Source: Candidatus Komeilibacteria bacterium S5_K13
GTDB taxonomy: Bacteria; Patescibacteriota; Patescibacteriia; UBA1558; S5-K13
Assembly (NCBI GenBank): GCA_019248485.1
Contig: JAEHGL010000008.1
Location: 1 to 37,793, forward strand
Direction of reading: 5' to 3'
DNA: 37,793 nucleotides
Shown: positions 1 through 37,793 of the stretch, one piece after another
How the letters are laid out: the number at the start of each line of letters is the position of its first letter
How positions within the stretch are numbered: position 1 is the stretch's first letter
The notes under the pieces: generated by a model
Databases searched by the model: none
The model's input: the letters and a program-made list of their open reading frames with translations, nothing else
Told to the model about the DNA's origin: nothing
Position numbers and translations under genes: made by a program

Positions 1-141
1 CTTACCATTTTAGGAATTGATAATCTTGTTGTAGTTGACACAAAAGATGCTTTATTTATTTGTCCAAAAGACAGGTCGCAGGATGTAAAAAAAGTTATAG
101 AAATTCTTAAAAAAGATAAAAAATTATCAAAGTATTTATAA
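1..141 (+). CDS. C-terminal end of probable mannose-1-phosphate guanylyltransferase (partial)
   Basis: Frame 1 is open from the left edge to a TAA at 139-141 and gives 46 residues; the start lies outside the window. The peptide contains GIDNLVVVDTKDALFIC followed by a basic tail with DVKKVIEIL. In GDP-mannose and related nucleotidyltransferases the catalytic domain ends in this way, with a V-V-D-T-x-D-A-L-x-(I/V) strand and then a Q/D-x-V-K-x-(I/V) helix. Such enzymes make GDP-mannose from mannose-1-phosphate and GTP for surface glycans. That fits the glycosyltransferase found 1.1 kb downstream on the same strand. Only the last strand and helix are visible, so another sugar-phosphate nucleotidyltransferase is possible. 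Confidence 0.6.
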   Translation, partial: LTILGIDNLVVVDTKDALFICPKDRSQDVKKVIEILKKDKKLSKYL

Positions 142-163
142 TTTTTTAAATCCATTATATAAA

Positions 164-1240
164 ATGGGCACTGTAAAAATTATTAAAAATAGAGTAAAAA
201 ATATACACACATCAAAAAATATGAAAATACTATTTAATAGGTTGAAATATTTAAAATATGTTTTAATAACGCCAGCATTTATTTTTATAATGTCAGTATT
301 GTTTTATTTTTATCAGATTAGCACTCCCGTATCAAAAGATAAAACAATGATTAGTTTAGAAATTTCAAGTGGTGAGTCAACAAAACAAATAGCTACCGAA
401 TTAAAAAGCTTGGGTGTTATAAGAAATGTTCTTTGGATGAGGGTATATTTTAAGTTAAACAATTTATCTTCTAAATTAATAGCGGATACTTTTAGCCTAT
501 CCCCTTCAATGAGTATAAAACAAATAGCATCTATTATAACATCAACAAACAGAGAAGAAAGAAGAATAACAGTGATAGAGGGTTGGAATGCAAATCAAAT
601 TGGGGCTTATTTAGAAAAACAAAGTATCTGTTCAAGTAGTAAATGGGCTTCTTTGATAGAAGATTATAAAGAAGATTATTTGTTTTTAGAAAATAAGCCT
701 TCTAATATGAGTTTGGAAGGATATTTGTTTCCAGATACTTATACGATTTATAAAAATGCATCTTGCGAAATTGTTTTAAAAAAAATGTTAGATAATTTTG
801 AAAATAGGGTCAATGAGGAAATGATGGGGGATATAAAATCACAAAATAAATCTTTATTTGAAATTTTGACTATGGCATCTATTATTGAAAAAGAAGTAAA
901 TAATGTTGAGGATATGAAAATAGTTTCTGGTATATTTTGGAATAGAATAAAAAACAACCAAGCACTTCAGTCTTGTGCTACTCTAGCTTATATCTTGGGA
1001 GAAAACAAAGAGCAATATTCTTATGAAGATACACAAATAAATTCTTATTATAATACTTATAAAAATAAAGGTCTCACTCCGGGGCCTATTACCAATCCTG
1101 GCTTAAATGCTATTAAAGCATCTATTTATCCTCAATACACAGATTATAATTATTTTTTAACAGATTTAGATACTGGCAAGACCATATTTAGTAAAACTTA
1201 TGATGAACATCTTAAAAATAAGGCAAAGTATTTAGACTAG
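164..1240 (+). CDS. mltG: endolytic murein transglycosylase MltG (YceG-like)
   Basis: The protein has 358 residues, close to the family's usual 330-380. A basic N-terminus (1-30) is followed by one membrane anchor (about 31-50) and an extracytoplasmic domain. Family signatures are EGYLFPDTY (185-193), ASIIEKEV (238-245, with Glu242 matching the catalytic Glu of E. coli MltG), SCATLAY, and GLTPGPITNPGLNAI with AS.YP. MltG cuts nascent glycan strands next to the membrane and so limits strand length. The first ATG (164) has no clear ribosome binding site. An in-frame ATG at 221 would still keep the anchor and is an alternative start. The gene follows the nucleotidyltransferase tail by 22 nt and precedes a membrane glycosyltransferase by 42 nt, so one envelope transcript is likely. 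Confidence 0.93.
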   Translation: MGTVKIIKNRVKNIHTSKNMKILFNRLKYLKYVLITPAFIFIMSVLFYFYQISTPVSKDKTMISLEISSGESTKQIATELKSLGVIRNVLWMRVYFKLNNLSSKLIADTFSLSPSMSIKQIASIITSTNREERRITVIEGWNANQIGAYLEKQSICSSSKWASLIEDYKEDYLFLENKPSNMSLEGYLFPDTYTIYKNASCEIVLKKMLDNFENRVNEEMMGDIKSQNKSLFEILTMASIIEKEVNNVEDMKIVSGIFWNRIKNNQALQSCATLAYILGENKEQYSYEDTQINSYYNTYKNKGLTPGPITNPGLNAIKASIYPQYTDYNYFLTDLDTGKTIFSKTYDEHLKNKAKYLD

Positions 1241-1282
1241 CTTGATTTTAGACTACAAAGAGAGTAGTATATTAGCACAATT

Positions 1283-2806
1283 ATGTTAGAGAGAATATTA
1301 AAATTTTTTAAGGTAAAAGACGAAGATATCAACAGGCGTGAAACCAGGGTTTATGAGATAATTCCTGGTCTTTTGATATGGATCACTTTATTTGTTTGTA
1401 TTTTTGTTTTGTCTATTTTTAAGCCTATTTGGGGTATATTTTTTATTATTTTTTTGGACATTTATTGGGTTATAAGAATATGGTATATGTTTGCATATTT
1501 ACTTTCTTCTTGGATAAGATATATAAAGGCTGGCAAAATTGACTGGGGAGAAAAACTTCACGGAATTAATGGATGGGAAAATTATATTCATCTTGTTGCA
1601 ATGCCAACATATAAAGAGCCTTATGACGTGATAAAGCAAACTTTTGATAAGTTGTTAGAGGTGAATTATCAAAAGGATAAAATGATAATTGTTTTGGGCG
1701 GAGAGGAAAGGGATGAGGTAAATTTTTTGAAAATTGTAGAAAATGTAAGACGTGATTATGGTGATAAATTTCAAGATATTGTTTTTACTACTCACCCCAA
1801 AAATTTAGAAGGAGAGATTCCTGGCAAGGGTTCAAATATGTATCACATAGGCAGGGAGATGACAAAATATTTTGAAGCAAGAAATATTGATATATCTCGT
1901 GTTATTATTTCTATGTTTGATATAGAAACTTGGACACACAAAGAATATTTTAATTGTCTTGCATATCATTATCTTACGATAGAAAATCCAGAGCGTCATA
2001 GCTATCAGCCATTAGTTTTGTTTAATAATAATGTTTGGCAATCAAATCCAATTGTTCGAGTTGTAGCACATTCAACAACATTTTGGTTGCTTACTGATTT
2101 ATCGAGGGCTGAAAGGCTTTTTACTTTTTCATCTCATAGTATGAGTTTTAAAACGTTAGTTGAGGTTGGGTATCATCCAAAAGATGTAGTAACGGAGGAT
2201 ACTCGTATATTTTTGCATTGCTTAAATCATTTTAATGGAGATTATCGTGTTTGCCCTATTTTTATTCCCGTTTCGATGCAAACTGTTGATGTAGGTAATT
2301 TTTTTGAATCACTAAAAAATCAGTATATACAAATTAGGCGTTGGGGTTGGGGAGTAGAGCATTTTCCTTGGATGATGATGAATCTTGTAAAGAACAAAAA
2401 GATTGCTTGGAAAATAAAAATAAAATATTTATGGAATCAAAGCGAAGGGGTCTATACTTGGGCAACACTTCCAATTTTGGTTACAATAATGGGATATTTG
2501 CCTATAAAAATGGCTGATTTATCAATTCACTATAATGTGCTTATTCACAATACCCCATATTTGCTAGAGAGAATAATGGGATTTGGTATGATAGGACTTT
2601 TTACAGCTTCTGCTATGAACCTATTTTTCTTACCTAAAAAACCAAAAAATATTAAAACTATTAACTATCTTATAATAGTTGTTCAATGGGTTTTATTTCC
2701 AATAACTATGATTTTGTTTGGTTCTATTCCGTCTTTAGAGGCTCAGACAAGATTAATGCTTGGTGGAAAACATAGACTAGGGTTTCAAGTAACAAAAAAA
2801 ACTTAG
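1283..2806 (+). CDS. membrane-bound family 2-type glycosyltransferase
   Basis: This 507-residue protein has two N-terminal membrane helices (about 28-75), a cytoplasmic GT-A type domain, and two or three C-terminal helices (about 395-490). The catalytic domain starts with VAMPTYKEP. It carries an acidic D-I-E motif (SMFDIET) where the metal-binding DxD is expected, an ED pair (VVTEDTR), and QIRRWGWG, which matches the Q/RxxRW acceptor motif of processive GT2 enzymes such as cellulose and hyaluronan synthases. It probably makes or extends a surface polysaccharide. Donor and acceptor cannot be read from sequence. The 3' end faces the minus-strand fmt gene, and a hairpin that probably ends the fmt transcript overlaps its last codons. 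Confidence 0.8.
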   Translation: MLERILKFFKVKDEDINRRETRVYEIIPGLLIWITLFVCIFVLSIFKPIWGIFFIIFLDIYWVIRIWYMFAYLLSSWIRYIKAGKIDWGEKLHGINGWENYIHLVAMPTYKEPYDVIKQTFDKLLEVNYQKDKMIIVLGGEERDEVNFLKIVENVRRDYGDKFQDIVFTTHPKNLEGEIPGKGSNMYHIGREMTKYFEARNIDISRVIISMFDIETWTHKEYFNCLAYHYLTIENPERHSYQPLVLFNNNVWQSNPIVRVVAHSTTFWLLTDLSRAERLFTFSSHSMSFKTLVEVGYHPKDVVTEDTRIFLHCLNHFNGDYRVCPIFIPVSMQTVDVGNFFESLKNQYIQIRRWGWGVEHFPWMMMNLVKNKKIAWKIKIKYLWNQSEGVYTWATLPILVTIMGYLPIKMADLSIHYNVLIHNTPYLLERIMGFGMIGLFTASAMNLFFLPKKPKNIKTINYLIIVVQWVLFPITMILFGSIPSLEAQTRLMLGGKHRLGFQVTKKT

Positions 2807-2819
2807 TGTAACGCTAGGT
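2793..2819 (-). terminator. intrinsic terminator of the priA-def-fmt transcript
   Basis: Read on the minus strand just past the fmt stop, a six-pair stem (2814-2819 with 2801-2806, one G-T pair) is followed by seven Ts (2794-2800). It overlaps the last codons of the plus-strand glycosyltransferase, an economical convergent arrangement. Confidence 0.5.
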
Positions 2820-2836
2820 CAATTGATAATAGTGCT

Positions 2837-3772
2837 TTAATTTAATATACTTCCAATAAAGTTTTTGTATCCATTTACAAAAGAATTCATATCGGTTTCC
2901 TTTTTTCCTTCAAGTTGAACTATTTGAAGGATGAGTATTCCATTGCCACATTGTACGGCAATTTTTTTGTTTTTAGTAAATACTTCTCCAATATTTTTAT
3001 CAGAATTAATATTTTCTATTTCCGCTGATTTTATTTTAAGCATTTGATTATTGAATTTTGTAAAACTATTTGGCCATAGGTAATATGCTTTTATCTGAGA
3101 GTTTATTTTTCCTGCTGAATCGTTCCAATTTATTAGCCCATCATTTTTTTCTATCATTTTGCTAAAAGTTGCAAGATCTTCATCTTGCTTTTTTGTTGTG
3201 ATTTTTTTATTAATATATTTTTGGATATTATCAAGTAACAATTTTTCACCTATCAAAAATAGTTTATCTGAAAGTGTCTCGTAATTATCATGTGAATTAA
3301 CTAACATTTTTTCTTGAGCTATTATATCTCCTGAATCCATTCCTTTTTCAAGTAACATTAAACTTACCCCAGCGTATTTATCAGAGTTTAGTAGGGTGTA
3401 TTGAATTGGAGACGGACCTCGATAAAGTGGAAGTAGTGATGGATGAATATTTAATATGCCATGAGGAAAGGTTTTTATAATATTATCTGGTATCATTGCG
3501 CCATATGCTAGTAATATTCCAATATCAGGGTTAAGGTTTTTTATTGCCTCCTCATCATCTTTTGATAATTTATCTTTTTCTAGAGTTTTTATATTATATT
3601 TTTTAGCAATCGTTTTTACAATAGTTGGAATAGAACTACTATGATCCCTTCCTGATTTTTTGTCTGATTTTGTAATAACCAAAATAATATTAAAACTATT
3701 ATCAATTAGCGCTTGAAGTAAATGAGCAGAGTTTTTATCAGAACCGAAGAATATTATTTTATTATTTTTCAT
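2837..3772 (-). CDS. fmt: methionyl-tRNA formyltransferase
   Basis: The protein has 311 residues, the standard length. It formylates the methionine on initiator tRNA using 10-formyltetrahydrofolate. The N-terminal Rossmann domain begins with IIFFGSDKNSA. The signature SLLPLYRG lies at 112-119. The catalytic Asn, His and Asp are present as N108, H110 and D146, the same spacing as N106/H108/D144 of E. coli Fmt. The C-terminal domain (about 205-311) has the expected INWND and YYLWPNSFT segments. The start overlaps the end of def by 11 nt, so the pair is probably translationally coupled. The def-fmt pairing is classical and supports both calls. Confidence 0.96.
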   Translation of the reverse strand: MKNNKIIFFGSDKNSAHLLQALIDNSFNIILVITKSDKKSGRDHSSSIPTIVKTIAKKYNIKTLEKDKLSKDDEEAIKNLNPDIGILLAYGAMIPDNIIKTFPHGILNIHPSLLPLYRGPSPIQYTLLNSDKYAGVSLMLLEKGMDSGDIIAQEKMLVNSHDNYETLSDKLFLIGEKLLLDNIQKYINKKITTKKQDEDLATFSKMIEKNDGLINWNDSAGKINSQIKAYYLWPNSFTKFNNQMLKIKSAEIENINSDKNIGEVFTKNKKIAVQCGNGILILQIVQLEGKKETDMNSFVNGYKNFIGSILN

Positions 3773-4259
3773 TTTCTTTTGCTGTTTTTCTTAATTCTTC
3801 AAGTCTTTCACGACCATCAGTAAATTTTTTAATTTTATCTACAAACAAAATTCCATTTAAGTGATCTGTTTCATGTTGGAGTATTACTGACAATAATCCG
3901 CAAGCTTGGATCTGCTGAGTCACGCCACTTATATCCTCATATTCAAGAGTTATTTTTTTGTGACGCCGAACAGTTCCATATATTTTAGGGAAAGAAAGAC
4001 AACCTTCTTCAGAGCTTGGTTTGAGTAGAGATTTTTTTATTATTCGAGGATTGAAAAAAGCAGTAGGGCCATTTTTGGTGTTTGCTATCATAACTCTTAT
4101 TTCTGAGTTTACTTGGTTTTCAGCAAGTCCAACACCATCTTCTTTTAGCATGAAGTCTGACATCTGGTTTATAAACTTCTTTAGCTCAGGTTGATTGAAA
4201 TCTGTAAATTTTGGAAGTTTTTTTCTAAGTATTATATTTGGGTAAGTGATTATTTGCAT
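3762..4259 (-). CDS. def: peptide deformylase
   Basis: The start at 4259 is chosen because the protein then begins MQIITYPN, as deformylases do, and has 165 residues. An upstream in-frame ATG at 4286 would add nine residues encoded by the edge of a palindromic repeat. The three metal and active-site motifs are present: GVGLAENQ (42-49; the usual second Ala is Glu), EGCLS (85-89, Cys87) and HETDH (129-133). The enzyme removes the N-formyl group from new proteins using a divalent metal held by Cys87 and the two histidines. It sits between the priA-like gene and fmt, and the three are read in one direction. Confidence 0.95.
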   Translation of the reverse strand: MQIITYPNIILRKKLPKFTDFNQPELKKFINQMSDFMLKEDGVGLAENQVNSEIRVMIANTKNGPTAFFNPRIIKKSLLKPSSEEGCLSFPKIYGTVRRHKKITLEYEDISGVTQQIQACGLLSVILQHETDHLNGILFVDKIKKFTDGRERLEELRKTAKENEK

Positions 4260-4263
4260 TTTA

Positions 4264-4324
4264 TAGTGTTTAGTTTTTTCCGCCAAGGGCGGATCAGCCT
4301 TTGGCTGAAGTATTTAGTGTTTAG
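4264..4324. repeat. GC-rich double palindrome flanked by a 10-bp direct repeat
   Basis: Two perfect hairpins stand side by side: CCGCC-AAG-GGCGG (4280-4292) and CAGCC-TTT-GGCTG (4296-4308). The same ten bases, TAGTGTTTAG, lie on each side at 4264-4273 and 4315-4324. The right copy contains the stop codon of the priA-like gene. The GC content is far above that of the surroundings. The arrangement looks like a small inserted element with a target duplication. Confidence 0.65.
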
Positions 4325-6222
4325 AGTTTGAAATAGTTTTTTTCTATTATATCAATATTTTCTAATATATTTTTTATATTAATTATATCAGAATTATTTT
4401 TATATTTTATTATTAAGTATTTGAAAAAGAAAGAGCGAACTTTATTTATAGATGGTTCTATGATTTGAGTCTCAACATTTTTAGAAATATTTTGTCTTAT
4501 TTCATAATACAATTTAGAAGTTATTTTATCAAGTAATGATTTGTCGGTATCTTTTATAGTAAGCTTTAATATATTTGAAAATGGAGGATAATTAAACAGT
4601 TTTCTATTATTTAATTCTTCTTCAACCATTTTGAAATAATCGAGATTATATATGTGTGAATATATTTTTGCTTCACAAGGCACTTGAATAATAATTTTGC
4701 GAGGTGTAAGAGATAATAATTTTGATATAAACTTGAAGAAATCTTCATTTGAATCAAAGCTGTTGTTTAGAAATTGGTAAGAAAACGGTATTACAACAAG
4801 ATCGAATTCATTTATCTCTAGGTAATCGATGATTAGTCTTGTTGCGATAATTATATTATTGTTTTTAATTTGTTGTATATTTTCAATATTGTCTTTATCT
4901 ATAATAATTGTCTTTTCAATGCTATATAGCTTTTTGATAATTTCAGTAAATTGTTCTGTGCCTATTCCACGATTATCAAGCCTTGAGGATTTGCATTTTG
5001 GACATTGTAGAGATATATTAATTTCTTTTTCACAATTATAGCAATATAAGCTTTCATGATTTTCAAGTTTTTTTAGCGTTAGAATGCTATTACAGTTTGA
5101 GCACTTGAATATAAATCCACAATCTTTACATTTGAGGTTCCTACTATAACCCTTTTTATTCAATAAGAATAAAACCTTTTTGCTATCATCTAGTGTTTTT
5201 TTGATTTCCTCCTCGGTGTTAAAGTGAATATAGTTTTCAAAATATTTCATACTCATGTCAAGAAGGGAAATTTCAGATGTTATTTTTTCACTACTTTGAA
5301 ATAATTTTATTTGTTTTGTTTTGGCTAAATTGTAGAGATATGAGTTTGGGCTATATGAGGTAAATATAATTTGGGCTTTATTAATCTTTGATAGCTCGAA
5401 TGCGCTTGGTAAAAACTCAAAACGAGGATTGGTATCTATTTGATTTAGGTTTTCATTTTCAGATTCATCTATAATAATTGACTCGGTATACTCTTGTGGG
5501 TAGAAAATAGATATTTTTGTCCCCACGATAAATTTTACGTTATTGTCTTTAATTGAACTCCAAATTTCATTGTGTTTGAATTTTGATAAATTAGTATTGC
5601 CAGTGATAATTCTATAGTCTTTATCATTATAAAAATTAAGAAGCGAGGAGACTATTTTTTCAATATGACTTTTGGTAGGACAAATTATAAATGTGATTTT
5701 TTTATTTTTAGAATTCTTATCTATAATATTTTTTATAAGAGATATTTTTTCGTTATATAAATTGTGTTTGAAAATGAATGAATCGGATATCAAAATAGAG
5801 GAGTTTATCTTTTTTAGAGTTATTGGAGTTTTCTTGATAAAGAACTTTTCTTTCCGCCTTGGCTCCGCCTCTGCGAGACAGGCTTTTTCTTTTATTTTAT
5901 TTTTCATTGGAAGAGGGACAATGTTGTCCAAAAAATTAAGTGAAGAAAAATTATAATCACAAAACCAGTTGTAAAACTTTATTTGATTTTCTGAGACTAT
6001 GGGGTTAATATTTACGATTCTTGTAATATCTTTAATCATATTTGGCTTTAAATCGCTGGTATTTTTTATATCAAAAACAAGTCCCATCTTTGATGAGTTC
6101 CTAAAAGGAATCTCTATTAATTGGCCTTTTTTGATATTTGGGTACAAAGACTCAGGAATCCTGTAATCGAGTAAATTTAGGCCCTTTTTGAGCTTTATAA
6201 GGGGTTTTACAGACAAGTACAT
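4321..6222 (-). CDS. priA: PriA-like primosomal protein with a degenerate helicase core
   Basis: This protein has 633 residues; active PriA is usually 700-830. The N-terminal 3'-DNA-binding domain (about 1-105), the double zinc-binding region (C365, C368, C374, C377, C394, C397, C407, C410) and the C-terminal domain with YPPFSNILKL (about 555-633) match PriA, the protein that reloads the replisome at stalled forks. The helicase core does not. The region where Walker A belongs (about 142-155) has no GxxGxGKT, the DEEH box is reduced to DESE (252-255), and the QVAGRAGR motif VI cannot be found. It is probably a non-helicase PriA, as also reported for actinobacterial members, acting as a DnaB-loading scaffold. 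Residues 111-123 come from an in-frame palindromic insertion. A promoter lies just upstream at 6282-6310. Confidence 0.85.
   Translation of the reverse strand: MYLSVKPLIKLKKGLNLLDYRIPESLYPNIKKGQLIEIPFRNSSKMGLVFDIKNTSDLKPNMIKDITRIVNINPIVSENQIKFYNWFCDYNFSSLNFLDNIVPLPMKNKIKEKACLAEAEPRRKEKFFIKKTPITLKKINSSILISDSFIFKHNLYNEKISLIKNIIDKNSKNKKITFIICPTKSHIEKIVSSLLNFYNDKDYRIITGNTNLSKFKHNEIWSSIKDNNVKFIVGTKISIFYPQEYTESIIIDESENENLNQIDTNPRFEFLPSAFELSKINKAQIIFTSYSPNSYLYNLAKTKQIKLFQSSEKITSEISLLDMSMKYFENYIHFNTEEEIKKTLDDSKKVLFLLNKKGYSRNLKCKDCGFIFKCSNCNSILTLKKLENHESLYCYNCEKEINISLQCPKCKSSRLDNRGIGTEQFTEIIKKLYSIEKTIIIDKDNIENIQQIKNNNIIIATRLIIDYLEINEFDLVVIPFSYQFLNNSFDSNEDFFKFISKLLSLTPRKIIIQVPCEAKIYSHIYNLDYFKMVEEELNNRKLFNYPPFSNILKLTIKDTDKSLLDKITSKLYYEIRQNISKNVETQIIEPSINKVRSFFFKYLIIKYKNNSDIINIKNILENIDIIEKNYFKL
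5846..5892. repeat. 39-bp in-frame GC-rich palindromic insertion inside the priA-like gene
   Basis: The eight bases TTTTCTTT occur at 5846-5853 and again at 5885-5892, exactly 39 bp apart, which is 13 codons. Between them lies a GC-rich, partly palindromic stretch with GGC/GCC and GCCT/AGGC arms. In the protein this appears as KEK-ACLAEAEPRR-KEK at 111-126, in the linker between the DNA-binding domain and the vestigial helicase domain. The composition, the direct repeat and the intact reading frame all fit insertion of a small palindromic element. Confidence 0.65.
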
Positions 6223-6281
6223 AGTTATAAAGTTGAAAGTTTGAAGTACAAAGTTAAGATTTTATTATAATTTAAGTATAG

Positions 6282-6310
6282 ATTATAAAAGAGGATGTGT
6301 GAATAGTTAA
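6282..6310 (-). promoter_or_regulatory. promoter of the priA-def-fmt operon
   Basis: On the minus strand TTAACT (6305-6310) is followed after 17 bases by a perfect TATAAT (6282-6287), about 60 bases before the priA-like start codon. The -35 box matches the consensus in four of six positions. Confidence 0.5.
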
Positions 6311-6316
6311 TATTGC

Positions 6317-6344
6317 TTGACTTTTTTATAAGATACTCTATAAT
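6317..6344 (+). promoter_or_regulatory. strong sigma-70-type promoter
   Basis: TTGACT (6317-6322), a 16-base spacer and TATAAT (6339-6344). It is one of the best matches to consensus in the window. Its -35 box is only six bases from that of the divergent minus-strand promoter. Initiation would be expected near 6351, just before the hairpin at 6360-6406. Confidence 0.6.
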
Positions 6345-6350
6345 GACTTT

Positions 6351-6406
6351 ATTACCACGAAAAAGACCCTTTTGAGGTTTCGTCCTCTTCAGGGGCTTTT
6401 TCTTTT
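6351..6406 (+). ncRNA. possible ~55-nt small RNA or terminated leader
   Basis: Transcription from the promoter at 6317-6344 would almost at once meet a two-part hairpin. The outer arm pairs AAAAAG (6360-6365) and CCC with GGG and CTTTTT (6396-6401). The inner arm pairs GAGG (6374-6377) with CCTC (6384-6387). A T-run follows to 6407. The result would be a self-terminated RNA of about 55-60 nt, more than 300 nt upstream of lysS. It could be an independent small RNA or an attenuated lysS leader. No known family (for example a T-box) was recognised. Confidence 0.35.
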
Positions 6407-6704
6407 TATGAGAATTATTTAAATAAGTGTTTTATTTGGCAGATGTATGTTATTGGGGCATTTGTTCTTTTTATAAATATTGAACATTTATAATGAGGAG
6501 AAGGAATAATTACTAATTTATTATTTCCTAATAAAAATTTAACAAGTCCAGATTTACGAAAAAAGATTATAAATCCATATATATTATTAATTAACAACTT
6601 AAAAGATATTATTTGTCAACTCTTTAAATTATTATAAAAATTGAGTATAATTATATCAATAATATGCTTTAATTTAGCTATTTTTACTTATAAAGAAAAC
6701 AGTC

Positions 6705-6721
6705 TCTCGACAGGCTCGAGA
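6705..6721 (+). repeat. GC-rich hairpin directly upstream of the lysS start
   Basis: CTCGA (6706-6710) and TCGAG (6716-6720) enclose the loop CAGGC, with an extra T-A pair outside. The hairpin ends 10 bases before the lysS ATG, where a ribosome binding site would be, and no Shine-Dalgarno sequence is visible. It shares the word GACAGGCT with the palindromic insertion at 5854-5892. Confidence 0.5.
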
Positions 6722-6731
6722 CAAAAAAATT

Positions 6732-8222
6732 ATGGAAGAAAAAACAATCAATCCTAGCGATGAGTATGCGATTAGACTAAAACGTTTAGAAGAAATAAGA
6801 GCTCTTGGTATGGATCCATATCCAGCAAGATGCAAGAGGACTCATGAGGTAGAAAAAGCATTAGAGAACTTTGAGGACTTAGAAAGTAAGAACAAAGAAA
6901 TTGTTCTTGTGGGACGTATAAGAAGTGTAAGGGGTCATGGAAACCTTACTTTCTCTCAACTACAAGATGAATCATCTTCAATTCAGCTTGCTATTTCAAA
7001 AAAAGAAATAGGAGTAGAGGAATACAAAAATTTTGCAAACCTTATTGATGTAGGTGATTTTTTAGAAGTTCATGGAACATGTTTTATAACACACAAGGGC
7101 GAGAAAAGTATAATGGTAAAAAAATATGTTTTGATCAGTAAAACATTGTTACCACTTCCTGAAAAATTTCATGGCCTTAAAGATATTGACACTCGCTATA
7201 GAAAAAGATACTTAGACCTTCTTGCAAACGAAGAAGTAAAACAAACCTTCATCGTAAGAAGTAAAATTATAAATTTTATAAGAGACTATTTTAATAAAGA
7301 AGGTTTCTTGGAAGTAGATACTCCAACACTTCAATCAATTGCAGGCGGTGCTATTGCAAAGCCATTTATTACCCATCACAATGCTCTTGATATTGATTTA
7401 TTCCTTCGAGTTGCACCAGAGTTGTATTTAAAAAGACTTATAATAGGTGGCTTTGAAAAGGTTTATGAGATAGCAAGGTGTTTTAGAAATGAAGGAATTG
7501 ATAATACTCATAATCCAGAATTTACTCAAATTGAATTTTATTGGGCATACAAGGACTATGAGTTTTTGATGGAGTATATGCAAACTTTTATGGAAAAAAT
7601 GGTCAAAACCATTAAAGGCGATACAAAGATAATGTTTAATGGTAATGAAATTGATTTTAAGGGGCCATACAAAAAAATAGATTTTAGTGGTTCAATACTA
7701 GATGCAATTGGAATTGATATTGATAAATTCGATACTGCATATGAACTTCGTCAAGAAGTAAAAGATAAAAAGATTAAAATTGATATGGCTGATTCATGGT
7801 CTCTAGGAAAACTTCAAGATGAGCTTTATAAACAATTTGTAAGACCAAACTTAATTCAACCAGCTTATCTAATCAATCATCCAGTAGCTCTTTCGCCTCT
7901 TGCAAAACAAATGAAAGATAATCCAAAACATGTTGAAAGATTTCAGCTTGTTTTAGCCGGTGGAATTGAGCTTATGAACGCTTTTTCAGAACTTAATGAT
8001 CCAATAGATCAGGAAGTCAGATTTGGTTCACAGGTAAAAGATAAAAAAGGTGGAGATGAAGAGGCCCATGATTTTGATAATGATTTTATTGAAAGCTTAA
8101 AACATGGTCTTCCTCCAACAGCAGGACTTGGAATGGGAATTGATCGCCTTACTTCAATTCTTACAGATAATCCAAATATCAAGGATGTATTATTGTTTCC
8201 ATTGATGAAACCCAAAGATTAA
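6732..8222 (+). CDS. lysS: lysyl-tRNA synthetase, class II
   Basis: The 496 residues are typical for LysS. The N-terminal OB-fold anticodon-binding domain (about 55-150) has VGRIRSVRGHGNLTF. The class II catalytic core follows: motif 1 region around RSKIINFIRDYF, motif 2 as YEIARCFRNEGIDNTHNPEF, and motif 3 as GLGMGIDRLTSIL near the C-terminus. It charges tRNA-Lys. The N-terminus MEEKTINPSDEYAIRLKRLEEIRALGMDPYP fits the usual start. It is the first gene of a plus-strand run with the cyclophilin lipoprotein, serS, alr and ftsQ. A palindromic hairpin sits immediately upstream of the start codon. Confidence 0.97.
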   Translation: MEEKTINPSDEYAIRLKRLEEIRALGMDPYPARCKRTHEVEKALENFEDLESKNKEIVLVGRIRSVRGHGNLTFSQLQDESSSIQLAISKKEIGVEEYKNFANLIDVGDFLEVHGTCFITHKGEKSIMVKKYVLISKTLLPLPEKFHGLKDIDTRYRKRYLDLLANEEVKQTFIVRSKIINFIRDYFNKEGFLEVDTPTLQSIAGGAIAKPFITHHNALDIDLFLRVAPELYLKRLIIGGFEKVYEIARCFRNEGIDNTHNPEFTQIEFYWAYKDYEFLMEYMQTFMEKMVKTIKGDTKIMFNGNEIDFKGPYKKIDFSGSILDAIGIDIDKFDTAYELRQEVKDKKIKIDMADSWSLGKLQDELYKQFVRPNLIQPAYLINHPVALSPLAKQMKDNPKHVERFQLVLAGGIELMNAFSELNDPIDQEVRFGSQVKDKKGGDEEAHDFDNDFIESLKHGLPPTAGLGMGIDRLTSILTDNPNIKDVLLFPLMKPKD

Positions 8223-8282
8223 TAGGTTAATTGCGTAATAGATTAATAGGGTAATTGTTTAATAGATTAATAGATAATAGGA
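8222..8282. repeat. 24-bp tandem repeat in the lysS-cyclophilin spacer
   Basis: TAATAGATTAATAG occurs at 8236-8249 and 8260-8273, a 24-bp period. Related words (AATAGGTTAATTG, GGTAATTG) extend the repeat on the left to about two and a half units. It fills nearly the whole spacer. Confidence 0.7.
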
Positions 8283-8290
8283 AATATAAT

Positions 8291-8959
8291 ATGAAAAAAG
8301 CAATAATTTTATCTGCATTTTTATTAATAGTTTTAACGGGTTGTAAAAATGCAAACAACTCAAATAATAAATCAGAGGAAAATAATATTAATAATTTATC
8401 AATCGAAAATATGACAACAGAAGAGAAAAGCATTTCTACAAGCACGCTAGTGGGCGATGTAAAAGAAAATATGAAGATAGTGATGAAAACAAGTAAGGGG
8501 AATATAGAGCTTGAATTATATAAAGATAAGACACCTATTACAGTAGATAATTTTTTGAAATTAATCAGTGAAGGATTTTACAAAAATATTAAATTTCATA
8601 GAGTTATAGAAAATTTCATGATTCAAACAGGAGATCCTAGCACTCGTGGAGTAGAGGGAAAAGATTTTGTTTACGATCCATATAATAATCCAAACAAATT
8701 GCCAATAGCAGGAACTGGTGGCCCTGGATATTCTTTTAAAGATGAATTTAATTCTGACTTGAAATTTGATCGTCCAGGAAGACTTGCAATGGCAAATTCT
8801 GGACCAAATACAAACGGATCTCAAATTTTTATAACTCACGTTCCAACTGACTGGCTAAATGGAGCGCATACCATTTTTGGGCAAGTAATAAGTGGTCAAG
8901 ATGTTGTAAATTCTATTGTTCAGGGTGATTATATTATTGACATTACCGTTGAAAAATAA
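8291..8959 (+). CDS. cyclophilin-type peptidyl-prolyl isomerase, lipoprotein
   Basis: The start at 8291 is preferred to an upstream in-frame ATG at 8255, because the protein then begins with MKKAIILSAFLLIVLTGC, a complete lipoprotein signal ending in the lipobox LTGC. The first 12 extra codons lie in repeat sequence. A polar Asn/Glu/Ser-rich linker (about 20-60) leads to a cyclophilin domain with FHRVI, QTGDP, GTGGPGY and LAMANSGPNTNGSQ, including the catalytic Arg of FHR. The protein should isomerise proline bonds outside the membrane and help fold exported proteins. The domain is the compact bacterial type. It lies between lysS and serS. Confidence 0.93.
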   Translation: MKKAIILSAFLLIVLTGCKNANNSNNKSEENNINNLSIENMTTEEKSISTSTLVGDVKENMKIVMKTSKGNIELELYKDKTPITVDNFLKLISEGFYKNIKFHRVIENFMIQTGDPSTRGVEGKDFVYDPYNNPNKLPIAGTGGPGYSFKDEFNSDLKFDRPGRLAMANSGPNTNGSQIFITHVPTDWLNGAHTIFGQVISGQDVVNSIVQGDYIIDITVEK

Positions 8960-8988
8960 ATTTAAATAAAAAATATACGCTTATGTAT

Positions 8989-9026
8989 TATTCGTATTAA
9001 TTAGTATGATTAGTATAATTCGTATA
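8989..9026. repeat. short-word repeat in the cyclophilin-serS spacer
   Basis: The spacer is built from alternating words ATTCGTAT and ATTAGTAT, with at least four copies in 38 bases. It resembles the word-repeat spacers at 6224-6260, 8222-8282 and 22703-22738. Confidence 0.55.
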
Positions 9027-9043
9027 TTTGTATCCTAAATATT

Positions 9044-10279
9044 ATGTTAGATATAAAACGCATACGCGAACAAAAAAATGAAGTTGAAGAAGCACTACTG
9101 AAGAGGATGGATAAGGTTGATCTGGACTCAATAATATTTCTTGATGATAAAAGAAAAGAACTAGTTACTAAAACAGATGATCTAAAGGCAGAAAAAAATA
9201 AATACAGCAAGACAAAGCCGTCAGAAGAAATCATTTTTAAAATGAAAAATCTTGGTGAAGAACTTAAAGAATTAGAGGAAAAATTAAAAAATGTAGAAAT
9301 AGAACTAAATGAGAAATTATTAGAACTTCCAAATACGCCACTTGATGAAGTGATTTCAGGTGGAAAAGAAAATAATAAAGTTGTTTATACCTATAGCAAG
9401 AAACCAGAATTTAAATTTGAAACAAAGGATCATATTGAGCTTTGTAAAAACTTAGGACTTATTGATTATGAAAGAGCTGTAAAGATGTCTGGATCTGGTT
9501 TTTGGTGTTATACAGATAAAGGAGCAATGCTTGAATGGGCCTTATTAAATTATTTCAAAGACTATCACTATAAAAATGGATATAAGTTTATGATACCCCC
9601 ATTTTTACTAAACGAAGCGTCTGCTTATGCCTCTGGTCATTTGCCAAAATTTGGAGAGGATTTGTTTTGGACACAAGACAAACTTTGTCTTAATGCAACC
9701 AGTGAAATGATGATAAACAATTATCATAGGGATGAAATATTGGACGAATCAAAATTACCACTTAAATATTTTGCATACTCAGCTTGTTTTAGAAGAGAAG
9801 CTGGAAGTTATCGCGCAGAGGAGAGGGGCATGATAAGGGGGCATCAATTTAACAAAATAGAAATGTTTCAATTTGTAAAGAAAGAGGATTCGAGCCGCGC
9901 TTTTGATGAAATGTTGTCTCATGCTAGAAAACTACTTGAAGGTCTTGGTCTTCATTTTCAGATTTCTGCTCTTGCAGCAGGGGACTGTAGTGATGCAATG
10001 GCAAAAACGTATGATGTAGAAATTTGGATTCCAAGCATGAAAATATATAAAGAAGTAAGTAGCGCATCGCTAGCACTAGATTATCAAGCAAGAAGATCAA
10101 ACATAAGGTATAAGAATAAAGAAACAGACAGAAATGAATTTGTTTATACCCTAAATGCATCAGGACTTGCTACTAGTCGTGTTTTTCCAGCACTATTAGA
10201 GCAGTGTCAGAGATCTGATGGATCAATAAAGATTCCAAAAGTACTTCATAAATATTTGCCGTTTAAAGAAATAAAATAA
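9044..10279 (+). CDS. serS: seryl-tRNA synthetase
   Basis: The 411 residues are normal for SerS. An N-terminal antiparallel coiled-coil arm (about 1-105, rich in Lys and Glu, with LDDKRKELVTKTDDLKAEKN) binds the long variable arm of tRNA-Ser. The class II core has LNATSEM, motif 2 as FRREAGSYRAEERGMIRGHQF, and motif 3 as LNASGLATSRVFPALLEQCQ followed by GSIKIPKVL. It charges tRNA-Ser and, where present, tRNA-Sec. The TAA stop is directly followed by the alr ATG with no spacer, so the two are probably translationally coupled. Confidence 0.97.
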   Translation: MLDIKRIREQKNEVEEALLKRMDKVDLDSIIFLDDKRKELVTKTDDLKAEKNKYSKTKPSEEIIFKMKNLGEELKELEEKLKNVEIELNEKLLELPNTPLDEVISGGKENNKVVYTYSKKPEFKFETKDHIELCKNLGLIDYERAVKMSGSGFWCYTDKGAMLEWALLNYFKDYHYKNGYKFMIPPFLLNEASAYASGHLPKFGEDLFWTQDKLCLNATSEMMINNYHRDEILDESKLPLKYFAYSACFRREAGSYRAEERGMIRGHQFNKIEMFQFVKKEDSSRAFDEMLSHARKLLEGLGLHFQISALAAGDCSDAMAKTYDVEIWIPSMKIYKEVSSASLALDYQARRSNIRYKNKETDRNEFVYTLNASGLATSRVFPALLEQCQRSDGSIKIPKVLHKYLPFKEIK

Positions 10280-11446
10280 ATGTATCATAATTCTTGGATA
10301 GAAATATCAAAGAAAAATTTAGTACACAATATTAAGCTTCATAGGAAGTTTCTAGGTAGTGATACAAAGCTTATAGCTGTTGTAAAGAGTAATGCTTATG
10401 GACATGGAATGGTTATTGTATCAAAGATTTTAGATACCTTAAATGAAGTTGATATTATAGCAACTGTAAATCTAGAAGAGGCGATTGAGCTAAGAAATAA
10501 TAAAATAAAAAAGTCAATTTTGGTATTAAGTTATTTTGGGATACTTGAAAATAGAGGAGTGCTAGTTGAACAAGTAATTTGTTCGATAAAAAATGATATA
10601 TCTTTAATGATATATGATCTAAAAACTGCAAAGTTTTTAAATTCTGTTGCTAAAAAATTAAATAAAAAAATAAAAGTTCACATCAAAATAGAAACAGGAA
10701 TGACGAGGGTGGGCGTTTTGTATGATGAGGCCATTAGTTTTATAAAAAATGTAAGTAAATTAAAAAGTATAGAAATAATTGGACTTGCATCGCATTTTGC
10801 TACAACAGAAGAAGCAAATCAATATTTTACAAAACAGCAGTTAAATAATTTCGAGATGTTAATAAAAAATTTGGAGAAAGCAAATATTGTTATCCCCATA
10901 AAGCATATTGCATGTAGCGCGGCAATTACATTGTCAGAGAATAATCATTTTGATGCAGTGAGACTTGGAATAGCAATGTATGGTCTTTGGCCGTCTTTTG
11001 AAAATAAGAATTTGATAAAAAAGCAATATTCATGGTTTGATTTGCGACCCGTGCTTTCTTGGAAAACGAAGTTATTTCAAATAAAAAGAGTTGGGGCAGA
11101 TACTCCAGTTGGATATGGTTGTACGTACAGAACAAAAAGGGCTACAAAAATAGGTCTTATTCCAGTAGGCTACTTTGAGGGCTTAGATAGGGGGTTCTCA
11201 AATAATGGTTATGTATTAGTGGGTGGTAAAAAATGTTCTATAATAGGTAGGGTTTGTATGAATATAACAATAATTGATTTAAATAGCGTAAAGAATGCTG
11301 TCGTTGGAGATGATGTGGTTTTAATAGGCAAACAACTTAAAAATTATATAAGCGCTGAAGAGTTGGCAGATAGAATAGGCACTATTAATTATGAAATAAC
11401 AACAAGACTCAATAGTAACACATTAAGAGTTATAAAAAATGATTAG
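10280..11446 (+). CDS. alr: alanine racemase
   Basis: This 388-residue protein is a fold-type III PLP enzyme that makes D-alanine for peptidoglycan. The PLP lysine is K36 in AVVKSNAYGHG. The second catalytic base is Y283 in GYGCTYR. The C-terminal beta domain carries VGRVCMNITIIDL. The length fits the family. It starts immediately after the serS stop and overlaps the next gene (ftsQ) by 8 nt. It therefore sits in a translation and cell-wall operon. An intact D-Ala route suggests that the cell still makes its own peptidoglycan, in line with mltG, ftsQ and the M23 hydrolase nearby. Confidence 0.95.
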   Translation: MYHNSWIEISKKNLVHNIKLHRKFLGSDTKLIAVVKSNAYGHGMVIVSKILDTLNEVDIIATVNLEEAIELRNNKIKKSILVLSYFGILENRGVLVEQVICSIKNDISLMIYDLKTAKFLNSVAKKLNKKIKVHIKIETGMTRVGVLYDEAISFIKNVSKLKSIEIIGLASHFATTEEANQYFTKQQLNNFEMLIKNLEKANIVIPIKHIACSAAITLSENNHFDAVRLGIAMYGLWPSFENKNLIKKQYSWFDLRPVLSWKTKLFQIKRVGADTPVGYGCTYRTKRATKIGLIPVGYFEGLDRGFSNNGYVLVGGKKCSIIGRVCMNITIIDLNSVKNAVVGDDVVLIGKQLKNYISAEELADRIGTINYEITTRLNSNTLRVIKND

Positions 11447-12428
11447 AAAAGATTCTCACAAGCAAGGAAACTTTTATAGGGGATGTTATAGATCCAATTC
11501 TTTTAAGCGAGAAAATTTTTTTAGCAGAAGGCATGTAAATAAATGTTTTTGTAAACAGAATGCTTATAGTTGGCAAACAAAAGTTTTGTATTGTTTTGGT
11601 GCCTTTGTTTTTTTATACCTTGTCTATTTTTTCTTCTTTTCTAGCTATTTTGTAATAGACAATGTAATGGTTGAGGGTAATAATAGAATTGATGGTAATT
11701 ATGTAAAAGAATTAACTTATAAGACAATTAATCAAAAAAAACTATTTTTATTTAAAAACAACAATTATTTTCTTTTTAGCCCTGCTAATATAAGGAAGGA
11801 ATTAGAAAAAAATAATTCCTTAGAGTCGCTTGAGATAATTAGAAAATATTTTTCTACCGTATTTGTAAAAATTAAAGAAAAAGAAGCAAGATTTGCCTAT
11901 ATTAATAATGCTAATAATTACTTAATAGATAAAGAGGGCAATGTCATTGCAAAAGTAGATGAAAACAATAAAGAATTTAAATCTACAAATATCATTATTC
12001 GTGTTATTGCAACACAAACTATAATTAATCAAAAAGAAATAGATGAGCAAAATATGAATGCTAGTACAACAAGTAGTAGTTCTACAGAAAAGAATGATAA
12101 AATTATACCTCAAATACAAAATATTTATCCAAGTCTTCCTGAGATGGGAAAAGGTGTTTTTTCAAAATCAATTGCAGAAAAGATTTCTTATATAGATCAA
12201 AGCTATAGAGAAAGAATAAAAGATTCAAAAATAGAAGTCTATGAATATGATAATTCAAAAGATCTTTATATTACAATGATAGATAGAGCAATTAAAGTAT
12301 ACTTTAAGCTAGATGAGAATTTGGAATTTCAGATAACAAATTTAGCTCAATACTTTCAAAAAAATCCAGATATAAAAAATCTAAAATATATTGATCTAAG
12401 ACAAAAGGATCAAATAATTATTAAATAA
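11439..12428 (+). CDS. ftsQ: cell division protein FtsQ/DivIB-like
   Basis: The 329-residue protein has a basic, Cys- and His-containing cytoplasmic tail (1-45), one membrane helix (about 48-70), and an extracytoplasmic POTRA domain starting at FVIDNVMVEGNNRI. Then come IRKELEKN, the characteristic strand VFVKIKEKEARF and a beta domain with YLIDKEGNVIAKV. FtsQ scaffolds the divisome by binding FtsB and FtsL. A Ser/Thr-rich stretch (about 205-215) interrupts the distal domain. The assignment rests on topology and the POTRA/FtsQ strand pattern, as overall identity in this family is low. It overlaps alr by 8 nt, in keeping with the usual murein and division clustering. Confidence 0.8.
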   Translation: MIRKDSHKQGNFYRGCYRSNSFKRENFFSRRHVNKCFCKQNAYSWQTKVLYCFGAFVFLYLVYFFFFSSYFVIDNVMVEGNNRIDGNYVKELTYKTINQKKLFLFKNNNYFLFSPANIRKELEKNNSLESLEIIRKYFSTVFVKIKEKEARFAYINNANNYLIDKEGNVIAKVDENNKEFKSTNIIIRVIATQTIINQKEIDEQNMNASTTSSSSTEKNDKIIPQIQNIYPSLPEMGKGVFSKSIAEKISYIDQSYRERIKDSKIEVYEYDNSKDLYITMIDRAIKVYFKLDENLEFQITNLAQYFQKNPDIKNLKYIDLRQKDQIIIK

Positions 12429-12430
12429 AA

Positions 12431-12651
12431 ATATTCCCTACTCTAAATATTATACTCAGTTATTCTTATGCACGCTCTTAAAGAGAGGCGAGGCCTAATT
12501 AAGGTGGTAAATAAATAATAGTTTATTAGAGCTTAATAAAGAGAATGATCATTTTATTAATATTTAACCATATAGAGGCTTTATATATGGATTAATCAGA
12601 GTATTGTATTAAGATTGAAAAAGCCATATAATAACTGAGTGTAAGGGATAT
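12431..12651. other. foldable spacer between ftsQ and xer, possible structured RNA
   Basis: ACTCAGTTATT (12454-12464) is perfectly complementary to AATAACTGAGT (12630-12640), 165 bases away. Outside it, 12431-12441 can pair with 12641-12651 with small bulges. Inside are further hairpins: a TTTATTA/TAATAAA arm near 12512-12531 and CCATATA/TATATGG near 12568-12590. A closed multi-arm element of about 220 nt is possible. No known RNA family was recognised and no coding frame is supported. A small inverted-repeat transposable remnant is the alternative. Confidence 0.45.
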
Positions 12652-12680
12652 TATACTCAATTAAATATACATCAATATAT

Positions 12681-13634
12681 ATGCCTAAAAATGCAAAAGG
12701 AGCCACTACTCTGCCATTATTTGAAGAATACCTCCTTCACCTACAGGTTAATAATTTTTCAAATGAAACAATTTATAATTATGAAAGAGATCTCAAAGTT
12801 TTTGACAATTTTTTAATATCAGAAAATATTAAATTTGATAAATTAGGTAAACTCTATATAGATAGATATAAGGCCTATCTTTTCTCTATAGATAGGTCAA
12901 CTAGCAATAACCATGAAAATCATGGCAAACTATCGTCTTATTCAACAAACAGAATGCTCTCCTCGCTTAGATCATATTTAAGATATTTAATAGAAAATGA
13001 TTATAAAACTTCAATTTTACCGGAACATGTAAAACTAGTAAAAAATATAAAAAAACATCCTAAAACGCCAGAATTTAATGAATTAGTAAGACTTATTGAG
13101 GCGCCATCTGAAATTGAGAAAAATAAAATAATTGCTGTACGCAATCGTGCAATGTTAGAACTCCTCTTTTCAACAGGAATGAGAATTTCAGAGCTTGTTA
13201 ATTTAAACAAAGATCAAATAGATTCCCAAGGAAGAATATTTATTTTGGGAAAAGGAAAAAAAGAAAGATTTGTTTATATGACGGAGAGGTCAAAAAAGTA
13301 TTTGCAAGAATATATGGAAATCAGAAAAGATTTATCAAAAAGATTGTTTGTTCCTATAAGAGGTAGAAACACTAGCAAAAAAGATGTCCGTGTTTCTACA
13401 AACTATATGCAATATAGAATTAAATATTATAGAGATATTCTAAATATTAATGTTCCAATAAGCGCACATTCTCTTCGTCATGGATTTGCAACTTACTTGG
13501 CAGAAAACGGAGCATCTCCTGCGGCTATTCAAATATTGCTTGGTCATGAGTCGTTGGATACAACAACTCGTTATGTTCATGCTTCAGATAGATTCGCAGA
13601 GAGTGTTCATAAAAAATTTCATCCTTTAAAATAG
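12681..13634 (+). CDS. xerD: tyrosine recombinase of the XerC/XerD family
   Basis: The 317-residue protein has an N-terminal SAM-like core-binding domain (about 10-112) and a catalytic domain with all expected residues: R168 (STGMRISEL), K191 (LGKGKKER), H263 and R266 (HSLRHGFATYLAENG), H289 (LLGHES) and the nucleophile Y298 (TTTRYVHA). It probably resolves chromosome dimers at a dif site. The size and the lack of an adjacent integrase module argue against a phage integrase. A single Xer protein would be expected in a reduced genome; whether it is XerC, XerD or an XerH-like single recombinase cannot be decided. It ends 7 nt before a bidirectional terminator. Confidence 0.92.
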   Translation: MPKNAKGATTLPLFEEYLLHLQVNNFSNETIYNYERDLKVFDNFLISENIKFDKLGKLYIDRYKAYLFSIDRSTSNNHENHGKLSSYSTNRMLSSLRSYLRYLIENDYKTSILPEHVKLVKNIKKHPKTPEFNELVRLIEAPSEIEKNKIIAVRNRAMLELLFSTGMRISELVNLNKDQIDSQGRIFILGKGKKERFVYMTERSKKYLQEYMEIRKDLSKRLFVPIRGRNTSKKDVRVSTNYMQYRIKYYRDILNINVPISAHSLRHGFATYLAENGASPAAIQILLGHESLDTTTRYVHASDRFAESVHKKFHPLK

Positions 13635-13640
13635 ACATAT

Positions 13641-13668
13641 AAAAAATCCTGCCTTAGCAGGATTTTTT
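13641..13668. terminator. bidirectional intrinsic terminator between xer and the M23 gene
   Basis: AAAAAATCCTGC (13641-13652), a four-base loop and GCAGGATTTTTT (13657-13668) form a perfect 12-pair stem with A and T tracts on both sides. It can stop both convergent genes. Confidence 0.9.
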
Positions 13669-13691
13669 AATTTATGAATTTTGAAAATATT

Positions 13692-14909
13692 TTATAAATA
13701 ATTTAGTGGGTTAACTGGCGTACCATTCATTCTAACTTCAAAATGTAAATGTGGACCAGTTGTAAGTCTTCCTGCGCCAAGTGTTCCCGGCATACCTCCT
13801 GATAGGCCTATTATATCTCCTTGAACCACAAAATCTCCTGTTCTGGCGCTTATTTTTGATATATGACCATATACAGTAGATAAGCCATTATTGTGAACTA
13901 TCATAATATAATTATAACCATAGCCATTGTCTTTTGCTATTGCAACGTACCCAGACGCAGCAGCCCTAACAGCTGTTCCTTGTCCAGCTCTTATATCAAT
14001 GGCGGGGTGTTCAAAAATGCTTCTAAAAGGATATTCTGGGTCATGAAAATATGTTGTGACTATGCGAGATGGTACTGGCCAGCTGAGCGTTTCATTGCTT
14101 TGAGTTTTGCCAGCATTTTTCTTTATCAATAATTCTCTAGCCTTTTGTTCATATGAAGCTATTAAGTTATTTGCGTCGTTTTGTTCTTTGCGAAGCTCTG
14201 CAAGGAGTTTGTTGAACTTTTTTTCATCACTTTCAGCACGAGATAAAAATATAAATTTTGCGCCTTGTTCGTCTTTTAATTTATCCTGTTCTGTGCTTAG
14301 TTGGGTTTTTAATCCCTCTAGGTCTTGTTTTGATTTTGTTAGACTATTATTTTTTTGAGTTAGCCAGTTCTGTAGATTTTTCAAATTTTCTACTTTGTCT
14401 TGTAGATTGGATTGTATTGATTTGAGCTTGCTAATTTCATCAAAGAAATCACTTAAATTCTCATTTAGTAATAGAGCCTTGAGAGAGCTATTAGTATCCT
14501 CTTCTTTATATAATTGCCTAAGGGACTCTTTTATGTTTTCTTTAGAAAAGTTTAGCTCATTTTGTTTTTTTTCAAGCTCCATATTGGTTGCTCTTATTTC
14601 AAGCTCAAGATTTTCTATTTGTAAATTAGTTGTCTCTATGCCAATAGTGCGAGAAGCTATTTTGGTGTTTAATATAGAAATTTCATTATTTAAAGTAATC
14701 CCCTCTTGTTGTTTTTGTTTGATTTTATTCTGGTATACGAGTTGTTGTTTATTCAAATTATCTATAGTGCTCTTTTTTTCATTTATAATGCGATTTAAAT
14801 CTTCTAATGTTTCTGATTTGATATTTGTAAATGGAAAAAAGAGCAAAGATATAATTGCCGAGTAAAAAAATATTTTTGTTCTTGTGTTGTTCAACCCGTT
14901 AGATATCAT
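13692..14909 (-). CDS. murein hydrolase activator / M23 peptidase (EnvC/NlpD type)
   Basis: This 405-residue secreted protein has an N-terminal signal or anchor (about 10-30), a long coiled coil (about 33-265) and a C-terminal LytM/M23 domain. The domain has EHPAIDIRAGQGTAVRAAASG, GYNYIMIVHNNGLSTVYGHI and GPHLHFEVRMNGTPVNPL, including the His and Asp zinc ligands and the HLHFE motif. With the zinc site intact it could itself be an endopeptidase. The coiled coil is like EnvC, which is controlled by FtsEX during division. It is the last gene before the terminator at 13641-13668, and 128 bp separate it from the upstream gene. Confidence 0.9.
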   Translation of the reverse strand: MISNGLNNTRTKIFFYSAIISLLFFPFTNIKSETLEDLNRIINEKKSTIDNLNKQQLVYQNKIKQKQQEGITLNNEISILNTKIASRTIGIETTNLQIENLELEIRATNMELEKKQNELNFSKENIKESLRQLYKEEDTNSSLKALLLNENLSDFFDEISKLKSIQSNLQDKVENLKNLQNWLTQKNNSLTKSKQDLEGLKTQLSTEQDKLKDEQGAKFIFLSRAESDEKKFNKLLAELRKEQNDANNLIASYEQKARELLIKKNAGKTQSNETLSWPVPSRIVTTYFHDPEYPFRSIFEHPAIDIRAGQGTAVRAAASGYVAIAKDNGYGYNYIMIVHNNGLSTVYGHISKISARTGDFVVQGDIIGLSGGMPGTLGAGRLTTGPHLHFEVRMNGTPVNPLNYL

Positions 14910-15037
14910 TATATTTGATAGTTGTTATATGAAATTATATTTTTAGTTAATACTATTTAACCCACTTAAAATTGAATTTATCTAATGGGCCTCATTGATT
15001 TTATTATAACACTGTAGATAATATTTAAAAAGCTAGG

Positions 15038-15724
15038 CTATTGATTCTTTAGATATTGTTTTATTTTCTCTATTTGTTTTTCTGTTTCTGCTTTTTGATT
15101 TTCATTATTTATCATTCGTATGTGTCTTTGAGCATTTTCTATGCTAATTAATATTGTTTTTTGAACTTTTTTGTCAGTCATTAAGCTCTTTGATATTGAT
15201 GTAGCAGATATTATATCAAGTGCTATTTGAAAGGATCCTATAGTTAGTGCACTGCAAATAAATTTTTTAAAAGCATCTTGTATTTCGTCTGATGAATCAA
15301 TAACTGTCGTGTCAAAATAGAACTTTTTTATTATATTGTTTATATTTTTATAATTTTGATTTATATTGTAAGAAGTTTGAGGCGTTTTTAATAGGTTTAT
15401 TATGCTTTTTTCTAGTAAATTTTGTGTCTTTTGGAGCTTAATTTTTTTCTTTGATATTTCGAAGACCTCGAATTCATTATTTATAAAAATTGCAAATGTG
15501 GGATTGTTTATCAATGCATCTTCTATAGATTTTATAAATATATCTTGGAATTCATCGCTATGCGTTAATTCATCTGGTAATTTATTATTTTCTAGCATGC
15601 TTGAAATAGCTCCCATGTCTTTGGAGTCTAAACATTGTTTTAATTCTTTTAGGGTTTCTTGGTTTCGTTGCTTTTCTTTGTTTTTTGGTATTTTATTTTG
15701 TTCCGGAAATATAAATCCAAACAT
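15038..15724 (-). CDS. uncharacterised helical-repeat protein
   Basis: The 228-residue protein has no signal peptide or membrane segment and is rich in Lys, Asn, Ile and Glu, with predicted alpha-helical character. I do not recognise a named family. Three stretches look like one repeated helical unit: SDEFQDIFIKSIEDALIN, SDEIQDAFKKFICSALTI and DKKVQKTILISIENAQRH, each with an acidic start, Q-(D/K)-x-(F/I) and a hydrophobic run. Similar repeats are found in CPR hypothetical proteins. It starts 8 nt after the gltX stop, so it is probably co-transcribed. A binding or scaffold role is possible, but nothing shows this. Confidence 0.75.
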   Translation of the reverse strand: MFGFIFPEQNKIPKNKEKQRNQETLKELKQCLDSKDMGAISSMLENNKLPDELTHSDEFQDIFIKSIEDALINNPTFAIFINNEFEVFEISKKKIKLQKTQNLLEKSIINLLKTPQTSYNINQNYKNINNIIKKFYFDTTVIDSSDEIQDAFKKFICSALTIGSFQIALDIISATSISKSLMTDKKVQKTILISIENAQRHIRMINNENQKAETEKQIEKIKQYLKNQ

Positions 15725-15732
15725 ATATTTAG

Positions 15733-17163
15733 TTAGCTAGTTAATTTATTTAGGGCAATGTTTAATCTTGCTAAACTTTCTATCTTGCCTAGAACGTATA
15801 ATATTTCAGCGGGGGATGGACTTTTTTCTAGTCCTGACAAAGCAACTCTAATTGGCCAAAACACATCTCCAGGAGTAAGATTGTTGTCGCTTATTATTGT
15901 ATTTAATACATCATTTAAATTATTCTCATCCCATCTGCTCTCCTCCATTTGTTCTAAATATTTTAGAGAAAGTTTTAATCCTTTTATCGTTGCGTTTTTA
16001 TCGCTTTTTTTAAATATCAGCATATTTGTATGATAATCCGAGATATCAAATATAAAGCTTGATAATTCTTTTAAATCTAGTAAATTATTAAGTCTTCCTG
16101 AGAATATTTTTACTATGTCCTCTATTCTGTCTGATTTGTCTAAAATATTTTTTGCAAAATCAATGATGTATTTATAGTCATTTTTATTTTCTTTTTTATT
16201 TGTTACAATATTTCTAATATACTCTGCATTTATCCAGTTTAATTTGCTTATATCAAATATAGCCCCAGCCTTGTTTATATTTTCTATTGAAAAATCTTTT
16301 ATTAATTCATCCATTGAATAAATTTCTTTTTCTGTTTTGGGATTCCATCCTAAGAAAGCAATGTAGTTTATTAGCGCTTCTGGTAAATATCCTTTTTTAA
16401 TAAAATCTTCTGCAGCAACATCCCCTTGTCTTTTTGATAGCTTGCTTCTATCAGGGTTTAGAAGTAGTGGTAAATGAACGAATTTGGGTATCTCCCATCC
16501 AAGCATTTGGTATAATATTACATGTTTTGGTGTTGAAGGAAGCCATTCATCCCCCCTAATTATATGGGAAATGTTCATTTCGTGGTCATCTATTACAACG
16601 GCAAGGTGATATGTTGGAAATCCGTCAGACTTTATTAAAACCTGATCATCTATATCATGTGTATTTATTTTAATTTCACCATATACAAGGTCGTTAAATA
16701 TTATGTCGGTATTATCTGGCAATTTTAATCTTATTACATAATTTTCTTTGTTTTTGAGTTTTTCTTCTATTTCTTCTTTTGAAAGAGCTAGGCAGTGCCT
16801 GTCATATTTTGGAACTTGTTTGTTTTTTTCTTGATTCTTTCTTGCTTCATCCAATCTTTCTTTTGAACAAAAACAATAGTAAGCCTTGCCCTCACTTACT
16901 AATTGGTCGGCATATTTTTTGTATGTTTTTAATCGTTTTGATTGGTAAATTGGACCATCGTCAAAGTTTAGCCTGAATGATTTTATTGCTTTTACAAGCT
17001 CTTTATCAGCATTTTCTACATATCTTGATCTATCAGTGTCTTCTATTCTAAGTGCAAATTTTCCATTTTGATTTTTTGCAAACAAATAATTATAAAGAGC
17101 GGTTCTAAGTCCCCCTATGTGTAAATATCCCGTTGGGGATGGTGCAAAACGTGTTTTTATCAT
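15733..17163 (-). CDS. gltX: glutamyl-tRNA synthetase
   Basis: The 476-residue protein is a class I aminoacyl-tRNA synthetase. The N-terminus has RFAPSPTGYLHIGGLRTALYNYL, in which the HIGH motif reads HIGG. DIDDQVLIKSDGFPTYHLAVVIDDH and RGDEWLPSTPKH follow. The KMSKS loop reads KLSKR in NPDRSKLSKRQGD. The C-terminal anticodon domain occupies about 310-476. It charges tRNA-Glu and, in bacteria with GatCAB, also tRNA-Gln. It lies 5 nt downstream of the glycosyltransferase-Nudix gene and 8 nt upstream of the helical-repeat gene, so the three appear to form one operon. Confidence 0.97.
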   Translation of the reverse strand: MIKTRFAPSPTGYLHIGGLRTALYNYLFAKNQNGKFALRIEDTDRSRYVENADKELVKAIKSFRLNFDDGPIYQSKRLKTYKKYADQLVSEGKAYYCFCSKERLDEARKNQEKNKQVPKYDRHCLALSKEEIEEKLKNKENYVIRLKLPDNTDIIFNDLVYGEIKINTHDIDDQVLIKSDGFPTYHLAVVIDDHEMNISHIIRGDEWLPSTPKHVILYQMLGWEIPKFVHLPLLLNPDRSKLSKRQGDVAAEDFIKKGYLPEALINYIAFLGWNPKTEKEIYSMDELIKDFSIENINKAGAIFDISKLNWINAEYIRNIVTNKKENKNDYKYIIDFAKNILDKSDRIEDIVKIFSGRLNNLLDLKELSSFIFDISDYHTNMLIFKKSDKNATIKGLKLSLKYLEQMEESRWDENNLNDVLNTIISDNNLTPGDVFWPIRVALSGLEKSPSPAEILYVLGKIESLARLNIALNKLTS

Positions 17164-17168
17164 AATGT

Positions 17169-18374
17169 TTATTTTAGGTATTTATCTATTTCATTTAAAG
17201 CTATTTTTAAAATATCTTTTTTGATGGGAGATATGTATTTATATAATTCATTTTTATTTACCCACTTATGATCTATAATCTCTTTTTCTTCAGGATTAAA
17301 TTTTTCATCTCCTATTTTTTGAATAAAATATATTGTTTGTTTTTGACCGCAGAATTTCTCATTATATTTTTTGTGATGAGGTGGAATATTTTTCCAATAC
17401 ATAGGCCAATAATGGGAACTTGTTCGACTAGCTACGCCGAGGATTTTTATATTTGTAAATCCTGTTTCTTCTCGAATTTCTCTTTTAATAGAGTCTTCAT
17501 AACTTTCATTTTTTTCTATTCCACCTTGTGGTAATCTGTATCCAATCTTATCATATATTTCTTTTATGATAAGTATTTTGTTTTCGTCGTTGATTATTAC
17601 AGATACGGCATTATTTCTAAATGGTTTTTGAAGATGAATTTTCCATTTTATTATATTATAACAATATACTATAGTTGCATTTATGATCCTTCTAAATCTA
17701 TATGGTTCTGTAATTAGTCTCCATAACCATTCAAATCCTATTTTTCTTAATATTTTTGGTGCTCTTTTTGTTTTTTCAGCAATAAAATCTATTGTACCGC
17801 CAACACCTATTGCAAGACTTATGTTTGGTATGTTTTTTAGATTTTTATAAATCCATTTTTCTTGAAATGGTGCACCGTATCCAATTAACAATATTTGTGC
17901 GCCACTATTTTTTATTTGTTCTATGATTTTATTGTTTTCTTCTTTTGATATTTGATTTATATTTTTAAATCCTGATTCAGCCCCAACAATTTGCAAATTT
18001 TTATATCTTAATTCTAGTTTTGTTTTTGCAATACTAGCGTAATTATCCATGCCCCCGAGTAAAAATATTTTATAGTTATTTTTATTTGAAAGCTCAATTA
18101 TTTTTTGAGTTAGGTCTGACCCAGTAACTCTGTGGTTTATTCCTTGGTTTAAAAAAAATGAACCAATTATTATACCAAACCCATCAGGGGTTGATATGTC
18201 GGCATTATTTAGAATCATTCTATACTCTGCGTCTTTTTGAGCTTTTAATATAATTTCTGGGTTTATTGTGACAATGTAATGCTGTTTTTTGTCATCTAAA
18301 AAATCCTCTATTTTTTCAAGTGTTTTTTTGTAATTTATATTATTTATGTCAACATTTAGTATGCAAGGCTTCAT
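17169..18374 (-). CDS. WecG/TagA/CpsF glycosyltransferase fused to a Nudix hydrolase
   Basis: This 401-residue protein has two domains in one uninterrupted frame. Residues 1-240 are a GT26 (WecG/TagA/CpsF) glycosyltransferase: VTINPEII, STPDGFG with the likely catalytic Asp64, VTGSDL, FLLGG, and GYGAPFQEKW (165-174). TagA-type enzymes move N-acetylmannosamine or similar sugars to a lipid carrier. Residues 255-400 are a Nudix domain with a perfect box, G284-x5-E290-x7-REIREETGF (298-306). The preceding YRLPQGG resembles RppH and dinucleoside polyphosphate hydrolases. Both domains keep their key residues, so both may be active. The usual architecture of either family is a single domain. It heads the gltX operon. 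Confidence 0.88.
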   Translation of the reverse strand: MKPCILNVDINNINYKKTLEKIEDFLDDKKQHYIVTINPEIILKAQKDAEYRMILNNADISTPDGFGIIIGSFFLNQGINHRVTGSDLTQKIIELSNKNNYKIFLLGGMDNYASIAKTKLELRYKNLQIVGAESGFKNINQISKEENNKIIEQIKNSGAQILLIGYGAPFQEKWIYKNLKNIPNISLAIGVGGTIDFIAEKTKRAPKILRKIGFEWLWRLITEPYRFRRIINATIVYCYNIIKWKIHLQKPFRNNAVSVIINDENKILIIKEIYDKIGYRLPQGGIEKNESYEDSIKREIREETGFTNIKILGVASRTSSHYWPMYWKNIPPHHKKYNEKFCGQKQTIYFIQKIGDEKFNPEEKEIIDHKWVNKNELYKYISPIKKDILKIALNEIDKYLK

Positions 18375-18457
18375 TTTTTAGATTTTTACTTGACAATTTT
18401 TTGATATTGTTTTTTTATAAAAAATATATTCCTATTATGTATTTTGGGATCTTTATC

Positions 18458-18481
18458 AAAAAACTCTATTAGGATAGAGTT
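18458..18481 (-). terminator. terminator of the three-gene operon at 18.5-20.8 kb
   Basis: On the minus strand AACTCTAT (18474-18481) pairs perfectly with ATAGAGTT (18462-18469) across a four-base loop, and a T-run follows (18458-18463). It lies about 40 bases past the last stop codon. Confidence 0.8.
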
Positions 18482-18520
18482 ATTTTAGCAGTTTTTGAGA
18501 GTTATGAGAAGTAAAATGTC

Positions 18521-19132
18521 CTAAAAGCTATTATGGGTTTTTTTAAGAAAGGTTTTGTATTTTGGGTCTTCTTTCATCATTTTATCTAATGTTTCTCTTA
18601 AATATCTTGCTTTGCTTTTTTTTACTCCTAGTGATTTCCAATTTAAGTACCTTTCCGTTCTAGGGGAAATTCTTAGGGTAAATTTTACATTTACCTTTTC
18701 TGTTAATAAGCTGCCAGATTCTAGTAGTTCTAAGAAGTCTAGTATTGTGTCTTCTATTGATTTTTTATCCTTTTTATAAAATTTTAGAAAAAAATTTTCT
18801 CCTAAATTTTCATCTTTTCTAATATATTCTAATTGATCCGGAATTATGTGCCCTTTTTCCATGAGATATAAAACTGGTTTTTTATAAGCAAGAGCTGTTG
18901 CTATGATGTAGATTGTATCACTAAATGTATATGTCCCCTCTATTATAACAGCCTCTATTTGATCATAGCTAATACTTCGCCTTGCTTCATTTTCTCCCTT
19001 TGTCACGATTTTTTCTAAATTGCTAACAAGATTCACGCCATTTTTGACAAGTAGTTGATTGATAAGAAAATAGCGATTTTTCCAGTAATCGTCTTCTAGT
19101 TTTTCTAGATTTGCACAGTAATAAACTTTCAT
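18521..19132 (-). CDS. nucleoside deoxyribosyltransferase-like protein with a ribbon-helix-helix tail
   Basis: This 203-residue protein is assigned by pattern only. The N-terminal part (1-95) resembles the nucleoside 2-deoxyribosyltransferase fold: MKVYYCANLE at the start, and a middle strand-helix-strand DQIEAVIIEG...IATALAYKKPVLYL (57-90). The position where these enzymes carry the catalytic Glu appears to be Ile (YIIATALA), so the active site is probably altered. The C-terminal part (about 147-200), VNVKFTLRISPRTERYLNWK then KKSKARYLRETLDKMM, looks like a ribbon-helix-helix DNA-binding or dimer domain. It follows the asparaginase-like gene by 6 nt and is the last gene before a terminator. 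It could be a ligand-sensing regulator. Function is unknown. Confidence 0.7.
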   Translation of the reverse strand: MKVYYCANLEKLEDDYWKNRYFLINQLLVKNGVNLVSNLEKIVTKGENEARRSISYDQIEAVIIEGTYTFSDTIYIIATALAYKKPVLYLMEKGHIIPDQLEYIRKDENLGENFFLKFYKKDKKSIEDTILDFLELLESGSLLTEKVNVKFTLRISPRTERYLNWKSLGVKKSKARYLRETLDKMMKEDPKYKTFLKKTHNSF

Positions 19133-19138
19133 AACTTT

Positions 19139-20104
19139 TTATTGTAAAAACTCTTCTTGTATATTTTTACATAATAAATTCTTGATTTTTTCTTCGTTTT
19201 TTGTTTGTCCCAGTATCCATGATAATTTTGCGCACAAGCATTCTGGGCTAATATTACTTATCGTAAGAATGGTATGGAAAAAGCTTTTTCCGAAACTCAT
19301 TTTACTATATAAAATAGCAAGTTTTTTGCTTTCCTGACTAAGTTTAAATAGTTTTACCAATTTTTCCCTGTCCATTATTTTATTGGGCCAAGATTTAAAT
19401 ATAAGAACTTTTATTGGATTATTTGTTGACAGCAATGATTCTAGTATGTCAATCTCTGGAATTGTTTCTAAAAATAAATATTCATCACTCATTTTATAGA
19501 AATATTTTGTTTCCCCAATATTTTTTTTGGCTTCTTTTTCTATAGAAAGACCAAAATCTATTCTAGCTAGATACTTAGAATCTATTGAATCAAAGATATT
19601 TAGGTCGGACAAGCTACATCTATGCACTTTTGGAGCAGAAATTACTCTATTTCCATAGACAATATTTACTCCTTTAATATTGCTATTTATTACCTGTAAA
19701 GAATTTATTAAATTTGCTTTAAAAGACATATCTGGCATTAGATCGGATTCTTGCTCTATTGTATTAGATCCCGTTATTATTATTGGTTTTTGTGGATTTT
19801 GTATAAGCCAAAATAATTGATTTGAAAGCGTTGGAATAGAATCTGTATCGTGTATTATAAGAATGCCATCGTAGTTATTTTCATTGAGTCGTATGGTATT
19901 TATGATTTTGATAAGATTTTCTTTTGTTTTTGTTTCCCTTTCTTTTTCTATTATCAAAAAATCTTCTGTGTTAGCAATAAGAGATATTTCTGGTATTTTA
20001 CTAAGCCATTTATGTATGTCTTCTTTTTTTTCAACATATACAAAACCATCTTTTTTATCATAAATTCCAGTTCCGCCATAGAAAATTGTAAATATTTTGT
20101 TCAT
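19139..20104 (-). CDS. L-asparaginase/GatD-fold protein
   Basis: This 321-residue protein follows the two-domain asparaginase layout. Catalytic positions can be placed at T12 (FYGGTGIYD), T87 and D88 (IIHDTDSIPTLSNQL) and K159 (VISAPKVHRCSL), matching T12, T89, D90 and K162 of E. coli AnsB. Other landmarks are PIIITGSN and NLINSLQVI. Deviations are large: the usual TGGTIA is YGGTGI, HGTDT is HDTDS, and GSMRP is GSNTI. It may therefore use another amide or act as a sensor. GatD of the archaeal amidotransferase is a relative, but no GatE lies nearby. It starts 1 nt after the stop of the upstream membrane gene and ends 6 nt before the deoxyribosyltransferase-like gene. Confidence 0.75.
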   Translation of the reverse strand: MNKIFTIFYGGTGIYDKKDGFVYVEKKEDIHKWLSKIPEISLIANTEDFLIIEKERETKTKENLIKIINTIRLNENNYDGILIIHDTDSIPTLSNQLFWLIQNPQKPIIITGSNTIEQESDLMPDMSFKANLINSLQVINSNIKGVNIVYGNRVISAPKVHRCSLSDLNIFDSIDSKYLARIDFGLSIEKEAKKNIGETKYFYKMSDEYLFLETIPEIDILESLLSTNNPIKVLIFKSWPNKIMDREKLVKLFKLSQESKKLAILYSKMSFGKSFFHTILTISNISPECLCAKLSWILGQTKNEEKIKNLLCKNIQEEFLQ

Positions 20105-20105
20105 T

Positions 20106-20789
20106 TTAATCCTTTTTGAAAATTAGATGGGCTATTAATAGATTCATTAGAAGGGCTGATACAGCCCCTAGCCAATGTAAATAATGTTTGCCAATATGCG
20201 GAAAATACCAAGCAAAAATAATTCCAAGAATGTACGGAATAATTGTAGCCAACAAGATGCTTTTTAGTATGGTTTTATTTATACCCTCTGCTAATATATA
20301 CTTTCTAATAAAAATTAATAGAGAGATTATAAATAGTATTATAAAATATATCCCATATATTAAATTTAATATATTATTTTCTATCTGATAAAGATTATTA
20401 TTATAGGTATAGTGTCCAATTATAAAATCAGGAGAAAAAATAATATAAAATATTATTAGAGTTAATAATATTAATATATAATAAAGTGCTTTTTTAATTT
20501 TAAAAACTCTATACGGAAATTCTATAGAAAACATGAAAAAACACATTATAATTAATAATGTGCTAGAGTATATTAATTTATTTAATATAATGGATAAATT
20601 ATTATTTAAAGTTGACAATAGGCAGATGATTAATATCGTCCATATTCCCGCCACGAAACACATAAAAGCAAAGTAAGTATTTGCTCTATTATTTATACCT
20701 TTATTTTTTTGTAGTATTTTTATTCCAATAAATATGTTGGAGACAAGACTTATAAGTAAAATAATAATTTTTATCATATTATTAAGCAC
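20106..20789 (-). CDS. seven-helix membrane protein resembling a histidine-kinase 7TM sensor domain
   Basis: This 227-residue protein is nearly all membrane, with about seven helices and short loops. The pattern of an N-terminal helix, ...NRANTYFAFMCFVAGIW..., an amphipathic middle and a terminal helix ending in IFKKD resembles the N-terminal 7TM sensing module of some bacterial histidine kinases. No kinase, GAF or HAMP domain follows, and the next gene begins 1 nt after its stop. It could be an orphan sensor or a truncated receptor. The start used is GTG at 20789; an ATG at 20777 is equally possible. It is the first gene of the three-gene operon. Confidence 0.65.
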   Translation of the reverse strand: MLNNMIKIIILLISLVSNIFIGIKILQKNKGINNRANTYFAFMCFVAGIWTILIICLLSTLNNNLSIILNKLIYSSTLLIIMCFFMFSIEFPYRVFKIKKALYYILILLTLIIFYIIFSPDFIIGHYTYNNNLYQIENNILNLIYGIYFIILFIISLLIFIRKYILAEGINKTILKSILLATIIPYILGIIFAWYFPHIGKHYLHWLGAVSALLMNLLIAHLIFKKD

Positions 20790-20874
20790 TATGGATTAAT
20801 AGTTCTTATTAGACGGCGCATATTGCTAGGACGGCTATCTATACTTTTAACCTACTCCTCTCTTAAAAAGATGT

Positions 20875-20919
20875 CAAGGGGTCATACGACCCCTTGTGTG
20901 GGGCTATACAATCCCTCAC
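20875..20919. other. two adjacent GC-rich hairpins downstream of rlmN
   Basis: CAAGGGGTC (20875-20883) and GACCCCTTG (20888-20896) form a perfect nine-pair stem with a four-base loop. A second stem, GTGGGG with CCTCAC (20898-20903 with 20914-20919, one G-T pair), follows. The local GC is high for the window. It lies in the spacer between the rlmN 3' end and the 7TM gene, both on the minus strand. A backup terminator, a processed RNA or a leader element of the operon are possible. Confidence 0.5.
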
Positions 20920-20927
20920 GATAATAT

Positions 20928-20953
20928 AAAAATCCCTTAAAATAAAGGTTTTT
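20928..20953 (-). terminator. probable terminator of rlmN
   Basis: On the minus strand an AAAAACCTT arm pairs with AAGGGATTTTT (small bulges) about 20 bases past the rlmN stop, and the stem ends in five Ts. Confidence 0.55.
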
Positions 20954-20970
20954 ATAATTCAGAAGAATAT

Positions 20971-21960
20971 TTATTTTGTAGCTAATTGTCCACAGGCCGC
21001 ATCAATGTCTGATCCAAAGCTGTGACGAAGGGTTAATTTGACCGTATTGTCATGAAGTATTTGCATGAAATCTTTGATTCTTTTATCGCTAGATGATTTA
21101 AAGACCCCAGTTTCATTGTATTTGATAATGTTTAGCATATATAGTTTTTTTGCCATAAGTAGAGATAGCTCCTGGGCATTTTTTAGGCTATCGTTTGTAT
21201 CTTTTATCATTGTGTATTCAAACATTACACGTCTATTTGTTTTTTCTATGTAATTATCAACCGCTTTTAGTATATCTTCTATTCTGTGTTTTTTGTTTAT
21301 TGGCATTAATTTATCTCGCAAAATATTGTTTGGCGCATGAAGAGAAATGGCAAGATTTATTTGCATATTTTCATTTGATAATTTTTTGATTCCCTCTATT
21401 ACTCCGCAGGTTGATATTGAAATTTTTCGTGCACCAATATTGAAAGCGTTATTGTCGTTTAGAATTTTGATAGATTCTATTACGTTTTCATAATTGAGAA
21501 ATGGTTCGCCCATCCCCATATATACAATGTTTGTAACTTTTTGATTCTTTTCTTTTAATAATCTTGCAAAAAATAATACTTGTTCTATTATTTCGTATTT
21601 ATTTAGGTTTCTTATAAATCCCATGGACCCAGTTGCACAAAATGAACACTTCATTGGGCACCCTACTTGAGATGAAACGCAAATCGTATTTCTATTATCA
21701 ATATGTGATAAAAGCACGGCTTCTATTTTTGTATTGTCGGATAGTGTAATAAGGGCTTTTCTCGTGCCTATTGAATCGTTTAGTATTTTGGCGTTTATTT
21801 CTAGCGGACAAGATTTTTTAAGTTCTTCTCTAAGGCTTTTTGGTAGTGTTTTTGCATCATCCCAGTTATCTATAAGCTCCTGAAAGAGTGCTTTTTTTAT
21901 TTGAGTCAATCGAAATTTTGGCTCTTTTGTTAATGATTTTTCTAATATTTCTATGTTCAT
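20971..21960 (-). CDS. rlmN: 23S rRNA (adenine-2503-C2) / tRNA methyltransferase RlmN
   Basis: This 329-residue radical SAM enzyme methylates A2503 of 23S rRNA and A37 of some tRNAs. The iron-sulfur cluster cysteines are C101, C105 and C108 in GCPMKCSFCATG. NIVYMGMGEPFLNYENV and ISTCGV are typical of the family. The C-terminal catalytic cysteine is C323 in IDAACGQL. The length is slightly below the usual 340-390. Its neighbours on the same strand are the exonuclease upstream (107 bp spacer with a long inverted repeat) and a terminator downstream. Confidence 0.96.
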   Translation of the reverse strand: MNIEILEKSLTKEPKFRLTQIKKALFQELIDNWDDAKTLPKSLREELKKSCPLEINAKILNDSIGTRKALITLSDNTKIEAVLLSHIDNRNTICVSSQVGCPMKCSFCATGSMGFIRNLNKYEIIEQVLFFARLLKEKNQKVTNIVYMGMGEPFLNYENVIESIKILNDNNAFNIGARKISISTCGVIEGIKKLSNENMQINLAISLHAPNNILRDKLMPINKKHRIEDILKAVDNYIEKTNRRVMFEYTMIKDTNDSLKNAQELSLLMAKKLYMLNIIKYNETGVFKSSSDKRIKDFMQILHDNTVKLTLRHSFGSDIDAACGQLATK

Positions 21961-21994
21961 CCTTTTAGGTATTAATAAAAATTATTCTATTTAT

Positions 21995-22067
21995 ATTTTA
22001 TGAATCCTTTTTTGATCGATAATAAAATCAAATTTGTCAAATATTTATCTAACAGGATTCATAAAAT
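21995..22067. repeat. 14-bp perfect inverted repeat between the exonuclease and rlmN genes
   Basis: ATTTTATGAATCCT (21995-22008) and AGGATTCATAAAAT (22054-22067) are exact reverse complements, 45 bases apart. The loop contains a smaller TTTGAT/ATCAAA arm. The right end touches the exonuclease stop codon. It could be a nested hairpin in the transcript or a protein-binding site. Confidence 0.65.
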
Positions 22068-22702
22068 TAAAACAATATTCCTTGAGCAAATGAAAACGAA
22101 TCTTGCTTTTTGCTCTCTTCGTGATTTGGAATTATATCTAGTTTTTGAAGTTCAAAAAAGCATTTTGCGCAGGCTTTTACATCAACCATCGCGTTGTGAG
22201 CGTCTTTGAAGTCGTGATTAAATAATTTAAAATGCAGTTCGGATAATTTAGGGTATTTGAATGGTTTTGTTATACCTCCTGGGATTTGACAGTATTCAAC
22301 AGATGATTCCATTGTGCAGACTCTTTTTATTTGAGAGATATTGCTAGATATTTTTTTTCTTAAAAATTCAGCGCTTATTATTTTGTGATCAAAATTAATA
22401 TTATGAGCTATTAAATATTTTGAATCTTTTAAGACTTTGACAAATTCGTTTAAAACAGCTTTCAGCTCTATACCTTTTTCATTTGCGATATCTGTTGTTA
22501 TACCGTGAACTTTTGCACTATCGTGAGGTATAAAAAATCCTTCTGGCTTTATAATGTATTCTTTTGAAGAGAGTTCGTTCCCGTTTTTATCATAAAGTAG
22601 CCAGGCAATTTGAACTATTCTTGGCCAATTATCTAGATCTGAAATAGGCGCATTCCAGCTTATTGGTAGTCCAGTTGTTTCAGTGTCAAAAAATAGGTAC
22701 AT
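22067..22702 (-). CDS. DnaQ-like 3'-5' exonuclease (DEDDh)
   Basis: This 211-residue protein begins MYLFFDTETTG, giving the first two acidic ligands D6 and E8. The second motif is HNINFDHKII, and the third is HNAMVDVKACAKCF with the general-base His and the last Asp. It belongs to the RNase T / Pol III epsilon exonuclease group. It may act as a proofreading subunit or as a stand-alone DNA or RNA trimming enzyme; no polymerase gene is nearby. The start codon is followed directly by the catalytic strand, as usual. It lies 36 nt after the TIM-barrel gene on the same strand. An inverted repeat begins at its stop codon. Confidence 0.88.
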   Translation of the reverse strand: MYLFFDTETTGLPISWNAPISDLDNWPRIVQIAWLLYDKNGNELSSKEYIIKPEGFFIPHDSAKVHGITTDIANEKGIELKAVLNEFVKVLKDSKYLIAHNINFDHKIISAEFLRKKISSNISQIKRVCTMESSVEYCQIPGGITKPFKYPKLSELHFKLFNHDFKDAHNAMVDVKACAKCFFELQKLDIIPNHEESKKQDSFSFAQGILF

Positions 22703-22738
22703 GTGGTTAGTATGGTTAGGAGCTTAGTTAGATTAGGT
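22703..22738. repeat. TTAG-word repeat spacer
   Basis: The 36 bases between two genes contain five copies of GTTAG/CTTAG/ATTAG-type words in tandem-like order. No hairpin or promoter is evident. Confidence 0.45.
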
Positions 22739-23419
22739 TTATTTTAGTAATTTTTGGATATATTTTTTTGCTCGTAATTGATCGCTAATATCATTTTCTA
22801 TTTCAAGTGCAAGGTATTTTGGCAGGTATTTCTTGTATTTTTTTAAATAATCAAATTCATTCAAATTATTAAAAAAATGATCGGAATATGCTAATTGTTT
22901 TGAATATGGACTAATATATGCTTTTTTTATTGCACTTATATGAGCAAATCCACACTTATGTGTTTTTAATAATTTAATTGTTTCTTTGTAGCTTTCCCGT
23001 TTTTTTAAATATGCATCATGAAGATGGGAAGTATCAAGGCAAATTCCAGCAAAGTTTTTTATTTCTTCTTTTATAGATATTATTTCTAAATTTTCAATAT
23101 ATATTTGTTTTTTGTATTTTTTTAAAGTCTCTTTATCTTTTAGCTCGTAAAATCCTTTTGGGTGAGTATTAAAAATTTTAGTTTTAAATGTTCTTATGAG
23201 ATATTCTATTTCATCAAGTTTCATATCGTTTCTTAGATGAACTGCCGGAATAGAATTGATGCTAGATTTTAAGAGCTCTTTATATATTTTTTGACGAACG
23301 GTTTTTGTTGCGTATAAAGTAAAAAATAAAGCGACTTCTTTTATTTTGAACTTTTTTAGATCTTTGATGTTTTTCAAATAGTCTTTATTTGTAGTTGTAA
23401 TAGATATCAATATTTTCAT
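22739..23419 (-). CDS. xylose-isomerase-like TIM-barrel protein
   Basis: This 226-residue protein has the alternating strand-helix pattern and metal-type residues of the sugar phosphate isomerase / AP endonuclease 2 superfamily: AVHLR, NTHPKG, IYIEN, ICLDTSHLHDAY, FAHIS and LALEIEN. The Glu, Asp and His residues at strand ends could hold two or three metal ions. At 226 residues it is shorter than endonuclease IV (about 280), and the nuclease motifs of that enzyme are not clearly seen. A sugar isomerase or epimerase is therefore as likely as a repair function. It is read together with the exonuclease gene downstream. The substrate is unknown. Confidence 0.65.
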   Translation of the reverse strand: MKILISITTTNKDYLKNIKDLKKFKIKEVALFFTLYATKTVRQKIYKELLKSSINSIPAVHLRNDMKLDEIEYLIRTFKTKIFNTHPKGFYELKDKETLKKYKKQIYIENLEIISIKEEIKNFAGICLDTSHLHDAYLKKRESYKETIKLLKTHKCGFAHISAIKKAYISPYSKQLAYSDHFFNNLNEFDYLKKYKKYLPKYLALEIENDISDQLRAKKYIQKLLK

Positions 23420-23475
23420 GGAATTGAAGATTTTATTTATACATATATTTTACCATGACAATAAGTATTCAAGAA

Positions 23476-23508
23476 ATAAAAAAGTATTTGTCTAGAACAA
23501 ATACTTTT
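23476..23508 (-). terminator. intrinsic terminator after the HD-domain gene
   Basis: AAAAGTATTTGT (23480-23491) and ACAAATACTTTT (23497-23508) form a perfect 12-pair stem with a five-base loop and further A/T tracts on both sides. It lies 18 bases past the HD gene's stop. Confidence 0.85.
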
Positions 23509-23526
23509 AAAAAGTCAAGTCGATTT

Positions 23527-24192
23527 TTAGGATAGTTTGAAATTATTTATTATTAATATAAACTCATATCCTAAAAACTCAGCGGCAATTCTGCAAAAAG
23601 CCATACGCTCCATAAATATTTCAAAATAATCCATTGGACTAGTGATTTTTGTGTCAATTTGAATTTTTAATTTAATCTGTTTTTTAGACTTGTTTACTGA
23701 AAAATCATTTGCTATTGCTGAATAATTTACTCTATCGTGAATATCATTTTTAATCTGATTTAGATCTTTATTTTTCACTCTTGTTCTGTGAACATCTGAT
23801 TTATCTGCCAAAATCAATATTGCCGAGACATTGTTTACTAATTTTAACTTATTTTTATCGTGACTTGCTATGGCCTGCATGATCGTAGATATTTGGTTTG
23901 TATCTTTGGCATCTTTTAGGAAAATTTGAGAAAAAAGCATAGCGCTCCAATAATGATGTTCAGATCGGCCCATAAAGTTTCCCATATCATGACAATATCC
24001 TGAAATTGCGCACATCTCTTGAACTAGCTCTGATAATCCAATTGATTTTGCAAGAGATCTTGCACGATCAGATACAATATTTATGTGTCTTCTCCCGTGA
24101 TCAGTGTATTTTATGGCATCTAAATATTTTTCAGATTGATTTATAAAGTCCTCTATCATTGGATGCCCCTTTACATTTTCTAGTTTTAGCAT
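23527..24192 (-). CDS. HD-domain phosphohydrolase
   Basis: This 221-residue soluble protein has an HD-type metal site: DHGRRHINIV (first His), GYCHDMGNFMGRSEHH (His-Asp pair and further His residues) and a late Asp in LADKSDVHRTRV. HD hydrolases cleave phosphate esters of nucleotides or cyclic dinucleotides; the substrate here is not evident. The C-terminal part (about 150-221) forms a small beta domain with KIQIDTKITSP. It follows rarA by 26 nt and ends at a strong terminator, so it belongs to a rarA-HD transcript. Confidence 0.82.
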   Translation of the reverse strand: MLKLENVKGHPMIEDFINQSEKYLDAIKYTDHGRRHINIVSDRARSLAKSIGLSELVQEMCAISGYCHDMGNFMGRSEHHYWSAMLFSQIFLKDAKDTNQISTIMQAIASHDKNKLKLVNNVSAILILADKSDVHRTRVKNKDLNQIKNDIHDRVNYSAIANDFSVNKSKKQIKLKIQIDTKITSPMDYFEIFMERMAFCRIAAEFLGYEFILIINNFKLS

Positions 24193-24218
24193 AGTGTTAG
24201 GTAGTTAAGAATAAAGTT

Positions 24219-25430
24219 TTAATTTATATATTTTTTATTTTTAAGCTTTTCTGGCATATAACTTTGATTTTCTTTGTAATCAAAATCAGGACTATACTTA
24301 TAATCTTTTCCATAGCCTAGATTTTTCATTAATTTCGTAGGAGCATTTCTAATGTGAAGTGGCACTGGTAGATTGCCAAATTCTTTAACATCGCTAGATA
24401 CTTTTTGATAGGCTGTATATAATTCATTGGATTTTTTGCATTTTGCCATATAAACAACTGCTTGGGCCAAAATTACATTGCATTCTGGTAGGCCTATGAA
24501 ATGACATGCATTGTAAGCTGCTACGGCTTGTTCTAGGGCACGAGAGTTAGCTAAGCCGATATCTTCAGAGGCGAACCTTACAATTCGTCGTGCTACGTAT
24601 AATGGGTCTTCTCCTGCTTCTAGCATACGGGCCAACCAGTATAGCGAGGCATTTGCATCTCCTCCACGCATTGACTTGTGAAGAGCAGATATTATATTAT
24701 AATGTTCCTCACCATTTTTGTCATACATTAGATATGATTTTTGAAAGGCTTCTTTTATTTCTTCGGGGGTAATTTTTTTGTCTTTTGAGAGCATTGAAGC
24801 ATATTCTAAAACATTTAAAGCTGTTCTTGCATCACCATTGGACATTTGAGCAAGAATGTCTATAGTTTTTTTATCAAGTTTTAATTTGAGTTTTCCAAGT
24901 CCTTTTTCGCTGTCGAGCAATGCAGATTCAATGATTTTTGATAATTGCACCTCATCTAATTGTTTTAATACAAATACGCGACTTCTTGAGAGAAGAGCTC
25001 CTCTTACTTCAAAGCTTGGATTTTCGGTTGTTGCGCCGATAAGAGTAATAATTCCCTTTTCAACATGAGGAAGAAGCGCATCTTGTTGGGTTTTGTTCCA
25101 TCGATGTATTTCATCAATAAATAAAATTGTGCTTTTGTTTTTTTCTATATTTTCTTTTGCAGTTTCTATGATTTGTTTTAAATCTTTTACCCCACTACTT
25201 ACAGCACTTATTTGAACAAAGTCGGATTTTGTTTGTCGGGCTATTATAAATGCAAGTGTTGTTTTGCCAGATCCTGGAGGCCCCCAAAAAATCATTGAAG
25301 GAATATTGTCGCTTTCTATGGCCTGTTTTAACATTTTGCCATCACCAATAATTTCATCTTGACCTAAAAAATCAGAAAGTTCTTCTGGTCGCATACGATC
25401 TGCTAATGGGCTTTGTTTTATTATTGTCAT
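24219..25430 (-). CDS. rarA: replication-associated recombination ATPase RarA/MgsA
   Basis: This 403-residue AAA+ ATPase has Walker A at 50-57 (GPPGSGKT), Walker B in ILFIDEIHRWN, sensor 1 in LIGATTENPSFEV and an arginine-finger region SRSRVF. The C-terminal tetramerisation domain follows with MRGGDANASLYWLARMLEAGEDP and VPLHIRNAPTKLMK. RarA helps stalled forks and resembles clamp-loader ATPases. N-terminal LADRMRPEELSDFLGQDEI is typical. The start codon lies six bases after a TGCTATAAT box, so the mRNA may be leaderless. Together with the PriA-like protein and the exonuclease it adds to a set of replication repair genes. Confidence 0.95.
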   Translation of the reverse strand: MTIIKQSPLADRMRPEELSDFLGQDEIIGDGKMLKQAIESDNIPSMIFWGPPGSGKTTLAFIIARQTKSDFVQISAVSSGVKDLKQIIETAKENIEKNKSTILFIDEIHRWNKTQQDALLPHVEKGIITLIGATTENPSFEVRGALLSRSRVFVLKQLDEVQLSKIIESALLDSEKGLGKLKLKLDKKTIDILAQMSNGDARTALNVLEYASMLSKDKKITPEEIKEAFQKSYLMYDKNGEEHYNIISALHKSMRGGDANASLYWLARMLEAGEDPLYVARRIVRFASEDIGLANSRALEQAVAAYNACHFIGLPECNVILAQAVVYMAKCKKSNELYTAYQKVSSDVKEFGNLPVPLHIRNAPTKLMKNLGYGKDYKYSPDFDYKENQSYMPEKLKNKKYIN

Positions 25431-25436
25431 ATGAAA

Positions 25437-25445
25437 ATTATAGCA
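25437..25445 (-). promoter_or_regulatory. extended -10 promoter of rarA, probably leaderless
   Basis: TGCTATAAT on the minus strand ends at 25437, and the rarA ATG begins at 25430. Initiation seven bases past the box would fall on the A of the start codon. The -35 region is weak, as often with extended -10 promoters. Confidence 0.5.
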
Positions 25446-25480
25446 GATTGGGTGATTAGTGGAAAATTATGATTTAAAAC

Positions 25481-25509
25481 AAAAAGCACCGTAGTATATA
25501 CGGCGCTTT
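25481..25509 (-). terminator. intrinsic terminator of the Ig-like/PG-binding protein gene
   Basis: A ten-pair stem with one mismatch (25483-25493 with 25499-25509) is followed on the minus strand by TTTTTGTTTT. It begins 12 bases past the stop codon. Confidence 0.85.
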
Positions 25510-25520
25510 CTGTAATTTTT

Positions 25521-27110
25521 TTAAAGTGTGTTTAAAAGTTTTAATGTTTTTGGTCCAATATAACCAACTTGTTCTAGTCCATTTGCTTTTTGAAAAGATT
25601 TAATAGCGTCTTCTGTATAATTACCGAAATATCCTGTAACTCTTGGATATTTAAAATATCCAAGATCTTTCAAAACTTCTTGTAGGGTGCTAACTTCTTT
25701 ATTGTTTTTAAGATCTCTATTGGTTTTTCTTAATCTTCTTGTGAATTTTAGATTTAATTTTTGAATAGCTTTATCTAATTCAGTTGTTGGTTCATCAGAA
25801 GTTATTTTTTCTCCCAAAACTTGAGGCACAATTTTTTCTGCTAAAACCTGAGGTGTAATAGGGTTTACTGGTGGAATTATTGAGATATATCCCCCACTAC
25901 TACTAGGTCTATTATTTACAACCACTGTTCTTCTTACTGGTATAGCTGATTTTCCAGATAGATCTGTCGCAGTATATTCTAAAGTATATGTTCCAGCCAC
26001 AGAAGTATTAACAATGCCGTTTAGAAGTATAGTTCTATTTGTGTCTATGTCGTCACTTACTACAGCACCTGCATCAGAATAGCCATCACCCACTAATAAT
26101 GTTATTGTTGCCTCGCCATTTAATGTTATGACGGGAATTTCTTTGTCTGTATTTTTTATTGTGAATTTTAATATATTTATTGGAGATTTTTCACTTCCAT
26201 CTGAGACGCTTAGAGATATTGTACATACTTTATTTTGATCCACTTCTTCTACTTTGAAATTAACTATGCTCTCTTTTTGTCCAACAAGCTCTACTTGTTT
26301 ACATGAAGAACCCCAGTGGTATTCTATTTTTTCTTGATTTGAAACGACGCTTTTTGATCCGTCCAATTCAATTATTTCATTTTCATTTATCTCTTGTGTT
26401 TCTGTTAATTTTCCACTTATTATTGCGCGGTATTTTGATATAGGTATAATACCAATAGAATCATCACTTCTTTTTGTTATAATTATTGTTCTTGTAACTT
26501 CAGTTTTGTTTCTAGCAGCATCTGTTGCTGTATATGTTAGGGTATAGGTTCCAGCTACTGATGTATTAAGATCTCCAGTTCTTGAGAAAGCAATATCTTT
26601 GCCATCATCTGATGCCGTTATACCTTCATCGTTATAACTTTGACCAATGAGTAGTCTTAATGGATCAGCACCAGATATTGTTATAACTGGGGGTGTAGTA
26701 TCTATATTTTTTACTTTAAAGCTTATAGTTTCTAATTCAGATGTATTTTTTCCATCTGTTACGCTTAAAGATATTTCACATTTTTCATCTTGCTCTACTT
26801 CTCCTATAGAAATTTTAGCCATAGCATCTGACACTTCAATAGAGATTTGTGTGCATGTTGAGTTCCAGGTGTATTGTATTTCTTTTTGATTTGGAACGGT
26901 GCTTTTTGAACCATCTAATTTGAATTCCTTACCTTCGTTAACTTCTTCTGTAATATCACCATTTATTACTGCTATTGGTTTTCTTACAGCTGAACCAGAA
27001 TCAGGACTTTCAGCATATATACTAGGATCTTCTGCTTTTGTAAAGTTAAGGAATAATACCAAGGTTGGTATTAAAACTAATAACATTACTAGGGTTGTTA
27101 ATTTTTTCAT
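25521..27110 (-). CDS. secreted protein with PKD-like and Ig-like repeats and a peptidoglycan-binding domain
   Basis: This 529-residue exported protein starts with the signal MKKLTTLVMLLVLIPTLVLFLNFTKA. Two similar blocks follow. Each holds a PKD-like domain (LDGSKS..., with a Cys pair) and a bacterial Ig-like domain of the DUF5011/HYR kind (PVITISGADPLRLLIGQSY; PVITLNGEATITLLVGDGY), ending in SVAGTYTL(T/E)YTATD. A Gly/Ser/Pro linker carries QVLAEK and QVLGEK. The last 60 residues form a PG_binding_1 domain (TLQEVLKDLGYF...YTEDAIKSFQKANGL). It is probably a wall-bound surface adhesin or a structural surface protein. A promoter with a 120-nt leader lies upstream and a terminator follows. Confidence 0.9.
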   Translation of the reverse strand: MKKLTTLVMLLVLIPTLVLFLNFTKAEDPSIYAESPDSGSAVRKPIAVINGDITEEVNEGKEFKLDGSKSTVPNQKEIQYTWNSTCTQISIEVSDAMAKISIGEVEQDEKCEISLSVTDGKNTSELETISFKVKNIDTTPPVITISGADPLRLLIGQSYNDEGITASDDGKDIAFSRTGDLNTSVAGTYTLTYTATDAARNKTEVTRTIIITKRSDDSIGIIPISKYRAIISGKLTETQEINENEIIELDGSKSVVSNQEKIEYHWGSSCKQVELVGQKESIVNFKVEEVDQNKVCTISLSVSDGSEKSPINILKFTIKNTDKEIPVITLNGEATITLLVGDGYSDAGAVVSDDIDTNRTILLNGIVNTSVAGTYTLEYTATDLSGKSAIPVRRTVVVNNRPSSSGGYISIIPPVNPITPQVLAEKIVPQVLGEKITSDEPTTELDKAIQKLNLKFTRRLRKTNRDLKNNKEVSTLQEVLKDLGYFKYPRVTGYFGNYTEDAIKSFQKANGLEQVGYIGPKTLKLLNTL

Positions 27111-27232
27111 ATGATTTATTATTTTTTTTGGCTCTTATTAAAAGAGTCTTTATTTATATTTTATATAAAATACTCCAATTCTCATTTATTATTAATAATG
27201 AGCATTGAATTGAAATTTATTACCATAATTAT

Positions 27233-27261
27233 ACTATACTAGATATAAAAAGTTTTGTCAA
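27233..27261 (-). promoter_or_regulatory. consensus promoter for the Ig-like surface protein, with a long leader
   Basis: TTGACA (27256-27261) with a 17-base spacer and TATAGT (27233-27238) on the minus strand. Initiation near 27226 gives a leader of about 115 nt that holds two hairpins: CTCATT/AATGAG (27181-27202) and CTCTT/AAGAG (near 27132-27152). Confidence 0.65.
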
Positions 27262-27266
27262 ATACG

Positions 27267-28619
27267 TTAATATAGTATAAATAAGAACATTATTATCATA
27301 AGACTTAGAGAAGAAAAAATTACATCAAGTTTTTGTATTCTTATTTTTACGAATATGTTGATAAGTAATAATATGAAAGTTATTACTAATATAATTTTAT
27401 AATAAATTGACGAAATGTCAAATACATTACCTAAATCGTTTGGTTTATATGATTTTGTGAATGTATATTGGTCTTTTATTGATGTCTTGTTTGGAATTAT
27501 GTTGTTGATATCAACATCAGATATAGACTTATCCCCAGTTTCATTTATGGTCTCTATTGTAGCGGGGGTTATTATACTTTGGTTCTCTATTTTTTCTTCT
27601 GGTATTATAGCGCTTCCAGTCCATTGGTTTTCGTCAGATTCATTTTTCGTAAGTTCTATGTTTGTATTTTGATAACTTATTGTTGCTTTTTTGGTGTCGT
27701 TTTCCAAATTTGCCGTAGTCCTAACTATCTGTTCTTTTGATGGAGATTCTTGTATTTCAATTGTTGAAGTTACGACACTTTGTTCTTTGGTGGATAGAAC
27801 CTCTTTTCTTATGGGAGTAATAATGTTTTGTTTTATTTCGATACTACTTGTAGGATTTGTAGTTTGTATTTGTATGGCAATTTCTTTGCTAGACCCAAAG
27901 TGTTGAGCTATTAAAACGGTATCATAGTCTTTAAACTGTCCACTTATAGCACCCACACCTATTTCGGTGAAATCAGGATCTATAAGATTTGAATAATGCG
28001 TTGGGCTTTGTTTCCAGGCCTCAATAACATTTTCGGCTGTATCAAAACCTATTGCAAGATTTTCACCCGCAGATTTGTAATTATAGTTAGCTTTGGATAG
28101 CCAATTTGATAATTTTTGACCATTTGGTGATGTGTGAGCAAAATATTGATTTATAAGCATATCTTGAGCTTTATTCATTGCGGAGTCATTGAGTTTTTGA
28201 TTTTCTTTTAACACATTAAGACCCAAGTTTGTTCTTACTTGATTTGTAAGATTGATTATTTTTCTCCCCTCTTCAAAGAGTATATTTGGAGATAACCAAG
28301 CACTAAGTGGAAACGATACAACAACTATAAATACTATTATTTTTGTAATAAAAGCAGAAAAGCCATAAAAGAGTAATCTTTTTGGTCGAAGTGCATGAGG
28401 TCTGTAGTTATTTCCCTCGTTTGGGATAAAATAGTCTTTTATCATAGGATTTTTGCCCAATTTTATTTCTTGACCATCGCTTAATCCATCTCCATCCGTA
28501 TCTGGATTATTTGGGTCTGTTCCGTATTTATTTATTTCATCATAATCGCTTAATCCATCATTATCAGAGTCTATTTTTTTGGACTTTTTTGATGTTTTAT
28601 TATTATTAGAGTATACCAT
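27267..28619 (-). CDS. membrane-anchored CAP (SCP/PR-1) domain protein with TSP3-like calcium repeats
   Basis: This 450-residue protein starts with two thrombospondin-3-like repeats, DSDNDGLSDYDEINKYGTDP and DTDGDGLSDGQEI (17-53). A basic stretch, RPHALRPKR, and a membrane helix (about 82-108) follow. The CAP domain (about 120-245) has HTSPNG, AGENLA, SPTHYSNL and DFTEIGVG, with the usual His and Glu residues. A Thr/Ser/Glu-rich linker leads to a second helix (about 410-430). By the positive-inside rule the calcium repeats would lie in the cytoplasm, which is unusual. Bacterial CAP proteins are secreted or surface proteins of mostly unknown activity. A consensus promoter overlaps its start codon. 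Confidence 0.88.
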   Translation of the reverse strand: MVYSNNNKTSKKSKKIDSDNDGLSDYDEINKYGTDPNNPDTDGDGLSDGQEIKLGKNPMIKDYFIPNEGNNYRPHALRPKRLLFYGFSAFITKIIVFIVVVSFPLSAWLSPNILFEEGRKIINLTNQVRTNLGLNVLKENQKLNDSAMNKAQDMLINQYFAHTSPNGQKLSNWLSKANYNYKSAGENLAIGFDTAENVIEAWKQSPTHYSNLIDPDFTEIGVGAISGQFKDYDTVLIAQHFGSSKEIAIQIQTTNPTSSIEIKQNIITPIRKEVLSTKEQSVVTSTIEIQESPSKEQIVRTTANLENDTKKATISYQNTNIELTKNESDENQWTGSAIIPEEKIENQSIITPATIETINETGDKSISDVDINNIIPNKTSIKDQYTFTKSYKPNDLGNVFDISSIYYKIILVITFILLLINIFVKIRIQKLDVIFSSLSLMIIMFLFILY

Positions 28620-28639
28620 ATAATATATGCGTTTGTCAA
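28611..28639 (-). promoter_or_regulatory. consensus-like promoter overlapping the start of the CAP gene
   Basis: TTGACA (28634-28639), 17 bases and TATACT (28611-28616) on the minus strand. The predicted start of transcription would fall a few bases inside the reading frame, after the ATG at 28617-28619. Either the match is accidental or translation begins elsewhere. Confidence 0.35.
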
Positions 28640-28880
28640 GTGATACATTTTAAAATTATTTATAATATTATTATCCTATTATTTTGTTTCATAGTCAAAT
28701 TTGTGTTTATAAAGAGAGGTTATTTTTTTGTTTGGACAAGAATTGTATTGCAAGAGGAGCTCCAATTAGATTTTTTTAATTTTATTAAATATAGGATTTT
28801 TATTTTGTTATATTTTTTTGTATTTATATTTGTAGGATTTATATTATTTTAAAGAATGACTTTGTTGAGTTTTTTTCTTT

Positions 28881-28933
28881 TCCACCCTTTTCTATTTCTC
28901 GACTTCGCTCGAAACCCACGGGAAAAGGGTGGA
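28881..28933. repeat. 12-bp stem palindrome with an inner TCGA arm
   Basis: TCCACCCTTTTC (28881-28892) and GAAAAGGGTGGA (28922-28933) are exact reverse complements. The loop carries TCGA-CTTCGC-TCGA (28899-28912). The GC-rich inner word resembles the palindromic elements at 5854 and 6706. Confidence 0.7.
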
Positions 28934-28955
28934 GTCTAAAAGTCGCGAGCTGTCT

Positions 28956-29065
28956 AAAAATTTTGAAATTTATCACTTCGTTAAGCTAAAACTTCAAAAT
29001 ATTACCTATCGGTAATTTGAAGTTTTTTAACGCTTAGCTTCGCTTTAAATTTCTACAAAATTTTT
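28956..29065. repeat. 110-bp imperfect palindrome downstream of DUF4342
   Basis: The two arms, 28956-29006 and 29011-29065, meet at TATC. The core ATTACC/GGTAAT and CTTCAA/TTGAAG are exact, the middle shows several insertions, and the ends AAAAATTTTG/CAAAATTTTT are exact again. The minus-strand transcript of the DUF4342 gene would fold here into a very long hairpin. It may be a terminator, a repeat element or both. Confidence 0.65.
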
Positions 29066-29148
29066 ATAATGCTCGCATCTGTGATTCTTGTAATATGATT
29101 TATAGTGGTCATGATTGACGAGTGTTCTATTTTGGAGAGATTGTTTTA

Positions 29149-29388
29149 TTATTTTTTCTCAACTATTATAGTGCATTTTGAAATCAGTGCTGCAAGAGCA
29201 CCAACAGCTGCTATTGTTGGGACAAGGACTGCGCCAACGGCACCTAGTGTAAGAGGAATTTCAATTAAAGTTTCTTCTTTTTGATTTTTTATGATGATTC
29301 GTCTAGCATTCCCTTGTTTTATAAGTTCTTTGACTTTTTTAACTATTTCGTCCCCACCGACTTTGAACTCCTCTGTTTTTTTTGGCAT
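29149..29388 (-). CDS. DUF4342 small protein
   Basis: This 79-residue protein matches the DUF4342 pattern: an N-terminal EEFKVGGDEIVKKVKELIKQGN, then ARRIIIKNQKEETLIEIPLT, and a hydrophobic helix (about 48-70, LGAVGAVLVPTIAAVGALAAL) before a short charged end. The family is widespread and has no proven function. The hydrophobic segment could be a membrane anchor or a buried helix, and the first half looks like a small ubiquitin-associated-like helix bundle. It follows the CapA-like gene by 19 nt and should share its transcript. Confidence 0.85.
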   Translation of the reverse strand: MPKKTEEFKVGGDEIVKKVKELIKQGNARRIIIKNQKEETLIEIPLTLGAVGAVLVPTIAAVGALAALISKCTIIVEKK

Positions 29389-29407
29389 AACATTGTTTCT
29401 AAATTTG

Positions 29408-30487
29408 TTATTTGATATTTGAAATTTGTAGTTTTTGCATTATTCTTTCAGCATCTTTTCCATCTACAATTTTTGGTTGACTGTAATCATATATTATGAC
29501 TGGTTTAAATTCTGTGTTTATAACTCCAGTTTTATCAAAAGTTATTTTTGCTATTATCCCCTCTCTGGTATTTTGAGACCACATTTGATCAAAAATAAAA
29601 TTTCCTAAGCTATATATAATATATTTGCCTTTGTATTTTTCTACCGTTTGTATAACGTGGGGATGGTGACCAACAACTAGATCGGTTCCGGCATCAATGG
29701 CGCTGTGGGCAAAAGCTGTTTGATATTGATTAGGCGTGTTTTTGTATTCTACGCCAGCATGCATAGAAACTATTACAAAGTCGCTATCAATTTTGGATTT
29801 TTTTACTGCTTCTTGCATCTTTGCTATATCAATGAAATTTGTTCCATAGCGAGTTGCGCCCGCTTGATAGGTGCTTGGAACTACATCGGGGCTATTGTAT
29901 GCTAGAAATGCGAATTTGAGGCCATTTAGGGTGCTTGTGGCGGGCGCCCCAGCAACAGAAGATGTACCAGCGCCAACATATTTTATTTCAGCTCCTTCAA
30001 GTGAGTTGATGGTATCTTTTAATCCTTTTTCCCCAAAATTGGGGGTATGATTGTTTGCAAGAGACAATATGCTAAATCCATTGTCTTTTAATGCTTTAGC
30101 GTTTTCAGGATCAGCACGAAAAGTCATTTGATTTGTTTGTATTGCTTTTCCGGGGGTAAGCGCTGTTTCTAGATTTCCAAAAACAATATCCCCCGTTTTA
30201 AGATAATCTTTGACATTTTTGTAAGGATAATTATAGTCTTTGTATTTTTTCATTTTTGCGTCGACATTACGAGATAGCATTATATCCCCAACAAAAATAA
30301 TAGAAACAGGCTTTGTTTCTAATTGTTCTTTTATTTTTATTTCCGAATTATTTTTAATGGGGATTTGATTTTTCAATAATAAACTTTTTGTAGATGTTGC
30401 ACTTGTTCCACAGAACAAAAAAAGAGATATAATAATTGTTATTATAGATAGAGTAAGTAGAAGTATTTTTTTTGTTGACGTAACCAT
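29408..30487 (-). CDS. CapA-family metallophosphatase-like protein
   Basis: This 359-residue protein has an N-terminal signal anchor (about 8-27) and a PGA_cap domain: SIIFVGDIMLSRNVD, FGNLETALTP, SLANNHTPNFGEKG and VVGHHPHVIQTVEKYKGKYIIYSLGNFIFDQ. The Asp, Asn and His residues resemble the metal ligands of calcineurin-like phosphatases. Family members occur in poly-gamma-glutamate capsule loci, but other pgs genes are absent here, so the name does not prove a capsule. It probably acts on the outer face of the membrane. Its ATG overlaps the stop of the upstream thioredoxin-reductase-like gene by one base. Confidence 0.9.
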   Translation of the reverse strand: MVTSTKKILLLTLSIITIIISLFLFCGTSATSTKSLLLKNQIPIKNNSEIKIKEQLETKPVSIIFVGDIMLSRNVDAKMKKYKDYNYPYKNVKDYLKTGDIVFGNLETALTPGKAIQTNQMTFRADPENAKALKDNGFSILSLANNHTPNFGEKGLKDTINSLEGAEIKYVGAGTSSVAGAPATSTLNGLKFAFLAYNSPDVVPSTYQAGATRYGTNFIDIAKMQEAVKKSKIDSDFVIVSMHAGVEYKNTPNQYQTAFAHSAIDAGTDLVVGHHPHVIQTVEKYKGKYIIYSLGNFIFDQMWSQNTREGIIAKITFDKTGVINTEFKPVIIYDYSQPKIVDGKDAERIMQKLQISNIK

Positions 30488-31401
30488 TATTTTTTTAAAG
30501 ACAAATATCTATGTATTGAATTACTTGCTATTGCCCCTTCAGAAGCTGCTGTGATGATTTGTCTAAAATGATTTGATCCATTGGTAATATCTCCACTTGC
30601 AAAAATGCCATCTAAGCTAGTTGATCCATCAGGTTTTATTTTGATATGACCATTCTCAGTTTCAATATTTAAATCTTTGACAAGTTCAAGATCTGGCTCG
30701 GATCCAATTTCTATAAATACACCATCTAAAACTATCTCATCTGAATCATTGAATTTGTTATCAAGTTTTACTTTTTCAAGCTTTGTATTTCCTACAAAGT
30801 CTATTACCTTTGTGTTATATATGGTAGTAATTTTATTATTATTTTTAATTTGATCTATCCACACGGTTTCTCCTTTTAATGATTCTCCACGATAGATAAT
30901 ATAAACTTGTTTTGCTAGGTCTGCTAAATATAGGGCTGCTGTCATAGCACTATTTCCACCACCCAAAACAGCTACGATTTTTTCTTTAAAAAATGGTCCG
31001 TCACATGTAGCGCAGTATGATACTCCCCTGCCTAAGAATTGTTTTTCACTATCAATATCTAACTTTCTGGGTTTTGTCCCCATTGCAATTAAAATTGTTT
31101 TTGTTTGATATTCTTTTGATTCACTAGTTTTCAATAGAAAGCTGTTTTCTTGTTTTGTAATGTTTATAATTTTGTCTATTTGAATTTCAGCGCCTAGTTT
31201 TTCTGCGCTTGTTTTTATTTTGTTCATAAGATTTGGTCCAGAAATTTCAATTTCTCCTGGCCAGTTGCATATTTTGTGAGCTTCGCTTGCAAGTCCACCA
31301 GGAATTTCTCCAATTACAATATGATTTATTTTGTATCTTGATGCATAAATGGAAGCCGTAAGTCCACTTGGCCCAGAGCCAATGATTATAAGATCGTGCA
31401 T
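30487..31401 (-). CDS. trxB: thioredoxin-disulfide reductase-like flavoprotein
   Basis: This 304-residue protein has the FAD-binding motif GSGPSGLTASIYASRY (8-23), the redox pair C130/C133 in SYCATCDGPFF, a second nucleotide fold VAVLGGGNSAMTAALYLAD and the terminal FAD motif GIFASGDITNG. It should reduce thioredoxin or a glutaredoxin-like partner with NAD(P)H. The usual NADPH signature HRR is replaced by IIYRG, so the cofactor preference is uncertain. A promoter lies at 31431-31459. The stop overlaps the next start by one base, giving coupled translation with the CapA-like gene. Confidence 0.93.
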   Translation of the reverse strand: MHDLIIIGSGPSGLTASIYASRYKINHIVIGEIPGGLASEAHKICNWPGEIEISGPNLMNKIKTSAEKLGAEIQIDKIINITKQENSFLLKTSESKEYQTKTILIAMGTKPRKLDIDSEKQFLGRGVSYCATCDGPFFKEKIVAVLGGGNSAMTAALYLADLAKQVYIIYRGESLKGETVWIDQIKNNNKITTIYNTKVIDFVGNTKLEKVKLDNKFNDSDEIVLDGVFIEIGSEPDLELVKDLNIETENGHIKIKPDGSTSLDGIFASGDITNGSNHFRQIITAASEGAIASNSIHRYLSLKK

Positions 31402-31430
31402 AGTATATTTTTTTAATTATTATAATACTT

Positions 31431-31459
31431 ATTTTATTATGTATTTTGATATTAGTCAA
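31431..31459 (-). promoter_or_regulatory. promoter of the trxB-capA-DUF4342 operon
   Basis: TTGACT (31454-31459), a 17-base spacer and TAAAAT (31431-31436) on the minus strand, about 30 bases before the trxB start. Confidence 0.6.
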
Positions 31460-31471
31460 AGCACATAATAC

Positions 31472-31501
31472 AAAAACCCAGCCCCTCGCGAGGGGCTGGG
31501 T
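31472..31501 (-). terminator. strong intrinsic terminator after the RRM gene
   Basis: 31476-31501 is a perfect 26-base palindrome (arms ACCCAGCCCCTCG and CGAGGGGCTGGGT) followed on the minus strand by TTTTTG. It insulates the RRM transcript from the trxB promoter immediately beyond it. Confidence 0.92.
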
Positions 31502-31521
31502 GTATTTGAAATTGACAATAA

Positions 31522-31782
31522 TTATTGTCTTGGCTCCATCGGCTTTGCTTCATTAACTTTAATTGTTCTTCCAGCAAATTCTTTGCCATCAAACATTTCA
31601 ATAGCTTTTTGAGCCTCTTCTTCTGTTTCCATTTCTACAAAACCAAATCCCTTTGGTCTGTTTGTCATTTTATCCATGATAATTTTGACAAAAGTTACGT
31701 TTCCAGCACCTTGAAATGCTGTTTTTAGATCTTCCTCTGTAGAATCATAAGGGATTCCACCGACATATAGTCTTTTTTCCAT
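31522..31782 (-). CDS. RRM-type RNA-binding protein
   Basis: This 86-residue protein is one RNA recognition motif. RNP2 is LYVGGI (5-10) and RNP1 is KGFGFVEM (44-51). The strand-helix order fits the beta-alpha-beta-beta-alpha-beta fold. The C-terminus is a short basic and proline tail. In bacteria such proteins (for example cyanobacterial Rbp) bind U-rich RNA and may be cold-induced. It is the last gene of the response regulator-ndk-RRM run, ends before a strong terminator and is preceded by a 129-base spacer without a clear promoter. Confidence 0.94.
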   Translation of the reverse strand: MEKRLYVGGIPYDSTEEDLKTAFQGAGNVTFVKIIMDKMTNRPKGFGFVEMETEEEAQKAIEMFDGKEFAGRTIKVNEAKPMEPRQ

Positions 31783-31911
31783 TGCACTTGTTTGTTATTT
31801 TTTTAAATCAATTTCCTAGTTCTAAGTAGTCACACAAACAAATGCACAACGCACAATTTGTAAACTCTTGTTCCTTGGAAATATATATTAACAGCTTAAG
31901 AGCCGTTAGTA

Positions 31912-32505
31912 TTATTCAAATATTCCATCAAGATTTATATCATAAAGAATTTTTTCATTAAGGTGAGTGTATTTTATGATTTCATCTTCTTTAAACCAAA
32001 CCTTTATTTCTCTCTCTGCTTCGCTAGGTTCATCAGAGCAGTGTACTAAATTTCTTACACATCTATCATTTAGATTTGCAAGATCATATGAGTCAATAGT
32101 ATAATCACTTCTTATTGTTCCTACATCTGATGACAATGGCTCTGTTCCACCAACTAATTTTTTTACAACTCCAACCGCTTTATTGCCCTGAAATACCATT
32201 GCTAGCACGGGACTTGCTGTAAGAAATTTGACATTTGCTTCTAACATGTCTTTTCCATAGTCTATAGCATCTTTTTCTATTACTAAATTTTCTTTTGTTC
32301 TATTTTCAATAGTTCTTGTTCCTATTTTTAGAAACCAAGCTTCGTCTTTGTTGTAATGTGCTAAACATTGTTCTCTTGTTGCAACAGTAAATTTTGCAGC
32401 TATTAGCTTAAGCCCAGTCCTCTCGATTCTTCCAAATATTTCCCCCATTAGATTTCTTTGAACTGCATCTGGTTTTAGTATAACTAGTGTTTTTTCATTT
32501 GTCAT
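31912..32505 (-). CDS. ndk: nucleoside diphosphate kinase, elongated form
   Basis: The protein begins TLVILKPDAVQRNLMGEIFGRIE and has the catalytic His155 in RNLVHCSDEPSEAEREI, so it should phosphorylate nucleoside diphosphates from ATP. It has 197 residues against about 140-150 for common Ndk. The extra length sits in an insertion at about 52-88 (with TRTIENRTKENLVIEK), a second small insertion before the active-site His (about 136-149) and a longer C-terminus. The other motifs, ASPVLAMVFQGNKAV and GTIRSDY, are in place. It lies 20 bases after the response regulator gene. Confidence 0.93.
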   Translation of the reverse strand: MTNEKTLVILKPDAVQRNLMGEIFGRIERTGLKLIAAKFTVATREQCLAHYNKDEAWFLKIGTRTIENRTKENLVIEKDAIDYGKDMLEANVKFLTASPVLAMVFQGNKAVGVVKKLVGGTEPLSSDVGTIRSDYTIDSYDLANLNDRCVRNLVHCSDEPSEAEREIKVWFKEDEIIKYTHLNEKILYDINLDGIFE

Positions 32506-32525
32506 TTGATTTATTGTTTTACTTA

Positions 32526-32906
32526 TTATTTACTCAATACCTCTTTTACTTTGTCAACTACTTGAGATGGTGTAAGATTTGCTTTTACTAAATAATCTTT
32601 TACTCCAAGCTTTTCTCCTTTTTCAATGTCCTCTTCTTGCCCTAGGTTGGTAAGCATTATAACGGGAATATTTTTTGTAGAAGCTTCGCTTTTTAATTGT
32701 TTTAATACCATAAATCCGTCCATTTCAGGCATTATTACATCAAGAAGTATTATTTCGGGGTTATAGCTTTTGACTTTTTCAAGGCCCTCTCTGCCGTTTA
32801 GCGCTTTTTCAATTTCATAGCCCTCTTTTTCAAATTTTGAAATATACATATTAACTAGCATTTCTTCATCTTCTATTATGAGAACCTTTGTTTTTTTGTC
32901 AGTCAT
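32526..32906 (-). CDS. single-domain response regulator (CheY-like)
   Basis: This 126-residue receiver domain has no output domain. E12 and D13 form the acidic pocket, D56 in IILLDVIMPEMDGF is the phosphorylation site, T86 is the switch Thr/Ser, and K108 completes the site (VKDYLVKANL). It could be phosphorylated by a distant histidine kinase and act through protein contact. A strong promoter lies directly upstream, and ndk and the RRM gene follow on the same strand. Confidence 0.94.
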   Translation of the reverse strand: MTDKKTKVLIIEDEEMLVNMYISKFEKEGYEIEKALNGREGLEKVKSYNPEIILLDVIMPEMDGFMVLKQLKSEASTKNIPVIMLTNLGQEEDIEKGEKLGVKDYLVKANLTPSQVVDKVKEVLSK

Positions 32907-32954
32907 ATTTTTGTGTTATTAGAAAAAAATGGATTTTAATATCCCAATGCTTCA

Positions 32955-32982
32955 ATTATAGCATAAATAAAGCTTTGTTCAA
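32955..32982 (-). promoter_or_regulatory. extended -10 promoter of the response regulator-ndk-RRM run
   Basis: TTGAAC (32977-32982), 16 bases and TATAAT (32955-32960) with a TGC extension on the minus strand. The leader would be about 40 nt. Confidence 0.75.
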
Positions 32983-33031
32983 GGATTTTTGGATAAGCAT
33001 AGGTTATTGTCTGAAAAGTTCTTTTTCTTCT

Positions 33032-33157
33032 TTATGATTTATTACTAATTACTCTTAACGGATAGTACTTATGTATAATCTCTTTTCCATTTAAATATAT
33101 GTCTCCATTTGTGTCATTGTTGTTTTTGTCTGTTTTCGTATATATTTTTATCAGCAT
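33032..33157 (-). pseudogene. displaced C-terminal EF-hand-like tail of the GLUG protein
   Basis: One frame over from the GLUG gene and overlapping its last 15 codons, the minus strand encodes KTDKNNNDTNGDIYLNGKEI followed by IHKYYPLRVISNKS and a stop. The D-T-N-G-D-x-Y-L-x-G-x-E-I pattern is that of calcium-binding D-x-D-x-D-G repeats that often close CPR surface proteins. The register therefore appears to have been lost by a one-base change, possibly in the A-run near 33146, or is joined by programmed slippage. Confidence 0.5.
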
Positions 33158-35153
33158 TATTTAATTCATAATTATCCCTATCTTCTTCTAGTACATAATC
33201 CGATAATGAAGAATCTGGTAAATCTTGTACTAATGTATTCCAATTATCACCACATAATGTTTTGGCTAGTTCTTCTGTTTTAATCCAGCTTATTGATCTA
33301 TTGTTATTCACTCTATACACCTTTGGAATACTTGGTATCTTAAATAATGTATTAATGTTATATGGAACATTTTTATCTAATTGATAACTAGCTAATTCTT
33401 CTTTTGATATTGTATTTACAAAGGAAAAGTCATTATTAAAATATGATTTCCATATATTTTGATTTGGATATGCATGTCTTATATTGTTTCTATCTAAAAA
33501 ATATACATCTGATTTGTCATTTGTTTTAACATAAGTTCCGTCTGTCCAAAAATATTTTTCTTCTTTAGTTTTTTCACCTAATACTTGTTGAAGAGGATTA
33601 TTATTAAATGGCCAAAATGGATAACTCCCACCTCCACCAGGACGATTTAATACATTTACAACTCTTACAACTTGCGTTGCTAGATTACTAGCAGTATCTG
33701 ATACATTGTATGTAACAGTGTAAGATCCTACAATAGATGTATTTACTGTATTTGTTGTAACTATGCTATTTGTTATATCTCCATCTACATTATCGCTTGC
33801 TGTAGCACCGCTATCAGTATAGCTATCTCCTATGTATATTGATACTGGATTAGATCCTAGAATCGTTATGACAGGTGGAATAATATCTATAAATATATTA
33901 TATGGATAACTATTGTTTGTTATCCCCGTTGTATCATGGTACCAAATAGTGTCAAAGTCCCAACCCACATAAGTAGTGGTACTTGTTTCATCATATGGAT
34001 ATATCATTTCCGTTGTCGTTCTAGGACTGCCTCTTCCATCATCATCTGACTGGCTAGATGTTTCTGAATTGTAGTAGGAGGATTCTACTGTGCCTTCGAT
34101 ATTTTCTCCAATTAATCCACCGACATAATCTCTTGCTCCATTTACATTTCCTGTGGAGTATGAATTTAAAATTATTCTATAATTTACTCCAACTAATCCA
34201 CCGACATAATCTCTTGCTCCATTTACATTTCCTGTGGAGTATGAATTAATAGTGCTACTGCCATTAGATCCCACTAATCCACCTACTTCGTAGTTTCCTC
34301 TTACGTTTCCAGTGGAATATGAATTTAATATTGTTCCCTCATTATTTCCCACCAATCCACCGACATTATCCCCCGATCCATCTACGCTTTCTGTGGAATA
34401 TGAATTTGTGATTTTTCCTTCATTATATCCCACCAATCCGCCGATATAATCCCCTATCCCGTTCACATTTCCGGTGGAGTATGAATTTAATATTATTCCA
34501 CTATTAGATCCCACTAATCCACCGACATAATCTCTTGCCTCACCTACATTATCTCTTGCCTCACCTACATTTCCTATGTAGTATGAATTTAATATTGTTC
34601 CATCATTATATCCCACTAATCCACTTATCCAAGCGAATCCACTTACATTTCCCGTGGAATATGAATTTAATATTGTTCCACTATTAGATCCCACCAATCC
34701 ACACGCTAGAAAATTACCAGTTACATCAATATATTCTAGCGATATGTTTGAGAGTGAGGCGCTGTTGTTAGTATATCCAAATAATCCCACCCAATCCGTT
34801 TCGGGTTTATTGATAAATAAATTTGATATTGTATATCCATTTCCATCAAAGTTTCCTGTAAATGGTGTCGCGCTTGTTCCTATTGCATCCCATCCAACTG
34901 CGTTTGTCATGGCCGTTTTGAATTCTGCTATCGTATCGTAGCCAGTTGTTGAAGTAGTTGAATCATAACTATTTATATTATCAAAATCTAAATTTACACC
35001 TAGTTCATAGTTATCGCCTAAATTATTTTTTATATTATATAGGTCTTGAATACTCATTATTGTAGTAGTTGCTGCTTTTGTAGTACTTGTGTTTATTATA
35101 AAAAATAAAAATACAAATACTAAAAGAATTATATATTTATTTAGTTTTTTCAT
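33114..35153 (-). CDS. secreted GLUG-repeat surface protein with Ig-like domain
   Basis: The start at 35153 gives a signal peptide (MKKLNKYIILLVFVFLFFII...TKA); an earlier ATG at 35201 would bury it. The mature part of this 679-residue product has about ten GLUG repeats (VGGLVGSNSGTILNSYSTGN type, roughly 27 residues each, about 120-360), one DUF5011-like Ig domain (PVITILGSNPVSIYIGDSY), a linker with QVLGEK, and a C-terminal region with YVKTNDKSDVYFLDRNNIRH and SWIKTEELAKTL. GLUG repeats occur in cell-surface and IgA-protease-like adhesins. The DNA shows recent duplications inside the repeats. The last 15 codons appear to be out of frame. Confidence 0.88.
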   Translation of the reverse strand: MKKLNKYIILLVFVFLFFIINTSTTKAATTTIMSIQDLYNIKNNLGDNYELGVNLDFDNINSYDSTTSTTGYDTIAEFKTAMTNAVGWDAIGTSATPFTGNFDGNGYTISNLFINKPETDWVGLFGYTNNSASLSNISLEYIDVTGNFLACGLVGSNSGTILNSYSTGNVSGFAWISGLVGYNDGTILNSYYIGNVGEARDNVGEARDYVGGLVGSNSGIILNSYSTGNVNGIGDYIGGLVGYNEGKITNSYSTESVDGSGDNVGGLVGNNEGTILNSYSTGNVRGNYEVGGLVGSNGSSTINSYSTGNVNGARDYVGGLVGVNYRIILNSYSTGNVNGARDYVGGLIGENIEGTVESSYYNSETSSQSDDDGRGSPRTTTEMIYPYDETSTTTYVGWDFDTIWYHDTTGITNNSYPYNIFIDIIPPVITILGSNPVSIYIGDSYTDSGATASDNVDGDITNSIVTTNTVNTSIVGSYTVTYNVSDTASNLATQVVRVVNVLNRPGGGGSYPFWPFNNNPLQQVLGEKTKEEKYFWTDGTYVKTNDKSDVYFLDRNNIRHAYPNQNIWKSYFNNDFSFVNTISKEELASYQLDKNVPYNINTLFKIPSIPKVYRVNNNRSISWIKTEELAKTLCGDNWNTLVQDLPDSSLSDYVLEEDRDNYELNNADKNIYENRQKQQ
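34113..34247. repeat. 54-bp exact repeat with 81-bp period in the GLUG array
   Basis: 34113-34166 and 34194-34247 are identical over 54 bases at a distance of 81 bp (27 codons, one GLUG unit). Other units in the array are clearly diverged, so this copy is recent. Confidence 0.85.
34530..34571. repeat. 21-bp perfect tandem duplication in the GLUG array
   Basis: 34530-34550 and 34551-34571 are identical and adjacent. In the protein this gives VGEARDNVGEARDYVGG, one seven-residue extension of a single repeat. Confidence 0.9.
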
Positions 35154-35202
35154 ATTGATATCTAAGTTAATTTTTATGTTACTTTTTATATTACAAAACA
35201 CG

Positions 35203-35235
35203 AGGGGGGTGACAGGTTTTGGGGGTTTATAGGGT
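35203..35235. other. G-run cluster upstream of the GLUG gene
   Basis: The plus strand carries runs of six, two, five and three Gs within 33 bases, in a genome where such runs are rare. It lies 50-80 bases upstream of the GLUG start codon, on the template strand of that gene, so the leader RNA would be C-rich. A two-layer G-quadruplex or a slippage-prone tract is possible. Confidence 0.5.
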
Positions 35236-35261
35236 TGAGTGTTAAAAGAAATATAAAATGT

Positions 35262-36116
35262 TCATTTAATAATTTTTGACCAATATTCATTTCCATTGCT
35301 TAATATTAAAATTGTGCCAAGCTCATCTGTGCGCAATATTTTATTTGTAAATTTATTTAATCTTGATATTGCATCTTTATGGGGATGATTAAATTTGTTA
35401 TCAAGGCCTACTTGTATTACGACTAACTCGGGTTTTGTCGACTCTAAAAAAGAATTGCAAGACGATCCTTTTGATCCGTGGTGTCCTACTTTTAAAATTT
35501 TAGATTCTAAATTAGTTTCATATTTTAAAATTTCAGCTTCTCCAGCACATGTTAGATCTCCTGTAAAAATTGCATCAAAGTTTTTGAATTCAAGTTTTAT
35601 GACAACAGAAGTATTGTTTATGTCTTTTTCTTCAACTTTTTGTGAAATTGGATATAGTATTTTTAGGTTTATATCTTTATCTAAGCTAATAATTTTTCCA
35701 TATTGAGCAGTTATTAAATTAATATTTTTTTCTTTTATTAAACTCATTAAATAAACATAGTCAGAAAAATCTGCATCATATCCAGAATAAATGATATTAT
35801 CTACTCTATAATTTTCTAGCACATTTATAAGTCCTAAATAGTGGTCTTGATGAGCGTGAGTTATAACAAGTAAATCTATATTTCTTTTTCTGTATGGAAG
35901 CTTTGAACTAACTTTTTTATTAAAATCATCGTAAGGCCCACCATCAATGATAAGAACTTTATCATTTGGTGTTTTGATTAATATTCCATCGCCTTGCCCA
36001 ACATCTATAAAATGTATTTCTAATAAGTCATTTTTGTCTTCCAAAAAATAATAAGGAATAAGAAAAGATATGGTGACTATTATAAGAATTATTTTAATTA
36101 TTTTTCTTTTTTGCAT
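35262..36116 (-). CDS. ComEC-type metallo-beta-lactamase-fold hydrolase (separate gene)
   Basis: This 284-residue protein has an N-terminal helix (about 5-24) and an MBL domain with IHFIDVGQGDGILIKTP, VITHAHQDHYLGL (metal-binding HxHxDH), TGDLTCAGE and KVGHHGSKGS. This is the C-terminal domain of ComEC proteins, thought to degrade the non-transported DNA strand during uptake. Here it is its own gene and overlaps the 3' end of the channel gene by 23 nt in another frame. The anchor would place the domain outside the membrane, as in full ComEC. Confidence 0.9.
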   Translation of the reverse strand: MQKRKIIKIILIIVTISFLIPYYFLEDKNDLLEIHFIDVGQGDGILIKTPNDKVLIIDGGPYDDFNKKVSSKLPYRKRNIDLLVITHAHQDHYLGLINVLENYRVDNIIYSGYDADFSDYVYLMSLIKEKNINLITAQYGKIISLDKDINLKILYPISQKVEEKDINNTSVVIKLEFKNFDAIFTGDLTCAGEAEILKYETNLESKILKVGHHGSKGSSCNSFLESTKPELVVIQVGLDNKFNHPHKDAISRLNKFTNKILRTDELGTILILSNGNEYWSKIIK

Positions 36117-37584
36117 ATAGATAAATAATTATTATGATAGCGTAGCAAATAATCGTGTGATATATATTGAAGTTTTTTATATCTAATACGCTAATTTTTA
36201 TACTAGAAATAATCTTTATTATCCAGAATAGTATTTTGGTAAGCACATAAGATATAAATCCAAAGCATATTGCAAGATTTGTGTTTATTAGAGATAATCC
36301 AATTGCAAAAACATATAATGTCATATCAAATGTTATAAATGGAAGTATTACTATATTTGATAAAAGTGCAAATGTTGGAAGCGTATGAAAATTATATAAT
36401 GATATTGGAAGTGTCATTATTATTGCACTAAGACTTGTTGAAACAATTTCTCTCAAGGAAAAATGTTCAGGAATAAATTTTAGACGATTTTTTAATATTG
36501 GAGATAGATAAATTAATCCTATAGTTGCAAGAAAACTTAGCTGAAATCCAAGATCATAAAACATTGATAATGGATTAATAAGTGCCATTATAATAAGAGA
36601 ATAGATAAGTACAAGATAGTTTGGAATATACCGCTCTACGTTTTTGCTAAATACAACAAGTATTCCCATAATAGATGCTCTTATTATTGAGGCTGATAGC
36701 CCTGATAATATTGCAAAAGAAAATAATAATAAAAGTAAGAACAAAAAACTTTGTTTTCTGTTTATTCCAATTTGATAAAGCATTTTAGAAAAGACAACTA
36801 TAATTATTGCAACATGCATTCCAGATACTACTACTATATGGCTTAATCCCGTGTGTCTAAAATTTTCATCAATATCGCTTGGTAATAATTTTTCAAATCC
36901 AAATAACGAGCTATTTGCAAATGAACTTACTGGATCTGGCCAAATAGAGTTTACCTTTTTGAATAATGTGTTTTTTATTTTGTAAATATAATGTTTAAAT
37001 ATATTGCCTTTATTTTTTTCTACTAATTTTATATTTGCACTATAGCAAAGAGAATAAATGTTGTCTTTGGATAAATATTTTGCGTAGTCAAAGTCTTCTA
37101 TTCTACTGGGTTTTGTAAGTATGCAATTAATTTGAACAATATTTCCATAATTGTATGGTGGATAAAGAGCTATTGTGGCAAGCGTATTTCCAGACACCTC
37201 TTTATTAATTGGTTCTAATAGTTGTGTGACAGAGACTTTGATTTTTTGTTTGTCTATTCTTTTGTCGGGCTCTTCAATAATGCGTCCTATAAATGTAGCT
37301 TTTGTATTATTTTTGAAATCAAGAGTTTCATTGTTGTAATACCATATTTTTGTATTATCAGAGTAATCTATTTTTGTAGAGTTTAGTAATAATATGCCTA
37401 AAGAAATTGATAGAATGATTGCTAAATAAAATCTTACTCTCTTCTTTCTAAAAATAAGTATAAAAATAAAAGCAATAACTAAAATAGCCATTGCTACATT
37501 TTCATGAATATTAAAAAAGTTTGCTAAAAATAATCCGCAAATAAAAAAGAGCCCAATAATCAAGTTTTTTGTCGACTTCCTCAT
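36094..37584 (-). CDS. comEC: ComEC/Rec2-family DNA-uptake channel protein (without MBL domain)
   Basis: This 496-residue protein has N-terminal helices, a soluble OB-like DUF4131 region (about 75-185) and a multi-helix Competence domain (about 215-490). Signatures are TGLSHIVVVSGMHVAIIIV, ILSGLSASIIRASIMGIL and PLSMFYDLGFQLSFLATIGL. ComEC carries single-stranded DNA across the membrane in natural transformation. Full proteins have about 700-800 residues; the missing MBL domain follows as a separate overlapping gene. CPR cells often keep competence genes, which would supply nucleotides or new genes. The upstream region has a TATAAT at 37619-37624 with a poor -35. Confidence 0.92.
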   Translation of the reverse strand: MRKSTKNLIIGLFFICGLFLANFFNIHENVAMAILVIAFIFILIFRKKRVRFYLAIILSISLGILLLNSTKIDYSDNTKIWYYNNETLDFKNNTKATFIGRIIEEPDKRIDKQKIKVSVTQLLEPINKEVSGNTLATIALYPPYNYGNIVQINCILTKPSRIEDFDYAKYLSKDNIYSLCYSANIKLVEKNKGNIFKHYIYKIKNTLFKKVNSIWPDPVSSFANSSLFGFEKLLPSDIDENFRHTGLSHIVVVSGMHVAIIIVVFSKMLYQIGINRKQSFLFLLLLLFSFAILSGLSASIIRASIMGILVVFSKNVERYIPNYLVLIYSLIIMALINPLSMFYDLGFQLSFLATIGLIYLSPILKNRLKFIPEHFSLREIVSTSLSAIIMTLPISLYNFHTLPTFALLSNIVILPFITFDMTLYVFAIGLSLINTNLAICFGFISYVLTKILFWIIKIISSIKISVLDIKNFNIYHTIICYAIIIIIYLYAKKKNN

Positions 37585-37682
37585 AAACGCTTTTCAAACG
37601 TTTTGTATAACTTATAAGATTATATTAGTATTTTTGAAATATTTTACAATATTGACAAATCTTTAATTAGATGTAAGATTAT

Positions 37683-37724
37683 AAAAAATCAATTAGCCTA
37701 CGGTCCGGTCTCAATCCGAACACC
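37683..37724 (-). terminator. possible terminator of the gene at the right edge
   Basis: On the minus strand a bulged GGT-CGG / CCG-ACC stem (37702-37724) is followed, 13 bases later, by six Ts (37683-37688). The gap between stem and T-run makes this weak. Confidence 0.3.
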
Positions 37725-37736
37725 TTCATTCAAAAA

Positions 37737-37793
37737 CTATTTATCAAGAAACATATCATTTGTTTCTTTTTTTGTTATTTCTTTCCAAATCAA
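37737..37793 (-). CDS. C-terminal end of an unknown gene (partial)
   Basis: A minus-strand frame enters at the right edge and stops at TAG (37737-37739) after 18 codons, LIWKEITKKETNDMFLDK. It ends before a weak terminator and about 150 bases upstream of comEC. The peptide is too short to identify. The call rests on its position and the codon pattern only. Confidence 0.35.
   Translation of the reverse strand: MIWKEITKKETNDMFLDK

Follow-up and report, generated by a model that had tools for sequence, protein, structure and literature searches.

What does a small bacterium gain from an operon that joins a membrane sensor without its kinase, a relative of asparaginase and a relative of nucleotide-hydrolyzing enzymes with a DNA-binding tail? 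This question is raised by a locus of Candidatus Komeilibacteria bacterium S5_K13, whose genome of 1.06 Mb is 99% complete. Patescibacteria generally carry few regulators in their genomes, and most members cannot be grown; to our knowledge, how they regulate their genes has hardly been described. The best-supported account of the locus, as read from sequences and predicted structures, is an unusually built repressor that would consist of one or two parts and respond to a ligand. In the following, the window refers to the whole stretch of DNA that was analyzed, 37,793 nucleotides in length.

Organization of the operon

The preliminary description of this DNA had reported three packed genes on the minus strand, which the coordinates of the open reading frames confirm: the intergenic gaps are 1 and 6 nt. 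The features of the operon are the following:

20849–20877, minus strand: sigma-70-like core promoter, from reading the sequence
20812–20835, minus strand: probable operator GCCGTC-N12-GCCGTC, with hexamers at 20830–20835 and 20812–20817
20106–20789, minus strand: gene 1, 227 aa, 7TM sensor-like membrane protein of the HisKA_7TM type, without kinase
19139–20104, minus strand: gene 2 (P0002), 321 aa, type I asparaginase fold, probably a pseudoenzyme
18521–19132, minus strand: gene 3 (P0003), 203 aa, DNPH1/nucleoside-deoxyribosyltransferase-like domain plus C-terminal ribbon-helix-helix (RHH)
18458–18481, minus strand: weak intrinsic terminator-like hairpin, AACTCTAT-CCTA-ATAGAGTT, then TTTT

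The promoter–operator region (20812–20877) lies outside the coordinates covered by the preliminary description. Its −35 box TTGACA (20872–20877) and −10 box TAGGTT (20849–20854) are separated by a spacer of 17 bp, and TTGACA-N17-TANNTT precedes the operator at the equivalent place in all three other genomes of the family. At the other end, the hairpin had been called a perfect terminator, which holds for its 8-bp inverted repeat and the T-run but not for its strength: with just two G–C pairs, it stays below the threshold of the terminator scan, which needs three.

Two neighboring elements of the window can be noted in addition. A strong terminator-like hairpin of nine pairs, six of them G–C, occupies 20875–20896, overlaps the −35 box of the operon and probably ends the upstream rlmN-like gene. 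The next gene downstream (17169–18374) combines a Nudix hydrolase-like C terminus with an N terminus that, judged by eye, resembles WecG/TagA-type glycosyltransferases in a single open reading frame.

A 7TM input module without kinase

Gene 1 matches the Pfam family HisKA_7TM (PF16927, E 1.4e-12) over model positions 2–216 of 224 and displays seven hydrophobic segments. No HisKA or HATPase Pfam match was found in its 227 residues, and the protein stops after the 7TM part—just as the locus had been described before, as the sensing module of a histidine kinase without the kinase part. Judging from the N termini of the relatives, ATG at 20777 is the more likely start codon than GTG at 20789. Gene 1 thus shares the input module of the HisKA_7TM sensor kinases but bears neither kinase nor GAF domain, and in its relatives the 7TM gene occurs either singly or in two to three tandem copies, often together with a longer 7TM protein of ~460 aa.

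An asparaginase fold with a dispersed active site

Gene 2 matches PF00710 (Pfam, E 7.8e-20), and its predicted structure (pLDDT 83) can be superposed on type I asparaginases, with a Z of 30.5 over 302 residues for 2ocd; the comparison with 1zq1 gives a Z of 29.1. The asparaginase fold proposed earlier is therefore secured, and it is shared with type I L-asparaginase and GatD over the whole length. The active site is a different matter. Type I asparaginases employ the catalytic residues T12, T89, D90, and K162 in the numbering of Escherichia coli asparaginase II. In gene 2, T12 was assigned from the conserved GGT motif, and the alignment to a Pyrococcus asparaginase places T87 and D88 on catalytic positions and R162 on that of the catalytic lysine, so that the set in the window reads T-T-D-R. 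Of the four positions named at the outset (T12, T87, D88, and K159), the first three are hence present, but K159 was the wrong choice for the lysine.

Among 62 relatives of gene 2, Thr12 is found in 30, Thr87 in 4, Asp88 in 32, and Lys at position 162 in 12, and not one of the 62 combines all four. Near-invariant in their place are E39, N131, I133, N134, Q137, and G151. The scarcity of Thr87 and the lack of any complete set speak against retained asparaginase catalysis, and gene 2 probably encodes a pseudoenzyme in which R162 has replaced the catalytic lysine. In contrast to type I L-asparaginase and GatD, this group bears no conserved Thr-Asp-Lys, has its own near-invariant residues and is almost always paired with an RHH regulator.

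A nucleotide-hydrolase fold fused to a DNA-binding domain

Gene 3 itself has no significant Pfam match. In its predicted structure (pLDDT 84), residues 1–140 fit DNPH1 (Rcl) and MilB, with a Z of 15.0 against 8rpt over 129 residues (2.7 Å), in line with the nucleoside-deoxyribosyltransferase-like fold suggested before. A sequence search of the PDB with the gene 3 profile gave no credible match, and the relation to DNPH1 is visible only by fold. Within the group, the Nuc_deoxyrib_tr model matches 11 of 55 members and the RHH-type NikA-like model 9 of 55; RHH antitoxin-type models (HicB and DUF6290) match weakly among the members. In DNPH1, E104 is the catalytic residue that forms the covalent intermediate (PMC10603095). 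The corresponding residue of gene 3 is I76, as had been noticed from the sequence, and this column contains no Glu in 66 homologues: it reads Leu in 43, Val in 7, Phe in 7, Ile in 4, Trp in 3, Met in 1, and Gln in 1. Compared with the DNPH1/MilB nucleotide N-glycosidases and the nucleoside deoxyribosyltransferases, the group hence keeps the fold, has no catalytic Glu and carries an RHH domain fused at its C terminus. With good confidence, the proteins of gene 2 and gene 3 are both considered noncatalytic.

The RHH tail of the preliminary description is well founded. The domain spans about residues 146–190 with predicted helices at 157–170 and 174–188, and five of its residues (K150, T152, R154, A175, and R179) do not vary in any of the 66 homologues. 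In the monomer model, the RHH strand is not formed and the pLDDT is low around 145–149, since such a strand pairs only in the dimer. RHH proteins like Arc, MetJ, and Omega contact bases through the strand residues i, i+2, and i+4, and it is K150-x-T152-x-R154 that lies on the strand of gene 3. Conservation is strongest in the RHH domain and weaker in the pocket. As these strand residues are invariant across the relatives, a DNA word conserved throughout the group is to be expected.

Conservation and inheritance

The proposal to check whether the three genes stay together has a clear outcome: they do so in all four genomes of the family of the window, each of which has a gene 2 homologue, and in the order, 22 of 25 loci have the 7TM gene on the operon strand. 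In the other orders of the class, this is the case in 8 of 40 loci. Within the order, 25 of 36 genomes have gene 3; in wider samples of genomes, it occurs in 73 of 381 for the class and in 40 of 380 for the phylum. Directly upstream of it, on the same strand, a gene 2 homologue is found in 61 of 65 loci, and mostly the two genes either lie a few bases apart or overlap slightly. Such conservation across 65 loci puts the operon beyond chance association.

In the gene 3 tree, each of the 13 families represented by at least two members forms a single clade, and the distance matrices of gene 2 and gene 3 are correlated (r 0.82, Mantel p 0.001). From the adjacency counts and the tree, gene 2 and gene 3 are a vertically inherited core, to which the 7TM gene is a lineage-specific addition. 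Viral, plasmid, or phage relatives of gene 3 were not found at single-sequence sensitivity, a search of PHROGs gave no significant match, and PADLOC returned no match for any of the three proteins at E 1.

Elsewhere in the class, several families have the pair placed after murF, where the division and cell-wall cluster ends. The order mraZ-rsmH-ftsL-ftsI-murF, followed by the pair at the end of the dcw cluster, is seen at L122, L123, L103, and L096–L098.

A conserved DNA word behind the promoter

The expected DNA word might well be GCCGTC. In the window, two of these hexamers are placed 18 bp apart immediately downstream of the −10 box. Over 65 loci comprising 766 kb, 92 pairs with starts 14–21 bp apart were observed, compared with 0.95 in shuffled sequence. 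The spacings peak at 16–19 bp, with 78 direct and 13 inverted pairs, and every other spacing occurs one to three times. Counting the window, 48 of 66 loci have an exact pair upstream of the operon, within 5.2 kb of gene 3; in 43 of these 48, −35 and −10 boxes with at most 4 mismatches of 12 bases stand just before it, as opposed to 20% for random positions. Of the 18 loci without an exact pair, at least 4 suffer from contig ends, and others are divergent or lie in dcw clusters (L103, L122, and L123).

At the level of genomes, a direct pair occurs in all 24 gene-3-positive genomes of the order that entered the search, with 47 direct-pair sites against 7 for a reversed control pattern (summed manually). 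Outside the order, the contrast in gene-3-positive genomes is only about twofold (145 against 66, likewise summed manually), probably because Ala–Val codons mimic the word in GC-rich genomes. A few gene-3-negative genomes also bear promoter-placed pairs—for instance G008, which is 89% complete. The genome of the window holds a single exact pair of the operator type, and when two mismatches are allowed, its 14 sites equal the 14 of the control and thus the background, so that no wider regulon emerges there.

At the same promoter position, the orientation of the hexamers varies—direct, reversed direct, or inverted—and flips between lineages. This fits a protein on DNA and argues against an RNA element; a search of Rfam over the operator regions found no family. 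Taken with the invariant strand, these statistics make it very likely that gene 3 binds GCCGTC, and repression by it is probable.

RHH regulators with sensor domains are already known, as are all three folds of the operon; NikR is such an RHH regulator with a sensor domain. Short repeats in mixed orientation are read by the RHH protein ParB/Omega of pSM19035 (PMC9499535). What the present system would have in common with these two is the RHH domain, probable autoregulation, and the use of short boxes that are asymmetric and stand in either direct or inverted order. Here, however, the sensor would be a pseudo-DNPH1 domain, the boxes are not contiguous but 16–19 bp apart, and a pseudo-asparaginase is the constant partner.

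More elaborate arrangements of the word also occur. Triple hexamer arrays with spacings of 16 and 18 (L205:2525–2564, L206:6100–6140, and L216:1836–1875) precede a graspetide-type ATP-grasp ligase, a giant RHS gene, and a gene of no assigned type, respectively. A second unit that bears operators lies mostly downstream of gene 3; it is found at L089:6759–6890, L098:7008–7107, L226:1232–1354, and about a dozen other class-level loci. It consists of a promoter, a GCCGTC pair (18 bp), 75–110 bp of sequence, a further pair (16 bp), and a DnaA-box-like GTGGATAA, and the genes behind it differ (ssb, a small gene resembling the GreA/B C terminus, and others). Because of this DnaA-box-like end, oriC was considered for the second unit and rejected: the GC skew does not turn over 258 kb and 140 kb in two genomes, and full DnaA boxes are not clustered.

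Genes behind the probable operator

In the order, the operator-headed operon runs on, on the same strand, into an alpha/beta (lipase-like) hydrolase in 15 of 25 loci and into a long-chain acyl-CoA synthetase in 17 of 25, and more rarely it includes a PlsC-type acyltransferase, a HAD phosphatase, or a BioF/SPT-like enzyme. Additional sites in promoter position stand before genes for secreted RHS-core proteins (TIGR03696), of which one has a CHAP domain and another, encoded by the second gene behind the pair at L213, a D-Ala-D-Ala carboxypeptidase (VanY-like) domain. Two SpvB/RHS proteins of very large size, radical-SAM genes, and an MvdC-like ATP-grasp peptide ligase (graspetide) are likewise preceded by such sites. 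These operators before hydrolase and acyl-CoA synthetase operons and before RHS genes are the ground for reading the module in terms of envelope or lipid scavenging and secreted effectors. In the genome of the window, acyl-CoA synthetase, a BioF-like enzyme, and a 7TM-GAF-histidine kinase cluster separately and without the operator, and the lipid link is therefore indirect there. Whether the module has a role in envelope or lipid matters at all is, in our estimation, evenly balanced.

The RHS/SpvB genes behind GCCGTC pairs, spread over several genomes of the order, are located at L045:3683–4840 and 9971–11125, L038:345–1220, L208:4694–5974, L215:5970–6893, L213:4358–5500, L206, and L210; the cell-wall hydrolase domains (CHAP and VanY-like) sit on two small RHS proteins. 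The separate cluster in the genome of the window (L236, contig C52, 4550–10273) comprises the acyl-CoA synthetase, the BioF/SPT-type alpha-oxoamine synthase, and the kinase, a 7TM-GAF-HisKA-HATPase protein that is the only other 7TM protein found in this genome. In outline it resembles the CqsA–CqsS pairing of synthase and sensor kinase in alpha-hydroxyketone quorum sensing, and it might produce a lipid signal.

Alternative explanations

An operon built from two enzyme folds might simply be metabolic: gene 2 would be an active amidohydrolase of changed specificity, gene 3 would be active in hydrolyzing or transferring nucleotides and carry a tail for DNA binding, and nutrients would be sensed by the 7TM protein. 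The gene 2 protein of the window does retain T12, T87, and D88, yet its relatives do not keep them as a set (T87 in 4 of 62, the full set in none), Glu is missing from the DNPH1 E104 column throughout, and gene 3 is best conserved in its RHH domain rather than its pocket; we regard this explanation as unlikely. The same low probability is given to the view that the GCCGTC pairs are an RNA 5′ leader element or the site of an unrelated regulator, with an incidental link to gene 3. The position of the pairs at or just past the predicted transcription start would suit it, as would the second unit, whose two pairs lie 75–110 bp apart and which many class-level genomes have downstream of gene 3. It is countered by the flipping orientation at one and the same place, by the lack of an Rfam family, by the presence of the pair in all gene-3-positive genomes of the order that were searched, and by the fact that, apart from gene 3, no constant member of the operon is evidently a DNA-binding protein.

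Adjacent, often overlapping genes and an RHH protein with its own probable operator are also what a toxin–antitoxin system would display. Gene 2 would then encode the toxin, acting by depletion of an amide or by a block of translation, and the RHH protein would be both antitoxin and autorepressor, to which the weak matches of HicB and DUF6290 could be added. Such systems would, however, be expected to be mobile or patchy, and here inheritance is vertical with every multimember family a single clade, the searches of plasmids, phages, and viral contigs, within their sensitivity, turned up no copy, the catalytic residues of gene 2 are scattered among its relatives, and extra operator sites stand before other genes; this makes the system a slightly poorer candidate still. 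The defence role considered in the preliminary description would see a membrane effector, an amidase, and a nucleotide-processing part acting against phages or mobile elements, and NDT/TIR-like and membrane parts are indeed common in defence islands. PADLOC gave no match, phage, plasmid, or viral relatives were not found at single-sequence sensitivity, the genes are widespread and vertically inherited in the order, the active sites are degenerate, and the surroundings are of the housekeeping kind, including the dcw cluster; this role was not borne out and is very improbable.

Proposed mechanism

In the account that we rather favor, gene 3 encodes an autorepressor, has a pseudoenzyme as its partner, and is linked to the state of envelope or lipids. 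On a molecular level, gene 3 would be a DNA-binding repressor of its own operon, whose RHH domain would read GCCGTC through K150, T152, and R154, in hexamers 16–19 bp apart, direct or inverted, just after the −10 box. As the operator is located directly downstream of this box, bound protein would block initiation. The N-terminal DNPH1-like nucleotide pocket, having lost its catalytic Glu, might now serve for sensing or dimerization, and gene 2 as the constant partner would probably be a second ligand-binding or corepressor subunit; that the two proteins form a complex is slightly favored. Gene 1 and its paralogues would provide a membrane sensor—in this order, the 7TM protein would add a membrane input. 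The link between a membrane signal, a ligand, and DNA binding, which had been suggested from the genes of the window, gains support from the conserved RHH strand and the operator. The module would most likely tune envelope or lipid scavenging, and in some lineages also secreted effectors, to a membrane or metabolite signal. A wider picture, in which two retired metabolic enzymes across Patescibacteria use one ancient operator word to couple a 7TM membrane or lipid signal to lipid scavenging and RHS effector release, that is, to episymbiotic contact, is conceivable and rather doubtful at the same time.

Implications for Patescibacteria

No paper was found that describes these parts together, and the combination of a pseudo-DNPH1–RHH protein, a constant pseudo-asparaginase and a class-wide operator is absent from the family libraries and, by sequence, from the solved structures. 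The locus offers a probable regulator together with its partner, and a defined DNA word that lends itself directly to tests in vitro. With the GCCGTC word at hand, regulons could be read from sequence alone in many uncultured genomes. The acyl-CoA synthetase, the lipase-like hydrolase, the 7TM protein, and the RHS proteins might give a clue to what these cells sense. If the proposed account is true, it would be a clear case of two metabolic enzymes that were retired to sensing and have been kept together across a bacterial class.
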